Assembly: GCF_012516395.1 (NCBI RefSeq)
Contig: NZ_CP051206.1
Span: 1,842,501-1,906,500 of the forward strand
DNA length: 64,000 nucleotides
Direction: 5' to 3'
Origin: Dolichospermum flos-aquae CCAP 1403/13F
GTDB lineage: Bacteria > Cyanobacteriota > Cyanobacteriia > Cyanobacteriales > Nostocaceae
Below, piece by piece: positions 1 to 64,000 of the stretch. The notes beneath the pieces were generated by a model, which saw only the letters and a program-made list of their open reading frames with translations, was not told the origin of the DNA and searched no databases. The position numbers and the translations under genes were made by a program. Each line of letters opens with the position of its first letter. The stretch's first letter is position 1.

Positions 1-26
1 TCGTACTTTATCCATCTAACCTGCGA

Positions 27-55
27 GCGATTCCTACGGAGCGCTTCGCTATCGC
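27..55. repeat. 29-nt dispersed repeat, copy 1 of 3
   Basis: A 29-nt unit starting GCGATTCCTACGGAG and ending CGCTATCGC. Near-identical copies lie at 2121-2149 and 42513-42541. All are intergenic. The unit begins and ends with HIP1-like GCGAT/ATCGC bases. Confidence 0.8.
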
Positions 56-143
56 AATTTATCAATCCAAGCAACAAGCGATCGCACTTTATTAATCTAA
101 CCTACTGAGGACAAGCACAAGAGGAACAGCACTAGGCTATGAT

Positions 144-767
144 TCATCTGGTAAATATCTGATCCTTGATTTTAGTAAATAAGCGATCGCAATAAGGAGA
201 AGCTTGACGAACCTGAGTTACATCTAATGATTCTAATAGTTCAGAGGCGTGTTTTATTTTGTGATATTCTCCCTTAGTAGTTCTACCAGTCGCAGTTTTG
301 AGAGTAGGTTCTAAATTATCTTTTGCAATAGTTTCCACATTAGCGTTTTTGGGAATAGCATTTTCTTTAAAACCTTGGCCATAAAATTTTTTCAGCGTTG
401 CAAAATCAGCAATAAACCAAGCTTCCATTGTTTGTACCATTAAATGACAATTATCATCATCAACTTCTGTTGGTTTATCCCAATTATCTCTAAATTTTAA
501 ATGTTCCCAAGGAGATTTTTTATTTACAGGTGCTTCAGCATCAACTAATAATACATTAAAAGCATCAGGATGAGATTTTAAAGCATTTTTGAAATCACGG
601 AAAGTATTATTCCGAGTACCACACATAATGATATTCCATTTAATGTTTTTGGTTGTTGCTTCCTTTACTAATTCTAAAAAAAACTTACTAAATCCCTTTC
701 TAAGTGAAGATTTCTGATTTTTGGAATCTCCACCACCTTCTATATAAATTCTAATCTCTTTTACCAT
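144..767 (-). CDS. DUF4276-family, TOPRIM-like protein, partner of the upstream ATPase
   Basis: A 207-residue protein. The N-terminus carries an acidic glycine motif (YIEGGGDSK, about residues 8-16), and a second acidic motif LLVDAEAP lies near residues 73-80. This spacing resembles the TOPRIM-like fold of DUF4276 proteins, where Glu and Asp would bind metal for nucleic-acid cleavage. The start codon overlaps the last 7 bases of the ATPase gene upstream, so the two are translationally coupled and probably act together. Such ATPase plus TOPRIM-type pairs occur in anti-phage systems (split OLD-like, PARIS-like arrangements). That role is inference from context; family assignment is by motif only. 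No truncation is seen. Confidence 0.65.
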   Translation of the reverse strand: MVKEIRIYIEGGGDSKNQKSSLRKGFSKFFLELVKEATTKNIKWNIIMCGTRNNTFRDFKNALKSHPDAFNVLLVDAEAPVNKKSPWEHLKFRDNWDKPTEVDDDNCHLMVQTMEAWFIADFATLKKFYGQGFKENAIPKNANVETIAKDNLEPTLKTATGRTTKGEYHKIKHASELLESLDVTQVRQASPYCDRLFTKIKDQIFTR

Positions 768-1948
768 CTGTTTCCACCTATTTCACCCATCCGCCACAAA
801 TCACCTAAAGTATAATTTTCTAACCAGTCTTTGAGTTTATCTGGTTTAAGTCTCCTTAAATGAGTTCCTGTATTATCTCTTTCACAAACTACGACAGATT
901 CAGGATATTCACTCAAAGCAGAAACCAAAGCATCAGAATGAGTCGTGACAATTAATTGAGTTCTCTGAGATGCTTCAATTAATAATTCGGCAATAGTTGG
1001 TAAAATATCTGGATGTAAACCTAATTCTGGTTCTTCAATACAAATTAGTGGTGGTGGAGTAGGATCTAAAAGTAACGCCATTAAACATAAATACCGCAAT
1101 GTTCCATCAGATAAACGAGTTGCTGGAATTGGTTGAATTACACCTTCTTCCCGAATAAATATTTGTATTGAATTACCATATACTTGTCCATGTATATCTT
1201 CTGCTGATTCATAGAATTTTTTCAGGGTTTCAATAATTTTACTTCTACCTATCTGGTAGTTTAAATCATTTAAAACTAAACCTAAATTACTACCATCTTC
1301 TAATAAAGGATGTTGAGGTAAATCTGTAGGTTGAGGTTTACGCGGTTGAGAATTTCTGCCTATAGGTAAATCTCTATATATACTTATTTTATTGAAGCTA
1401 TCACTCAGATAAGTAATCTCTGGATATTTACGTGCTGCTTTTAATTGGGATAATATAGATTGATCATATTTTAAATCATTCTTATTCCAAGTTTCTTGAG
1501 ATATTTTCTCTATCCCCGATAAATCTTTTTCTCGAACATTAAAAACAGGTTCAAGATTTTTATCATTGTAAGAATAATGAACGAAATCATCACTATGGAT
1601 ATATTCATCTATCAAGAAAAACCTCTGATTCATTTCACTAAATTCTAGTTTATATTTCAGTGTTTGTAATCCTGATTGATAATTTACAGTGACTTTAATT
1701 TTTGCACCTAGAGTATCTTTATTACCTTTCCATAAAAATTCATTAATACCTCCACCTTGACGAAATGCGGCTGGTAAATCTGTCGGTGTTGCGCGTAAAA
1801 TACCAATAGCTTCTATTAAATTAGATTTTCCAGATGTATTAGCACCAATTAACACATTTAGCGGTTGTAATTCAATTTCTTCCCCTTCACTTCCATAGGA
1901 GAGAAAATTTTGTAATTTGATTTTATGAATAAATCTTTTACCTTCCAT
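761..1948 (-). CDS. AAA/ABC-type ATPase (AAA_21, OLD/RecF-like)
   Basis: A 395-residue ATPase. The Walker A motif is GANTSGKSN near residues 36-44. An ABC-signature-like RLSDGTLRYL lies near residue 280. The Walker B with catalytic glutamate is LICIEEPELGLHP near residue 303, followed by TTHSDALV, the His-switch region. The long insertion between Walker A and the signature is usual for stand-alone AAA_21 proteins of defence modules. The gene is first in a two-gene operon and overlaps the DUF4276 gene by 7 bases. The ATPase is expected to sense or clamp DNA and license the partner nuclease; this is inferred from related systems. Everything needed for ATP hydrolysis appears intact. Confidence 0.75.
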   Translation of the reverse strand: MEGKRFIHKIKLQNFLSYGSEGEEIELQPLNVLIGANTSGKSNLIEAIGILRATPTDLPAAFRQGGGINEFLWKGNKDTLGAKIKVTVNYQSGLQTLKYKLEFSEMNQRFFLIDEYIHSDDFVHYSYNDKNLEPVFNVREKDLSGIEKISQETWNKNDLKYDQSILSQLKAARKYPEITYLSDSFNKISIYRDLPIGRNSQPRKPQPTDLPQHPLLEDGSNLGLVLNDLNYQIGRSKIIETLKKFYESAEDIHGQVYGNSIQIFIREEGVIQPIPATRLSDGTLRYLCLMALLLDPTPPPLICIEEPELGLHPDILPTIAELLIEASQRTQLIVTTHSDALVSALSEYPESVVVCERDNTGTHLRRLKPDKLKDWLENYTLGDLWRMGEIGGNRW

Positions 1949-2120
1949 TTACTTCTCCTAATATTAAATAAAACTATATTGTTGCTAATATTTTGGGTAT
2001 GGTTGTCTAATATATGTTGTCTATTCAGTATATTATAAACGATCTCGCTTTATAAGTCTAATTTGAGCGATCGCGTAAGCGCTGACTTGTCAGTTCGCTG
2101 ATTAAACTTAAAATCAATTG

Positions 2121-2149
2121 GCGATTCCTACGGAGTGCTTCGCTATCGT
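2121..2149. repeat. 29-nt dispersed repeat, copy 2 of 3
   Basis: Same unit as 27-55, with GCGATTCCTACGGAG followed by T for C at the next position and a final T for C. Confidence 0.8.
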
Positions 2150-2208
2150 ACTGGCATAATTTTGACTTTTTCTTGATCATTAGCTTATTGTGATTAAGTA
2201 AGACTCAG

Positions 2209-2246
2209 ATCCCCGACTTCTCAAAGAAGTCGGGGATTTATTTTTT
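2209..2246. terminator. Hairpin with T-rich tail
   Basis: A 13-bp perfect stem (ATCCCCGACTTCT with AGAAGTCGGGGAT, loop CAA) is followed by TTATTTTTT on the plus strand. A nearly identical hairpin lies at 61543-61575, so it is also a dispersed element. It could act as a terminator, although no plus-strand gene ends just upstream. Confidence 0.55.
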
Positions 2247-2351
2247 GGATAAACATATTTATTGCTAACCCCTTTACCATAGCTGAATATCACCAGTGCA
2301 ACAGAGGAAACCCAACATCTACAAGCATTTAGTGATTTTTTATGTGTTTGC

Positions 2352-2380
2352 TTGACAATGAAAATTAACTATGATATGGT
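2352..2380 (+). promoter_or_regulatory. Sigma70-type promoter upstream of the winged-helix gene
   Basis: TTGACA at 2352-2357 and TATGGT at 2375-2380 are separated by 17 bases, near-ideal for the housekeeping sigma factor. It lies about 235 bases ahead of the start at 2615, implying a long 5' leader. An alternative -10 (TATAAT at 2402-2407) has no good -35. Confidence 0.5.
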
Positions 2381-2394
2381 TTATAAATATTGGA

Positions 2395-2614
2395 CGACTA
2401 CTATAATTTTTTAAGAGAAAGCTTGCGCGAAACTCTCACCTCATGCTATGGTAATTGCACGGGTGGGTTAAAGATACTTCTGCTAATAACCCATAATTGA
2501 ATGTCAGCATGGCTGTGACGAGCTAGGCTTGACATTCACTGGAAGTAAAACTTCTACTGATTTTTGCAAATCATCAACTCCAATTCCTTAGAACAAAGAG
2601 GAGTCAAATTTATT
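2395..2614 (+). promoter_or_regulatory. Structured 5' leader (two inverted repeats)
   Basis: TGGGTTA (2464-2470) pairs with TAACCCA (2487-2493). GAATGTCA (2499-2506) pairs with TGACATTC (2530-2537). Both are perfect. They are consecutive hairpins between the promoter and the Shine-Dalgarno AGAGGAG. No known riboswitch was recognised. A regulatory RNA role is inference. Confidence 0.4.
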
Positions 2615-2986
2615 ATGGCACAAAATGCTAATGTTCAACAACTTCATTTTGCAACTAGCAACCTTGAAGTTTTGGAACATCTAGAAATTACAGTCAAGGT
2701 AGACTGGAGACTCATTAAACCAACCCTTCCCCAGAAATATCTTACTGCTACAGAGATAGCCAAGGATCTTAATGATAGGACTGGACAAAACTGGACTTAT
2801 CAGCGTGTCATTGAAACGCTGGCACAAATGGGATATATCACCAAACTTAAGGATAACTGGCCATGGCAACCAACTGAAAAAGCAAAGCATTATGCACAAT
2901 TCAGTAGTCAAGGTCTCAAATGGAGTCCAGAAGTTATCAACTTAATATTGCAACAACAACCTCAGCAGTTGCGGTTAGCTGTCTAA
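2615..2986 (+). CDS. Small winged-helix-like DNA-binding protein
   Basis: A 123-residue protein counted from the ATG at 2615, which follows an AGAGGAG Shine-Dalgarno at good distance; an in-frame upstream ATG would add 17 residues without such a site. Residues about 48-100 read TATEIAKDLND, then YQRVIETLAQMGYITK, then PTEKAKHYA. This is the pattern of a winged helix with recognition helix and wing, as in MarR-like or phage antirepressor-type domains. No enzyme motif is seen. The gene stands alone behind a long structured leader, which suggests a regulator under post-transcriptional control. The exact family is not recognised. Confidence 0.6.
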   Translation: MAQNANVQQLHFATSNLEVLEHLEITVKVDWRLIKPTLPQKYLTATEIAKDLNDRTGQNWTYQRVIETLAQMGYITKLKDNWPWQPTEKAKHYAQFSSQGLKWSPEVINLILQQQPQQLRLAV

Positions 2987-3599
2987 AGCATATTTTTGAA
3001 GCTTGATTTCAATTCATATTCTCCCTTATGAGACTTACCATTTGCGTGAGTCTCTGATGGGAATATATTGACACACGCTTAATTATCACCCCTAGTCCAT
3101 AGGGTAGGTTAAGCGCATTTATGCTAAAATGCCATTACTGTACTCTGTAAGGAGTTTTTTGTATGGCTAACGTTACTTAGGGCTTACTGAGTAAAGCTAG
3201 AACCGCTTTTCAATAAGGGTTTCGCGGATTTTGGGAACAAAAAAGTGCAAGGCTATGGCATTTAGAGCCTCAAAATCCTTGTATTTCTATGAAAAATCAG
3301 GGGGTGAATTTGGAAACCAATCTCCCAAACCACCATTTTTCGCACTGTGTGGCATCTAGGTTCGCTTTGGGTACTTATTCAGCAAGCCCTAATTATCCCT
3401 GTTCTGTCACTCTCGGAAAACAATAATCGAATTCATCTTTTGTAACTCTTATTTCACGCAGGTTTGGTGCTTTTTTATGTATTAAAAAATAAAATTACTG
3501 CATAAAATGTCAAAACCAAAGCCCCGTAAACCTTTCAGGTATTGCATTTTCCCAATCTGACAGAAGAGGGTTATTAATTATTTGCTCACGTCTTACCTA
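2987..3599. other. Intergenic region with MITE
   Basis: No gene is supported. A five-codon ATG frame (MANVT, stop) just before the MITE at about 3162 has a GGAG upstream and may be the start of a gene lost to the element. The MITE at 3177-3392 is listed separately. The remaining bases are AT-rich with no clear signal. Confidence 0.6.
3177..3392. mobile_element. 216-bp MITE (non-autonomous IS derivative)
   Basis: The terminal inverted repeats are TTAGGGCTTACTGAGTAA at 3177-3194 and TTATTCAGCAAGCCCTAA at 3375-3392, matching at 16 of 18 positions when one is reversed. The interior has no open reading frame. Ends of the type AGGGCTTGCTGAATAA are common on cyanobacterial insertion sequences, so this is probably an internally deleted copy mobilised in trans. 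No clean target duplication was identified. The family is not assigned. Confidence 0.65.
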
Positions 3600-6500
3600 T
3601 CAATTAGATGACTGTAATTTAATACCCAAAACTTGAGTATACGCACCTCTAGCTTGCGTCACCCCAATTGTCCGCTGTGCTGATTCTATCATCGGACGGC
3701 GCAAACTCACAACTATAAACTGTGCCTGTTCTGCCTGTTGTTTAATCATTCTCGCTAATCGTTCCACATTTGCACCATCTAAAAACATATCCACTTCGTC
3801 AAAGGCATAAAATGGAGATGGACGATAACGTTGTAGAGAGAAAATAAAACTTAATGCAGTTAAGGATTTCTCTCCCCCAGACATAGAAGCAAGACGTTGT
3901 ACAGGTTTACCTTTGGGGTGTGCGACTAGGTTTAAGCCACTGTTAAAAGGATCTTCAGGATTATCTAGTTGTAAATAACCGTCACCATCGGAAAGAATAG
4001 CAAAAATTGATTGAAAGTTCTCATTTACTGCATCAAAAGCTTCTTTAAATGCTTTTTGACGGAGGGTGGTAAAGTTTTCAATTCTTAATAATAATTCTGT
4101 CCGTTCACCTTCTAAAGTCTCTAATTTTTCCGTAAGTTCTTGAAGACGACCTTGGACTTTATCGAATTCTTCCAAAGCTAACATATTCACAGGTTCCATT
4201 GCCTGTAAACGTTTACCTATAGTCCGCAATTCTTTTTGTAAGTCTTCTAAATCAACTTTATTGGGAACTTCTGGTAAAGGACTAGGTAATTCTGCACCTA
4301 AATCTCGCAGTTGGTTTTGCAGTGCTGTTAAATCTTCCCGGCGTTTTTGTTGAGTTTCTTGCAGTTTCTCTATTTCCCATTGTAATTGTTGTTGACGCAA
4401 TAAGAGCGATCGCAATTCGGTTTCTGCTGTATCTCGATTTTTCTTTTCTTCCCCTAAATTCTCTTCTAATTTCCGTAAATTAGCTTGATTTACAGTAATC
4501 AAATTACTCAATTCGACCACTTGACTATTAACTGTTGCTTGTTGCTGTTTTCCAGTTGTTTCTTCTTGTTGATATTGAATAACTCGCGTTTGAGATTCTT
4601 CTATTTTTTCTTGTAATCGTTGTTGTTGATTTTCGAGATTTTTTAATTGTTGTTGAACATCTCTTAACGCTGTTTCCCGTTGTTGTAATTCCTGTTCTTG
4701 GGTTTTAATGATAGCCTGGATTTGTTGCCATTCGCTAGGGGTTTGGGAAGATTCCAACTCAGCTAAAGTATGTCGCAATTGTTGTAATTGAGTTTCTTGT
4801 TCTGGTAATTCCCGATTTAAAACTGCTAACCGGGATTGTGCAGATGTAAATTTTTGGGTATTTTGGGAAAGTTGAGAACGAGTATTTTCTAACTGCGTTG
4901 TTAAACTCTTAATCTCTTTCTTTAACTGTTCTAAATATAATTGTTGTTCTCTCCGTCCTTGACGTGCTTCCGTTAATTCTAAAGTTAATGTTTTAGTGCG
5001 AGTTCCTAAATTAGAAATTGCTTCTCCACAACGGTCTAAAATCCGGTCAATATCTATTAAGCGAGTTTTTAAATTAGCGACTTCCTGAGATTCCCCGGCT
5101 TCACCGTTATCAAAGCGTAAAGATGAACGTTGACTACTACTACCCCCAGTCATTGCTCCGCTTGTTTCTAATAATTCCCCTTGTAAAGTGACAATACGAT
5201 ATAGTCCCATATTTTTCCGAGCTTGGGCAAGAGTCGCAAATACTACCGTTGCACCAAAAACATAGGCAAATACATCATGATAACGGCGATCGCATTCTAC
5301 CAAATTTACCGCATAATTAACAAAACCATCAGCTAAACGCAGAGTTGCATCTTGGGTAAATCTAGGGACTTTAATCTTATTTAAAGGTAAAAAAGTTGCC
5401 CTTCCTGCCCGTTTTTGTTTCAACAGTTCAATTCCCGCAGATGCCACACTATCATCTTCAACCACAATATGTCCTAAACGTCCACCAGCAGCCATTTCCA
5501 ACGCTGTTTGATATTTGGGATCTACCTTACCCAACTGCACCACTAAACCACATAAACCGGGCATTTCCGACTGTAAAATTACCTTACTTGCTTGTGTTCC
5601 TTGTATTTCCTGTTGCGCTTGAGTTTGTGCCTCTAACTTATCTAATTGACGTTGTTTATCTCGTTGTTCTTGTAAAAGTCGCTTTTGAGTATCTTGTTGA
5701 ATTTGTAACTCTTGTTCCGTTGCAGCGAGATTTTCCGCTAAATTCTGAATAGGTTGAGTAGAAGCATTAAATTCCGTTTCCAAACTCACGCATTCAACTT
5801 GTTTTGCAGTTAATTCCGGTTCTAAAGTCGCAATTAACTGAGATTGTTCAGAAATCAATTCTTGTAATTGAGTATTGCGTTCCTGTAATTGCGCTTGTTC
5901 AGTGCGTTGGGGTTCGAGAATATGCAATAAAGATTCAATTTGCCGATTTAATGCCGTTTGTTGTTGTACCCAGGCTTCTGAAGCGGTTGCAATTTCCGCA
6001 GCAGCTTGACGAGAAGATTCTAAATTTTGTTGAGCGGTGTCACGTTCTGATTGTAGAGACGTTCCATGGAACGTCTCTACATTATGACTTTTTATAGCTT
6101 CCTCTAAAGCCAGTTGATATTGTTGAATTTCTTGATAAGTTTGATTTAATCGCTTTGTAGATTCTTGAATAGATGTTTCTAACTCCCGTTGTTGACGTTG
6201 GAGTTGTTTCCGTTCCGCTTCCTGAGTAGCGAGATTTGATTGAACAGACAGAAGTTCCTCTTCCCCCAAAGCCTTTACCCGGAGATTGAGTTGATCTAAT
6301 TCAGTAGTTTTTTGATCAATTTGAGAATTAGTTATATTTAACTGAGTAGTAAAATCACTGAAATTGCGATCGCCCTCTTGAACTTGTGCAACCAGCTTTT
6401 CCTGCTGTGCTTGGAGAGAACGCCAAGATAACACAGATTCCCAAGACTGCTTTTGGATAAATTCAACTTTCAATAATTGATACTTTTCCGCCTTAGCCTT

Positions 6501-7280
6501 ATCTTGAGACAGGCGATCGCATTGTATACTTAACTCAGTCTGAATAATCCGACAACTATCCTCCTTATCCTTCACCTCATCCAAAGTAGACCTAGCTTGG
6601 ATAATCTTCCGATCATAAGTCGCCACCCCAGCCAACTCATCAATAATTTCCCGACGTTCCCGCGCATTCATCGAGATAATACTCGTCACATCCCCCTGCA
6701 ACACTACATTATACCCTTCAGGATAAATCCGCAGTTCCTCCAAATCCTCATGTAACTCAGTCAAAGTACAAGCCACACCATTAATATAATAATTCGACGT
6801 GTACCCCCCCTGCTGAGACACCCGCAACCGCCGAGTAACACTCCACTCAGACGATTTTGGATTTTGGATTTTAGATTTTGGATTTTCCCCTACCTCCCCT
6901 ACCTCCCCTACCTCCCCTACCTCCCCTACCTCCCCTACCTCCCCTACTTCCCCTACTTCCCCTACCTCCCCCACATCCTCCCTCTGTGCCTCCGCGCCTC
7001 TGCGAGAGACATCCGAAATATCAAAAGTCACAGTTACACTAGCTTCCAGCGCCGAACGCCCCTTATGTTTTTGGGCATTATTCACCAAATCCGGTAAACG
7101 TTCCGCCCGCATACCCTTAGAACTAGCCAGTCCCAAGCAAAACAGCAACGCATCCAGAATATTTGATTTTCCAGAACCATTAGGCCCAGATATGACAGTA
7201 CACCCCGGTAGTAAAGGGACAGCAGTAGTCCCACCGAAGGATTTAAAATTGGTAAGTTCAACGCGCTTGACATATACCAT
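3600..7280 (-). CDS. smc: Chromosome segregation protein SMC
   Basis: A 1226-residue SMC ATPase, which compacts and segregates the chromosome with ScpA/ScpB. The N-terminal head has Walker A GPNGSGKS (residues 32-39). Long coiled coils rich in Gln/Glu/Leu flank a hinge near residues 565-720 (VILQSEMPGLCG, ending near SGAMTGGS). The C-terminal head has the signature SMSGGEKSLTAL and Walker B YAFDEVDMFLD. Two intrusions are unusual. Residues about 92-144, between the conserved FDISD and EWSVTRRLRV, form a low-complexity block with nine GEV triplets followed by NPKSKIQNPKS. Residues about 400-410 are encoded by a 30-bp palindrome that also occurs in an intergenic region. Both keep the frame. The ATP-binding motifs are intact, so the protein is probably functional. 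Confidence 0.95.
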   Translation of the reverse strand: MVYVKRVELTNFKSFGGTTAVPLLPGCTVISGPNGSGKSNILDALLFCLGLASSKGMRAERLPDLVNNAQKHKGRSALEASVTVTFDISDVSRRGAEAQREDVGEVGEVGEVGEVGEVGEVGEVGEVGEVGENPKSKIQNPKSSEWSVTRRLRVSQQGGYTSNYYINGVACTLTELHEDLEELRIYPEGYNVVLQGDVTSIISMNARERREIIDELAGVATYDRKIIQARSTLDEVKDKEDSCRIIQTELSIQCDRLSQDKAKAEKYQLLKVEFIQKQSWESVLSWRSLQAQQEKLVAQVQEGDRNFSDFTTQLNITNSQIDQKTTELDQLNLRVKALGEEELLSVQSNLATQEAERKQLQRQQRELETSIQESTKRLNQTYQEIQQYQLALEEAIKSHNVETFHGTSLQSERDTAQQNLESSRQAAAEIATASEAWVQQQTALNRQIESLLHILEPQRTEQAQLQERNTQLQELISEQSQLIATLEPELTAKQVECVSLETEFNASTQPIQNLAENLAATEQELQIQQDTQKRLLQEQRDKQRQLDKLEAQTQAQQEIQGTQASKVILQSEMPGLCGLVVQLGKVDPKYQTALEMAAGGRLGHIVVEDDSVASAGIELLKQKRAGRATFLPLNKIKVPRFTQDATLRLADGFVNYAVNLVECDRRYHDVFAYVFGATVVFATLAQARKNMGLYRIVTLQGELLETSGAMTGGSSSQRSSLRFDNGEAGESQEVANLKTRLIDIDRILDRCGEAISNLGTRTKTLTLELTEARQGRREQQLYLEQLKKEIKSLTTQLENTRSQLSQNTQKFTSAQSRLAVLNRELPEQETQLQQLRHTLAELESSQTPSEWQQIQAIIKTQEQELQQRETALRDVQQQLKNLENQQQRLQEKIEESQTRVIQYQQEETTGKQQQATVNSQVVELSNLITVNQANLRKLEENLGEEKKNRDTAETELRSLLLRQQQLQWEIEKLQETQQKRREDLTALQNQLRDLGAELPSPLPEVPNKVDLEDLQKELRTIGKRLQAMEPVNMLALEEFDKVQGRLQELTEKLETLEGERTELLLRIENFTTLRQKAFKEAFDAVNENFQSIFAILSDGDGYLQLDNPEDPFNSGLNLVAHPKGKPVQRLASMSGGEKSLTALSFIFSLQRYRPSPFYAFDEVDMFLDGANVERLARMIKQQAEQAQFIVVSLRRPMIESAQRTIGVTQARGAYTQVLGIKLQSSN
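6052..6081. repeat. 30-bp perfect palindrome inside smc (copy 1)
   Basis: The two 15-nt arms, TGTAGAGACGTTCCA and its reverse complement, join without a loop at a central CCATGG. An identical 30-mer lies at 33694-33723, between the DGR variable and template repeats. Here it is read in frame as VETFHGTSLQ in a coiled-coil arm of SMC. Confidence 0.9.
6855..6967. repeat. In-frame tandem repeat inside smc (9 copies of a 9-mer)
   Basis: Nine head-to-tail copies of CCCCTACCT (two with CTT at the end) run from 6887 to 6967. They are preceded by several ATTTTGG-type units. Read on the minus strand they give GEV x9 and NPKSKIQNPKS. Both motifs are typical of intergenic repeats in Nostocales. Because the unit is 9 nt, copy-number change keeps the reading frame. 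Confidence 0.9.
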
Positions 7281-7537
7281 GAGGCACTGGTTAACTGGAA
7301 ACTGGGTTAAGCAAACAATTGTACCAATTATTTATCCTTTCGTGACTAGGAAAGAGGGGAAATTTGGTAATTGATATGCTGTGGGTTCTGGGTATTTAAT
7401 TGGTCATACTCTAAATGTATGGCGACAATATATTTTAAACGAACCACAGAGACACAGAGGACACAGAGGGAAATACAAGGGGGTTGTTTACATCTGGTTT
7501 AAAATTGCTATATGTTAAGTTGCTCATAGATGTATTT
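7281..7537. other. Divergent intergenic region smc / GH13 gene
   Basis: It contains a run of the cyanobacterial ACAGAGACACAGAGGACACAGAGG-type simple repeat near 7445-7470. No promoter stood out for either gene. Confidence 0.4.
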
Positions 7538-8983
7538 ATGGAAATTCAAACGCCAGATTGGGTTAAACACGCGGTTTTCTATCAAATCTTTCCTGATAGA
7601 TTTGCCAGAAGTCAACGTTCCCGTGACAGTTTCTTAAATAATAGCAATTTGGAAGCCTGGGATGCACCACCTACTCTCCAAGGTTACAAAGGTGGTGATT
7701 TATGGGGGGTGCTGGAAGAATTAGACTATATCCAAAGTTTAGGGGTGAATGCAATTTACTTTACACCCATTTTTCAATCTGCTAGTAATCATCGTTATCA
7801 TACCCATGATTATTACCAAGTTGATCCCATGTTGGGGGGTAATCAGGCTTTGCGAGCATTAATAGGTGCTGCCCACGCCCGCAATATGAAAATAGTTCTT
7901 GATGGCGTATTTAATCATTCTAGTCGAGGCTTTTTCTTTTTCCATGATGTGTTAGAAAATGGTTCTAATTCTCCTTGGGTAAATTGGTTTAAAATTCAAG
8001 ATTGGCCGCTTGCCCCTTATGATGGTAGTTTACCCGCTAATTATGATGCTTGGGCGGGGATTCGCTCTTTACCAACCTTTAATCATGATCATCCAGATGT
8101 GAAAGAGTATATCATGAAAATTGCCGAATATTGGTTAGAATTTGGCATTGATGGTTGGCGGTTAGATGTTCCTTATGAAATTAAAACTCCTGGTTTTTGG
8201 CAGGAATTTCGCCAACGAGTTAAAGGTATTAACTCAGAGGCTTATATTGTTGGTGAGGTCTGGTCAGATGCCCGTGAATGGCTCGATGGTACGCAATTTG
8301 ATGGGGTATTGAATTATTTATTTAATGAGGCAGTGCTGGCGTTTGCAGTAGGCGATAAAGTAGTATTAGACTTAGTTATATCTCAAGGTTATTCTCCCTA
8401 TCCTGCCCTAGATGCGACTGAATATGCAGCCAAAATTCACAGTCTTTTAGAACTGTATCCTTGGGAAATTCAACTAACACAATTAAACCTTCTCAGTAGC
8501 CATGATACAGCCAGATTAATGAGTATTGCTGACAGTGATCAAGCAAGTGTAGAATTGTGTAATTTGTTATTATTCACTTTTCCCGGTGCGCCTAGTATTT
8601 ACTATGGTGATGAAGTTGGTTTACCTGGTGCAATAGATCCCGATTGTCGGCGGGTTTTCCCTCCTGAATCTGACTGGAATCCCAAAATTTTAAATACTCA
8701 TAAACAATTAATTGCTATTCGACAAAATTATCCGGCTTTGCGAATTGGTAAATACCAAGTTCTCTATGCAAAAGAAACAGTTTATGTATTTGCGCGAATT
8801 TTAGAAAGTGAAGAATTAATTATTGCTGTGAATGTAGGAACTGAAACTATTACAGTCAACCTAGATTGTAGTAGTTTACAAAGTCAACCAAATCAAGTTT
8901 TATTTGGGAATGGGGAAATTATCTGGAAAGAGGAAAATGTTTGTTTAATTATTCCTCCCCGTAGTGGTTTGATTTGGGGATAA
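7538..8983 (+). CDS. GH13 alpha-amylase family glycoside hydrolase (cyclomaltodextrinase/neopullulanase-like)
   Basis: A 481-residue TIM-barrel glycosidase acting on alpha-glucans such as maltodextrins. The start at 7538 (MEIQTPDWVKHAVFYQIFPDRF) matches the usual N-terminus of this group; an upstream in-frame ATG adds 18 unlikely residues. Conserved region I is DGVFNHSSRGF. The nucleophile Asp lies in GWRLDVPYE (about residue 208), the acid/base Glu in IVGEVWSDA (about 239) and the transition-state Asp in LSSHDTAR (about 323). There is no signal peptide, so it is cytoplasmic, consistent with glycogen turnover. No N-terminal CBM34 domain is present, which separates it from classical neopullulanases. 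The exact substrate cannot be read from sequence. Confidence 0.9.
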   Translation: MEIQTPDWVKHAVFYQIFPDRFARSQRSRDSFLNNSNLEAWDAPPTLQGYKGGDLWGVLEELDYIQSLGVNAIYFTPIFQSASNHRYHTHDYYQVDPMLGGNQALRALIGAAHARNMKIVLDGVFNHSSRGFFFFHDVLENGSNSPWVNWFKIQDWPLAPYDGSLPANYDAWAGIRSLPTFNHDHPDVKEYIMKIAEYWLEFGIDGWRLDVPYEIKTPGFWQEFRQRVKGINSEAYIVGEVWSDAREWLDGTQFDGVLNYLFNEAVLAFAVGDKVVLDLVISQGYSPYPALDATEYAAKIHSLLELYPWEIQLTQLNLLSSHDTARLMSIADSDQASVELCNLLLFTFPGAPSIYYGDEVGLPGAIDPDCRRVFPPESDWNPKILNTHKQLIAIRQNYPALRIGKYQVLYAKETVYVFARILESEELIIAVNVGTETITVNLDCSSLQSQPNQVLFGNGEIIWKEENVCLIIPPRSGLIWG

Positions 8984-9091
8984 ATGTTAAAATGTCAGTT
9001 GGGAATGGTGAGTGATATTTTTTTTGCTGGTGGTGGGTATTCTATATTGTAGGAGTGATGCTGCAATTTGGATAACAGCAATTTTTGATAC

Positions 9092-9481
9092 ATGGCTACT
9101 TCAGGAGATGATTATTTAGTTCAGCGCGGTAAGCAGATTGAGCGAAAGAAAAGAATTGTTACATATATTGGAATGGTTTCATTTGGTGGTTCAATGTTGT
9201 TTGGAGGGGTTAATACCATCAAACAGGCTTGGGAAAAACCAAAGCAAGCAGTAGTTCAATCGGCTGAAACTGAGTTGCAAAAACAGATTAAGGGGTATGA
9301 GTTAGTTTTGCAGCGTGAACCAAATAATCAAACTGCACTTGAGAAGTTGTCTATGATTCGATTGCGAATGGGGGATAATAAAAGTGCGATCGCTTTGATG
9401 GAAAGGTTGGTAAAATTACATCCAGATAGACAGGATTATCAAACTGTTTTAGCGAATACAAAGAAGACAATAGGAAAATAA
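9092..9481 (+). CDS. Small membrane-anchored TPR protein
   Basis: A 129-residue protein. Residues about 20-42 (KRIVTYIGMVSFGGSMLFGG) form one probable transmembrane segment after a basic stretch ERKKR, so the rest likely faces outward or into the periplasm. Residues about 60-125 hold two TPR-like helical pairs (YELVLQREPNNQTALEKLSMIRLRMGDNKSAIALMERLVKLHPDRQDY). Such TPRs bind partner proteins. It stands between a GH13 gene and a Uma2 gene with separate spacing and no operon link. No specific function is recognised. Confidence 0.7.
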   Translation: MATSGDDYLVQRGKQIERKKRIVTYIGMVSFGGSMLFGGVNTIKQAWEKPKQAVVQSAETELQKQIKGYELVLQREPNNQTALEKLSMIRLRMGDNKSAIALMERLVKLHPDRQDYQTVLANTKKTIGK

Positions 9482-9577
9482 AAATCATATCAGAATTGTT
9501 TATAATATAGTTTGATCGATATAAAACTATATCCCATCTTAGCTAACACCAAACATATTCTTCCAAAATGGAAAATT

Positions 9578-10336
9578 ATGGACACCCTGAAACTTGCTCC
9601 TTCAACACAGTTACCAGATCATACTCAATTACCCTGTGAAGATGGAAATTTCGTGAAAAATTTTCAAGAACATCCTCAAAGTATTCTGTTAACAGAATCT
9701 ATCTGGTCAAAATTACAAGCAATTCATCCAGATAAGCAATTTTGCATAGGACAAGATAGCGGTATTTATTGGCGGATTACAGAACCACCAGAACGAGGTG
9801 CAGAAGCGCCAGATTGGTTTTATGTTCCTGATGTGCCACCGGCTCTAAATGGTCAAATGCGCCGTTCTTATGTGATGTGGCAAGAATTAGTTGCTCCCCT
9901 AATTGTCATTGAATTTGTATCAGGTAATGGTAGAGAAGAAAGGGACGAAACTCCATATCAAGGAAAATTTTGGGTTTATGAAAAAGCGATTAGAGTACCT
10001 TTTTACGGTATTTATGAAGAAAAGAAATCATCATTAGAATTATATCATTTAATCGAAGGACAATATCACCTGATGCCACCTAATGCAAGGGGTCATTATG
10101 TGATTGAAAAAATGGGTGTTGAATTAGGAATTTGGCAAGGAACATATAAAAATGTCGAGTTACCTTGGTTAAGGTGGTGGGATTTAGCAGGAAATTTCTT
10201 ATTAACAGGAGAAGAACAAGCTGAACAAGAAAAACAACGGGCGGAACAGGAAAAACAACGGGCAGAACAGGAAAAACAACGGGCTGATAAATTAGCAGCG
10301 AAATTGCGAGAATTAGGCGTTGAATTTGATGATTGA
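9578..10336 (+). CDS. Uma2 family (DUF820) putative endonuclease
   Basis: A 252-residue protein counted from the ATG at 9578 (MDTLKLAPSTQ); a TTG start further up is less likely. The core has the PD-(D/E)XK-like pattern of Uma2: WFYVPDVPPAL, then PLIVIEFVSGNG, then a GKFWVYEKAI segment with the lysine. The C-terminus holds three near-identical units AEQEKQR (about residues 213-235) forming a charged helix, then KLAAKLRELGVEFDD, the usual cyanobacterial Uma2 tail. These proteins are abundant in cyanobacteria. Their biological role is not established. Neighbours do not suggest an operon. Confidence 0.85.
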   Translation: MDTLKLAPSTQLPDHTQLPCEDGNFVKNFQEHPQSILLTESIWSKLQAIHPDKQFCIGQDSGIYWRITEPPERGAEAPDWFYVPDVPPALNGQMRRSYVMWQELVAPLIVIEFVSGNGREERDETPYQGKFWVYEKAIRVPFYGIYEEKKSSLELYHLIEGQYHLMPPNARGHYVIEKMGVELGIWQGTYKNVELPWLRWWDLAGNFLLTGEEQAEQEKQRAEQEKQRAEQEKQRADKLAAKLRELGVEFDD

Positions 10337-10368
10337 GTAATCTTGATATGATGTAAAACCTCTATCCC

Positions 10369-10486
10369 GCAAGGAACTCAAGTTCCTTGCTAATAGCGAA
10401 AGTCATCTAAAGATGACTAAATATTAGGAAAGTTTATTAGTCCGTTTTAACGGACTTGAACTATGAGACTGGGAATTAATTCCCAG
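10369..10486. repeat. Array of four different short palindromes
   Basis: The palindromes are at 10369-10390 (arms GCAAGGAACT), 10401-10418 (arms AGTCATCT), 10439-10456 (arms AGTCCGTT) and 10469-10486 (CTGGGAATT with AATTCCCAG). Every arm pair is perfect, with a loop of two bases or none. Their spacing is regular, about 10-20 nt. As RNA it would fold into a string of four hairpins. Confidence 0.85.
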
Positions 10487-10567
10487 GCGGGTTATGGGTT
10501 TTACGTTAAGTTGACACCAATGAGCATTGTTGAACCCAGGTTGTTAAAAATATGGAGATATGTTTAT

Positions 10568-10653
10568 ACAGCACTTCCCGGTGTTATGAGGTACATATCT
10601 AGCGGGCAAGATGCCCGCACTACAAGAGTTTCATGATTCAACTTTGTACCTCA
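10568..10653 (+). repeat. Inverted-repeat arm bracketing the glycan island (left)
   Basis: An 86-nt segment beginning ACAGCACTTCCCG and ending TTTGTACCTCA. A reverse-complement copy lies at 15373-15481, 109 nt long because it carries an extra 23-nt unit. It is internally palindromic (GCGGGCAAG against ATGCCCGC). Confidence 0.85.
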
Positions 10654-10962
10654 TAAGAATAATTGTATCATAAAATATGAATAAATTATAGCAGGAGTCA
10701 AGGGATTGATACTGACATTTTCATGTCAATTGTAAAGATCTGTGAAAATTAACATTAGTATATCCAGAAAGTGATAGATTTTTGGAAATTGTGGGTACTC
10801 TCTATATATAGGTAGGGGTAATTGAGGGGGTTAAGGAGTGAAGTAAGCGATCGCCGTTATGGAGAAACTGGTAAAATTAAATAAGTAGGATTTAAGACTA
10901 TGTTACCGAATGTAAAGGAAACAATCACAGAAAAAGCAAATTAATAAAAAAGTATTGACATT

Positions 10963-12615
10963 ATGAATAATGCTAACTTGTTGGTAAATGTGGATTTAGG
11001 ATGTGGAACTCATAAAGCTGAAGGTTTTATAGGTGTAGATTTAGTTCCTGCTGATGGTGTAGATGTTATTGCTAATTTGAATGGTCATTTTCCATTTCCA
11101 GATAATAGTGTTGATTTTATCAAAGCACATGATATTATTGGGCATCTGCCTGATAGAATCCACACAATGAATGAAATCTGGAGAATATTAAAGCCAGATG
11201 GAATAGTTGACATTAGCGTACCATCAACTGATGGCAGAGGGGCATTTCAAGATCCTACCCATGTCAGTTTTTGGAATATTAATTCCTTTATGTATTATTG
11301 CCAAGAATTTCCTCCTTATTTAGCACTTTGTCAAAGTCATTATGGTTTTAAAGGGGAATTCAGTATTGTTAGCATTGATGAGAAAAATTCGGGAAATCAA
11401 GTTATTCAAGTTCATGCTGTATTAAAAGCTATAAAATCAGAAGAAAATAACTATCAACTGAATTTAAAAAATATTAATTTTGTCATCTTCCCAGATTGGA
11501 GTCAATCTATAGAAGTAATATTTGCACAATTACTAAATGTATGTCAGTCCATTATTGATCACCCTAATAATAGTGATATTGCCTTACTTATTGATATCCA
11601 AAATACCAATTTAGAAGATGCGAACTTCTTATTAGCAGATGTTTTACTTAATCTTTGTTATCAAGGAAATATAGAAACTGATGACGATAAATTACCACAA
11701 TTTAATTTATTCAAAACAAATTCACGAGAAGAATATAAAGGCTTATTGCCAATTTTACACTCTAGAATTATTTTAGAAAGTGAAAACAAAGAATTTATTA
11801 ATCAAATAGGATTAGAATTACCTTGTTGGACTTTAGAAGAATTGAATAATAAAACTATTGAGATAAACAGAAATAAAATCTCAATATTGCAGCAAGTCGA
11901 AAATATTACTAATTTACTTGATCACAATATCATCATTAGGCCAAATTCAGGTAATGATAATCCCCTTTGGCAATACTTTTGTCAAAATCAAGGGAGATTA
12001 ATCCACAAATGGCATCACTATTTTGATATTTACCACAATCATTTTTCTCGTTTTAGAAAATCACCTGTAAAAATCTTGGAAATTGGTGTATTTCACGGTG
12101 GTTCATTACAGATGTGGAAAAATTATTTTGGTGAAGCGGCACATATTTACGGAATTGATATTGACCCAAGATGTCAAGAATTAGAGGAAGATCGCATTAA
12201 AATTTTTATTGGTAGTCAGACAGATAGAGATTTTCTGCAATATGTAAGAAATACAATAGGAACAGTTGATATTATTATTGACGATGGTGGTCATACAATG
12301 GAACAACAAATATGTTCGTTTGAAGAATTATACCCGGCAGTTCAAGAAAGAGGAATATATTTAGTTGAAGATTTACATACAAGCTACTGGTCAGGATATG
12401 GTGGTGGCTATAAAAAAGAAGGTACTTTCATTGAGTATGCCAAAAATTTCATTGATCAACTTAATGCTTGGCATTCACAAGATCAGGAACTAACACCATC
12501 TCATTTAACAAAAACTTGTACTGGACTTCATTTCTATGATAGTGTGTTAGTAATTGAAAAGTATCCAAATCATTACAAACCAAAGACATCAATGACCGGC
12601 AAATTCTCCTTTTAA
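10963..12615 (+). CDS. Two-methyltransferase fusion protein of a glycan cluster
   Basis: A 550-residue protein with three parts. Residues 1-150 are a class I SAM methyltransferase with motif I VDLGCGTHKAEGFIGVDL and the Methyltransf_11-like HDIIGHLPDRIHTMNEIWRILKPDG. Residues about 168-310 are a non-catalytic module starting INFVIFPDWSQ. Residues about 366-530 are a second methyltransferase of the CmcI/macrocin O-methyltransferase type (ILEIGVFHGGSLQMW, YGIDIDPRC, IIIDDGGHTMEQQ, YLVEDLHTSYW). It probably methylates sugars of a surface polysaccharide or glycoprotein. The middle module recurs at the C-terminus of the next gene product, 48 bases downstream, suggesting a shared docking domain. 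Substrates are unknown. Confidence 0.8.
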   Translation: MNNANLLVNVDLGCGTHKAEGFIGVDLVPADGVDVIANLNGHFPFPDNSVDFIKAHDIIGHLPDRIHTMNEIWRILKPDGIVDISVPSTDGRGAFQDPTHVSFWNINSFMYYCQEFPPYLALCQSHYGFKGEFSIVSIDEKNSGNQVIQVHAVLKAIKSEENNYQLNLKNINFVIFPDWSQSIEVIFAQLLNVCQSIIDHPNNSDIALLIDIQNTNLEDANFLLADVLLNLCYQGNIETDDDKLPQFNLFKTNSREEYKGLLPILHSRIILESENKEFINQIGLELPCWTLEELNNKTIEINRNKISILQQVENITNLLDHNIIIRPNSGNDNPLWQYFCQNQGRLIHKWHHYFDIYHNHFSRFRKSPVKILEIGVFHGGSLQMWKNYFGEAAHIYGIDIDPRCQELEEDRIKIFIGSQTDRDFLQYVRNTIGTVDIIIDDGGHTMEQQICSFEELYPAVQERGIYLVEDLHTSYWSGYGGGYKKEGTFIEYAKNFIDQLNAWHSQDQELTPSHLTKTCTGLHFYDSVLVIEKYPNHYKPKTSMTGKFSF

Positions 12616-12663
12616 TGTGAGTATTGTAAATATTGAGATTACGTTTTTCAAAAGCAAAATTTT

Positions 12664-14748
12664 ATGAGTACCTGGCAATTAAGAACCCCCGTCGTCCTAA
12701 TTATTTTCAATCGTACTGATACGACTCAAAGGGTATTTGACGCTATTCGTGAAGTAAAACCACTAAAATTATTGGTTATTTCTGATGCTCCAAGAATTAA
12801 TAGGGAAGGTGAAGCCGAACAATGTGAAGCTACTAGGGCGATTATTAATCAAGTTGATTGGGAATGTGAGGTATTAACTAATCATTCAAATATCAATTTA
12901 GGTCCTCGAAAACGAATTAGTAGTGGGTTAGATTGGGTTTTTGAGCAGGTAGAAGAGGCGATAGTGCTGGAGCATGACTGTTTACCTGGTGCTACTTTTT
13001 TCCGTTACTGTGAAGAATTATTAGAAAAATATCGTGATGATGAGCGGATTATGATTATTTCTGGTAATAATTTACAATTTGGTAGGAAAAGAAACCAATA
13101 TAGTTATTATTTTTCTCGTTATATTCATATTTGGGGGTGGGCAACTTGGCGACGAGCTTGGGAGAAATATGATGTCTCAATTCCAAAATGGAATGAGCTA
13201 AAAGATAGTTCGTGGCTTAGTGATTTGCTGGATAACCAACAGGCAGTTATGTATTGGTCGGGAATATTTGATGCTATAATATCCGGTTATGATACATGGG
13301 ATTATAGTTTAGTTTTTAGCTTGTGGATAAATGAGGGTTTATCTATCTCACCACAAGTTAATTTAGTGTCAAATATCGGTTTTGGAGAAAATGCTGAAAA
13401 CTGTAAAAATATTTCTAGCATCTTAGCCAATATGTTGGTGGAAGAATTGGAGTTTCCTCTTCAACATCCTGCTGTTATTTCTAGACATGAGGAAGCTGAT
13501 GATTTCACAGAAAACCACTTTTTTAGTGCGTCAGAATGGATTCTTAATATCACAGTATTGAATAATGCTATTCATTTACTGGATAAAAATACAAATAAAA
13601 TCAATCTGCAAAATACAACTTTAGTCACCATATCTTCTGTAGACATAGAACTTACGTTACTAAGTTTAGTAATTTCCAATTTAAACGCAAACTTTAATAG
13701 AGTATTATTCTTTACATCTGAGGAAATTGATCAAAGTTATTTGGAACTTTTCCCCCAATTAGAAATTATTAAAATTCATCCTATCAAGAATTTAGTTGAA
13801 TATAGCAGATTTATAATCAAAGAGCTTAATTCATTTATAGAGACTGAATTTTGCCTAGTTACACAAGGAGATGGTTTTATTATCAATCCTCAGTTGTGGT
13901 CAGAGGAATTTTTAAATTATGATTATGTTGCTGCACCTTGGCGGAAACAATCTCATTTAGTTAACTCCCAAGGTCAGACAGTAGAAATACTTGACTTAAA
14001 TAAAAATAGAGTGGGTAATGGTGGTTTTTCTTTAAGAAGTAAAAAGCTACTAGAATTATGTTCAGAATTGGATTTTGATAATATACAAACATCTTCATTA
14101 TCAGAAGATTTGATTATCTGCCATTATTTTTATGACTGGTTTACAGGGAAAAGTATTAAATTTGCACCTTTAGAAGTTGCTATTAAATTTAGTTTTGAAC
14201 AACCCATAGAAGAACTTGAAAACTTTTCTTGGCAAAACACCTTTGGATTCCATGGAAAACCTCATGTTATCTCTGTCCTAAATAAATTATCTCAAGATTT
14301 GAATTTAGACTTTTCTTCAGATAATTATCAAAACAGCGATTTTATCAATGAGTTAAAATTAAGAGATATTAATTTAATCATATTTCCTGATTGGACACAA
14401 GCAGAAGATGAACTTGGTTTTGAGTTACAAGAGGTAATTCAAACATTAGCAAATCACCCTGAAAATCAAAAAATTACCCTGATTATTTACACAGGTAATA
14501 TTGCTATTGAAGATGCAGAAATGTTTTTATCTAGTGTAGCCATGAATCTGTTAATGGAGGATTTAGACATTAGCGATACTATAGAGATTTCCTTGATTGA
14601 TAAATTAGGAAATATGCAATGGCAATCTTTGTTACCCCGTATTTATGGTAGAGTGATCTTGAGTAATGAAGCTAAAATAAATTTAGCACAAATACCAGTT
14701 AGTAACTTAGAAAGTTATCCATTGGATAGTTTGATAAGTCAATTTTAA
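12664..14748 (+). CDS. Multidomain glycosyltransferase (GT2-like plus DUF5672-like)
   Basis: A 694-residue protein. Residues about 8-280 are a GT-A type transferase (VVLIIFNRTDTTQRVF, LLVISDAPR, acidic motif VLEHDCLPG, WGWATWRRAWEKYD), similar to HlpA-like sugar transferases. Residues about 319-540 look like DUF5672 (CLVTQGDGFIINPQLW, DYVAAPW, GNGGFSLRSKKLL), another probable glycosyltransferase. Residues about 569-694 are the INLIIFPDWTQ module shared with the upstream methyltransferase fusion. It likely builds part of an extracellular glycan. It lies 48 bases after the preceding gene in the same direction and probably shares its transcript. No membrane segments are seen. Confidence 0.8.
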   Translation: MSTWQLRTPVVLIIFNRTDTTQRVFDAIREVKPLKLLVISDAPRINREGEAEQCEATRAIINQVDWECEVLTNHSNINLGPRKRISSGLDWVFEQVEEAIVLEHDCLPGATFFRYCEELLEKYRDDERIMIISGNNLQFGRKRNQYSYYFSRYIHIWGWATWRRAWEKYDVSIPKWNELKDSSWLSDLLDNQQAVMYWSGIFDAIISGYDTWDYSLVFSLWINEGLSISPQVNLVSNIGFGENAENCKNISSILANMLVEELEFPLQHPAVISRHEEADDFTENHFFSASEWILNITVLNNAIHLLDKNTNKINLQNTTLVTISSVDIELTLLSLVISNLNANFNRVLFFTSEEIDQSYLELFPQLEIIKIHPIKNLVEYSRFIIKELNSFIETEFCLVTQGDGFIINPQLWSEEFLNYDYVAAPWRKQSHLVNSQGQTVEILDLNKNRVGNGGFSLRSKKLLELCSELDFDNIQTSSLSEDLIICHYFYDWFTGKSIKFAPLEVAIKFSFEQPIEELENFSWQNTFGFHGKPHVISVLNKLSQDLNLDFSSDNYQNSDFINELKLRDINLIIFPDWTQAEDELGFELQEVIQTLANHPENQKITLIIYTGNIAIEDAEMFLSSVAMNLLMEDLDISDTIEISLIDKLGNMQWQSLLPRIYGRVILSNEAKINLAQIPVSNLESYPLDSLISQF

Positions 14749-14856
14749 GAGTCTTAGAAATGTAGGTTGGGTTAAGCAATAGTGCAACTTTTGATTCTTT
14801 TTGATAGCTGAAGTCCTTGTATTTCACTCAACCAAGAACCGCTGTATCAAATCCAG

Positions 14857-15318
14857 TTACTTTTGAAGATACCAATTATCATCTAATAATTGTTCTAAAG
14901 AATAGGGACAATTATCAGGGAATAGATTTGATGCTAATCCTGTTTTTTGAACAACAACTTTCAAAGCAACATTGTAAATATGATCTAATTCTTGAACTAA
15001 CTTATTTTTTAATGTAGTAGTTAAGCTATTGTTTAAATCATCTCTAAAAGCGATTATTTCTCCCTGCCAATGCCGATGGTTTCGATCATATTCGTCTTGC
15101 CAATATTCTAATAGTAAAATATGAATTATAATTTGTCTTAATAGACTTCTAACTTTGTTTAAATCATTTCTTCCCAAACTTTCTAACTCCTCAATTAAAT
15201 TTTCTAAGTCTAAGTTTTCTAATTTTTTTGCTTTTAGAAGCTTAATAGTTTCTTCCAACCAGAGATAATCGTCAATTTCATACAGTCTTTGTAGTTGATT
15301 TGGTGTTTTATTTAACAT
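14857..15318 (-). CDS. DUF29 domain-containing protein
   Basis: A 153-residue protein from the ATG at 15318, which follows AGGA eight bases upstream; an in-frame ATG at 15351 lacks such a site. The sequence has the DUF29 pattern: LYEIDDYLWLEETIKLLKAKKLENLDLENLIEELESLGR, then a helical stretch IIIHILLLEYW, then LEQLLDDNWYL at the end. DUF29 proteins are common in cyanobacteria, often near mobile DNA, and have no assigned function. The gene is convergent with the glycosyltransferase operon and lies inside the large inverted repeat. Confidence 0.85.
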   Translation of the reverse strand: MLNKTPNQLQRLYEIDDYLWLEETIKLLKAKKLENLDLENLIEELESLGRNDLNKVRSLLRQIIIHILLLEYWQDEYDRNHRHWQGEIIAFRDDLNNSLTTTLKNKLVQELDHIYNVALKVVVQKTGLASNLFPDNCPYSLEQLLDDNWYLQK

Positions 15319-15372
15319 AATCACAATCCTTTTTTTGTTAGGATGGGTCATTTATAGCGTTTTCCGCTTTGA

Positions 15373-15481
15373 TGAGGTACAAAGTTGAATCATGAAACTC
15401 TTGTGGTGCGGGCATACTTCAACAAGCTCAGTACAAGTCTTGCCCGCTAGATATGTACATCATAACATCGGGAAGTGCTGT
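15373..15481 (-). repeat. Inverted-repeat arm bracketing the glycan island (right)
   Basis: The reverse complement of 10568-10653, with a few substitutions and a precise 23-nt insertion at 15416-15438. Together the two arms enclose the methyltransferase, glycosyltransferase and DUF29 genes. Confidence 0.85.
15416..15438. repeat. 23-nt nested unit (copy in inverted repeat)
   Basis: It separates the GGCAT and CTTGCCCGC halves that are continuous in the left arm. Read on the minus strand it starts ACTTGTACTGAGC and ends TTGTTGAAGT. Related 23-nt units are at 38127-38172 (two in tandem) and 57505-57527. Confidence 0.8.
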
Positions 15482-15677
15482 AATTAAAAAATATGGCGTT
15501 GCTGAATTGAGGTATGAAATTCCCAAATTGAACCTTTAAAACTCAAACCTCAGTGCGTCTTTGCGCCTTTTCATGAGACTAAAATTCATACCCTTAATCA
15601 GCAACGCCGATTCTTGCATTATTCATTATATCAAAGTTACCATAAATGTTGGGTTTCCTTGCGTCAACCCAACCTAC

Positions 15678-17879
15678 TTATTTTCTGCTATCAACATACT
15701 TTTGCCACATTTGCTGATACGCATTCTCCATTTCCCGCGCAAATTTCTGACCATTCCATAGCGGTGATGTTTGTCTTGACTTTCGCAATTTCCACACAAT
15801 TTCTTGTCTTAATTTCTCATCCTTACCCAACTTCACACCCCACTCGACATACTCTTCATCACTCCAAGCTAAACCTTCAGTTACACCCACATTCATCATC
15901 ATTGTATAGCTGTTCCGGGCTGCAAATTGTTCCCCCACTCTTGTCACTATCGGTATACCCATCCATAATGTTTCCAAGGTTGTAGTTGCACCATTATAGG
16001 GATAGGTATCTAAGACGATATCTGCAATGGCTAGATTCGCCCGGTGTTCCATGTCTGTAGGTGCAGTGGGTAAAAACCTAAAACATTCTAAATCAAGTCC
16101 TTCCGCTTCAGCAAGGGGGGCAATAAAATTTTGCAGATCTTCATGATTGCTGCGAAAACTTTTCAGCAGAAAATAACTATTAGGAACTTGTTTGATAATT
16201 TGCATTTGTAACCGGATATTATCGGGATTACGTTTTAATCCAGTTTGAGAACTAAAATAAATAATTCCATCATTAGGAATATCTAAAGATTCTCTACTGA
16301 TAGTTGGTGTTCCCACAGTAAAGCCATCAATACCAATATAATTTTGCGGGAGTCGCCAAATCTTTTCTGTATAATAATCCTGTGCTGATTCTGGTAAAAC
16401 ATAGTTATCAGCAATAAAATAATCAACCCTCGGGAAACCAGTGGCATCATACCCTAACCAACTAACTTGAATCGGTGCGGGTTTCAAAGCTAAAATAACA
16501 CAATTACTATAGGAAGTTAAACTATCTAAATCAACTAAAATATCTATTTCATCTTCATTTATTTTATCTGTAACCGTCACTATGGGCGGGCATAATTGAT
16601 GAAAATGATCACCAAATTCGTTTTTATAAGCTTGTTGTTGTGGATCATAAATATTCTCTCTTAAAGAATATAAATGAATATCAAATTCTTGGCGATTATG
16701 ATATTTTAATAACCACCAAGCTAAATAACCGACAGAATGAGAAATAAAACACTCTGATACATAGCCTATCCTTAAAGGACGCGCACTCAAAGCAGGACGA
16801 GGTCTATTAAAACGCTGTTGATAAATGTTAATCTCTTGAGAATACTCTTTCCAGATCATTTTTTGACATAAAGCAGCTAATCCATTACGAATTAATCTAT
16901 TTTCATGGGGATTATCTTCCATGTATAGGAAAAAGTGACCAATGGCTAAGATATCAATCAAACTTTTGCTTTCTGTTTGATTGTTGACAAGATCAGATAA
17001 AAGTTGTTTATATTGTTCGTAAATCTGAACCGCTTGTTCTGGATAATCAAGAGAATATAAAAATCCTGTCAGTAAGAAGTGATTACCGAGAATTTCATTA
17101 ATTGGTTCTTGAGCAATTTCTAAATATTTGTTTGCCCAATCAATAGACTCTTTATGATAAGATCCTGATAGACTTTGCAGGGAAAAAATAATTTTGCCAA
17201 GACAAACTAAATTATTGGGTCTTAGGTGGTAGGCAATTTTCGCAAAATAAAGTGACATCTGGTAGTCGAAAAAATGACTATAGACATCAGCTTTATCTAT
17301 CAATAATTTAATAATAGTTTCAGAATTTATTAAATAGGGTATAAAGGCTTCTACTAATTTATCTATAAACGCAGGAGGATTAACTGGGTTAGGACGAAGC
17401 AACTTCTCAATCACTTGCACTAATAATTTCTCATCAAAAATAGGGGGTTCTATTAGTTCGGATATAATGGCAATTAATTGATTAACATTTGTTTGCAAAT
17501 CCTCAATTTCTAAATCAATATTTAGTTCAATTATTTTTAAAAGATTATTAATATGACCAGGAACAAATTCTCTAATGTGTTGACGAATTACCCAAGCCAG
17601 TTGAGATTGAGAATCTGTTTCCTGTTGTTGGGCAGCATTGAATAAAACTTCTGTTAATTGCAGTAGCCATTGTTCCGATTCTTCCTCTCCAAATTCTAGC
17701 AGTGGAGTCATCCAGACTATCTGGGCTTCTTCTTCTCTTCCTGCTAATAACAAAGCTAGTCCTAAATACCAATAATTAGTAACTTCCTGGGGATTCTCTG
17801 TAATATTTTGTTCATATTCTTGAATGCTTAATAAGCTTGGGGTAGTAGAAATTTGATTATTTAAGTTGGTGGTAATCAT
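15678..17879 (-). CDS. SPINDLY/OGT-like protein glycosyltransferase (GT41 type)
   Basis: A 733-residue protein. The first ~350 residues are helical TPR-like repeats (for example YLGLALLLAGREEEAQIVWMTPLLEFG and FLYSLDYPEQAVQIYEQYKQLL). From about residue 366 comes the OGT-type catalytic region: LRIGYVSECFISHSVGYLAWWLLKYH, ILVDLDSLTSYSNC, PAPIQVSWLGYDATGFPRVDYFIAD, IIYFSSQTGLKRNPD, DTYPYNGATTTLETLWMGIPIVT and FAARNSYTMM. This group transfers a sugar from a nucleotide donor to protein or polysaccharide acceptors in the cytoplasm. The usual SPINDLY signatures are present and no break is visible. It lies just outside the inverted repeat but probably belongs to the same glycan island. Confidence 0.85.
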   Translation of the reverse strand: MITTNLNNQISTTPSLLSIQEYEQNITENPQEVTNYWYLGLALLLAGREEEAQIVWMTPLLEFGEEESEQWLLQLTEVLFNAAQQQETDSQSQLAWVIRQHIREFVPGHINNLLKIIELNIDLEIEDLQTNVNQLIAIISELIEPPIFDEKLLVQVIEKLLRPNPVNPPAFIDKLVEAFIPYLINSETIIKLLIDKADVYSHFFDYQMSLYFAKIAYHLRPNNLVCLGKIIFSLQSLSGSYHKESIDWANKYLEIAQEPINEILGNHFLLTGFLYSLDYPEQAVQIYEQYKQLLSDLVNNQTESKSLIDILAIGHFFLYMEDNPHENRLIRNGLAALCQKMIWKEYSQEINIYQQRFNRPRPALSARPLRIGYVSECFISHSVGYLAWWLLKYHNRQEFDIHLYSLRENIYDPQQQAYKNEFGDHFHQLCPPIVTVTDKINEDEIDILVDLDSLTSYSNCVILALKPAPIQVSWLGYDATGFPRVDYFIADNYVLPESAQDYYTEKIWRLPQNYIGIDGFTVGTPTISRESLDIPNDGIIYFSSQTGLKRNPDNIRLQMQIIKQVPNSYFLLKSFRSNHEDLQNFIAPLAEAEGLDLECFRFLPTAPTDMEHRANLAIADIVLDTYPYNGATTTLETLWMGIPIVTRVGEQFAARNSYTMMMNVGVTEGLAWSDEEYVEWGVKLGKDEKLRQEIVWKLRKSRQTSPLWNGQKFAREMENAYQQMWQKYVDSRK

Positions 17880-18190
17880 TGAAAACTTTGAAAGGATGAA
17901 TACACAAGTCTAAGAGGTTGTTTGAAAACTTTTTCGTGTGAGATCTGATCCCCCTAAATCCCCCTTGAAAAGGGGGACTTTGAGAAATTTAGCCCCCCTT
18001 TGTAAGGGGGGTTGGGGGGATCTCGATTAATTCTGATACTTTTCAAACATCCTCTAAATTAATATTAGTTTTGGCCGTTAGAAACATAAATCAACATCAA
18101 AAGCAGGGATTAACACCGTTAACCCCTACAATATGTGAAAAAATCCGACAAAAAGATCCGATATCATTCGCAAAAATAAAGTTGAATACT
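17880..18190. other. Intergenic region with palindromic repeat
   Basis: It contains the common cyanobacterial GATCCCCC repeat at 17947-18022. No gene is seen. The pilin gene ends just after it on the minus strand. Confidence 0.6.
17947..18022. repeat. GATCCCCC-type palindromic repeat
   Basis: It starts GATCCCCCTAAATCCCCC, ends GGTTGGGGGGATC, and has inner CCCCTT/AAGGGG pairing, so it folds into nested hairpins. Only one full copy was seen in this window. Confidence 0.75.
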
Positions 18191-18739
18191 TTATTTCATG
18201 TTGATATTAGGAGTAGCACAGGAGGCCGCAGTGGTATTCAGGGTAAGTGTGGGAGCAGCGCCAGTAGGTGCAGTTGTCATACAAGCAACAGTGTCTGTTA
18301 GCCCATTATTATTTCCACCTAGGATAACTACACCACCAGCATAAGCTCTAAGAGAGTTTGACTCATTATTTACAGGTCTTGCAGTAAAAGTAGTATTGGT
18401 TGCGCCATTATCTGTTATATTATAATAATAGTAGAAATTACCACTAGTATCAGTTGCCACAGTAGTTGGAACATTGATTTGTAGACTCGCAGTAGCAGCA
18501 GCAAATTGAGTATTTTCCATCCGGTAAGACTGTTGCGCTCTGTTGACTGCACCAACAAAGCTTTTTGCTTCCGCTTGTCTAGCTTTTCCTGCTTGGCTGA
18601 GGAAAGAAGGTAGAGCAATAGCGGATAGAATACCGATGATGATAATAACAACTAACAGTTCAATAAGGGTGAAACCTTCGCTATCTTTCTTTTTGCTGAG
18701 GATTTGTTGGATGAATTTGGCTTTTAGTTCGGTTTTCAT
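18191..18739 (-). CDS. Type IV pilin-like protein (prepilin)
   Basis: A 182-residue prepilin. A basic leader of 22 residues ends with EG, then the class III signal FTLIELLVVIIIIGILSAIALPSFL with Glu at +5. The prepilin peptidase would cut after Gly22 and methylate Phe. The mature region has a helical shaft (KARQAEAKSFVGAVNRAQQSYR) and a Gly/Thr/Asn-rich globular head with two cysteines (VACMT and ASCATP), a likely disulfide. Cyanobacterial PilA-type pilins have this size and build pili for motility and DNA uptake, or minor pilus components. It is monocistronic. Whether it is the major pilin cannot be told. Confidence 0.9.
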   Translation of the reverse strand: MKTELKAKFIQQILSKKKDSEGFTLIELLVVIIIIGILSAIALPSFLSQAGKARQAEAKSFVGAVNRAQQSYRMENTQFAAATASLQINVPTTVATDTSGNFYYYYNITDNGATNTTFTARPVNNESNSLRAYAGGVVILGGNNNGLTDTVACMTTAPTGAAPTLTLNTTAASCATPNINMK

Positions 18740-19079
18740 AGGATTTTTCCCTGATTTGGACTATTGTTCGTTTCTTGATGGAAATAACTTACCCCATTCC
18801 GATCAATTTCATATCACTTCCAGGAAAAAACTTTTTTCCCATCTGTTCAACAGTTCTAACTGGGGGTTAAAAATAGGCTAAAATCCTTATATAGACGTAC
18901 TTTCACTATCTAGAAGCTGAAAATAGACATGGCTACTATCCCTCGTTCCCTAGCTCTACCGGGGAATAGACTCCAAAAAGCTGTGGCTCTACTATACTTG
19001 ATTCGAGGCAGAGCCTCACATCTACATTCCCAGTCAGAGACTGGGAACGAGTTGAATATACCCAGTTCTGAATTTCCCC
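18740..19079. other. Divergent intergenic region pilin / ABC permease
   Basis: About 340 bases. 18940-19050 holds a dispersed repeat with CTCGTTCCC-type and ATTCCCAGTCAGAGACTGGG palindromic parts. An open frame at 18929-19258 arises from this repeat and overlaps the permease start; I do not support it as a gene. Confidence 0.5.
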
Positions 19080-19970
19080 ATGACGATTATAAAAAAGCAA
19101 TTACCAAATTTCTGGAAATTTACGAAAAATCCGAGCCTATCCCAGCGATTAATGCTAATTGGGATGGGTATGACCCTATTTTTCATCTTCTTAGCCTTTT
19201 TTGCTCCTGTTTTCCAAAGTTGGGGATGGTTGCAAAACCCCAGAGAGTTTCTCTCTAACCCTATTCATGAACCACCTTCGGCCAAACATTGGTTTGGCAC
19301 AAGTCGTTTGGGTTATGATGTCTTTTCTCGCAGTGTGTTTGGTGTACAAGCCGCGCTGCAAGTTGTGACTTTAGCGACATCATTGAGCATGATCATCGGT
19401 GTACCTTTGGGCATGGTCAGCGGTTATTTGGGGGGAAAATTGGATAAAGCCCTATTATTTCTTATGGATAGTATTTATACTTTACCAGGTTTATTACTGT
19501 CAGTAACATTGGCTTTTGTCGTGGGACGAGGAATCTTAAATGCAGCGATCGCTATTAGTATAGCTTACGTTCCCCAATATTATCGCGTTGTCCGTAACCA
19601 CACTGTCAGCGTCAAAACTGAAGTATATATAGAAGCTGCACAAGCCATGGGTGCTTCTACCTGGGTTGTCTTATCAAGGTATCTATTTTTCAATGTTATT
19701 CAAAGCGTCCCCGTCCTCTTTACCCTCAACGCCGCAGATGCCATCTTAGTTTTAGGCGGGTTAGGATTTTTAGGGTTAGGATTACCCGAAGACGTGCCAG
19801 AATGGGGATATGATTTAAAACAAGCTCTAGAAGCACTACCTACAGGCATTTGGTGGACTACCCTGTTTCCTGGTTTAGCAATGACAACTTTGGTGGTAGG
19901 GTTATCACTACTTGGTGAGGGGTTGAATGAATTTGTCAATCCTCGTCTAAGAAGAGAAAATAGGCAATAG
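19080..19970 (+). CDS. ABC transporter permease, DppC/OppC type
   Basis: A 296-residue inner-membrane permease with about six transmembrane segments (MLIGMGMTLFFIFLAFFAPVF, then LATSLSMIIGVPLGMVSGYLG, LLFLMDSIYTLPGLLLSVTLAFVVG, and others). The EAA cytoplasmic loop is EAAQAMGASTWVVLSRYLFFNVIQS, which contacts the ATPase. The N-terminal motif HWFGTSRLGYDVFSRSVFG is typical of the second permease of peptide/nickel importers. No other ABC component lies beside it, as is common for scattered cyanobacterial peptide-transporter genes. The ligand is unknown. No clear Shine-Dalgarno precedes the ATG. Confidence 0.85.
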   Translation: MTIIKKQLPNFWKFTKNPSLSQRLMLIGMGMTLFFIFLAFFAPVFQSWGWLQNPREFLSNPIHEPPSAKHWFGTSRLGYDVFSRSVFGVQAALQVVTLATSLSMIIGVPLGMVSGYLGGKLDKALLFLMDSIYTLPGLLLSVTLAFVVGRGILNAAIAISIAYVPQYYRVVRNHTVSVKTEVYIEAAQAMGASTWVVLSRYLFFNVIQSVPVLFTLNAADAILVLGGLGFLGLGLPEDVPEWGYDLKQALEALPTGIWWTTLFPGLAMTTLVVGLSLLGEGLNEFVNPRLRRENRQ

Positions 19971-19980
19971 TCAGTTGTCA

Positions 19981-20053
19981 GTAGGGGCGAAGCATTTGGA
20001 AGATAAATTATCGGTCATTGCCAAAAATAGTTCTCCAAATGCTTCGCCCGTAC
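19981..20053. repeat. 73-bp repeat with GGGCGAAGCATTTGG ends (copy A)
   Basis: The ends GTAGGGGCGAAGCATTTGG and CCAAATGCTTCGCCCGTAC are inverted repeats around a unique core. Copies are at 22649-22721 (opposite orientation) and 50977-51049 (same orientation); one with a different core is at 26341-26408. Confidence 0.9.
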
Positions 20054-20103
20054 AGTTGTTAGTTGTCAACCAACAAAAATTTAATTATTACTGAGAGAGT
20101 TTT

Positions 20104-20259
20104 GTGAACGATAATATTACTTTAATTGCGGCTGCTACAGGTGGATTTATGGTTTCTCTAGCCTTATCTGGTATTTTAAAAGGTGCGCCAATCGCAAATT
20201 GGCAACAGGCACATAATAATTTACACCCCATTGTCAACGTGCAAATTATAAGAGACTAG
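20104..20259 (+). CDS. Small hydrophobic protein, possibly cut short by the TnpB element
   Basis: A 51-residue frame from GTG at 20104, preceded by GAGAG. It starts NDNITLIAAATGGFMVSLALSGILKGAPI (one probable membrane helix) and then QQAHNNLHPIVNVQIIRD. Its stop codon TAG lies where the left end of the TnpB-type element appears to begin, near 20255-20265. The last residues may therefore come from the junction. No family is recognised. The membrane helix and the Shine-Dalgarno support a real gene; the C-terminus may not be native. Confidence 0.45.
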   Translation: MNDNITLIAAATGGFMVSLALSGILKGAPIANWQQAHNNLHPIVNVQIIRD

Positions 20260-20474
20260 GCTGAAAACCCTTGAAGTTGAGTTTTGGAGCGTGGTGGTCA
20301 GTGAGCAGTTCGGCAAGCTCACTGTAACACTTGTCGAACTGCGGAAAAACTCAACTGTCCTTTAGGCAAGGGATGAAAGCCAGATAGAGGCTTCAGCCTC
20401 CACAGAAAATTTTTCCTCTTGACAAGATTATGTTCCGTGCGTTAGCATAGCTTCGTGGTGTTTAGGTCGAAACC

Positions 20475-21701
20475 ATGATAATTTACGAGTTCAAAGTCAA
20501 AGGAAAAGATAAGCAATATCGCGCAATAGATGAGGCTATTCGTGCATCTCAGTTCATCCAAAATAAATGTTTAAGATATTGGATGGATAACAAAGGTGCG
20601 ACGAAATATGATCTCAATAAATATTGCGCGATTTTGGCATCTGAATTTCCTTTTGCGGATGAACTTAATTCAATGGCAAGACAATCTGCTGCGGAACGTT
20701 CTTGGAGTGCAATAGCTCGGTTTTACGATAATTGCAAAAAGAAAGTTAAGGGTAAGAAGGGATTTCCAAAATTCAAAAAGAATTGCCGTTCAGTTGAGTA
20801 CAAAGTTACCGGCTGGAAGTTATCCGAAACCAGAAAAGCAATTACTTTCTCTGACAAGAAAGGTATAGGTACTCTGAAATTAAAAGGTACTTACGATCTT
20901 AATTTTTATGATATCAAACAAATTAAGCGAGTTCGTTTAGTCCGTCGGGCTGATGGATATTATGCTCAATTTGCAATTGATGTCAAAATTAGAATTGAAT
21001 CTCAACCAACGAATCAAATAGTTGGCTTAGATGTGGGCTTAAAATATTTCATTGCCGATTCAAAAGGTAATGTAGAGCCTGCTCCACAATTCTATAGAAA
21101 GTCAGAAAAGCAATTAAGTCGAGCTAATCGCCAGAAATCCAAGAAGTTCAGCAGAGATAAGAAGAAAGCTAAACAACCACAATCCAAGAACTATTTAAAA
21201 GCTAAAAATAGGTATGCCCGTAAACATTTAAGAGTAAGTAGGCAGCGAAAAGAATATTGCAAGAGATTAGCATATTCCGTGATCCAATCTAACGATTTGG
21301 TAGCTTACGAAGACTTAAATATTAAAGGCATGGCGAGAAACCGACATTTAGCTAAATCAATCTCTGATGCTGGCTGGGCAACTTTTCGGCAATGGTTAGA
21401 ATATTTTGGACTCAAATATGGGAAGGTAACAGTTGCTGTTCCTCCCCATAATACTTCTCAAAATTGTGCTAATTGTGGTCAAAAAGTCAAAAAATCCCTA
21501 TCAACTAGAACCCATAATTGTCATCATTGCGGGTTTGTAGAAGATAGAGATATTAACGCCAGTATCAACATCCTAAGATTAGGATTAACTACGGTAGGGC
21601 ATACCGGAAGCTACGCTACAGGAGATTTGCCCTCTTGGGCGATTGGTGCAAACCTGTCGTCTAACGGCGAGTCTGTGAATGTAGAATCCCCGCGTCTTTA
21701 G
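20475..21701 (+). CDS. tnpB: RNA-guided endonuclease TnpB
   Basis: A 408-residue TnpB, the compact ancestor of Cas12 nucleases, which uses an omega RNA from the element's right end to cut the donor site and keep the element in the genome. The helix-turn-helix/REC-like N-terminus includes ASQFIQNKCLRYWMD. The RuvC-like domain has Asp in IVGLDVGLKYFI (about residue 185), Glu in VAYEDLNIKGMARN (about 279) and the last Asp in EDRDINASINILRLG (about 358). The zinc finger is CANCGQ and CHHCGF. All three catalytic acids are present, so it is probably active. The start ATG follows a typical leader. There is no adjacent tnpA. Confidence 0.9.
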   Translation: MIIYEFKVKGKDKQYRAIDEAIRASQFIQNKCLRYWMDNKGATKYDLNKYCAILASEFPFADELNSMARQSAAERSWSAIARFYDNCKKKVKGKKGFPKFKKNCRSVEYKVTGWKLSETRKAITFSDKKGIGTLKLKGTYDLNFYDIKQIKRVRLVRRADGYYAQFAIDVKIRIESQPTNQIVGLDVGLKYFIADSKGNVEPAPQFYRKSEKQLSRANRQKSKKFSRDKKKAKQPQSKNYLKAKNRYARKHLRVSRQRKEYCKRLAYSVIQSNDLVAYEDLNIKGMARNRHLAKSISDAGWATFRQWLEYFGLKYGKVTVAVPPHNTSQNCANCGQKVKKSLSTRTHNCHHCGFVEDRDINASINILRLGLTTVGHTGSYATGDLPSWAIGANLSSNGESVNVESPRL

Positions 21702-21722
21702 ACCGGGGAGTGTCAACAGTAA
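21590..21722 (+). ncRNA. Putative omega RNA (reRNA) of the TnpB element
   Basis: In this family the guide RNA overlaps the 3' end of tnpB and extends to the right end, with its guide taken from flanking DNA after the hairpin. Here the GC-rich hairpin at 21690-21710 and the following GAGTGTCAAC fit that position. The 5' limit is a guess. The guide would be the roughly 16-20 bases after about 21720. Confidence 0.45.
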
Positions 21723-21742
21723 AAATAAAATAAATTAAAATT

Positions 21743-22630
21743 ATGCAGCAAGTAATTGGTATTGATTTAGGGGGAACTGCGATTAAACTTGGTCGGTTCA
21801 CAGCAGATGGTAATTGTTTGCAATCTTTATCTGTGGATACTCCCCAACCCGCAACACCAGAGGCTGTATTATTTACAATAGTAGATGCAATATCACAAAT
21901 TGACCCCAATAATGAAAGTGTCGCTATCGGTTTAGGTACTCCTGGTCCTGCTGATGCTGCGGGAAGAATTGCGAAAGTTGCCATTAATCTAGTAGGATGG
22001 CATGATGTCCCCCTAGCAGATTGGTTAGAAGCCAAAACCGGTAAACCGACAATTTTGGCTAATGATGCTAACTGTGCAGGTTTAGGAGAAGCTTGGTTAG
22101 GTGCAGGCCGAAATTTCCCCAATTTGATTTTACTAACTTTGGGGACTGGCGTTGGTGGGGCAATTATTCTTGATGGTAAATTATTTGTCGGACATCAAGG
22201 TGCAGCAGCAGAATTAGGTTTAATTACCTTAAATCCTGATGGACCAATGTGTAATAGTGGCAATCAAGGCTCATTAGAACAGCATACTTCAATCTCTGCT
22301 ATCCGTCGCCGCACAGGCAAAGAACCAGCAGAATTAGGCGCACTTGCCCAAGCTGGAGATATAGAAGCCTTGACTTTTTGGCAAGAATATGGTAAGGACT
22401 TAGGAATTGGTTTAACCAGTTTACTCTATGTGCTGACACCCCAAGCAATTATTATTGGTGGTGGTGTCAGTGGGAGTTTTGAATTTTTCTTACCTGCATT
22501 AACAGCAGAAATCGAAAAACGAGTTTTACCAACTTCCCGCGCAGGTTTGCAAATTCTCCCCGCAGAATTAGGAAATACAGCGGGAATGGTAGGCGCTGCT
22601 AAGTTAGCATTGGAAATAGGTAATTGGTAA
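21743..22630 (+). CDS. ROK family sugar kinase (glucokinase-like)
   Basis: A 295-residue kinase using ATP to phosphorylate glucose or a related sugar. The phosphate-binding motif is GIDLGGTAIKLGRF at the N-terminus. The catalytic region ILANDANCAGLGEAWLGAG holds the conserved Asn-Asp. The second phosphate motif LTLGTGVGGAIILDGKL and the HQGAAAELGLITLNPDG segment follow. The usual ROK zinc motif (CxCGxxGC) is reduced to CNSGNQGSLEQHTS, as in other cyanobacterial members. The gene begins just 21 bases after the TnpB element, so its original promoter may have been displaced. Confidence 0.88.
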   Translation: MQQVIGIDLGGTAIKLGRFTADGNCLQSLSVDTPQPATPEAVLFTIVDAISQIDPNNESVAIGLGTPGPADAAGRIAKVAINLVGWHDVPLADWLEAKTGKPTILANDANCAGLGEAWLGAGRNFPNLILLTLGTGVGGAIILDGKLFVGHQGAAAELGLITLNPDGPMCNSGNQGSLEQHTSISAIRRRTGKEPAELGALAQAGDIEALTFWQEYGKDLGIGLTSLLYVLTPQAIIIGGGVSGSFEFFLPALTAEIEKRVLPTSRAGLQILPAELGNTAGMVGAAKLALEIGNW

Positions 22631-22648
22631 TGGGGAAAACCGACAACT

Positions 22649-22721
22649 GTAGGGGCGAAGCATTTGCAGAACTATTTTTGGCAATGACCGATAATTTATC
22701 TTCCAAATGCTTCGCCCCTAC
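22649..22721. repeat. 73-bp repeat (copy B, inverted)
   Basis: Close to the exact reverse complement of copy A at 19981-20053. It sits between the convergent ROK kinase and pyrG genes. Confidence 0.9.
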
Positions 22722-22734
22722 CGACAACTGACAA

Positions 22735-24396
<1,662 letters not shown>

Positions 24397-24591
24397 CTAA
24401 ATATAGATTTTGCTCCCGCAGGAGAATTTGTGTAGACGATTTTCGAGGCTTGTTTGGAGGATGAATTTTGCCCAATAACTCCACGTCCCAACCTTTTTGG
24501 CCAATGTACTGCCATTTCCACATCATTTATGTTTGACTCCATCTTGGCCATTGTGCCACAGTCCCTATTCTGAAATTTTCTGTGTTTGTCC

Positions 24592-26340
24592 ATGAAAAAA
24601 CTTTTAGGATTAGTATTATTTAATTTTTTAGTCACCTCCTCAGTTGCGTTAGCACAAGAACCACTTTTAGTAGTTTTTCCCCCGACAAACTACCAAACCA
24701 GCACAGAAAAAATATTTTTTATCGGTACAGCGCCCCCCGACGGGCAAGTTTTAATTAATGGTAAGCTCGTTAACCGTAGCAAAGCCGGGCATTTTTCCCC
24801 CAGTTTTCCCTTACAGTTAGGAGAAAATATATTTAAAGTTCGTTACCAAAATCAAGAACGAGAGATTAAGATCATCAGGGTATCTACTCAACCTGAGTTA
24901 CCTCAAGGGTTAGGCTTTGCTAAGGATTCCTTGACTCCTGCTGCTGATATTGCCAGATTACCAGGAGAATTAATTTGTTTTAGTGCAGTTGCACCACCTC
25001 AAGCTACTGTCTCAGTCAATCTGGTAAATCAAAATATTGCCCTTTTACCCCAGCCTTCACTGGCACAATTACCTCCAAATTCAAGTGTTTTGACGGGGTT
25101 AAATCAGCCTAATCTTTCTATTCTTACCAAATACCAAGGTTGTACAACAGTCGCAAATGCTGCTGATTTAGGAAAACCTCAATTTAATTTACAACTGAAT
25201 GATCAAAGAATAACTCAAACTGGTTTAGGAAAAATCGAAATTCTCGCGCCCACACAATTAGCAGTTGCGGAAATTGCATCAGAATCAGGCGTTACTCGCA
25301 CGGGACCTAGTACCGATTATTCACGACTGACACCATTGCCAAAGGGAACTATGGCAAGTGTTACGGGAAAAGAAGGTGAATGGTTGCGCTTAGACTATGG
25401 GGCTTGGATTAATAGCAACGAAACTACAATTATATCAGGTGCGGTTGCACCACAGACGGTGATTCGGAGTGTCGGCTATCGGCAATTGGCTGAAGCGACA
25501 GAGATGCGTTTTCCTTTGGAAAGTGCTGTGCCGGTGAGTGTGGAACAGGGAAATAACTCCTTTATTCTCACCCTCTACAATACCACTGCTCAAACAGACA
25601 CAATTCGTCTAGATGATGACCCCCTGATTTCTCGCCTAGATTGGCAACAGGTAAGCCCCACACAGATCAAATATACTTTTAACCTCAAAAACCTCCAACA
25701 GTGGGGCTATAAGCTGAGGTATGACAATACAACTTTGGTTTTAACTTTACGTCATCCACCCCAGCTTAAAAATAGTAAACGCCTACCTTTATCTGGCATC
25801 AAAATTGTACTTGATCCAGGACATGGAGGTAAAGAATCTGGCGCTAGTGGACCAACTGGGTATTTAGAAAAAGATGTGAATTTGATAATTTCTCAATTGC
25901 TGCGAGATGAGTTGGTGAAGCGCGGTGCTAAAGTAGTGATGACCAGAGAAGATGATCGTGATGTTTCATTAGTCGAACGTCAGGAAATAATTAATAAAGA
26001 AGAACCTGCGATCGCTCTTTCCATTCATCATAACTCTTTACCGGATAATGGTGATGCGGAAAAAACTAAAGGCTTTGGTACTTTTTGGTATCATCCTCAA
26101 TCACACAGCCTCGCAGTATTTTTACAAAATTACGTAGTTAAAAAACTTGGTAAACCTTCCTACGGTGTATTTTGGAATAATTTAGCCCTGACTCGTCCTA
26201 GTGCTGCACCGGCGGTATTATTGGAATTGGGTTTTATGAGTAGTCCTTATGAGTTTGAGGAAATAGTTAATCCTCAAGCACAGAAGAAAATGGCTAATAT
26301 TTTAGCTGACGGGATAACTAAGTGGTTTAAAATAAAGTAA
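24592..26340 (+). CDS. N-acetylmuramoyl-L-alanine amidase with AMIN domain (AmiC-like)
   Basis: A 582-residue exported amidase. The signal peptide is MKKLLGLVLFNFLVTSSVALAQ. Next comes an Ig-like region, then an SH3-like domain at about residues 225-282 (RTGPSTDYSRLTPLPKG, WLRLDYGAWI). An AMIN domain at about 290-395 (RQLAEATEMRFPLESAVPVSVEQ) targets the cell wall or septum. The C-terminal Amidase_3 domain has zinc ligands in VLDPGHGGKESGA, a Glu in GPTGYLEKDVNL, His in SIHHNSLPD and Glu in VLLELGFMSSP. It cleaves peptide from glycan in peptidoglycan; in filamentous cyanobacteria AmiC drills septal nanopores for cell-cell communication. That cell-joining role is inference here. The ATG at 24592 was chosen over an in-frame TTG two codons earlier. 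Confidence 0.9.
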   Translation: MKKLLGLVLFNFLVTSSVALAQEPLLVVFPPTNYQTSTEKIFFIGTAPPDGQVLINGKLVNRSKAGHFSPSFPLQLGENIFKVRYQNQEREIKIIRVSTQPELPQGLGFAKDSLTPAADIARLPGELICFSAVAPPQATVSVNLVNQNIALLPQPSLAQLPPNSSVLTGLNQPNLSILTKYQGCTTVANAADLGKPQFNLQLNDQRITQTGLGKIEILAPTQLAVAEIASESGVTRTGPSTDYSRLTPLPKGTMASVTGKEGEWLRLDYGAWINSNETTIISGAVAPQTVIRSVGYRQLAEATEMRFPLESAVPVSVEQGNNSFILTLYNTTAQTDTIRLDDDPLISRLDWQQVSPTQIKYTFNLKNLQQWGYKLRYDNTTLVLTLRHPPQLKNSKRLPLSGIKIVLDPGHGGKESGASGPTGYLEKDVNLIISQLLRDELVKRGAKVVMTREDDRDVSLVERQEIINKEEPAIALSIHHNSLPDNGDAEKTKGFGTFWYHPQSHSLAVFLQNYVVKKLGKPSYGVFWNNLALTRPSAAPAVLLELGFMSSPYEFEEIVNPQAQKKMANILADGITKWFKIK

Positions 26341-26408
26341 GGGCGAAGCATTCGGAAAATATCCTTTGAGAAAAACCAATAATTGATTGCCCGAATGCTT
26401 CGCCCCTA
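26341..26408. repeat. Repeat with GGGCGAAGCATTCGG ends (copy C, different core)
   Basis: The ends GGGCGAAGCATTCGG and CCGAATGCTTCGCCC match the 73-bp family, but the core is unrelated to copies A, B and D. It begins at the base after the amidase stop codon. Confidence 0.85.
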
Positions 26409-26660
26409 CTCTTAGGTACTTGTTATGCCAAACTATTATTTATATTCATTAAACAATATTAAAGGATGTATCAATAAATGTCTAAAAGTGCTGTAAAAGT
26501 TGACATATGAAGAATATTTGTTATTAACTATAGATACAATGCAGATTGTTTGTAGATAAAATTAGTCCTATGACTGGTAAAAGAGATATTAAAGTTCGAA
26601 CTGACGTACAATACTGGAATTGACTAATATTAAGCCACGCCAAGTTAAAAACAGTATCTT
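26341..26660. other. Intergenic region with repeat, upstream of glyS
   Basis: The first 68 bases are a GGGCGAAGCATTCGG repeat directly after the amidase stop. The remaining ~250 bases are AT-rich with no gene or clear promoter. Confidence 0.5.
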
Positions 26661-28811
26661 ATGCCAGCATTTTTATTAGAGGTCGGTACAGAAGAATTAC
26701 CCGCAGGTTTTTTGAGTGATGCTATTGTACAATGGCGATCGCGCATTCCCGAAAGTCTCAAAACCCATAATCTCCTCAATACCGTTGTCGAAGTCTATGG
26801 AACACCGCGACGGTTAGCAGTTCTCATTACCGGTTTACCTTCCCAACAAGCAGACAGGGAAGAAGAAATCAAAGGACCTCCCGCACAAGCAGCCTTTAAA
26901 GATGGACAACCCACTAAAGCCGCCATTGGTTTTGCGAGTAAGCAAGGTGTAGATATTTCCGCTTTAGAAATTCGTCCCACAGAAAAAGGGGATTTCGTCT
27001 TTGTGAACAAACAAATTCCCGGTCGTCCCATAGCCGACATTTTAACCGAACTTGTCCCCCAATGGGTCTGGAACTTAGAAGGTAAGCGGTTAATGCGGTG
27101 GGGACATGGTGACGGACGATTTTCCCGGCCAATTCGCACTTTAGTCACATTGTTAGATGGGGAGATTTTACCATTAGAATTAGAAAATGGGGCAAAAGTT
27201 GTCAAAAGTAACCGCCTATCTCGCACCCATAGAGTATTACACCCGGAATCTGTTAGTATTTCCCACGCTACAGAATATGTGAAAACATTGGCTTCCGGTT
27301 ATGTAAATGTTCCCCCAGAAAACCGAGCCGAAATCATCACAAATCAAGTCAAAGCCGCCGCCGAAAAATTAGGTGGGTATACCCCAATTTACCCCGATTT
27401 ACTAGCAGAAGTAATCAACTTAGTTGAATATCCCACCGCAGTTATCGGCCAATTTGAAGAAGAATTTCTCAACTTACCAAAAGAAGTAATTACCGAAGTC
27501 ATGGTAAGTCATCAGCGTTATTTTCCCGTCTTCAAAAATGCTGACTGTCAGGAATTATTACCCAATTTTATTACTATTAGTAACGGAGATCCTGCCAAAT
27601 CAGATATTATCGCTGTCGGGAATGCGAGAGTAATTCGAGCGCGGTTAGCAGACGGCAGATTTTTCTATGAAGCTGATTTATCTAAACCTTTAGAAAGCTA
27701 TTTACCCCAATTAGAAAAAGTCACATTCCAAGAAGATTTAGGTTCAGTTCGTGTCAAAGTTGAAAGAGTAGTTAAAAATGCCGAAAAAATTACTACTCAA
27801 TTACAATTAAATCCAGTCCAAACCCATAATATACAAAGAGCCGCATTACTTTGTAAAGCCGATTTAGTCACGCAAATGGTTTATGAGTTTCCTGAATTAC
27901 AGGGAATTATGGGCGAAAAATACGCTTTAGCAAATGGTGAAAATCCAGAAGTTGCAAAAGCGATTTTTGAGCATTATTTACCCAGAAATGCTGATGATAT
28001 TTTCCCCCAAACTCTCACAGGGCAAATTGTCGGTTTAGCTGATAGATTAGATACATTAGTTAGTATCTTTGGTTTGGGTTTAATTCCCACAGGTTCATCA
28101 GATCCTTTTGCATTGCGTCGCGCGGCAAATGCGATTGTTAATATTACCTGGTTGGCGAATTTGCAAATTAATTTATCAACCCTTTTAGAACAAATCGCCA
28201 CAGATTTTGCTACAACTTTTAATAAAGATGCCAAATCCTTAATTAAAACCTTGCAAGAATTTTTCCTGCAACGGATTCGCACCTTATTACAAGACGAAAA
28301 ACAGATAGATTACGATTTAGTAAATGCAGTTTTGGGAGAAAATGATCCTGAATACACAGAACGGGCATTAACGGATTTATTAGATGTCCGCGATCGCGCT
28401 CTCTATTTACAAAAAATCCGCAAAGATGGTACATTAGATAAAATCTACGAAACTGTCAACCGTTCCACCCGGTTAGCAGCACAGGGAAATTTAGATTTTC
28501 AAACCCTAGAACCACAATCTTTAATTAATCCCGAACTGTTCCAGAAAAAATCCGAATCTGCATTTTATAACGCTTTGCTGGAACTAGTTCCCCAAACCCA
28601 AGCAGCACAACAAAACCGGGATTATCAACTGTTAGTAACCGCACTAGCAAAAATCGCTCCTACCGTGGGTACATTTTTTGATGGTGAAGACAGCGTTTTA
28701 GTTATGGACGCAAATTCCGATATTAAGCAAAATCGCTTAAATTTACTGGGATTACTGCGAAATCACGCCCGTGTATTGGCGGACTTTGGCGCGATAGTCA
28801 AAAATTTGTAG
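26661..28811 (+). CDS. glyS: Glycyl-tRNA synthetase beta subunit
   Basis: A 716-residue beta chain of the alpha2/beta2 bacterial glycyl-tRNA synthetase, which charges tRNA-Gly. The N-terminus [18 protein letters not shown] is diagnostic. Other family blocks include [59 protein letters not shown], and the HD-like [28 protein letters not shown]. The C-terminal anticodon-binding part ends [30 protein letters not shown]. The alpha subunit gene is not in this window. The gene stands alone and is complete. Confidence 0.97.
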
Positions 28812-28910
28812 GTTGAAAAAATATCTTCTCAGTTGTTACTCATTGACAAAACAAATCATATAAATGTTATTGTTGTTTTGTCTTTTAATGTTTTGAAAAT
28901 CAGAGGCGAT

Positions 28911-29159
28911 ATGGAATTAAAAAACCTAGCTGAAATGTTCGCAATTTTGACCATTTTAGAACCAGATACAAAAATCTGTCAACTAACCGCAAGACTTGCA
29001 GTTGCAGGTTCAGCAACCGAAGGGGAAACTGATACTGCTGTTATCAAAGAGATAAAGAATTGTTTATCCGACTTGCAAAAAGAGTTGAATGACGTTAACA
29101 GCAAGAAATTACAAGCAAAAGAAAAACTCTTAACCAAAATTTTGACTCCTGACGCGTAA
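28911..29159 (+). CDS. Small conserved-looking hypothetical protein
   Basis: An 82-residue protein from the ATG at 28911, which follows AGAGG six bases upstream; an in-frame ATG at 28833 would add 26 residues. It has no signal peptide or membrane segment. The predicted helical body (LAEMFAILTILEPDTKICQLTARLAVAG) is followed by a charged coiled-coil-like end (ELNDVNSKKLQAKEKLLTKILTP). No family was recognised. It lies 99 bases after glyS in the same direction, with a hairpin behind it, so it may be an independent small gene. Confidence 0.55.
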   Translation: MELKNLAEMFAILTILEPDTKICQLTARLAVAGSATEGETDTAVIKEIKNCLSDLQKELNDVNSKKLQAKEKLLTKILTPDA

Positions 29160-29487
29160 TAGTTGATCTTTGTAACTTTGAAAGTGGTCGCTTGCTGATT
29201 CTATCAAGCACGATCACTTTCCTGTTAACTCTTACTTTTATAGCGGTATGCAATTGAGTAAAATACAGTCGGTAAATCACAAACCCGGTAGAGGCGCAGG
29301 GTCTGCGCCCTATACTTTATTGCATCCGACCCATAATCGCTAAAGTCTTTGAAACCTAATAATACTCAGATGTTTATAACAAATATTTCTCTTACTTGGG
29401 TAAAATTACTCAAACAAAAAAAACTTGTTAAATTGTTGCCAATTAACGCTACTATAGTGAAGCTTAACCAGGGATGCTACATAGTCT
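29160..29487. other. Intergenic region upstream of murD
   Basis: Besides the hairpin at 29180-29221 it has a short GGCGCAGGGTCTGCGCC palindrome near 29294-29310. No gene is supported. Confidence 0.45.
29180..29221 (+). terminator. Hairpin after the small gene
   Basis: GAAAGTG-GTC-GCTTG pairs with CAAGC-ACGA-TCACTTTC around a CTGATTCTAT loop. The outer and inner stems are perfect with a small internal mismatch. There is no strong T tract, so it may be a weak or factor-assisted terminator. Confidence 0.4.
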
Positions 29488-30852
29488 ATGCCAGAAGCGT
29501 TAATTATTGGATTCGGAAAATCCGGTGTTGCTGCGGCAAGATTGTTGAAACAGGAAGGCTGGGAGGTTGAACTTTGCGATAGTAGCACCTCCCCAACCCT
29601 CCTCGAACAACAACAAAAACTCGCCAGTGAACACATTACCGTCAAATTAGGAAACACACCAGAATTCACCGATTCTGATATATCCAAGTTAATAATTGTC
29701 AGTCCCGGAGTTCCTTGGGATATTCCTATTCTAGCCAAAGCGCGAGAATTGGGCATAGAAACTATTGGCGAAATGGAACTAGCTTGGCGACATTTACAAG
29801 ATATCCCCTGGGTAGGAATCACCGGTACAAATGGTAAAACTACCACCACCGCCTTAACAGCGGCTATTTTCCAAACAGCAGGATTGAACGCTCCCGCCTG
29901 TGGTAATATCGGTTACGCTGCTTGTGAAGTTGCTTTATCTACGAAAAAACCAGATTGGATAATTGGCGAACTTAGTAGTTATCAAATTGAATCTTCTGTA
30001 ACTTTAGCGCCTCGTATTGGGATTTGGACAACCTTCACCCCAGATCATTTAGCCCGTCACAAAACATTAGAAAATTACTATAATATCAAAGCCAAATTAT
30101 TACATAATTCCCAAATCCAAATATTTAACGGTGATGATGTTTATTTGAGCAAATTAGGATTAAATCATTGGCCAAATGCCTATTGGACAAGTGTTAAAGG
30201 TCAAGAATTCTTAATTGGTGAAAAAGGCTTTTATATAGAAAATGGCTGGGTAATGGAAAAAATTACCACCACACCCCAACCCATTGTGGAGGTATCTGCA
30301 TTGCGAATGGTAGGGGAACATAACCAGCAAAATCTCCTCATGTCTGTGGCCGCCGCTAGATTAGCAGGTATAGATATTGCCGCTATTTCTCAAGCTGTCC
30401 GTGAATTTCCTGGTGTTCCCCATCGTTTAGAACATATCTGCAATTGGCAAGGCATTGATTTTATTAACGATAGCAAAGCCACTAATTACGACGCAGCCGA
30501 AGTCGGTTTAGCATCTGTGCAAAGTCCCGCCATTTTAATCGCTGGTGGTGAAGCTAAAGCGGGAGATGATAGCGCCTGGTTAGCCCAAATTCAAGCGAAA
30601 GCCGCCGCCGTCTTACTCATTGGGAATGCAGCACCAGCATTTGCTAAACGGCTGGAAGAGGTGGGATATAGTAATTATCAAATAGTCGAAACGATGGCAA
30701 AGGCTTTACCCATATCTGCGGAATTAGCCAAAAAATATCAAGCTTCAGTAGTATTATTATCTCCAGCTTGCGCTAGTTTTGACCAATATCCTAACTTTGA
30801 AATGCGGGGTGAAGACTTTCGGCAATTGTGTCAAAAGTATCTAGTATCGTAG
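29488..30852 (+). CDS. murD: UDP-N-acetylmuramoylalanine--D-glutamate ligase
   Basis: A 454-residue Mur ligase that adds D-glutamate to UDP-MurNAc-L-Ala in peptidoglycan synthesis. The N-terminal UDP-binding domain starts [20 protein letters not shown]. The ATP loop is [16 protein letters not shown]. The central domain has [11 protein letters not shown] and [22 protein letters not shown]. The C-terminal domain has [24 protein letters not shown] and ends with [25 protein letters not shown]. All expected Mur motifs are present. The gene is not in a division cluster here, as is usual in cyanobacteria. Confidence 0.96.
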
Positions 30853-31312
30853 GTTGGGTTGACACAAGGAAACCCAGCATTTGGCTTTGGTGAATGAAAA
30901 TATGGATTTATTTCACGCAGAGACGCAGAGACGCAGAGACGCAGAGAGGATGAGTAGCGTTGTAGGTTAGGTTGATGCAAGGAAGTCTAATATTAATCAA
31001 ATTTATATGTTTTTAGGACTTACGCACTATACAAATTAATCATTTTATGTATTGAAGGAAATACGTTGTTTCAGGCTTTCATTGATGATTACATTGATCG
31101 TAAACAGACAAGTATGGTAGGGGTTTAGCAGTGCTAAACCCCTACGAGGAACCTGATTTTTCACTAATATATATTCTGTTTTTTTTTGTCAATTCGTAAG
31201 TTATAGTTTTGATCTCTGTTCCCTTTCTTAACGAGTGAATTTAATTTTGTCCGACTACCTACTTTACTCATCTTATGTGCGAGAATTGTCCAAGAAGGTG
31301 TGAGAATATAAC
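30853..31312. other. Intergenic region with simple repeats
   Basis: It holds GTAGGTTGGGTTGACACAAG (30851-30870) and a near copy at 30961-30981, tandem GACGCAGA units at 30915-30941, and a TAGGGGTTTAGCAGTGCTAA palindromic block at 31119-31145. No gene is seen. A conflict-type operon starts at 31313. Confidence 0.55.
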
Positions 31313-31708
31313 ATGACAGACAAAAACTGGCAAGATGAAGAACTGTGGATTGTCACCGCAAGTAGTTCTGATAATGGTTCAAAACAAGGGATGAAAGCTG
31401 TTAGAGGTAATGGTAATCCTTACAGTAGTCCTGCGGTTACGGATGAAGAAATAAAAAACAGTCGCATTACAGCCGGCACCTTAGCGAAGCAAATGTCGCA
31501 CTTTGTGGGTGTAATCAGTGGTGTGTTTAGTAATGTTCAGAAGCAAGTCGAAACCCAAGGGGAACTCCAGCTTGATGAAATTACCCTCACGGTAGAAATT
31601 AGTAGTGAAGGTGAAATTAAATTACTGGGTACGGGTGTAAAGGCTGCTGGTAAGGGTGCAATTGAGCTAAAATTTAAGCGTTCATCACCCCAATCACCTG
31701 TAAATTGA
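31313..31708 (+). CDS. Small effector-coupling protein (Pepco/Trypco-like), partner of caspase
   Basis: A 131-residue cytosolic protein with no signal or membrane segment. The N-terminus reads WQDEELWIVTASSSD. The C-terminal half (QGELQLDEITLTVEISSEGEIKLLGTGVKAAGKGAIELKFKR) has the strand pattern and Gly-rich end of small domains found beside caspase-like or trypsin-like proteases in bacterial conflict systems (Pepco and Trypco1 types). That assignment is by resemblance only. The stop codon is seven bases before the caspase-FGE start, so the two are almost certainly one operon. The likely job is to couple a sensor to the protease; this is inference. Confidence 0.6.
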   Translation: MTDKNWQDEELWIVTASSSDNGSKQGMKAVRGNGNPYSSPAVTDEEIKNSRITAGTLAKQMSHFVGVISGVFSNVQKQVETQGELQLDEITLTVEISSEGEIKLLGTGVKAAGKGAIELKFKRSSPQSPVN

Positions 31709-31715
31709 CCGCAAT

Positions 31716-33596
31716 ATGGCTAAGAATTGCGCTGTTGTCATTGGCGTTAACGAATATGACGAAATTCAGTGCCTCCAGTATGCAAAAACTGATGCAGAAC
31801 GGGTGCGCGATTATTTTTCAACTGGTTTAGGTGTACAACCAAACTATCTATATTTTTTCTCTGATGATTCACCGCGCAACAGCCTGGGAAAGAAAACTCA
31901 ACCAACCTACGGTACACTAAACAGCTTTTTCAATGATCGCTTTGAACAGCCTTTTTTAGAATCTGGGGATACTCTCTGGTTCTATTTTAGCGGTCATGGG
32001 ATGCCCCACGAAGGACGAGATTATTTATTACCCATAGATGGAAATCCTCGCACTGTACCCAATTTAGCAATTCCCATTACCTACATCACAGAACGTTTGC
32101 GGCGCAGTGGTGCGGATAATGTAGTGTTGTTTATTGATGCTTGTCGCAGCACTGGTCAAAAAAGCGCTGGTTTGGGAATTGGTGAAGAAAAACAGCAAGG
32201 TGTAATTACCTTTTATTCCTGTAGTCCCAGTCAGGTTTCCTACGAAATTGAGGACATTCAACAGGGTGCTTTTACTCATGTATTACTCAATGGGTTGCAA
32301 ATTCAAGGTGAAAGCAACTGCGCGACGGTTGAACGGTTGTATAACTATTTGCGCTATCAAGTTCCCCAATTGACCCAAAAGCATAAAAATTATCCTCAGA
32401 CTCCCTATGCTGCCATAGAACCTGCTACAAAATTGCATTATATTTTATTGCCTAAATCTGCCACTGACAGGGATATTAGCACCCTCAGAGAAGATGCTAT
32501 GCAAGCAGAAATTGAAGGAAATTTTGATTTAGCTTTTCAGTTATGGGTGCGTGTGAACGTGGCCGCAGGTGGACAGGATATGAAAGCCATTGCAGCCTTT
32601 GGGAGATTGTCAAATAAGCAGAACCTAACCCCCCAACCCCCTTCCCTACCAGGGAAGGGGGAGAAATCAAAGCCTCTCTCCTCCCAGGAGAGAGGTTTGG
32701 AGAGAGGTTCTTCAGAAGCACAGGGACAGAAAATAGCAGTAGTAAAAGGCTCTGAGTTGACTGTAAATTTAGGTCAAGGCTTAACCCTGGAACTGGTGCG
32801 AGTGCCTACAGGGAAGTTTATGATGGGAATGCCCCCAGAAGAACGCCAAATAGCCCTAGAAAATGCCCTGAAATATAACGTAGAGCGTGAAAAGGCTGAA
32901 GAATGGTTAGACTGGTCTACCCCCCAGCATGAGGTGTATTTGCAAGAGTTTTTAATGGGCAAATATGCTGTTACCAATGCCCAATGGTACGCTGTCATGA
33001 AAACTAAGCCATCTGAGCAATATGATTCCGAGTTTCAAGGCGATAAGCAGCCTGTAATTGGCGTTTCCTGGCACGAAGCCCAGGCTTTTTGTGAAAAGAT
33101 ATCTGAACAAACAAAGCGGGCTGTCAGATTGCCCACAGAGGCAGAATGGGAATATTCCTGTCGGGCTGGAACAACTACAGCCTTTGCTTTTGGTAAGACT
33201 ATTACAACTGATCAAGTTAACTATAACGGCAATTATCCTTATGGTGATACCCCCAAGGGCAAATATCGAGAATGTACCGTAAATGTGGATAGTTTCACCC
33301 CTAACCCCTGGGGTTTATATCAAATGCACGGGAATGTCTGGGAATGGTGCTGGGATGAATTTCACGACAGTTATAGCGAAAAGCCAGCGCGTTTAAAAAG
33401 TAATGGCAATGAACCTTGGGGAGAATTAAAGGTAGTTAAAGAAGATAACCGTGCTTATATATGTCGGGGCGGTTCTTGGTACGGCAATGCTATCCATTGC
33501 CGTTCGGCGGTTCGTGACGGGGACCACGCGCGTCTTCAAGACACTCTTCTCGGTTTTCGTGTTGTGTTCGGGTCTTCCTCGCCAGGACTTTCTTAG
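31716..33596 (+). CDS. Caspase-like protease fused to a DGR-diversified FGE-sulfatase (C-type-lectin fold) domain
   Basis: A 626-residue protein. Residues about 1-250 are a C14 caspase/metacaspase domain with catalytic His94 in FYFSGHGMP and Cys143 in LFIDACRSTGQ. A helical stretch (about 258-300, DAMQAEIEGNFDLAFQLWVRV) follows. Residues 303-332 are a translated intergenic-type repeat (PPSLPGKGEKSKPLSSQERG). Residues about 345-620 form an FGE-sulfatase domain (RVPTGKFMMGMPPEE, VSWHEAQAFCEKISEQ, RLPTEAEWEYSCRAGT, NPWGLYQMHGNVWEWCWDEF, CRGGSWYG). The FGE fold is C-lectin-like, a classic DGR target. The 3' end (33465-33585) is a variable repeat. Ten codons (590, 594, 599, 601-604, 607, 610, 611) differ from the template 284 bases downstream. 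The protein probably binds variable ligands and triggers proteolysis; this is inference. Confidence 0.92.
   Translation: MAKNCAVVIGVNEYDEIQCLQYAKTDAERVRDYFSTGLGVQPNYLYFFSDDSPRNSLGKKTQPTYGTLNSFFNDRFEQPFLESGDTLWFYFSGHGMPHEGRDYLLPIDGNPRTVPNLAIPITYITERLRRSGADNVVLFIDACRSTGQKSAGLGIGEEKQQGVITFYSCSPSQVSYEIEDIQQGAFTHVLLNGLQIQGESNCATVERLYNYLRYQVPQLTQKHKNYPQTPYAAIEPATKLHYILLPKSATDRDISTLREDAMQAEIEGNFDLAFQLWVRVNVAAGGQDMKAIAAFGRLSNKQNLTPQPPSLPGKGEKSKPLSSQERGLERGSSEAQGQKIAVVKGSELTVNLGQGLTLELVRVPTGKFMMGMPPEERQIALENALKYNVEREKAEEWLDWSTPQHEVYLQEFLMGKYAVTNAQWYAVMKTKPSEQYDSEFQGDKQPVIGVSWHEAQAFCEKISEQTKRAVRLPTEAEWEYSCRAGTTTAFAFGKTITTDQVNYNGNYPYGDTPKGKYRECTVNVDSFTPNPWGLYQMHGNVWEWCWDEFHDSYSEKPARLKSNGNEPWGELKVVKEDNRAYICRGGSWYGNAIHCRSAVRDGDHARLQDTLLGFRVVFGSSSPGLS
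32621..32711. repeat. Intergenic-type repeat captured in the caspase-FGE linker
   Basis: The block contains CCCTTCCCTACCAGGGAAGGG and CTCTCCTCCCAGGAGAGAG palindromes, both common in cyanobacterial intergenic DNA. Here it is read in frame between the helical region and the FGE domain. Confidence 0.75.
33465..33585 (+). repeat. DGR variable repeat (VR)
   Basis: 121 nt at the 3' end of the caspase-FGE gene, from CGGGGCGGTTCTTGGTAC to CTTCCTCGCCAG. It aligns without gaps to 33870-33990. There are 14 mismatches, all at adenines of the template. The final ~34 nt (TCTCGG to TCGCC) contain no adenine in the template and are identical, as expected for the initiation-of-homing end. Confidence 0.95.
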
Positions 33597-33693
33597 CCCT
33601 TTACCCTCTTGCGCTTTTGCGCTCTTCTCTTTATTTCTTTACCCTTGCGAGCGCCAGCGAGCGAATTTTTTTTATTATATACATCTTCAAAAA

Positions 33694-33723
33694 TGTAGAG
33701 ACGTTCCATGGAACGTCTCTACA
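33694..33723. repeat. 30-bp perfect palindrome (copy 2)
   Basis: Identical to 6052-6081 in smc. It is located between the DGR variable and template repeats. Confidence 0.9.
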
Positions 33724-33839
33724 AAGGGTTTAATATCATCAAAAATCATTTGTTAAAGACTTGTAAACAATATCGCCGATTAATATTCGGATGTTGTAAA
33801 TTGAGGGTGGCTATCCTTGCTTATACTTCTTAGTATGTA

Positions 33840-34140
33840 TGGCACATAGCTTGGGGTTGAGTTATTAAACGGGGCGGTTCTTGGTACAACAATGCTATCA
33901 ATTGCCGTTCGGCGAATCGTAACAGGAACAACGCGCGTAATCAAGACAATAATCTCGGTTTTCGTGTTGTGTTCGGGTCTTCCTCGCCAGCACTCTCTAC
34001 AGTCAGAGTTGATAGGAGGGATTCTATCAAGCGTACACCAGAGAGTCCAAACTCAAACCCAGTGATGTGGGTGACTATATCCAAATATAAAACCGAGCCA
34101 GTTAGCTTGGTAGGGAAACCGAAGACTTGACTGGCTCAAT
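33840..34140 (+). ncRNA. Putative DGR template RNA with structured 3' spacer
   Basis: DGR template RNAs extend past TR into a spacer needed for cDNA priming. Downstream of TR lie TTGATAGGAGGGATTCTATCAA (imperfect hairpin, about 34009-34030) and the stem GAGCCAGT (34095-34102) with ACTGGCTC (34130-34137). The limits are approximate and transcription has not been shown. Confidence 0.5.
33870..33990 (+). repeat. DGR template repeat (TR)
   Basis: 121 nt, the non-coding donor of the variable repeat. It holds 27 adenines clustered in ten AAC/AAT codons in the frame of VR. Fourteen of these adenines are replaced in VR; none of the other 94 bases is. Immediately after the shared end the two copies diverge (GAC in VR, CAC in TR), fitting an IMH versus IMH* difference. 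Confidence 0.95.
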
Positions 34141-34325
34141 TCAAAAACATTTTCCTAGTACCATAGTACCGTAGGTTGGGTTAAGCAAAGCGCAACCCAA
34201 AATTTATTGATTAACACAAATAAATAAGCATCCTTATGGAAGTGCAAGTGTGAGTCAAAAAACTAGGGACACAACATTGTTATGTCCCTAAAAAAATCAA
34301 GTTTAAAAATTTTCGTTCATCTGGC

Positions 34326-34706
34326 TTATTTAAAGAAATCTTTGCCGTCGATTAATGAAGGTGTGTCATTCGTAATCTTTTTGAACTCAACTGTCCGGCT
34401 ATTATCACCTACTGTCACTTTTTGATAGCGCAGACCATCTAGTTTTCCAGCTTTTCTGAGTAATTCCCAGTCATTCGCGTTGATGCGGATTGTGGCAGAT
34501 GGACCACAGCAGTTGTATTGGACATCTTTTTTTACTACGCCTCCAGAATAATTAAGTGTAAGGCACTTTTGTTCATAAATACCAAGAGCTGTAGTAGCCG
34601 CACCCTGTAACACTGTTTGGATACAGTCTTGAGCTAATGCTTGTTCTTGTACTAGCGAGAAGAATAAAGACGGCATCATTAAGAAGGCAACGATCATCTT
34701 TTTCAT
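34326..34706 (-). CDS. Secreted small cysteine-containing protein
   Basis: A 126-residue protein with a clear signal peptide (MKKMIVAFLMMPSLFFSLVQEQALAQ, cleavage after ALAQ). The mature part has four cysteines: one near its start (DCIQ), one in EQKCLT, and a CC pair in YNCCGP, which could form two disulfides in the periplasm. The remainder is mostly beta-like with many charged residues. No family was recognised. It lies alone, convergent with the DGR region and 255 bases from the next gene. Confidence 0.65.
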   Translation of the reverse strand: MKKMIVAFLMMPSLFFSLVQEQALAQDCIQTVLQGAATTALGIYEQKCLTLNYSGGVVKKDVQYNCCGPSATIRINANDWELLRKAGKLDGLRYQKVTVGDNSRTVEFKKITNDTPSLIDGKDFFK

Positions 34707-34960
34707 TAGGGGAAATCCTCATGAGGGTTGCAAATTTCATCTTCCTATAGATATAGATTAAGAAAGTTTATTTATGCTTAAAGTTTAATGATTTGTAATA
34801 TTAAATAATTAATATATAATATCATGTTGAATATTCTCTCTTGAGAAGGATTATTAACATATTAATAATCTGTAGGATGGATTATATATTTTACCCTGAG
34901 TGAAGTTGGGCTTGGTTTACCCTCCAAGCCTTTTTACTTATTTGCTCGTCCTTTAACCTA

Positions 34961-36631
34961 TTATTTATTGGCTGTCATACCTGGACCTTGTGCTTCTTGT
35001 ATCATCTCAGGAGAAAGTTCTCGCACTATCCGCAAGGGAAATAGACGAGTTGAGGAAATTTGAGCGTAGTCAGAAGTTAGAAAAGGAGCATATTGACTAG
35101 CTTCAGGGGTTAACTGTGCTGCCATTGCGAGGGTAATGCCTTTGAGGAATTTCCGCACATCTTGAGCCTGTTTTCCAGTTACTTCTTTATTCAATATAGG
35201 TTTACCTGGTTTTCCTTGTTGATATGGAGTGATTTTAGGATCTATCACACTCAAATGAGAACCACCAACCACACCCACTAACCATTTTGGAGAGGGAATT
35301 TTGGCAAAACCCATGATTTGTTCAGTTAATGGTGGGGTGATTTTATCTGCGGAACTGGAGAGGATTAATGTGGGAATTTGTACTTTTGTTAACCCAGTTT
35401 CTCCAAACATTAAAGAAGTGGTAGGATTAAGAGCGATCGCTTGTTTAATTCTATTGTCTCTCAATTGATAGGTTTTTTCTGGTAATGCTTGCGCCACACA
35501 CTGAAGACCTTCACTTAAATTAGTCTTACCTAATTTCCGCTGACAGCTTTGTTTCAGGTTTTCGATTTGTAATTCACCCCCAGCTAATGCTAAAGCCGTT
35601 CCCCCACCAAAGGAATAACCCACAACCATAACGTTATTAGTTGCTAGTTTTCCTTGTAAGGGACTATTCGCAGTTTGGTTAAGTTTTTCCAATTCATCTA
35701 AAATAAAACTGATATCACGCGGACGGTCTAAAAATTCTTGGGGTGCAACCAGTTGGTTTTTATTTTTTTTGACTGCTTTAGAAGCAGTTTCATTACTACC
35801 AGGATGTTCTAAAGCCGCAACCACATAACCATGAGAAGCTAAATGTTCAGCTAAATAACGCAAGTCAGTTCGCACTGAACCAAAACCGTGAGAAAAGACA
35901 ATTACAGGTTTATTTGCAGTTGCAGCAGTAGAAAAATAAACATCTAGGGGAATTTGTCGTTGACGCTTTTGGTCGTTAAAACTTAACTTGAGTGTCTGTA
36001 CCTGCGCGCTTCCTCCTTGAGTCGGGTCTAAAGAAGCAACTTTGATATCTTTGATATCTTTGGGGTTAACCTGGGGAGAAAGACCAAACATAAACCGCTG
36101 AGTGCGGATAAATGCACCATTCAAACTCCTCGCTACAGTTATAGCTTGAGGTAAATTAATTTCTAGACGTTGACTGGGATATGCGGCTATAAAACTCAGT
36201 ATAGATAAACCCTGTGGAGAATTAGCGCCTAAAACTAATCCGCCTTTCATCGCTTGTAATCCAGCTTGATCCCCACGGCTAATAGCTGTAGAGACATCAC
36301 TGAGGATTGTAGTCCCAATTTGGGTATTGATTAATCTATCTAAAGTAATAACATTTATGGGAATTCGGATTTTTAGTCCCTCCACCAAAAAGCGCCGTTG
36401 TTCTTCAGTCATTCTCTTGGTATAAGTTCCCAAACTAGCTGGTAATTTGCCAGTTTCTGTAGACTTTTTTAACTCTTCTAAGGATACAGATTCCTCCAAA
36501 AGTCCATAGCGAATTACAACGGTATCTGCGGCCTGTGCAGAGGTGTTAACTACAAAAAACGGTGTCAGAGCAACAGCACAAAATACACCTGCAAATACCT
36601 TAAAATCCTTCCAGCTTTTTTGTGTGAACAT
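34961..36631 (-). CDS. Secreted alpha/beta hydrolase with DUF1400 domain
   Basis: A 556-residue exported hydrolase. The N-terminal signal segment is FAGVFCAVALTPFFVVNTSAQA. Residues about 35-165 match the cyanobacterial DUF1400 domain (IRYGLLEESVSLEELKKSTETGKLP). The alpha/beta hydrolase fold follows, with oxyanion FSHGFGSVRTDLRYLAEHLASHGY, the nucleophile Ser in VVGYSFGGGTAL, Asp in LSSSADKITPP and His in GGSHLSVID. These proteins are annotated as dienelactone-hydrolase or lipase-like; the substrate is unknown. It lies 63 bases after the PilP-like gene in the same direction, so co-transcription is possible. Confidence 0.88.
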   Translation of the reverse strand: MFTQKSWKDFKVFAGVFCAVALTPFFVVNTSAQAADTVVIRYGLLEESVSLEELKKSTETGKLPASLGTYTKRMTEEQRRFLVEGLKIRIPINVITLDRLINTQIGTTILSDVSTAISRGDQAGLQAMKGGLVLGANSPQGLSILSFIAAYPSQRLEINLPQAITVARSLNGAFIRTQRFMFGLSPQVNPKDIKDIKVASLDPTQGGSAQVQTLKLSFNDQKRQRQIPLDVYFSTAATANKPVIVFSHGFGSVRTDLRYLAEHLASHGYVVAALEHPGSNETASKAVKKNKNQLVAPQEFLDRPRDISFILDELEKLNQTANSPLQGKLATNNVMVVGYSFGGGTALALAGGELQIENLKQSCQRKLGKTNLSEGLQCVAQALPEKTYQLRDNRIKQAIALNPTTSLMFGETGLTKVQIPTLILSSSADKITPPLTEQIMGFAKIPSPKWLVGVVGGSHLSVIDPKITPYQQGKPGKPILNKEVTGKQAQDVRKFLKGITLAMAAQLTPEASQYAPFLTSDYAQISSTRLFPLRIVRELSPEMIQEAQGPGMTANK

Positions 36632-36694
36632 CTTTAATTGTAACTCAACTTAGGAAATTCTACCTGATTTTCAGTCAAGAGTAGAATTATAGAA

Positions 36695-37909
36695 TTAAAG
36701 CTTTTGTCCTGTATAAATAGATCGCACCTCACCATTACGACGAATAATAGCTTCACCGTTACTGACTTCTACTAATATCCAACCTGTATGACCAATATTT
36801 TCACCTAAACTAATCCGGTGACTGATACCATCCACTTTAAACAAAGCCACGGATTTATTCCCTAACTCCAATAATCCATCTAATTGTGCGGAATAGCTAG
36901 GCACAGAAACCTGTTCTACTATGTTAGTAGGTTCTTTTGCTGGTAGAGCATTGACTGCGACTGGGTTGGGCTTAACCTGCGTTGTTTCTGCTATGGGTTG
37001 AGTCGCTGGTTGTTTATCATTAATAGGAAAATTCTGAACTGCTAAAGAAGAAGATGAAGGTAATTTGGGTGGTATTGGTACTGGGGGAACAGTTGGTATT
37101 TGATATTCGGGTGCTGGTGACTGATAAACTGGAATATATATACGCTCAATCACATTAGGGGAACTTGGCTGATTAGTAGCAGGTAGTGCATTATTCGCTG
37201 CTACAGGTAAAGGCAAAGTTGCAGTAGGTTGGGTATTTAATAAAGGTGCGGCAGTTGTTTGATTAATATTACCAGCAGGAACTCCTGGTTTAATAGTTAT
37301 TTTATCATTAGTTGTTCCCTGCTGTTCTATTAAAGTCAAGGCTGCCAACATATAATTTACTAAATCTAATTGAGGATCTGTTGTCACAGAAACAGGTGAT
37401 GATATTTGAGGATTTGGCCAACTTTGGGAAGTTAATTGAGTATTTATTGTAGTTAATAAACCAGACTCAGTTAAGTAAACCATCCCTAGCGTCCCTAAAG
37501 TTAAGCTTAATCCCATGAATATTACTTTACTTAAACTACTAATTTGTGGTTCACTTTTGGTAGTAATTCCCCCGATAGATGGAGGATTAACTACCAGTGT
37601 TGTAGTTTGGATATTTTTAATAGGTGAAGCGGACTGTAATGGGATATTAACTGTTGATGGCAAAACCACATCAGGCATTTTAAATGACATGGGTTGGACA
37701 GGTATAGATTCTCTTCTGTCTATATGATGATTCCGCTTACTTGGACTATCTAAAATATTTTCAATATCATTAAAAAGTTCATCCATTAAACTTTCAGCAT
37801 AGGTTTCTATCATCCAAGGCTCGCTGGTGACAGAATCTATGGCTAACGCCATGCTGGTGCTATCGGATGCTTCTGAAACAAGTAAATCAGTGCTAGATTT
37901 GGGTAACAT
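36695..37909 (-). CDS. Membrane-anchored proline-rich protein with PilP/GspC-like C-terminus
   Basis: A 404-residue protein. Residues 1-125 are an acidic/polar cytoplasmic part. One transmembrane helix lies at about 128-148 (VIFMGLSLTLGTLGMVYLTESG). Then comes a long Pro/Gln/Thr-rich linker of about 200 residues. The C-terminal ~60 residues (LDGLLELGNKSVALFKVDGISHRISLGENIGHTGWILVEVSNGEAIIRRNGEVRSIYTGQKL) resemble the small beta domain of PilP or GspC, which bind secretin or inner-membrane partners. It could belong to the pilus machinery; I base this only on the domain pattern. No other pilus gene is adjacent. Confidence 0.55.
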   Translation of the reverse strand: MLPKSSTDLLVSEASDSTSMALAIDSVTSEPWMIETYAESLMDELFNDIENILDSPSKRNHHIDRRESIPVQPMSFKMPDVVLPSTVNIPLQSASPIKNIQTTTLVVNPPSIGGITTKSEPQISSLSKVIFMGLSLTLGTLGMVYLTESGLLTTINTQLTSQSWPNPQISSPVSVTTDPQLDLVNYMLAALTLIEQQGTTNDKITIKPGVPAGNINQTTAAPLLNTQPTATLPLPVAANNALPATNQPSSPNVIERIYIPVYQSPAPEYQIPTVPPVPIPPKLPSSSSLAVQNFPINDKQPATQPIAETTQVKPNPVAVNALPAKEPTNIVEQVSVPSYSAQLDGLLELGNKSVALFKVDGISHRISLGENIGHTGWILVEVSNGEAIIRRNGEVRSIYTGQKL

Positions 37910-38231
37910 AGGCTTTTTCGGTTGTAGCTAAAAATAATAAAAAACAACGCCGCTACTGCTGTGGAAATCAACTACCTTTTTTACCTGAATTTTCATCTGT
38001 TCTGGAAAATTTTGGTGATATTTAGTTAGAAAAGTTTATGGCCAGAGTTGGGAAAAAGGAGTCAGTAAATAACCAACAACGAAAAGTAAAATCGCCCAAA
38101 CCCTCTTCACTCTTGCCTCTTGCCTCTGGTTACTGAGCGAAGTCGAAGTTGGTTACTGAGCGAAGTCGAAGTATTGCCTCTTGCCTCTTGCAATAACGAC
38201 GATTTTCAATGCTAACCTACTTATCTATTAC
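37910..38231. other. Intergenic region with 23-nt tandem unit
   Basis: It contains two exact 23-nt tandem units (38127-38172) flanked on both sides by TCTTGCCTCTTGCCTC heptamer runs (CTTGCCT). No gene is seen. Confidence 0.6.
38127..38172. repeat. Two tandem copies of a 23-nt unit
   Basis: The two units (38127-38149 and 38150-38172) are identical. Each begins TGGTTACTGAGC and ends GAAGTCGAAGT. They interrupt a CTTGCCT heptamer run. Related 23-nt units lie at 15416-15438 and 57505-57527. Confidence 0.9.
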
Positions 38232-40142
38232 TTATTGGGAAATCGCTGGAGCAACCTTGTTTTTAGCTATTTCTAAATATATCAGCAGGGCGTTGATATC
38301 GGCTGGGTTAACTCCCCCAATTCTCGCAGCTTGTCCAATGGTGAGGGGTTTAACTTTGTTCAGCTTTTCTCTAGATTCTTTAGAGAGAGTTTCAATGGTT
38401 GAGTAGTTTAAATCACCAGGTAGCTGGCGATTTGCTTGACGGGCAACTTGGTCAATTTGGTGTTGCTGTCTTGCTAAATAACCCGCGTACTTAATATCAA
38501 TTTCTGCTCCTTCTTTTTCCGCTTGTTTGAGGTTGGGGTTATGGAGTCCGTGACGTTCTAAATCAATGTAATGGATACCTGAACGACGCAGTAAATCAGC
38601 AAGAGTAATAGAGCCTTTAATTGCTTGTTGGGTGTCTTGAGCGATCGCTTGCCCCACTGGCTCATTCTCCTTTATTCTAGTACAATGTAGGCGTTCTTTC
38701 TCCGCAGTAATTTGTGCTTGTTTTTGAGTATACAAGTCCCAGCGCCGGTCATCAATTAAACCTATTTCCCGTCCCAGAGGTGTCATACGCAGATCAGCAT
38801 TGTCGGAACGCAGTAATAACCGATACTCTGAGCGACTGGTAAGCATTCGATAAGGTTCTCGTAAATCCTTCGTACACAGGTCGTCAATTAATGTACCAAT
38901 ATAACTTTGTTCACGGGGGAAAATAATCATTTCTTCACCCCGCACAAACCGCGCTGCATTGATTCCCGCTACTATCCCTTGAGCGGCAGCTTCTTCATAA
39001 CCTGTAGTCCCGTTTACCTGTCCTGCACAAAATAATCCGGGGATTTTCTTAGTCATTAATGTGGTAAAACACTGAGTTGCGGGTAAATAGTCATACTCTA
39101 CTGCATAAGCCGGACGTAACATTACACAGTTTTCTAAACCCGTCAAACTCCGCAACATTAAAACTTGCAAAGTTTCAGGTAACCCAGTGGAAAACCCTTG
39201 GATATACAATTCAGGAATATCCCTTCCTTCCGGTTCAATAAAGATTTGGTGACTTTCCTTATCGGCAAAGCGGACAATTTTATCTTCAATACTCGGACAA
39301 TAGCGGGGTCCTTTTGCTTCCACCCACCCACCATATACCGGGGACAGATGTAAATTTTCCCGAATTAAACGATGAGTTTCCGTAGTGGTGCGGGTCATGT
39401 GACAAGGCATTTGTTCCCGTTCTACCCACACTTGGGGGTCAAAACTAAACCACCGCACAGCTTCGTCACCCGGTTGAATTTCCATTTGACTATAATCAAC
39501 GGAACGCTTATCAACCCGTGCCGGTGTGCCAGTTTTCAGTCTACCGGTTTCAAATCCTAAGCGGTTGAGAGTTTGTGTTAACCCTTCCGCTGCAAACTCT
39601 CCTGCGCGTCCTGCGGCCATGGATTTATTCCCCACCCAAATTTTGCCACCTAAAAATGTGCCGGTGGTGAGAATTACCGCTTTGCAGTGAAAAGATACGC
39701 CAAAATAAGTTTCTAAACCAATAACTTCATTATGATCATCTAAGATTAAATCTGTTACCATGGCTTCACGAATTGTCAAATTCTCTTGATTTTCGACAAT
39801 TCCCTTCATTATCGCCGCATATTCCCGCTTATCAGTTTGCGCCCGTAATGCCCATACCGCAGGACCTCGTGAAGAGTTGAGGATGCGTTTTTGCAGGTAT
39901 GTCCGGTCTGCTATTTTGCCAATTTCCCCCCCTAAAGCATCTATTTCATGGGTTAATTGGGACTTGGCAGGTCCACCCACAGCGGGGTTACAAGGTTGCC
40001 AAGCGATTTTATCTAAGTTTAGGGTCAATAGCAGAGTTCGACAACCGAGGCGGGCAGTAGCAAGTGCTGCTTCGCAACCGGCGTGACCTGCACCGACGAC
40101 AATCACATCATAAGCGTCTTGGAATTCAGCGGAATTGTGCAT
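38232..40142 (-). CDS. mnmG: tRNA uridine-5-carboxymethylaminomethyl modification enzyme MnmG (GidA)
   Basis: A 636-residue FAD enzyme that, with MnmE, modifies U34 of several tRNAs. The dinucleotide motif is [21 protein letters not shown]. Other signatures are [40 protein letters not shown], and [15 protein letters not shown] with the catalytic Cys. The C-terminal helical domain reads [21 protein letters not shown]. Length and all motifs are normal. The gene stands alone. Confidence 0.97.
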
Positions 40143-40328
40143 GGTCTTAGTTACAAAATTAAGTTAGTTAGGATTTATTATATGAATAGTTTATTATACA
40201 TTATTTTTAATTTGTCGGTGATTAGCGGTATGAATTATGTTTCGCGCAAAGTCGCAAAGGAGCAAAGCCGCAAAGTTGGAGATTTTAAATTTTTAAATTT
40301 CATATTCCAATTAAGTAACACAAAATTT

Positions 40329-40761
40329 TCACACTAATAAATTTTCTATCCCTGTTGTTGTTCCTGCTGTGGAAACTTGGATAACTCTGCTATATTGCAA
40401 CCGCCATTGTAAAGCGTTAGAAATTGTTAGATAGCCTATTTCTGGAGGTGATTGTAAAATTCGTGCTGCTAGTGCTTCGCGTCCAATTTCATCTAAAGGA
40501 AAATTACGTTCTTCTAAAAAAGCTATCACATCATCTTTATTGCCATTGCGGCGGATAATTTCTTTAATTCCATAGGTAGTTTGATAGTCTCCAGTTCTTT
40601 CTTTAGTTACAAAAACGACATTCTGACATTTTGAATTGGCAGTTAGAGAACTATGATCATCAATTTTTTCGTATGCAAATATTAATAAGTTATATCCTAA
40701 ACCATAGACTTTTTGACTTGCATTTCTAAATGGACAGGAAGACTGAGGCTGTTTAATAGAT
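40329..40761 (-). pseudogene. Truncated gene, resembles a type II restriction endonuclease
   Basis: The C-terminal ~145 residues of a protein. It includes KVYGLGYNLLIFAYEKIDD, VVFVTKERTGDYQTTYGIKEII and ALAARILQSPPEIGYLTISNALQWRLQYSRVIQ, which resembles the C-terminus of some type II restriction enzymes; the match is from memory of pattern only. The 5' part is cut by an ISAs1-like element at 40762. An open frame continues about 75 bases into the inverted repeat, so any product would start with element-derived residues. No partner methyltransferase lies nearby. Confidence 0.5.
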
Positions 40762-42370
40762 GCAGGGGAAACGCATCTAATTTTTTTTGACAAAATGTAA
40801 CTTCTATGAATAGATAAAAAGGGCAGTATTACCATGTTAATATCAAGCCAATAAATGAGTATGAAGAAAATTTGATGGTAAATTCGTTTCTATAAGAATC
40901 AATAAAATGAGTTGAAGTGGTATTCTCAATAAAACTAAAGAGACAAAATTCACAAAATGAAGCTACCACCAAAAATCACAATAGTAGATCACTTTAAAGA
41001 TTTAGAAGATAAAAGAGTTGAGAGAACAAAAAGGCATAAATTAATAGATATAGTAACCATTGCGATTTGTGCAGTGATCTGTGGAGTAGATAGTTGGGTA
41101 TTGATGGAGGCTTATGGAAAAAAGAAAGAAAAATGGCTAAAACAATTTTTAGAACTTCCAAACGGGATTCCATCTCATGATACATTCGCCAGAGTATTTG
41201 CGAGAATAGATCCGCAACAATTTCAGAATTGTTTTTTGAGTTGGATAAAATCTATCAATAAAATTACAGAAGGAGAAGTCATAGCAATAGATGGGAAAAC
41301 ATTAAGGCATTCATATGATAAAGGAAAGGATAAAGGTGCGATTCACATGGTAAGTGCATGGGCAACTAGTAATAAATTAGTATTAGGACAATGTAAAGTA
41401 GAAGAAAAGTCAAATGAAATAACAGCCATACCGGAATTAATTAAAGTATTAGATATAGCCGGATGTTTAGTAACGATTGATGCGATGGGGTGTCAAAAAG
41501 AGATAGTAAAATCAATTGCAGAAAAATCAGGCGAATATATTATCGCACTCAAAAAGAATCAAGGTAATTTATATAAGAATGTAGAAGAAATCTTCAAAGA
41601 AGCTATATCTAAAGGGTTTGAGGGATTCAAATATAGTGAATTTCATACAAAAGAAGACAAACATGGAAGAGAAGAGATTCGTCATTATCTCATGTTATCA
41701 GACATAGAAGAAAGAATAGATACTGATAAGAAATGGGTAAATCTTCAAAGTGTAGGAATGGTAGAATATATACGAAAAGTTAATGGAAAAACGAAGGTTG
41801 AGACAGGCTATTATATAAGTAGTTTGACAAATAATGCGAAATTACTAGGAGAATCAGTCCGCACTCATTGGGGTATAGAGAATTCATTACACTGGGTTTT
41901 AGATGTAGCTTTTAGAGAAGATGATTGTCGGATAAGAAAGGATAATGCACCACAAAACTTTGCAGTTATTCGTCATATAGCAGTTAATCTTTTAGGAAAA
42001 GAAAAAAGCCAAAAACTAGGAACTAAAAGTAAGCAGTTTTGTGCAGGATGGGATGATGAATATTTAGAGAAGATTTTAGAATGTATCTGATAAAAATCAG
42101 AAAATATAGACAAATATAAATATAACCAATTTATTTTTCTGTTGATTCTACAATAGAATCTATATTTTTGATGCCAAAAAATATAGATATTAATATATAG
42201 AACTGAACAAAATAAATCCATCATTAAAAATAAATACTTACTCTAAATTTATGAAATTTTTATAATTTTAATAAAGGAATTTATCAGATTTTGAATGAAG
42301 TTAGATATTTTCCCATATTGATGCACTAATATAGTATTCTGTCAAGATAATTTAGATGCGTTTCCCCTGC
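40762..42370 (+). mobile_element. ISAs1-family insertion sequence, 1609 bp
   Basis: The terminal inverted repeats start GCAGGGGAAACGCATCTAA at 40762 and, reversed, at 42370. They match at about 31 of the outer 35 positions, including a TTGACA block. One transposase gene lies between. No matching target duplication was found in the flanks (AATAGAT left, CTTCATG right), which suggests a later deletion on one side. Its insertion truncated the gene at 40329-40761. Confidence 0.8.
40957..42090 (+). CDS. ISAs1 family transposase
   Basis: A 377-residue DDE transposase. The N-terminal DDE_Tnp_1-associated domain is LPPKITIVDHFKDLEDKRVERTKRHKLIDIVTIAICAVICGVDSW. The catalytic domain has the first Asp in VIAIDGKTLRHSYD, the second in CLVTIDAMGCQKEIV, and Glu after the HWGIENSLHWVLDVAFREDDCRIR block. 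The length is normal for the family and no internal stop is seen. The inverted repeats are intact, so the element may still be mobile. Confidence 0.93.
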   Translation: MKLPPKITIVDHFKDLEDKRVERTKRHKLIDIVTIAICAVICGVDSWVLMEAYGKKKEKWLKQFLELPNGIPSHDTFARVFARIDPQQFQNCFLSWIKSINKITEGEVIAIDGKTLRHSYDKGKDKGAIHMVSAWATSNKLVLGQCKVEEKSNEITAIPELIKVLDIAGCLVTIDAMGCQKEIVKSIAEKSGEYIIALKKNQGNLYKNVEEIFKEAISKGFEGFKYSEFHTKEDKHGREEIRHYLMLSDIEERIDTDKKWVNLQSVGMVEYIRKVNGKTKVETGYYISSLTNNAKLLGESVRTHWGIENSLHWVLDVAFREDDCRIRKDNAPQNFAVIRHIAVNLLGKEKSQKLGTKSKQFCAGWDDEYLEKILECI

Positions 42371-42512
42371 CTTCATGTTACCAATATTTTTGTAATTAGG
42401 GCAATAATCGGTTTAGCGCTGTAGGTTGGGTTGAATAAAATGAAACCCAACAAATATCAATAACAGCAATATTGATCTTGGGTTGCGTTCCTTAACCCAA
42501 CCTACGAGATCG

Positions 42513-42541
42513 GCGATTCCTACGGAGCGCTTCGCTATCGC
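42513..42541. repeat. 29-nt dispersed repeat, copy 3 of 3
   Basis: Identical to 27-55. It sits just after a GTAGGTTGGGTTGAATAAAA repeat (from 42421) and its inverted partner GGTTGCG..CCCAACCTAC (42480-42505), and just before the xisI stop. Confidence 0.85.
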
Positions 42542-42543
42542 GC

Positions 42544-42879
42544 TTAAATTACAGCATATCCCGTATGTTGCCTAACATTGTGTGGGTGAAAACCCAAAAC
42601 AATTTTATCTTTAGGAATTCCCGCTGCTTCTAATTCATAAGTAACACCATCTTCTGTATCATCTCTTTGTACCCAGATTTTGCCATCAATAATGTCAAGA
42701 TGAACTAAGCAACCGTGAATTCTTTTCGCTCCTTCCCAACCAATAGTTATTAGTAAATAGCTATCATTTTCATCATCAAAAACTGTTTTACATTCAATTA
42801 CTCCATAGGAGTAAGGAATTTGTGTATAAGGTATTAACACTTCTTTAATAACCCGGCGATAATTATCTAAGGTATCCAT
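42544..42879 (-). CDS. xisI: XisI-like protein
   Basis: A 111-residue protein with the XisI pattern: MDTLDNYRRVIKEVLIPYTQIPYSYG, ECKTVFDDENDSYLLITIGWEGAKRIHGCLVHLDIIDGKIWVQRDDTEDG and the C-terminal ELEAAGIPKDKIVLGFHPHNVRQHTGYAV. XisI was named for its part, with XisH, in excision of the fdxN element in Anabaena heterocysts. Many paralogues occur without such an element, so the role here is open; a nuclease-control or toxin-antitoxin-like pair is possible. It overlaps the 3' end of xisH by 13 bases. Confidence 0.9.
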   Translation of the reverse strand: MDTLDNYRRVIKEVLIPYTQIPYSYGVIECKTVFDDENDSYLLITIGWEGAKRIHGCLVHLDIIDGKIWVQRDDTEDGVTYELEAAGIPKDKIVLGFHPHNVRQHTGYAVI

Positions 42880-43283
42880 TGAGTAATCCTCTCAGCATCA
42901 GAATTAAAAACAAGTAAATTCAGATTTTCGCTTTCTCTTAAAAGTTTACCAATTGGTTCTTCAAATAAATCTGTAAATACAGTGTCACGGACTCCTAAAT
43001 ATAACATTCTATCAGGTTCTAGACGACTCATAACAGCACGATACAAAACAAATCCACCAATAGCATCTTTAAGATCAGCCATTTCTGAAGGACTGACAAA
43101 ACTTTTAATTTCTACGGCAATTTTTCTAGTTCCTTGTTCTGCCGCTAAAAGTTGTTTTGCTCCTAAATCTACATACATATCTTTTTGACCCCATTTTAAA
43201 TGTAGAGGGTCATTTGTAATTATCCAACCTTCTTGAATTAAGGCATTTTTAACAGCATTGTGATAGATGTCCTTTGCCGGCAT
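42867..43283 (-). CDS. xisH: XisH-like protein (PD-(D/E)XK fold)
   Basis: A 138-residue protein from the ATG at 43283, where the family N-terminus MPAKDIYHNAVKNALIQEGW begins; an upstream ATG would add 15 unrelated residues. The core VDLGAKQLLAAEQGTRKIAVEIKSF shows the (D/E)XK nuclease-like Glu-x-Lys. MSRLEPDRMLYLGVRDTVFTDLFEEPIGKLL is the usual second half. It is followed by xisI with overlapping ends, so they are co-translated. No xisF-type recombinase or fdxN element is visible in the window. Confidence 0.9.
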   Translation of the reverse strand: MPAKDIYHNAVKNALIQEGWIITNDPLHLKWGQKDMYVDLGAKQLLAAEQGTRKIAVEIKSFVSPSEMADLKDAIGGFVLYRAVMSRLEPDRMLYLGVRDTVFTDLFEEPIGKLLRESENLNLLVFNSDAERITQWIP

Positions 43284-43481
43284 ATTAAAATTGGCTTTTC
43301 CCAATAAACGTATAAACTGATTATCCAACCATAACTAATATTTTCATTATAACTAAACTCTCTCCGTGCCTCTGCGCCTGGAGCGTGAGAAAAAAATTCG
43401 CTGTAACTTCAAACGAAAATTTCCCAATCCCCACACCTGTAAATGCTAAAATCAATGACTTGAATCATAAAGAGAACAATT

Positions 43482-44942
43482 ATGGCATCCATCCGCGAGT
43501 TGCACGAACAGATAATTAGTAAAGAACGTTCTGCCGTTGAAATTACCCAAGAAGCATTAAATCGGATTCAGGAGTTAGAACCCAAACTACACAGTTTCCT
43601 CACAGTCACGACAGAACAGGCTTTAAAACAAGCTCAAGCTGTGGATGCAAAAGTCGCTGCTGGAGAAGAAATTGGCATCTTAGCGGGGATTCCCATCGGT
43701 ATTAAAGACAATTTGTGTACTAAGGGGATTGTCACCACCTGCGCTTCCCGGATTTTGGAAAATTTCGTGCCACCTTACGAATCCACCGTTACCCAAAAAC
43801 TAGCTGATGCTGGGGGTGTCATGGTAGGTAAAACCAACTTGGATGAGTTTGCTATGGGGAGTTCTACAGAAAACTCCGCTTACCAAGTTACCGCTAATCC
43901 TTGGGATTTATCCCGTGTTCCTGGTGGTTCTTCTGGTGGTTCAGCAGCAGCGGTAGCAGCCGATGAATGTGTGGTTTCCCTGGGTTCGGATACGGGGGGT
44001 TCAATTCGGCAACCTGCGTCCTTCTGCGGTGTTGTGGGGATGAAACCGACTTATGGGTTAGTTTCCCGTTATGGTTTGGTGGCTTATGCTTCGTCTTTAG
44101 ATCAAATTGGACCATTTGGACGCAGTGTAGAAGATGCGGCTATATTATTGAGTGCGATCGCCGGTTATGATCCTCAAGACTCTACCAGTCTCAAAGTTGC
44201 CATTCCTAACTATGCGGCTAGTTTAAAACCGGATCTCAAAGTCAGGAAGAAATTGAGAATTGGTGTCATTACAGAAACCTTTGGTGAAGGTTTAGATCCA
44301 GAAGTAGAAGCCGCTGTCACCAAAGCAATTGATCAATTGCAAGAATTAGGTGCGGAAATTCATCCGATTTCCTGTCCCAGTTTCCGCTATGGTTTACCAA
44401 CTTACTACATTATCGCTCCCTCGGAAGCATCAGCTAACTTGGCGCGTTACGATGGCGTTAAATATGGTTTGCGTTCCCCTGATGCAGATAATCTTTTATC
44501 AATGTACACCCGAACTCGTTCTCAAGGTTTTGGGGCGGAAGTCAAACGCCGGATTATGATTGGTACTTATGCCCTTTCCGCTGGTTATTATGATGCCTAT
44601 TATTTGAAAGCACAAAAAGTCCGCACTCTCATTAAACAAGACTTTGAAAAAGCTTTTAAAACAGTAGATGTTTTAATTTCTCCCACTGCACCGACTACAG
44701 CATTTCGAGCCGGAGAAAAAACTACTGATCCTTTGAGTATGTATTTAAATGATTTAATGACTATTCCTGCTAATTTAGCTGGTTTACCAGGAATCAGTTT
44801 ACCTTGCGGTTTTGATAGTAAAGGTTTACCCATTGGACTGCAAATAGTTGGTAAAGTGCTAGGAGAAGAGCAACTTTTTCAAGTAGCTTATGCCTATGAA
44901 CAATCAACTAATTGGCATTTACAAAAACCTAAAATGGCTTAG
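43482..44942 (+). CDS. gatA: Asp-tRNA(Asn)/Glu-tRNA(Gln) amidotransferase subunit A
   Basis: A 486-residue amidase that releases ammonia from glutamine to make Gln-tRNA and Asn-tRNA with GatB and GatC. The Ser-cisSer-Lys triad is present: Lys in [13 protein letters not shown], cis-Ser in [16 protein letters not shown] and the nucleophile Ser in [16 protein letters not shown]. The family C-terminus [30 protein letters not shown] is intact. The gene begins [21 protein letters not shown] and follows AGAGAAC upstream. It is complete, with no neighbours in an operon. Confidence 0.97.
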
Positions 44943-45051
44943 TTTTTCACTTGTAGGGGTTTACATCGTCAACCCCTATATTCTCAATAGGAATCATCAT
45001 GATCCAAAGAATGTTAAATTAATATTTCTGTATTAGTCAAAATCAAATTAA

Positions 45052-46032
45052 ATGACTCGCTTTATACATGACCAATTCGCCAAGCAATATCTCACGGAAC
45101 TATTAACACCTTATGGACAAGTAGAAACCAGCAAAGATATCACCGCAGAAGTTAGACAAATTGACGTTTTATTTATCCCCTCACCTCAACCCACACAAAG
45201 CCTAGAAACACTCGGATTACTAGGGCGAATGGCCACAAAATATGCTATATTCGAACCATTTCGCAATGCTGTCAGCAAAAGTGAAATTCGCAGTTGTATG
45301 GGTAAATTATTTGACATCCATGCTGACTTAGAACGGCAATCTAACCGCAATAATACGCGAATAAATGAAGCAGAATTACCTCGTCTGTGGATTTTTACTC
45401 CGACAGCATCAATAGAACTCCTAGCCAGTTTTAATGGGACTACGGATGAAGAAAACTGGGGAAAAGGGATTTATTTTTTTGGAGAAGGATTCAAAACCAT
45501 CATTATTGCCATTCACCAACTCCCTATTACACCAGAAACACTGTTTTTGAGGGTTTTAGGAAAAGGAAAAGTGCAAAGACAAGCGGTGGAAGAATTAGAA
45601 ACACTGGCTAATGATGGTCCTTTTCTCGCGGATATTATACAATTAGTACATAACCTAATTGCTGTGTTATCGGCTCGTCAGCGTCAAGAACAAGATATTG
45701 ATAAAGATGATCAGGAGTTGATTATGAAATTATCGGAAATTTATCAGCAACAATTAGAAGAACTGAAAAAACAAGGACGACAAGAAGGACGACAAGAAGG
45801 ACTTCAGGAAGGAATTCATGTAGGACTTCAGGAAGGACGACAAGAAGGACTCCAAGCAGGTGTAGAAAGAGAACGACACGCTATGATTGAAAGTATCCTG
45901 CAAGTGCGTTTTGGTCAAATTGATCCTCAGCTACAAAGAATTATCAATCCTCTAATTGCCATGAGTAGAGAAGAATTTACTCCTTTACTTCTACAATTAT
46001 CTCGTGAGGAGTTATTAGCTAAATTCGCATAA
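45052..46032 (+). CDS. Rpn-like PD-(D/E)XK nuclease-family protein with DUF4351-like tail
   Basis: A 326-residue protein. The N-terminus TRFIHDQFAKQYLTELLTPYGQV and AEVRQIDVLFIPSPQP resemble Rpn/transposase-type PD-(D/E)XK domains common in cyanobacteria. Residues about 240-272 are a Gln/Glu/Gly-rich repeat (units of about four residues such as GRQE and GLQE), probably a charged helix. The C-terminal RHAMIESILQVRFGQIDPQLQRIINPLIAMSREEFTPLLLQLS resembles DUF4351. These proteins may promote DNA recombination; their function in cyanobacteria is not established. The gene stands alone. Confidence 0.75.
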   Translation: MTRFIHDQFAKQYLTELLTPYGQVETSKDITAEVRQIDVLFIPSPQPTQSLETLGLLGRMATKYAIFEPFRNAVSKSEIRSCMGKLFDIHADLERQSNRNNTRINEAELPRLWIFTPTASIELLASFNGTTDEENWGKGIYFFGEGFKTIIIAIHQLPITPETLFLRVLGKGKVQRQAVEELETLANDGPFLADIIQLVHNLIAVLSARQRQEQDIDKDDQELIMKLSEIYQQQLEELKKQGRQEGRQEGLQEGIHVGLQEGRQEGLQAGVERERHAMIESILQVRFGQIDPQLQRIINPLIAMSREEFTPLLLQLSREELLAKFA

Positions 46033-46229
46033 CAATAGTACAGTCAGCGGAGAGGATTAGGGGTTTAGGAATGCTAAATCCCTGCATTTAGGTTTTGAAA
46101 ATGTGTTTATTTATCGTTATTATCTATGATTGATTACATTCTGTTCACTACTCATTGAGCATTATTATATAAGTTTCAAAAGTATGAGATCATTAAAATC
46201 ATATAAACTAATTTTGAATCAACGCATAG

Positions 46230-47243
<1,014 letters not shown>

Positions 47244-47328
47244 TTGGTCAGTGGTTAGTGGTTAGTGGTCAGTAGTAAGGGGAAAAAATTTCCCCCTGCT
47301 TCCTGCTCCCTGCTCTCTGCCCTGTGTC

Positions 47329-48345
47329 CTAAATTGAATAATAAAGTGGAAAAGATTTAGCATCTTTAGGTTTAACATAAACCTTTTCTTGGGGTTCTAA
47401 TTTTAGTTCATCGAACCGTTCCCGTGTTAAATGGGCTGTCATTGCTTGTCCATCATCTAAGGTTAATTCAACTTGAATTTCCCAACCTAAATGAATGATT
47501 CTGCTGACTATAGCTGGTACTGTTGTTCCATTAGCAACGTTTTCAATGATGATATCTTGGGGACGCAAAAATGTTTCTGGATGTGCTGATTCAAAACCGC
47601 TACTTTGAAAGATTTTGGCAGAACTGGGTAATACATTCACCGGACCAATAAAACTCATCACAAATGCAGATGCGGGATGATCATAAATTTGTGCGGGTGT
47701 TCCTACTTGTTCCACTTTGCCTTTATTCATGACCACGATTTCATCAGAAACTTCCATTGCCTCTTCTTGATCATGGGTGACGAAAACTGTGGTAACATGA
47801 ACCTCATCATGGAGACGACGTAACCAAGCTCGTAGGTCTTTGCGGACTTTGGCATCAAGAGCGCCAAAGGGTTCATCTAATAATAGTACATTGGGTTCTA
47901 CGGCCAATGCTCTGGCTAAAGCTACCCGTTGTCTTTGTCCACCGGAAAGCTGTGAAGGATAGCGATCGCCTAATCCACTTAATTGCACTAATTCCAATAG
48001 CTGTTCTACTTTTCCCTGAATTTTCTTTTTGGGGGCTTTGCGAATTTCTAAGCCAAAGGCGATATTTTTGCGAACAGTTAAATGTTTAAATAGGGCATAG
48101 TGCTGAAAGACAAAGCCAATATTTCTTTCTTGTACACTTTGATCAGTAGCATCTTTACCTGTCAGAAAGATTTTACCTGTATCTGGTGTTTCTAAACCAG
48201 AAATTAATCGCAATAGGGTAGATTTACCAGATCCAGATGGACCAAGTAAAGCCACTAGCGAACCACTCTGAATTTCCAGATTTACCTGTTCAACTGCTTG
48301 GAAACTACCAAATTGTTTAGAGACGTTTTCAACTACTATACCCAC
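47329..48345 (-). CDS. cysA: Sulfate/thiosulfate ABC transporter ATP-binding protein
   Basis: A 338-residue ABC ATPase. It has Walker [16 protein letters not shown]-loop FVFQHYALF, signature [15 protein letters not shown], Walker [13 protein letters not shown] and switch VFVTHDQEE. The C-terminal regulatory part [15 protein letters not shown] and [20 protein letters not shown] is the CysA/TOBE type, supporting sulfate rather than maltose import. It energises CysT/CysW permeases, which are not in this window. Similar ATPases serve molybdate, so the substrate is probable, not certain. Confidence 0.9.
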
Positions 48346-48528
48346 TGGTGCTACACCTCTGCAAATAATCTACGGTTTTTAAGTAGGAATACCGTATTTT
48401 ATATTTATACCACAAATATTTGCAGTGTTATCATTAAAATTCATGAACTTAACAAATTTGAGATTTTGAATTACAGCAAGAGTCACGAGTAAAATCCTGC
48501 TGATTTAAAGAAGCGCGGAACACCAATA

Positions 48529-49716
48529 CTAAAAAAATCGTCTTCTTGTCTGATTTTCAGATAGTGTTTTTCGTAATGGAACTACGTCGGCTTCACTACT
48601 TTCCCTCGCTACGCGAATTAATAAAGCAGAAGATATCAAACTGGCAACCATTGAATTACCACCATAACTAAACATGGGTAAAGGTAAGCCTGTAGTTGGT
48701 AAAGCGCCTGTAGTTACGCCAATATGTAATAATGATTGCCCAACCATAACAACTACTACACCAATTGCCACTAATTGAGATGTCAGATTTTTGGATTTGA
48801 GGGCAATAATTAATCCTAAAGTAGCGAATATTGCTAACATTAGTAATAGTAAAATACCGCCAATAAAACCAAATTCTTCCGAAAAAATGGCGAAGATAAA
48901 ATCAGTATCTTGAATTGGTAAATAGAATAACTTTTGTTGAGAAAGTCCAAAACCAACCCCCGAAGTTTGACCCGAACCTACAGCTAATAAACTTTGTACT
49001 AACTGATAACCATCTCCTGTGGCATCAGCCCAAGGATTCATAAAGGACATAATGCGTTTGCGTTGATATTCTTTGATACTAATACTGATTATTGCTAACA
49101 TTACCCCACCAATGGCTGTTCCTCCCAAGTATTTATATGGTATTCCTGCTGCTAGGGCAATAAACCAAATTGTCATGCCGCAAAGTGCTGTTGTACTTAA
49201 GTTAGGTTGGGCAAGAATTCCTAAGAGGACAAGACCGAAAACACCCAGCCAAGATAAACGAATTCCCCAACGCAGTTTTTCCCATTTTCCAAAAAGTGTC
49301 GCACTTTGTAAAACTAGAAAAGGTTTAATTAATTCTGATGGTTGGATAGGAATTGGGCCAATGGATATCCACCTAGCAGCATCAAAGGCTTTTTTTCCTA
49401 ATCCTGGTACTAAGGTCAGAAAAATTAACATCAGGAAAAATATTAAAAACCAATGAGATACTCCCAAAATTTTCCGCAATGGCAAATTAACAATGATGTT
49501 GAAAATAATTAAAGAAGCTATAGCCCAAAGAATTTGCCGTTTGAAATAATATAAACCGTCACCTTGACGTTCATCAGCAACGGGATAGGATGCGGAAAAG
49601 AGGATAATTAAGCCAATAAACATCCACGTTAATGTTAGCCAGCGTAATAATCGGGCTTCTAGTCCCCAAGTAGAAACGGAATTATCAAAAATTGGGATTA
49701 AACGGAGTAGATTCAC
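48529..49716 (-). CDS. ftsW: FtsW/RodA-family peptidoglycan polymerase (FtsW-like)
   Basis: A 395-residue SEDS membrane protein with about ten helices (for example LTWMFIGLIILFSASYPV and ALCGMTIWFIALAAGIPY). Key SEDS motifs are RWISIGPIPIQPSELIKPFL, GYQLVQSLLAVGSGQTSGVGFG, FIFAIFSEEFGFIGGILLLL and GLPLPMFSYGGNSMVASL. It polymerises septal peptidoglycan with a partner transpeptidase. The start used is GTG at 49716; there is no ribosome site, because the sequence directly upstream is an array of TTGGTAA heptamers. It could be RodA, but the cyanobacterial FtsW pattern is a better fit. Confidence 0.9.
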   Translation of the reverse strand: MNLLRLIPIFDNSVSTWGLEARLLRWLTLTWMFIGLIILFSASYPVADERQGDGLYYFKRQILWAIASLIIFNIIVNLPLRKILGVSHWFLIFFLMLIFLTLVPGLGKKAFDAARWISIGPIPIQPSELIKPFLVLQSATLFGKWEKLRWGIRLSWLGVFGLVLLGILAQPNLSTTALCGMTIWFIALAAGIPYKYLGGTAIGGVMLAIISISIKEYQRKRIMSFMNPWADATGDGYQLVQSLLAVGSGQTSGVGFGLSQQKLFYLPIQDTDFIFAIFSEEFGFIGGILLLLMLAIFATLGLIIALKSKNLTSQLVAIGVVVVMVGQSLLHIGVTTGALPTTGLPLPMFSYGGNSMVASLISSALLIRVARESSEADVVPLRKTLSENQTRRRFF

Positions 49717-49719
49717 AAT

Positions 49720-49803
49720 TTGGTAATTGGTAATTGGTAATTGGTAATTGGTAATTGGTAATTGGTAATTGGTAATTGGTAATTGGTAATTGGTAATTGG
49801 TAA
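49720..49803. repeat. Twelve perfect TTGGTAA heptamers
   Basis: 84 bases, exactly 12 copies of TTGGTAA, starting four bases upstream of the ftsW GTG codon and ending 30 bases before the proB stop. Such heptamers are typical cyanobacterial short tandem repeats. Confidence 0.95.
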
Positions 49804-49832
49804 TTTTCTTCTTTCTTCTCCTGACTCCTGCT

Positions 49833-50942
49833 TTAAATCAAAACTAAATTATCTCGGTGAATCACAGTATCTGCCTTCTCATAACCTAAAATTGCTGGTA
49901 TTTCCCGTGACTGTCGGCCGCAAATTTTCTGCAATTCCTCACTATTATAATTCACCAATCCTCTAGCAATTTCCTGACCATTACTATCACATAACTGCAC
50001 CGCTTCTTGATTGTCAAATTCCCCCTCTACGGCTCTAATTCCTGCTGCTAATAGGGATTTTCCGGCTTTGACAACAGCGGCGATCGCTCCCGCATCTAAA
50101 TATAATTTTCCCCCAGGAATTAAACCATAAGCTATCCAGCGTTTGCGGGCTGAAGTTGGTTCTGGTTGGGGTGCAAAGTGTGTACCGATGAGTTCCCCTT
50201 GGATAATTTTTTCAATGTTCCGGGGAAACTGTCCTTGGGTAATGACTGTGCGGATACCAGCCGCGATCGCAATTCTGGCCGCAGAAATTTTAGTCATCAT
50301 CCCCCCAGTCCCCCATTGAGAACCCTGTCCACCAGTTTGAATCTGTAAATCTGTCAGTTCTTGCATACTGCTAACTAAACTAATCGGTTTAGCATCAGGT
50401 ACAGAACGAGGATCGGCTGAATATAATCTATCAACATCTGTTAATAAAAACAGCCAATCTGCTTCTACTAAACTGGCTACTAATGCAGAAAGGGTATCAT
50501 TATCTCCAAACTTTAATTCTTCCACAGCTACTGTATCATTTTCATTAACAATGGGAATTACTCCCAAAGCTAGTAATTCTTGAAAAGTATTATTAGCATT
50601 AAGATAGCGGCTACGCTGTACCAAATCTGCCCTTGTTAATAATACTTGAGCAATTGGTTGTTGCAAAATACTAAATAAATCATCATATATACGCATTAAT
50701 CTACCCTGTCCAACTGCTGCTACAGCCTGTTTTAAAGCTATAGTTTTGGGACGTTCCGTTAAACCTAACCGCGCACAACCTACTCCCACAGCACCGGAGG
50801 AAACTAAAATTACTCGATGTCCCTGTCGTCTCAAATCACAAAGAGTTTCCGCTAAAGTAGCAATGCTAGAAAGGGCTAATTGTCCGGTTTCTGGTTGAGT
50901 GAGACTAGAAGTACCGATTTTAACAACGATTGTTTTGGTCAT
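49833..50942 (-). CDS. proB: Glutamate 5-kinase
   Basis: A 369-residue enzyme for the first step of proline synthesis. The N-terminal kinase starts [22 protein letters not shown], with [42 protein letters not shown] and [15 protein letters not shown]. The C-terminal PUA domain ([25 protein letters not shown]) is present. The length is normal. The start codon ATG lies directly against a TGTCAGT heptamer array, so its ribosome-binding region consists of repeat DNA. Confidence 0.96.
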
Positions 50943-50943
50943 T

Positions 50944-50978
50944 TGTCAGTTGTCAGTTGTCAGTTGTCAGTTGTCAGT
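50944..50978. repeat. Five TGTCAGT heptamers abutting proB
   Basis: Five exact copies of TGTCAGT directly upstream of the proB start (minus strand). Further copies of the same heptamer follow the 73-bp repeat (51050-51075). Confidence 0.9.
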
Positions 50979-51049
50979 AGGGGCGAAGCATTTGGAAGAT
51001 AAATTATCAGTCATTGCCAAAAATAGTTCTCCAAATGCTTCGCCCGTAC
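50977..51049. repeat. 73-bp repeat (copy D)
   Basis: Almost identical to copy A (19981-20053), in the same orientation; flanked on both sides by TGTCAGT heptamers, as copy A also is. Confidence 0.9.
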
Positions 51050-51225
51050 AGTTGTCAGTTGTCAGTTGTCAGTTGTTACCAAAAAATTGTACAGCGCCAA
51101 TCCCTCTCTTGTGAAGGCAAGTAACTAGTTGCTTGTTTGCTAATTTTCCTTAATGGATGCTACGGAGTAGAATTCAGGTGTCAGCAGAGGTCTAGCAGGT
51201 CTAAACCTCTGCTTAGTCCTATCTT

Positions 51226-51954
51226 CTAAAACCCACGGAAGTTATAACCAACTCCCAACAAAACCCCGACATCAGTTTTACTAAAAAACCCAGCATTGAC
51301 AGCGGCTGTGGCGGTTAATCTACTATTGAGAGGTACGTCTATACCACCAGTGACTAACAAAGCAGTTTCAGATTTATCGCCTGTTTCAATGACTGCACCT
51401 AATCCAAAATAAGGAGCTATGGGTAAAGCTTCTGTAAATGGATCTGGTGATTTAAAAGACAAGTCATAAGTGATAGGGACGAGAAATGTTGTGTTTGATC
51501 CTAGTATTACTGATGGTCTGACTGATAGAGTTTTGGTAACACCAATTTTACTAATGATAGTAAAGTTACCATCACTTAGGTCTGAAAAGCCACCGGAAGC
51601 ACCAACGTTGAAACCAACACCGATGTAGCTACTACCACCACGAGTGGCTCTACCTATGCCAATTGGACTTTGTGCGATGCGATTAGATGGTTGTGTTTTT
51701 TCACTGGCTTCTGTAGAACCAGAATTGAGCATAACTGATGAAGTTTCTACTGTTCCTGGTATGGGTGTGATTGTTCCACTGGCTATTTCTTCTGTAGCAA
51801 CGGTGGATATTGATGTTTGGTGGGTGGGAAGAATAATTGTTTCTGGCTCAACTGTCTGAGCATTTACGGAAAGTCCGCTCCCTAAAATTACCAAAGCTGC
51901 AAAACTTGGTAAGGTTAAAGAACTTTTACGAAAAATAATATTACTCACGTTCAC
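51226..51954 (-). CDS. Secreted outer-membrane beta-barrel-like protein
   Basis: A 242-residue protein with a signal peptide (RKSSLTLPSFAALVILGSGLSVNAQ). A Ser/Thr/Glu-rich linker (to about residue 95) precedes a region of alternating beta strands: SSYIGVGFNVGASGG, LSVRPSVILGSNTTFLVPITYDLSF, PYFGLGAVIETGD, LLVTGGIDVPLNSRLTATAAVNAGFF and VGVLLGVGYNFRGF. Ending on Phe is typical for outer-membrane barrels recognised by Omp85. The function is unknown. It is monocistronic. Confidence 0.65.
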   Translation of the reverse strand: MNVSNIIFRKSSLTLPSFAALVILGSGLSVNAQTVEPETIILPTHQTSISTVATEEIASGTITPIPGTVETSSVMLNSGSTEASEKTQPSNRIAQSPIGIGRATRGGSSYIGVGFNVGASGGFSDLSDGNFTIISKIGVTKTLSVRPSVILGSNTTFLVPITYDLSFKSPDPFTEALPIAPYFGLGAVIETGDKSETALLVTGGIDVPLNSRLTATAAVNAGFFSKTDVGVLLGVGYNFRGF

Positions 51955-52268
51955 TCCTCACTAGATTTAAGATCGACACCATCATCTTGACAAATTTCCT
52001 TAATACTCATCATTTAACACGAAAAATCAAAATTTGCATCTTGATTTTGTTTAATTAACTAAGTTGTGAGCATTGGTAACAATTTAAGCGATACCTTTGC
52101 CAAATTGAAAAAAGCCTTGATTAATATTTAGGGTTGTTTGCGTTGCGGAGAAAATAGTGCGTATTTATACGGGAATTATAGGCATCCGTCATCACCAAAC
52201 AAATGCGTTGGGTTGCGCTATCGCTTAACCCAACCTACAAAAAATAGCGAAGGTATTGCTTAATTGTT
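51955..52268. other. Intergenic region
   Basis: About 314 bases. A GGGTTGCGCTATCGCTTAACCCAACC repeat lies near 52210-52235. No gene or clear promoter is seen. Confidence 0.45.
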
Positions 52269-53939
52269 TTAAGAGATATCTAGCAATTGTCTCAGAAGCA
52301 TTTGATCGTCTAGTTTCGCTTTTAAACGACCTTTTTCCACGTCACGAATCCAGCTTTGGCTTTTTTCCATCAGCTTTGCTAATTCCCTTTGGGAAAGGTT
52401 CATTTTTTTACGTCCTTCTGTCACTTGTTCCCCCAATAAATTACCTGTTTGTTGATGATTACTTTTGGATTTAGTGGTGCGACGTTGTTTTTTATCTGAT
52501 TCTGAGCGGTTTTCCCAGTCTGGAGGGAGTTCAAAAGATAAAATTCGGGCATTCAGAAGCAAATTCCATTTACCACGTGGTCCGCTGTCTGTGAGACGAT
52601 TTTCACCACTACCATCATTAATCCAAAATTCTAAAGCTTCCTCTGGATCTTCAGGAATATCAACTAATTTTGCCCACAAAGGTTGAATTTCTGGGGGATA
52701 GGTAACAGGATCAAATAATGGCTTTACTCCATAATGATTGAGAACTTCTAAATCATTTTCATAGGCTTTAAGGAGGCGTTTACGTTCTTCCCTGTGTCTA
52801 GAAGCTTGAGTCACTTTTTCCTCACCATAAGCAACGCGCAGCAAAGTAGGAATAGTAATCCTTTGTTCTCTACCCATTTTGGTTTTAAATAATAACCAAA
52901 GCATAAGTCTCACAGCCCCTTCATGTTGTTGCCACAGACTCATAACTGTGGTTAATAGGGTTTTGGGAAGACTGCCATACTGATAAAATGTGGTGCGTTC
53001 TTTGCATCCTTGTCTGTTGAAGAAATGTTGTGTCCAAATCCCAGCTTTGACTGTAAATGTCAGTCCGACTAAATATTTACAACCTTGATCATCTTCTTGA
53101 AAATGGTGCTGAGTATCTGTCAAATTCCATAGATAACTATCTTTAATAGAAAAACTGGGAACTCTACCCTGTTGCGGCCAGTCAATAGAAACCATGAGAG
53201 AACAAGTTTGATAAACGATGTTTTTAATTAAACCAAGTTTGGTGCTTTTGCTGAGGTCTTTACGTTTTTCTAAGCCCAAATACTGTTCAATTTGTCGTTC
53301 ATCAATTGTAAATTCTTCTTCCCAAGGTTGATCTAGGGCTGTGATTTGAGCAGCAAAAATGAGATGGATACAAGCAGCACGAATGTCTAGATAATCAATT
53401 GCTTGTAAATTATCAGCGCGGTTATTAGCTTGAAATAGGTCTTGGATCTGAAAGGAAATTGTCCCTCGGCCTTGATTAACTGAGCGACTGTAATGTAAAT
53501 TACCCTCCTCATTTTTTTCCCATTGTAAAGATGTTCGTTGCGCTAGTAAATTACAAGCTTCCCAAATAACTATTGCTGACGCAAAGGGATTATTCTTACC
53601 ATTAGAAAACAAATCTGGACTAGTCGCATCACGTGGTTCAACTTTGCATCTTCCTTTTTTTGCGTGTGTAGGTATAGGCGCATTTGTTGGACAAGCAATC
53701 ACACATTGTGGTTGTAAATAATAACCCTCACAATTATTACAAAGGGCAGGATCAACCCAATATTCATCATCTTCGATTTTGATTGCACCCGTAGGACATA
53801 GGGGTCGGCAGTTGTCACATCCCACGCAACTGTTGTTAGGAATTATATGTGGCATAGGAACTGTTCCTACTTTAATCGTTGAGATGTTTGGCTCAAGTCT
53901 CCCCTTAATGTGTCCAATTGATTCATAACTTGCTACCAA
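52269..53939 (-). CDS. patB: PatB/CnfR, ferredoxin-domain transcription regulator
   Basis: A 556-residue regulator. The N-terminus holds two 4Fe-4S motifs: CVGCDNCRPLCPTGA and CNNCEGYYLQPQCVIACP. A long middle region follows (IDYLDIRAACIHLIFAAQ, YLVGLTFTVKAGIWTQHFFNRQGC, MLWLLFKTKMGREQRITIPTLLRVAYG). The C-terminus is a Cro/CI helix-turn-helix (LSQRELAKLMEKSQSWIRDVEKGRLKA). This is the PatB architecture of Anabaena; the homologue CnfR activates nitrogenase genes under low oxygen. The iron-sulfur clusters probably sense oxygen or redox. All eight cysteines and the DNA-binding domain are intact. fdxB follows divergently, 737 bases away. Confidence 0.92.
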   Translation of the reverse strand: MVASYESIGHIKGRLEPNISTIKVGTVPMPHIIPNNSCVGCDNCRPLCPTGAIKIEDDEYWVDPALCNNCEGYYLQPQCVIACPTNAPIPTHAKKGRCKVEPRDATSPDLFSNGKNNPFASAIVIWEACNLLAQRTSLQWEKNEEGNLHYSRSVNQGRGTISFQIQDLFQANNRADNLQAIDYLDIRAACIHLIFAAQITALDQPWEEEFTIDERQIEQYLGLEKRKDLSKSTKLGLIKNIVYQTCSLMVSIDWPQQGRVPSFSIKDSYLWNLTDTQHHFQEDDQGCKYLVGLTFTVKAGIWTQHFFNRQGCKERTTFYQYGSLPKTLLTTVMSLWQQHEGAVRLMLWLLFKTKMGREQRITIPTLLRVAYGEEKVTQASRHREERKRLLKAYENDLEVLNHYGVKPLFDPVTYPPEIQPLWAKLVDIPEDPEEALEFWINDGSGENRLTDSGPRGKWNLLLNARILSFELPPDWENRSESDKKQRRTTKSKSNHQQTGNLLGEQVTEGRKKMNLSQRELAKLMEKSQSWIRDVEKGRLKAKLDDQMLLRQLLDIS

Positions 53940-54676
53940 ATTACCTCTATAACGAGAAGATATTTTTCTCGCCTGATTAATTACTGATATGGTTAATGAA
54001 GCCAGATTTTGTAGCTATTTATATTTTGCAAAGTTAGGCTTCATTGCTTCTTCATTAACTATAATTTTCATAAAGATTTCAATAAGATTGTTCGGGATGA
54101 GCTTGGCAGCATTTCTTAATATTTACCTGAATATTTACTGTCATAATGTTTGGTTTGGGCTATATAAATTATGCTAAATGTTTTTGAGTAACATCTTATA
54201 GGCGGGAATGGGTAATTGGTAATAAAGAATAGAAAACAAAATGGTTCAAAAATAGAGGAAATGATTTTTTAAAGTTTGTGTTTACTAATACTCTCAGGAG
54301 AATATTTTTATCTAATTAGAAAATATTTGCAAATAGGAAGTCAATTAAGCAAATAATAATCTTTGATAATTGATTATTATTCTTGTTACATAAGATATCT
54401 TTAGGCTAATTTATCAAGCTTTATTGAAAAAATAAATTTAAACACAATTCTAGAAACCTTTGACTAATAAGCTTTCTATCCAAGCACACTACGCAAATTT
54501 ATCAATAAGTAATATCATTTAATATTTTGAACTAATTAAAAATAAATAATATTGTTTAGCAAGTCATCAAAATTTGACAAAAAGTTAATTTTTGTGATTG
54601 AAAAAATGAAATCTCAGGCTAGTATGAAGATTAAAGGATTAACTAACATCTAGCTAAAATTGCTGAGGTTTTATTC
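53940..54676. other. Divergent patB-fdxB intergenic region
   Basis: About 737 AT-rich bases. I saw no canonical NtcA site (GTAN8TAC) close to either start. A frame of 62 codons at 53989-54177 lacks support. It probably contains regulatory sites for both genes, not recognised by eye. Confidence 0.4.
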
Positions 54677-54970
54677 ATGGCTACATTAACAGGATTGACT
54701 TATGGTGGTAATGCTTGGACTCCTAAATTTGCTCAAGAAATAGATAAAGAAAAATGTATTGGTTGTGGCAGATGTATGAAAATTTGTGGTCATAAAGTTT
54801 TAGCTTTAATGGCTTTGAATGAAGAAGGTGAATTTGTAGTAGATGAAGATGAAGAAGAAGTTGAACGGAAAGTAATGGTTATTGCTAATCCAGAAAACTG
54901 TATTGGTTGTGAAGCTTGCGCTCGGATTTGTTCCAAGAATTGTTACAGTCATGACACACTAGATAAATAA
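54677..54970 (+). CDS. fdxB: Nif-type ferredoxin III (FdxB)
   Basis: A 97-residue ferredoxin with two cysteine clusters: [12 protein letters not shown] near residue 28 and [15 protein letters not shown] near residue 75, each binding a 4Fe-4S cluster. The N-terminus [18 protein letters not shown] is diagnostic of the nif-linked FdxB of heterocystous cyanobacteria. It probably supplies electrons for nitrogenase or its maturation. It lies downstream of, and divergent from, patB and just ahead of the coxA remnant, as in Anabaena-type gene order. The sequence is intact. A weak GAGG precedes the ATG. Confidence 0.93.
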
Positions 54971-55457
54971 CATTCTTGGTAATTTTCACCGTGTGATGTT
55001 TTGCAAAACACTGGTCATTTTTGTCAAGTTTATCAGCAAGGTAATTAGAGGGGAATCTCGATATTTACAGCAATTGGTTAAAAAGTTCACAGTCAACAGA
55101 AACGTAGATCTTAACTTGTTATTATCTGAAAAAATCATACTTGCTACTATTTTTTCTACTGCTATTTGATTTATGAAAATATCAACTCTCAGATCCTTGA
55201 TTTCTTGAATAAGTCGAGGATTTTGTGATTATCAATATAATTAGCGGCTCTACCATTCCCTTGATGTAAAACAACATTTATTGTAGGTTGGGTTGACGTA
55301 TGTTACCCAACAACTCCGCCAATGTTGGGTTTCACCTCTTACCCTGCGCTAATCTTGCTACAACCCAACCTATAGAAATTAAATTAATATTCTTCTCCAT
55401 AAGGGGAGCGGTAGAACCTAATTAGCTAATAACTGACAAAAGACAATTTACAAAAAT
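54971..55457. other. Intergenic region where coxB is expected
   Basis: About 487 bases. From known Anabaena order a cox subunit II gene would precede coxA; no such frame is seen here, intact or broken. 55277-55375 holds GTAGGTTGGGTTGACG and its inverted partner CAACCCAACC around GTTGGGTTTCACC. Confidence 0.5.
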
Positions 55458-56574
55458 ATGACACAAGTAAATTTTCCAGTTAATCCCCCACCTGATGAAA
55501 GTGAATCACCAACCCGGTTGGTTACTCATAGTTCTCATCCCGAAGCTGGGAAAGTTCATTTTAGCAACTTCTATCCTCGCTCTTTTATCTACTCCCGTAT
55601 TAGCAGCAGGTTTAGTTTTGCTGTTATTTGATATTAACTTAGGCACATCTTTTCTTAAACCAGATGCAGGTGGTAACGTTGTTATTTATCAACATTTATT
55701 CTGGTTTTATTCCCATTCAGCAGTTTATTTCATGACTCTGCCGATTTTCGGAATTATATCCGAAGTTATTCCCACTCATGCCCGGAAACCGATATTTGGT
55801 TATAAAGCGATCGCCTTTTCCACAGTTGTTATTTGCGTCGTTGGTTTATTCCTTTGGGTACATCATCTATTTACCAGTGGTACACCGGGTTGGATACGGA
55901 TTTTCTTCACTATTTCCACACTCATAGTTGCAGTTCCCATAGGTGTGAAAATCTTAGGTTGGGTTGCAACATTATGGGGTGGAAAAATCCGTTTCACCAG
56001 TGCCATGTTATTCGCCACTGGTTTATTATCAATGTTCGTCATGGGTGGTTTAAGCGGTATAATTATGGGAAAAGCTCCCTTTGATGTTCACGTTCACGAC
56101 ACCTATTATGTAGTCGGCTATTTCCACTACGTTTTATTTGGTGGTTCAGTTCTCGGTATTTACGCAGGTATCTATCATTGGTTTCCCAAAATAACCGGCA
56201 GAATGATGAACGAAGCCTGGGGACGAGTTCATTTTGCGCTTACCTTCATCGGTACAAACTTAACATTCCTGCCCATGCACAAACTGGGTTTACAAGGAAT
56301 GCCTCGCCGAGTTGTCATCTATGACCCCCAATTTACTACCTTAAACCAGCTTTGCACCATTGGCGCAATCTTTTTAGGTATTTCTGTGATTCCCTTCGCT
56401 TTAAACGCCATTTTCAGTTGGCGAAAAGGCGAACTCGCAGGTGATAATCCCTGGGAAAGTTTAACTTTGGAATGGACAACTTCTTCCCCACCTATGATTG
56501 AAAACTGGGAAGTTTTACCTGTTGTCACTCATGATCCTTATGACTACGGGGATAGCCATGATCAAAGTAAATGA
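55458..56574 (+). pseudogene. coxA: Decayed cytochrome c oxidase subunit I (coxA), heterocyst-type operon
   Basis: Only the last ~350 residues of the ~560-residue subunit I remain. The first frame (55458 on) gives MTQVNFPVNPPPDESESPTR, a plausible native N-terminus, then is out of frame with the rest. The second frame carries ATSILALLSTPVLAAGLVLLLFD and on to NWEVLPVVTHDPYDYG. Thus about 170-190 residues (the first helices with the haem a His and part of the copper site) are deleted and a frameshift separates the parts. Point damage is visible too: the conserved GHFHYV is GYFHYV, losing a haem ligand. An ATG at 55495 could still express the remnant, but not as an oxidase. Neither coxB nor coxC is present. 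Confidence 0.85.
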
Positions 56575-56755
56575 ACTACATTTTTTTGTCTCACGCAGAG
56601 TCGCAGAGTCACAGAGAGAAATTAAGAGAAATTGTAGGTTAGGTTAAGCGACAGTGCAACTCAACAAACCTCCAAAAATGAGTAATTCTTCATTATGAAT
56701 TACTCTCCTATAATCCAATTTCATAAATATCCAAATCAATATTAACAGGATTTTC

Positions 56756-57331
56756 TTATTTATCCTGATCAAATATTTGCGAAACTTTTAAATTTAGACT
56801 ATTAAATTGTGGAGATAAAACTAAATCATCACCGGAGAAAATCCCAATCTCAGTGTAACTTTCATTAATTAATTCTAAAACTAATATGCTTTGGGTTTGG
56901 GGGTCAATAATCCAATATTCAGGAATACCACAATCTTGATATTGTAGACGTTTGGCAATGAAATCTCTATCTCTTTGTAATTCGCCAGGACTAACAACTT
57001 CAACAACCAATAAAGGTGGTAGCATTGATAGGCGAATAGTGTTCCGATTTGCTAATTGTTGAATATGCTCTTCTCGAATAATAGTCAGGTCAGGATAACG
57101 GTTTCTCGGTTCTCCTCTTACTTCCAATTCCAAACCATGTCCCCGCACTCTTTTATGACCCAAGAGAGAGACAAATTGAATTAATAAAAATGTAGCAATT
57201 TGCACATTGATTCCTGATTCTGGGGGCATTTCAATTAACTCTCCATTAAACAATTCATAAAGTTTTTCTGTACCATCATCATAAGATAAATATTCTTCAA
57301 AGCTTTGAAATTGATGTTTAACTTGTAGCAT
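56756..57331 (-). CDS. Uma2 family (DUF820) putative endonuclease
   Basis: A 191-residue protein. It starts MLQVKHQFQSFEEYLSYDDGTEKLYELFNGELIEMPPESG. The PD-(D/E)XK-like core is RNRYPDLTIIREEH, then PPLLVVEVVSPGELQRDRDFIAKRLQYQDCGIPEYWIIDPQTQSILVLEL. The acidic residues and Lys are retained. It is the second of three Uma2 genes in this window. A separate promoter is likely. Confidence 0.9.
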   Translation of the reverse strand: MLQVKHQFQSFEEYLSYDDGTEKLYELFNGELIEMPPESGINVQIATFLLIQFVSLLGHKRVRGHGLELEVRGEPRNRYPDLTIIREEHIQQLANRNTIRLSMLPPLLVVEVVSPGELQRDRDFIAKRLQYQDCGIPEYWIIDPQTQSILVLELINESYTEIGIFSGDDLVLSPQFNSLNLKVSQIFDQDK

Positions 57332-57447
57332 CAGAGTTACTCCATCTATTGCCGTAGTTAGTTAGATTTTAACACTATTTATTTCTCTCTACGTCTCTGC
57401 ACAAAATTAAATGTAATTCACTCAGAACTTACGCAACTGGCATATTG

Positions 57448-57535
57448 GTAGGGTGCGTCAGATACCAACAATCTATTTATTTGCAGGATTTATGCAGTCT
57501 GACGTGGTTGGTGAGCTTGCCGAACCACACCCTAC
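57448..57535. repeat. Palindromic repeat split by a 23-nt unit
   Basis: The left arm GTAGGGTGCGTCAGA (57448-57462) pairs with TCTGACG (57498-57504) plus CACCCTAC (57528-57535). The two parts of the right arm are separated by exactly 23 nt. Without the insert the arm would be a perfect 15-mer. Confidence 0.9.
57505..57527. repeat. 23-nt nested unit (copy in GTAGGGTGCG repeat)
   Basis: It starts TGGTTGGTGAGC and ends TTGCCGAACCA. It inserts between TCTGACG and CACCCTAC of the host repeat. Confidence 0.85.
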
Positions 57536-57649
57536 AACATATTTTGGGTGTGACACTTCTATCACTTACCAGAAAATTTTAGACCTTCACATTAGCGATC
57601 GCCCCAATTTTGCTATAATCATGATCACTTCAATGTAATCGGTTACAAC

Positions 57650-58222
57650 ATGATGATTACCACTGTTGAGCGTCGTTATAGTTTAGATGAATATCGCGCC
57701 ATTGAAGAAAAAGCTGAAGGGCGCAGTGAATATCATAATGGAGAAATTGTACCAATGTCTGGAGGATCACTCAACCACAGCCGGATAGGTGGCAATATTT
57801 TTGCATTTCTCAAGTTTTTGCTACTTGATAGTAAATTTGAGCCAATTAATAGCGATTTACGCCTATGGATTCCTGAATATAAACGCGGATTATATCCAGA
57901 TGTGATGGTTTTTGCAGGTGAACCGCAACTAAATGAAAATCGCAGTGATGAAGTTTTAAATCCTATTTTAATTGTGGAAGTATTATCTCCTTCAACAGCA
58001 GATTATGACCGCAAAAGCAAGTTTCGGATGTATCGTTCAATTAGCAGTTTTTGTGAATATTTATTAGTTGAACAAGATGAACCTTTCATCGAGAAATATA
58101 GTAAACAATCTCAAGGTTGGTTGTTAAGTGATTTTAATAATTTAGAAAAATCCATTTCTTTGGAGTCAATTGGGGTTGAATTACCGATAGCGGAAATTTA
58201 TCGCGGTGTTGTTTTTGGGTAA
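57650..58222 (+). CDS. Uma2 family (DUF820) putative endonuclease
   Basis: A 190-residue Uma2 protein. Its core is RYSLDEYRAIEEKAEGRSEYHNGEIVPMSGG, then LYPDVMVFAGEPQLNENR and NPILIVEVLSPSTADYDRKSKFRMYRSISSFCEYLLVEQDEP. The putative metal-binding Asp (PDVM), Glu (VEVL) and Lys (RKSKF) are present. The ATG at 57650 is followed by another Met. It lies 66 bases before the ATPase gene in the same direction; co-transcription is possible but not shown. Confidence 0.92.
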   Translation: MMITTVERRYSLDEYRAIEEKAEGRSEYHNGEIVPMSGGSLNHSRIGGNIFAFLKFLLLDSKFEPINSDLRLWIPEYKRGLYPDVMVFAGEPQLNENRSDEVLNPILIVEVLSPSTADYDRKSKFRMYRSISSFCEYLLVEQDEPFIEKYSKQSQGWLLSDFNNLEKSISLESIGVELPIAEIYRGVVFG

Positions 58223-58288
58223 GTAGTGAGTTATAATAGGCTAGAATAAGTTATTGTTACCTTAATTAAGTGTAAATAGTAAAACTAT

Positions 58289-59485
58289 ATGAGATTAGAC
58301 TTTTTAGAATATTGTCAAGATAAATATTTGCCAAGTGAATGGCGTTTAGATGGTTGTCAATTAGGCAATATAAACTTAATCGTTGGTAAAAACGCTTCTG
58401 GCAAATCAAGAATACTTAGAAGTATTAAATTTTTATCAGATTTTCTATCTGGTGAAGAAAAGCTCAGTAGACTTGATGGTAGGTTAAGAGAGTGGAAACT
58501 AACTTTTGATTCTTATAACGGAGATAATAAAAAAGTCTACATATTGAAAGTTGAGAATAGTCTAGTAATTGAAGAAAGTTACACTGTTGGATCTAAATGT
58601 TGGCTGATGAGAGATAAATCAGGTAAAGGTAAAATTTGGGCTAAACAATTAGAAAAAGAAATTGATTTTCAAACACCTACTAATGAAGTCGCTGCTTTCC
58701 ATCGAAGAGATTCTATCCAGCATCCTTTTTTTGACAAAGTTTACACTTGGGCAAGTTTATTGAGGTATTACGAATTTGGAACGGATTTAGGCAGAAGTAG
58801 TCTTGATGCAATTAACAGCGAAAGCGTTGCGATAATCAAAAAAAATATAGACTTCAACAATAAAAATCATGTAATTCGCATATTCAAATTAGGAGAAAAA
58901 GAGTTAGGAGAAAGTTTTATTGAATCTATCAAGTCAGATATGTTATTGGTTGGTTACAGAATAGATGAAATTGGTACTAAAACGCCATCAACTTCGATTT
59001 TTCAAGAAGATAACTCCTACTTTCCAGAAGTAAAACAGCAATATATTTATGTTCAAGAAAGTGATTTAAAAGATAAAACTGAACAATCAATAATATCTCA
59101 AGGGATGTTTAGAGTATTATCTTTAATTATTCAAATAAACTACTCACTATTAGCTAAAAAGCCTAGTTGTATATTAATAGATGATATTGGTGAAGGACTC
59201 GATTTTGAAAGATCATCAGCAATGATTGAGCTACTTATCAAAAAAGCAGAAACTGGGTTAGTACAACTAATCATGACAACTAATGACAGCTTTGTTATGA
59301 ATGGTGTTCCTTTAGATTATTGGTCAGTAATTGAGAGGAAACCAGGATTAGCTAAACTTCATAACATACATAACTCAAAGCAAATATTTGATGATTTTAA
59401 ATTTATTGGGTTAAATAACTTTGATTTTTTTGAAACTCAATTTTACTTAAAAGGATTTGATAATGAGGAGCATATAGAGGAGTGA
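58289..59485 (+). CDS. AAA/ABC-type ATPase with broken TOPRIM partner
   Basis: A 398-residue ATPase. The Walker A motif is IVGKNASGKSRILR (about residues 33-46). A signature-like SQGMFRVLSLIIQINYSLL lies near residue 271. The Walker B is CILIDDIGEGLD near residue 296, followed by QLIMTTNDSFVM. Its overall plan matches OLD/AAA_15-type ATPases that act with a TOPRIM nuclease. Its last four bases overlap a GTG that starts the TOPRIM-like frame (GTGA), proving translational coupling of the original pair. Because the partner is frameshifted and short, the pair is probably inactive. This is a different system from the 144-1948 pair; sequence similarity beyond motifs is low. Confidence 0.78.
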   Translation: MRLDFLEYCQDKYLPSEWRLDGCQLGNINLIVGKNASGKSRILRSIKFLSDFLSGEEKLSRLDGRLREWKLTFDSYNGDNKKVYILKVENSLVIEESYTVGSKCWLMRDKSGKGKIWAKQLEKEIDFQTPTNEVAAFHRRDSIQHPFFDKVYTWASLLRYYEFGTDLGRSSLDAINSESVAIIKKNIDFNNKNHVIRIFKLGEKELGESFIESIKSDMLLVGYRIDEIGTKTPSTSIFQEDNSYFPEVKQQYIYVQESDLKDKTEQSIISQGMFRVLSLIIQINYSLLAKKPSCILIDDIGEGLDFERSSAMIELLIKKAETGLVQLIMTTNDSFVMNGVPLDYWSVIERKPGLAKLHNIHNSKQIFDDFKFIGLNNFDFFETQFYLKGFDNEEHIEE

Positions 59486-59770
59486 AAAAATTAGCTATTT
59501 TTGTAGAAGGTAAAACAGAACACAGAGCAAATTCAAGCAATGTTTGGATTTAATCCTCAAACTGATGATATGGAACAAAGACCTCATCCTACTAAGGATA
59601 TGGAACTTATTTATAACTATACAGGAAAAGGTTATAACAAAAGCGAGAAACAACTCAATAGACTTGCATCTAATTTAGATTACGAGTTTATATATATACA
59701 CCTTGCTAATAGTGTTCCTAGTTTGGGAGAATTTGTTGGATATATTGATAAATTCATGATTTCTCCATAA
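59482..59770 (+). pseudogene. Broken TOPRIM-like partner of the ATPase
   Basis: The first frame, from GTG at 59482, reads KKLAIFVEGKTEHRANSSNVW and stops. The typical start of such nucleases is FVEGKTEQ followed by a long body. In the next frame, TEQIQAMFGFNPQ resumes and runs to a stop at 59770. So a small insertion of about seven bases (a GAACACA duplication-like stretch near 59517) has shifted the frame. Only ~90 residues remain in total, well below the ~200 expected, so an internal or terminal deletion is also likely. Confidence 0.7.
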
Positions 59771-59866
59771 AGATGATATATGAAGAAATGTATTTATCTT
59801 AATAGTCTGAAAAGATACAATAATATCTTCCTGTCGGCAATTTTTATCTACCCAATGGAGGAATCA

Positions 59867-59968
59867 TGACATACCAAATAAATATTAAATGATTAAATAT
59901 TCCGATCACCTGACGAACTTTAACAGCATATCCCTTTGTTTGCACTATACAAACAAGGGATTTTTTTT
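59867..59968 (+). ncRNA. Candidate small RNA / leader unit 1
   Basis: It starts at an ATG with a strong GGAGG Shine-Dalgarno giving a nine-codon frame including the stop (MTYQINIK), then CCGATCACCTGACGAACTTTA and a terminator hairpin with eight T. The tiny frame may be a leader peptide or chance. No known family was recognised. Confidence 0.4.
59931..59968 (+). terminator. Strong intrinsic terminator
   Basis: TCCCTTTGTTTG pairs with CAAACAAGGGA (one bulged T), loop CACTATA-type, then TTTTTTTT. Confidence 0.85.
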
Positions 59969-60035
59969 ATGCAAATTCGTAAATGATACCAATTGCAGAT
60001 GATAATCATCATTTTATATATCTTAGGGGGGACTG

Positions 60036-60134
60036 GATTCAAGCCGAATAAATATTAAATATTAAGTAGCCCGATTACCCTACCGGACTTTAGCTCCAAA
60101 TCCTCTCTTGTCATTATCCGATAAGAGAGGTTTT
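60036..60134 (+). ncRNA. Candidate small RNA / leader unit 2
   Basis: It shares AATAAATATTAAAT and the CCGATTACC..CCGGACTTTAGC..CAAATCC pattern with unit 1, followed by its own terminator. It has no ATG frame. The two look like a tandem duplication with divergence. Confidence 0.4.
60102..60134 (+). terminator. Intrinsic terminator
   Basis: CCTCTCTT pairs with AAGAGAGG, loop about 13 nt, then TTTT. Confidence 0.75.
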
Positions 60135-60197
60135 ATTCACTTTTTATCAGCTTACTCAGAAATCTGCTAATTTTCATTAACCGAAAATTATTCATTT

Positions 60198-61496
60198 TTA
60201 GAATTGATATATTACCAAAATTTGTCTACATATTAAAAATAATGCCCCGACCATAATCAATATTAATGTTATTTTTCCCCCAGGAACTAAGGTTTGATAG
60301 TTACCATTAGTAAATTCTGGTGTTTGACTTTGTTTCCAACTCATTAATGCTGGCATAATTCCTCCTAAAATGGAAGCACTAAATGCGCCAGTATATTCTA
60401 GAGCATGAAAAAAGATGGTAGGATTAAATGTTCCTAAACTCAGAGGTGGAAGCAACACTAAAGAATAGAGAGGTAAACGAGAAATTTCGCTTTTGGTAAT
60501 GGTGGAAATATCTTTAAAAAAGTCTGTTAACCCATAAGTAATCCCAATAAATGATGTCACAATTGCAAATTCAGAAAAAATTGATAATAACACAGCAAAC
60601 CATTCTCCTGATTGACCAGTTCGGAGAATTTCCAGTGGATCAAATACTTTCTCATTTTCGAGATTATGCGATAAAATATCTGGAGTCATGCAGCCTAAAA
60701 TAACCGCATTCCAAGCTAGAAACATGAACAAGGGAATCACTGAACCAATAATCATAGATCGTCGAATTTTGGGAATGTCTCCTTCCAATTGAGTTACAAC
60801 CAATGGAACAATACTATGAAAGAACATTGCTACATAAATAACAGCAACAGCATTACCAATAGATTGCCAATTTTGTACTAGAAGTTGAGAGTTTTGGAAT
60901 TGCATTCCCCCTAATATTAATAAACCGAAAAAAGCAATTAGTAAAATAATAATAAATATACCATTAATCTTTTCTACTAATCTATCTTTACCCCAATACA
61001 TTAGGCTGCCAAATACTAGAAAAAAACTTACTGTTCCTACCCACTGAGGTGAAATATGTTCTAATTCCCAAACTTGATCAACTGTGGTTATTAAAATTTT
61101 GCCACCTTCGGTCATATATGCCACCAAGAGGGCATAGTGGTTAAATATATAGGCAATTCCGGCAATTCTCGCTCCTGGTTTACCGAGAATCTTGGCTATG
61201 ATTGCTAATAAACCTATATGAGAAATACCCTCAACTCTCATCACATTTAAAGTCAATTCTGCAACTAATAAACCGGAAATTAAAGCATACAGCCATACAG
61301 TAATAAGTAGGATTGTAGATGGTATAATCCCAGATGGTAAAGTTACCGCAGGTAATCCAATAATCCCCGCCCCAATAGTAGTTCCGACAATTAAAGCTGT
61401 ATTTCCAAAAACACTACCAGGTTGATGTTGAAATTTATTATCATCAAACTTTAGGTGAGAAAATAATCGCGTTACTGGTTGTTCTTGTTTATTCAT
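60198..61496 (-). CDS. Aromatic amino acid permease (HAAAP/Mtr-TyrP type)
   Basis: A 432-residue membrane carrier with about eleven helices. The N-terminal helix NTALIVGTTIGAGIIGLPAVTL has the GTxIGAG substrate motif of the APC-superfamily HAAAP group that takes up Trp/Tyr by proton symport. Other helices are LLITVWLYALISGLLVAELTL, IIILLIAFFGLLILGGM, AVIYVAMFFHSIVPLVV and IPLFMFLAWNAVILG. The length fits. The substrate is inferred from the family. It is transcribed away from the AAA+ ATPase region with a hairpin upstream of it. Confidence 0.85.
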   Translation of the reverse strand: MNKQEQPVTRLFSHLKFDDNKFQHQPGSVFGNTALIVGTTIGAGIIGLPAVTLPSGIIPSTILLITVWLYALISGLLVAELTLNVMRVEGISHIGLLAIIAKILGKPGARIAGIAYIFNHYALLVAYMTEGGKILITTVDQVWELEHISPQWVGTVSFFLVFGSLMYWGKDRLVEKINGIFIIILLIAFFGLLILGGMQFQNSQLLVQNWQSIGNAVAVIYVAMFFHSIVPLVVTQLEGDIPKIRRSMIIGSVIPLFMFLAWNAVILGCMTPDILSHNLENEKVFDPLEILRTGQSGEWFAVLLSIFSEFAIVTSFIGITYGLTDFFKDISTITKSEISRLPLYSLVLLPPLSLGTFNPTIFFHALEYTGAFSASILGGIMPALMSWKQSQTPEFTNGNYQTLVPGGKITLILIMVGALFLICRQILVIYQF

Positions 61497-61542
61497 AGTG
61501 CAGGTAATTAGTGTTATTTAGTGTTATTTAGATCCCCTATTT

Positions 61543-61575
61543 AGATCCCCGACTTCTCTAAGAAGTCGGGGATCT
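61543..61575 (-). terminator. Long hairpin downstream of AAA+ ATPase
   Basis: A 15-bp perfect stem AGATCCCCGACTTCT with its reverse complement, loop CTA. It is the same element as 2209-2237. It lies 22 bases past the end of the ATPase gene and could terminate it. Confidence 0.55.
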
Positions 61576-61596
61576 TGTTTCTTGTTCTTTGTTTTA

Positions 61597-62829
61597 TTAA
61601 ACAAATTTTTTGCTAAACTCACAGATTAAGTCTACCCTACCTTTACGTAACATGGCTGGATCTAATCTTTCTGTGGTATTACAAGTCATTAGTATTACTA
61701 ATTTCTGTTGCATTTGCATCACAGATTCATCAATTACGCTTTGGTATAATGTCCCATCTAATAAGGCTAGAATATGCTCGGTTTTGTTGTTATATTGTGC
61801 TACTTCTGAAGCTCGATCTTGAGCTAAATTATCAGCTTCATTGATGATAATACAAATCTTTTCTAAATATGTTGGCGGCACAAAATTAGTAATGGCATCA
61901 TGATCTAAAATGAAAATTACATATCCTAAAGGAACAAGAATTTCCTTAGCCACACTTTGTGTCCATGCTGTTTTTCCTGTACCTGGTGCGCCATGGACTA
62001 CAACGGCTAATTGATTTTGATCTAAAATTGTTTGTTGAACTATGTCAGTAAAATTTTGAATGTCTTGGGGAAATGTTAGCAATGGATACTGACTATGAAC
62101 TTTCCCGACACGACTTTGATATCCACTCAGCATTACTGCTAAATCATAGGTGGCTTTATTAATTAATGGCTGCATATTTTTGGCCATTAAAGTGTAGTTT
62201 CTTCTACCTCTTTCATAAGCTTCAATCTGTAGCCAAATATCATGTTCTGACCAATAGGCATAAACTGTATTAACTACATCTAACCTTTCCCAATTCACAA
62301 ATTTTTCAACGGGGAAATAAAAGTCTCTTTCTGAGTAATATTGAGTGATAACATCAGGACGTTCTAATAGTTTCAAAACTCGTAAAACGGTTATTTCTTG
62401 GAGAAGATTCAGAACATAGTCAATGGGAATACTATTACGACTGACAAATTGAACGAGAGGTGTTTCTGTTGTCAAAAAGTCTTTATGGCGATGTTCTGGG
62501 GTGAGCATATCTGGTGTAATATAATTCCAATATTTTTGGAATTCACCACGGGTATAATCTGAAGCTAAATTTAAAATATTTGCCCACCAAGCATACTCTT
62601 TTCTCGCTAGAGCATCAGCATAATAGCTGACTAAATTAATACTTTTCTGGGTTAATTCTTGAGTATCATGAAATAAAATTTTACCGAAGTATTCCCAATC
62701 AAAATCTCTGTGAAATGGCCGCCAACCACTAGATAACAAGTGTTGAAAGTTCTTATTGGTGTTATTACTTTCGTTGGTTCGGAAATAGTCAAAATCCATA
62801 GTCAAATTATTCTCTGTTGAAACAGGCAA
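61597..62829 (-). CDS. AAA+ ATPase of unknown role
   Basis: A 410-residue protein. The N-terminal ~230 residues are helical and unassigned (WEYFGKILFHDTQELTQKSINLVSYYADALARKEYAWWANI). The AAA+ core has Walker A VVHGAPGTGKTAWTQS (about residues 278-293), Walker B KICIIINEADNLAQD (Glu present, first Asp position Asn), sensor-1 LVILMTCNTTERL and arginine-finger region LDPAMLRKGRVDLICEF. This resembles BCS1-like or FtsH-like AAA cores. It lacks a protease or membrane segment. No function is recognised; the Walker B reads IIINEAD rather than the usual DEAD/DE, which is unusual. Confidence 0.75.
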   Translation of the reverse strand: MPVSTENNLTMDFDYFRTNESNNTNKNFQHLLSSGWRPFHRDFDWEYFGKILFHDTQELTQKSINLVSYYADALARKEYAWWANILNLASDYTRGEFQKYWNYITPDMLTPEHRHKDFLTTETPLVQFVSRNSIPIDYVLNLLQEITVLRVLKLLERPDVITQYYSERDFYFPVEKFVNWERLDVVNTVYAYWSEHDIWLQIEAYERGRRNYTLMAKNMQPLINKATYDLAVMLSGYQSRVGKVHSQYPLLTFPQDIQNFTDIVQQTILDQNQLAVVVHGAPGTGKTAWTQSVAKEILVPLGYVIFILDHDAITNFVPPTYLEKICIIINEADNLAQDRASEVAQYNNKTEHILALLDGTLYQSVIDESVMQMQQKLVILMTCNTTERLDPAMLRKGRVDLICEFSKKFV

Positions 62830-63298
62830 TGATGCACAACTTTTTGATCACACTTATTTATGTAACATACTATAGCATTACACCAAAAAGGTTTTACTGC
62901 CTACCGCTGTTGGTGTAGCCTGTCCTTAGGGAACTTGCTAGATTACACAAAAAGAGGTTGTGTCAACTATTTTACACGAGTTATGAATTTGTTGATTTTT
63001 CTAAATAAATTTATTGACAATTTTGCATATAATCAAAATATATCTGCTAAAAGTATTAAAGCTGGATTTTTATTTCCTGTTCAAATTGGTGTCAGGATTT
63101 AGCCGTCAGTTGTCATCTGATACAGCTTTTAATTCAGAAATACAGGATAATTAACACTTCCTCTTTTTTGCTGTTCTGGCTTTTGGCTGATAGCTGAATG
63201 CTTACAAATCGGTTGAGATAATAACCAATGAGGATTTACAAGTTTGTCTATTATGCCCAAAAAAACCACTACTCCCCATTAACTACTCTGGAGACGAG
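62830..63298. other. Intergenic region
   Basis: About 469 AT-rich bases. GTGTAGCCTGTCCTTAGGGAAC-type repeat pieces occur near 62915-62935. No gene was seen. The final bases carry GGAG, the ribosome site of the receiver gene. Confidence 0.5.
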
Positions 63299-63757
63299 AT
63301 GTATCTAGCGCATTCATTCATGAGTGATGAGAAACGGAAAAAACATCAACAGCCTTTAATTTTAGTGGTAGAAAATCATGATGATAGTCTACTGCTAATG
63401 GGTTATACCCTTGAGTTACTTGGTTGTCAGTCTATTTGTCAAAAAGAAAGTTCAAAAACAGTATTTATGGCGAAAGAACACCAACCTGATTTAATTTTAT
63501 TAAATATTTTTTTACCAGGTATGAGTGGACTAGACGTTATTCGATATCTAAAGCAAGAATCATTAACTTGTCATATTCCCGTGGTTGCTGTTACCGTTTT
63601 AACTGGGAGTGAAGATAAACAACATATTCTAGAAGCAAAGTTTGATGATTACATCACTAAACCTTATATGATTGAGGAATTGGCAGCAATTATCTACCGG
63701 TTACTAGGTAGAAAATTTGAGCTATGCTCAACTTTAGAAGTGCAGCACATTCATTAA
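63299..63757 (+). CDS. Receiver-domain protein lacking the phospho-acceptor Asp (pseudo-receiver)
   Basis: A 152-residue single-domain response regulator. A GGAG with 5-base spacing supports the ATG at 63299. The receiver fold is complete: LILVVENHDDS, then DLILLNIFLPGMSGLDVIRYLK, AVTVLTGSED and DYITKPYMIEEL. The position of the phosphorylated Asp (usually LLDIMLPG) is Asn69, and the acidic pocket is EN rather than DD/ED. The switch Thr/Ser and Lys are present. It therefore probably cannot be phosphorylated in the normal way and may act constitutively or as a binding partner. It converges with the histidine kinase gene at the window end, which could be its former partner. Confidence 0.85.
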   Translation: MYLAHSFMSDEKRKKHQQPLILVVENHDDSLLLMGYTLELLGCQSICQKESSKTVFMAKEHQPDLILLNIFLPGMSGLDVIRYLKQESLTCHIPVVAVTVLTGSEDKQHILEAKFDDYITKPYMIEELAAIIYRLLGRKFELCSTLEVQHIH

Positions 63758-63760
63758 TAA

Positions 63761-64000
63761 TTATTCAGTGATTTTAGGTAATTTGACTGTGAATATACTA
63801 CCTTTACCCAGTTCGGAGAAAACTTCTATTTTACCTCTGTGTGCTTCAGCAATCCGGCTGGAAAGGTGTAGTCCTAAACCACTACCTGATCTTTTATTCT
63901 GTCCTTGGTGAAAGCGCTCAAAAATTGTTCCCTGATCTTCTGCCGCAATGCCATAACCTGTATCTTGAACTTCGATGACTACTTCACTTAGATGATTGAT
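63761..64000 (-). CDS. Sensor histidine kinase, C-terminal part (runs off window)
   Basis: The last ~79 residues of a histidine kinase read on the minus strand. It has EVVIEVQDTGYGI (G1/N-type box), IFERFHQGQNKRSGSGLGLHLS (F and G2 boxes) and GKIEVFSELGKGSIFTVKLPK near the end. It ends with TAA at 63761-63763, four bases from the stop of the receiver gene. The upstream sensor and the His box lie outside the window. The ATP-binding signatures present are intact. Confidence 0.9.
   Translation of the reverse strand: MNHLSEVVIEVQDTGYGIAAEDQGTIFERFHQGQNKRSGSGLGLHLSSRIAEAHRGKIEVFSELGKGSIFTVKLPKITE

Follow-up and report, generated by a model that had tools for sequence, protein, structure and literature searches.

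A retroelement-type template-target cassette at a caspase-FGE gene of Dolichospermum flos-aquae and related units without an adjacent reverse transcriptase

A caspase-FGE gene with a variable repeat and its template

The window analysed here is a stretch of 64,000 nt from the genome of Dolichospermum flos-aquae CCAP 1403/13F (G000); all coordinates are positions in this window and all features lie on the plus strand. It contains a gene for a 626-aa protein (31716..33596) that combines a caspase domain (aa 5-231; Pfam PF00656, E = 3e-21) with an FGE domain (aa 359-617; PF03781, E = 1.5e-46), preceded by a small companion gene for a 131-aa Pepco-domain protein (31313..31708; Pfam PF24393, E = 1.1e-25). 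The caspase domain sequence retains GHG and DAC, which we take to be the catalytic pair. An AlphaFold model of the caspase-FGE protein, based on an alignment of five sequences, had a mean pLDDT of 37 and hence was not used.

A variable repeat (VR, 33465..33585) spans codons 584-624, at the 3' end of this gene, whose FGE domain is by its sequence C-lectin-type, and a template repeat (TR, 33870..33990) lies behind the gene. In a computed alignment the two match over 121 bp without gaps and with 14 mismatches (A>G 6, A>C 5, A>T 3), each at one of the 27 adenines of TR, and the remaining 94 non-A positions are the same in VR. If 14 mismatches were placed randomly among 121 positions, all would fall on the 27 adenines with P = 2.6e-11. 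The match had been counted in an earlier, sequence-only reading of the locus, and the program alignment reproduced both the count and the affected codons (590, 594, 599, 601-604, 607, 610 and 611), nine of which are AAC or AAT in TR, the exception being codon 602 (AGG). A separate repeat listing gives the same repeat as 129 nt at 88%. When the DNA of TR and the adjoining RNA was searched against its own genome at E <= 1e-3, VR was the sole further match. TR adenines underlie a changeable residue in 15 codons, a stop is reachable in none of the 15, and the repertoire encoded by TR amounts to 5.5e14 protein variants. VR and TR are thus a template-target pair of a diversity-generating retroelement (DGR), with the caspase-FGE protein as the target.

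Cassette boundaries and non-coding elements

Copies of this locus were found in a genome of the same genus (G005), in a genome of another genus of the family (G302), in Sphaerospermopsis aphanizomenoides BCCUSP55 (L159) and in Trichormus sp. NMC-1 (L160). Blastn homology with the window ends at 31272-34140 in G005, 31273-34141 in G302 and 31272-34139 in Trichormus. In these three relatives the shared part runs from about 40 bp before the Pepco gene to the last RNA helix, and it delimits a cassette of Pepco gene, caspase-FGE gene, TR and RNA at 31273..34140. The surroundings vary between genomes: in the window they are murD (identified by eye) upstream and a gene for 126 aa and a DUF1400 hydrolase gene downstream, and in G302, glycosidase-like and transporter-like genes (by eye). 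G005, Sphaerospermopsis and Trichormus have a similar Rpn-like gene behind the cassette (46.2 bits, cut-off 52.1). In G003, G007 and G015, murD lies 77-85 bp from sequence that is located beyond the insertion in the window, a junction that, judged by sequence, looks like an empty site. When the two cassette ends were compared for inverted or direct repeats, the window gave nothing beyond 7-bp matches and G302 gave no match, so that no transposon ends were found. No plasmid contains 80% of the cassette; the highest coverage is 25%.

Two further elements flank the repeats. A GCGC-TTTT-GCGC hairpin (33610..33623), located 24 nt behind VR, is present in the window, G005 and G302 and absent in Sphaerospermopsis; by analogy with phage BPP-1 it is a possible homing hairpin. 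Upstream of TR there is a conserved leader (33761..33869), which differs from the window at 3 of 109 positions in G005, 5 of 109 in G302 and 16 of 109 in Sphaerospermopsis, in contrast to the VR-TR spacer, which is 35.1%, 18.8% and 30.0% divergent, respectively. The leader includes TATACT at 33822-33827. It probably contains the promoter of the template RNA and forms the 5' end of that RNA; a sigma-70 scan before TR did not find a promoter.

A structured RNA behind the template repeat

The stretch directly behind TR (33991..34137) matches the Rfam family RF02921 (RT-14) over model positions 1-144 of 144 with 48.8 bits, thus passing the gathering threshold of 48.1. Because of this position, and because related RNA occurs near TR in DGR loci of relatives, we read RT-14 here as the structured 3' portion of a DGR template RNA. 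RT-14 also adjoins a DGR reverse transcriptase (RT) in G058. A partial literature search found no published statement that RT-14 is part of a DGR template RNA. At the Rfam gathering score, RT-14 was detected in 3 of 60 genomes and in none of the five RT-bearing loci of the genus, and we therefore built our own RNA model, R1. R1 matches the window at 33990-34138 with 141.8 bits, the window being one of its 15 training rows. The underlying alignment (15 sequences, 13 of them from loci with an adjacent RT; G019 and G020 left out, the latter for an insertion) supports six helices with 95.0% of cells paired. Covariation is pronounced: 28 of 39 pairs are altered on both sides, none of 500 shuffles scored as high, and slid controls were far lower.

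Comparison of cassette copies points to mutagenic homing

The TRs of G005 and of G302 are identical to that of the window at 121 of 121 positions. VR differs from its own TR only at TR adenines in the window (14/14 mismatches), G005 (12/12) and G302 (8/8), and almost only there in Sphaerospermopsis (13/14, the single exception being C41T). The VRs also differ from each other: that of the window has 20 differences from the VR of G005 and 17 from that of G302, all at TR adenines. Taking the window, G005 and G302 together, TR differs at 0 of 121 positions and VR at 0 of 94 non-A positions, compared with 15-20 of the 27 adenine sites of VR. The sequence-only reading had set this outcome beforehand as its test, namely a constant TR and VR changes confined to TR adenines, and the expectation held in both relatives.

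How telling this is depends on the divergence of the rest of the gene. The caspase-FGE gene before VR is 2.5% divergent in G005, at which level the 0/94 non-A changes are not telling, and 18.9% (319/1686) in G302. Over the last 300 bp before VR the window and G302 differ by 11.7%, their VRs differ at 17 of 27 adenine sites, and the chance of 0/94 changes at such divergence is 8e-6. Mutagenic homing after divergence best explains this pattern across relatives. Ordinary gene conversion was rejected as the cause, because it would have removed the adenine differences too, and so was protein-level selection, which would protect neither the non-coding TR nor silent VR sites. Upstream of VR, 44 of 1749 positions distinguish the window from G005; 19 codons are changed silently and 19 with a residue change, a ratio that suggests purifying selection on the caspase-FGE gene.

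The Sphaerospermopsis copy, whose left side is off the contig (the contig starts at the gene), differs at 6 positions in TR and at 4 non-A positions in VR. Since its VR carries the new bases of its own TR, 69C and 78T, and is mutated at the new adenine 76 of that TR, it must have been copied from its own TR. Its template RNA has an insertion in the last helix (R1 match of 99.0 bits, with an 18-bit piece 127 nt further on), and the copy may be dead despite the RTs present in this genome, so that one of the two putative examples of action in trans is weakened. The Trichormus locus has no separate TR and its caspase-FGE gene is split in two frames; the single VR/TR copy has 27 differences from the window TR, only 15 of them at A, which by itself speaks against homing. 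We read this copy as decayed.

Search for a reverse transcriptase and Avd

The window genome is assembled in two contigs (5.22 Mb, 99.96% complete). The RVT_1 HMM identified four RTs in it, all of non-DGR kinds: two group II-intron-like (by eye), one retron-type and one UG39-like. The last of these, L004, was considered as a DGR RT and rejected. Neither RVT_1 nor tblastn with two DGR RTs found a DGR RT in this genome, and a profile of 13 DGR RTs, which recovers those of G005 (E = 1.7e-195) and G058 (E = 6.1e-197), gave no match at E <= 1e-3. An intact Avd gene was not found either. There is, however, an Avd remnant of 27 residues (G000:C1:1126964-1127044), 81% identical to the Avd of G005. A weak tblastn match to the G058 RT over 45 residues near this scar (E = 0.01) was set aside, as a search at E <= 1e-3 did not reproduce it. 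The interpretation given in the sequence-only reading therefore has to be divided: the DGR template-target pair with its homing signature stands, but a complete, self-varying DGR at this locus is not borne out, given that the genome yielded neither a DGR RT nor an intact Avd.

Within the genus, 5 of 16 genomes (G002, G004, G005, G010 and G012) contain a near-full DGR RT; Avd is present in exactly these five, although the match in G002 reads through one stop. No RT or Avd was found beside the cassette at L011, L140, L159 and L160 (stretches searched around the copies: 19.0 kb in G005, 16.0 kb in G302, 8.3 kb in Sphaerospermopsis and 14.3 kb in Trichormus). In G005 there is one intact DGR RT, 4.0 Mb from the cassette as laid out (1.7 Mb if the contig is circular); it comes with a kinase-FGE target of its own and with TR, RNA and Avd. 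The TR and RNA beside it are only 74% identical to those of the cassette, which counts against a cross-use of this enzyme. Sphaerospermopsis has two intact RTs on contigs other than that of the cassette, as judged by equal coordinates in G332/G402. The RT of Trichormus is truncated, with a TAG inside. In G302 the DGR-RT profile matches only a 573-aa RT at E = 1.1e-15, and a second RT of 322 aa gave no match. There was no sign of a phage supply of the enzyme: 50 phage records match at E <= 1e-30, all with less than 60% identity.

Units without an adjacent reverse transcriptase across the order

Among 388 genomes of the order, R1 detected the RNA in 114 (a different set from the 60 in which RT-14 at its threshold found three), and a DGR RT (tblastn, E <= 1e-40) was present in 79. 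Both occur in 73 genomes, the RNA only in 41 and the RT only in 6; the co-occurrence has a p value of 1.3e-41, which is nominal because of the kinship among the genomes and because R1 was trained mostly on rows from beside RTs. Of 130 strong RNA loci, i.e. those down to E = 3e-20 among the model matches, 81 have RT sequence, RT fragments included, within 3 kb, and 49 do not. The latter comprise 22 loci whose genome has RT sequence at another place (a near-full RT for 18 of them; G312, with two loci, G315 and G380 have fragments or broken RTs only) and 27 in genomes without an RT, that is, without a tblastn match at the above threshold. In G109, G084 and G366 the RT is distant and 313-348 aa long.

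An adenine-specific VR partner was found for 10 of the 22 loci with an RT elsewhere (8 of 18 if the RT has to be near-full), for 9 of the 21 examined loci of genomes without an RT (those left out being G260:C457, G263:C11, G366, two of G368, and G370) and for all six controls with an adjacent RT. Three of the nine positives call for a qualification: the partner of L151 is 5.7 kb away, L141 lies beside RT fragments, and a longer alignment of L139 gave 20 mismatches, only 11 of them at A. The initial VR/TR scan had missed two pairs that a directed search recovered. VR and TR are 314-536 bp apart in 15 of the 19 pairs without an adjacent RT, compared with 1.7-2.2 kb in 5 of the 6 controls.

The other loci in this set of 43 have either a partner that is not adenine-specific (six: L143, L145, L146, L153, L208 and L213) or no partner (18). 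Six partnerless loci (L155, L200, L201, L204, L207 and L209) have a TR-like sequence with 10-11 AAY codons before the RNA and could serve targets at other sites. Eight others (L142, L144, L150, L157, L158, L197, L203 and L212) have a VR-like sequence there, which might result from VR-TR recombination with loss of the intervening part. The remaining four are ambiguous.

A cassette probably diversified in trans

We consider it probable that the cassette is a non-autonomous DGR unit diversified in trans, and that the enzyme locus has been lost in the window strain, with VR probably frozen as a result. The cassette would provide the target gene with its VR, the TR and the structured template RNA, whereas the enzyme, a DGR RT with Avd, would be encoded elsewhere in the cell. 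This enzyme would copy the TR RNA, misreading adenines, and the cDNA would replace VR, so that as many as 15 FGE codons would be randomised anew. The caspase protein would probably sense an invader and trigger cell death. The window strain has apparently lost its enzyme locus except for the 27-residue Avd scar, and since no enzyme was found, VR has probably been fixed in its latest form until a new RT is acquired, for instance with a plasmid. The start of this frozen state is not datable from G005, given the 2.5% gene divergence. Having no RT of its own, this cassette must have relied on an enzyme encoded at another place or on one that was lost later. Only tentatively do we extend this reading to RT-less VR-TR-RNA units at large, which could form a mobile non-autonomous class of DGR sensor cassettes with defined ends that spreads between genera, is diversified by the RT and Avd of a host or plasmid and becomes fixed once the enzyme is lost; such units would relate to full DGRs as MITEs do to transposons.

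It appears unlikely that the locus is an ordinary, fully active DGR whose RT is present in the cell and absent from the assembly, for instance on an unassembled plasmid. DGR RTs do occur on cyanobacterial plasmids, among them pANA02 of Anabaena sp. 90, which carries avd, an RT and two FGE genes, but the assembly has two contigs and is 99.96% complete, the four other cassette copies (that of Sphaerospermopsis cut on the left) also have no adjacent RT or Avd, and the window genome holds an avd scar without an RT. The view of the cassette as a relic, in which the VR differences are old, travelled with it and were followed by no homing since the cassettes separated, agrees with the failure to find a DGR RT in the window genome or G302, with the Trichormus copy (no separate TR, split frame, truncated RT) and with the interrupted Sphaerospermopsis RNA. 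Yet a gene that is 18.9% divergent has no changes at 94 non-A positions of VR or 121 positions of TR next to 17 of 27 changed adenine sites, and the VR of Sphaerospermopsis tracks its own altered TR, which makes this view improbable.

It is hardly credible that the TR RNA is copied by another RT of the host, be it retron-type, UG39-like or that of a group II intron. Four non-DGR RTs are indeed available in the window genome; however, none of them matches the DGR-RT profile at E <= 1e-3, and the UG39-like frame matches its own profile only from position 216. To our knowledge, adenine mutagenesis is established only for DGR RTs.

The preferred reading, of a cassette served in trans, has consequences beyond this locus. 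The DGR surveys that we found start from the RT, and if templates together with their targets are often located away from it, as at 49 of the 130 strong RNA loci, self-randomising sensors in cyanobacteria are undercounted. If the reading is true, one enzyme may serve several sensors, and addition of RT and Avd should restart variation; the window strain, with template, target and RNA and no enzyme found, and its relative G005, which has the enzyme, form a natural test pair. It would also open the question of the FGE-caspase as a diversified cell-death trigger.

Relation to known systems

Caspase-FGE targets of DGRs, remote targets, plasmid DGRs and action in trans are all in print, as far as the available parts of the two reports go (PMC7517822, PMC10907252), and adenine mutation is reported, in the accessible portion of another, in cultured Nostoc punctiforme (PMC12691664). 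Proteins of this kind have been proposed to be antigen sensors or effectors of conflict systems, according to the sections available (PMC10907252, PMC7159879, PMC8195603). Our literature search found no description of template-plus-target units recurring between genera without an adjacent RT.

Among the closest relatives of the cassette are the cyanobacterial DGRs of Vallota-Eastman 2020, which, in the accessible text, share with it VR/TR pairs, CLec targets, orthocaspase N-termini and filamentous hosts, and include remote targets, nearby transposases, plasmid DGRs and an RT-only remnant in Anabaena sp. 90 (PMC7517822). Those DGRs are defined there, as far as that text shows, by the RT gene (PMC7517822), so that a VR-TR-RNA unit in a genome without an RT would be missed, whereas here a unit with its own TR and RNA recurs without an adjacent RT. 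The DGRs of Thiohalocapsa PB-PSB1 (Dore 2024) are alike, in the part of the paper available, in having incomplete loci with proposed action in trans and a target with caspase-like and TIR domains, proposed to be an antigen sensor; they differ in that the VRs of DGR 4 and 5 match the TR of DGR 2 (PMC10907252). The window cassette has its own TR and RNA, is common to several genera and resides in a host in which no DGR RT was found.

The EACC1-caspase two-gene conflict system (Kaur 2020), as presented in the available part of its description, likewise joins a small 5' gene to a caspase gene with a variable C-terminal module (PMC7159879). In the window, the small gene is Pepco and the C-terminal module is diversified by the DGR; the caspase scores 67.1 bits against the EACC1 cut-off of 140, and the Pepco protein has no NCBIfam match. 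Finally, TvpA of Treponema denticola (PDB 2Y3C) has an FGE-type domain with a variable C-terminus, and matches the window target in sequence (E = 1e-18), the C-terminus of TvpA being aligned to VR. The Treponema protein is an outer membrane lipoprotein, according to the accessible part of the source (PMC10907252), whereas the domain in the window is fused to a caspase.

Repeats within and around the cassette

The cassette-bearing insertion beside murD has one copy of the repeat GTAGGTTGGGTT on each side, at window positions 30845-30860 and 34167-34182, and the first copy is the point at which murD homology to the relatives ends. These paired flanking copies may represent recombination sites. 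A 30-bp palindrome (TGTAGAGACGTTCC...) occupies window positions 33694-33723, in the spacer between the variable repeat (VR) and the template repeat (TR), and is also found, identical at 30/30 positions, in the VR-TR spacer of the cassette copy of G302, a relative from another genus.

The caspase-FGE gene itself carries a 95-bp interspersed genome repeat (window 32622-32716), which lies in frame within the linker between the caspase and FGE parts. Among the matches listed, this repeat is found in at least 15 of the 16 genomes of the genus, with matches of 83-96%. As for the caspase-FGE proteins compared, it is present in those of the window, the same-genus relative G005 and Trichormus, and absent from those of Sphaerospermopsis and G302. 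The Sphaerospermopsis copy has a template RNA (L159, 2268-2588) whose last helix is broken by an insert with inverted repeats at its ends.

Reverse transcriptases, targets and templates at other loci

The window genome encodes a retron-type reverse transcriptase (RT) (L003, C1:1004614), for which the best PADLOC match is RT-Protease_XI and which has a weak McrB-like match at its C-terminus, and a UG39-like defence RT (L004, C1:2716957) missing the start of its profile. Genome G009 retains the kinase-FGE target of the G005 type (96%; C49:61242-66370), adjoining a glyA-like gene; beside this target, the stretch that in G005 carries TR, Avd and RT is absent from G009. In Anabaena sp. 90, plasmid pANA02 (L193) bears avd, a DGR RT and two FGE genes, with IS transposases adjoining, and might constitute a mobile supply of the enzyme.

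Six loci (L155, L200, L201, L204, L207 and L209) have a template-like repeat and RNA, with no VR partner found in the stretch examined; they could be stand-alone templates serving remote targets. An RT-less unit of VR, TR and RNA is present in G318 (L199), and in Nodularia spumigena CCY9414 the DGR1 RNA region occurs in 70 copies (PMC3610870).
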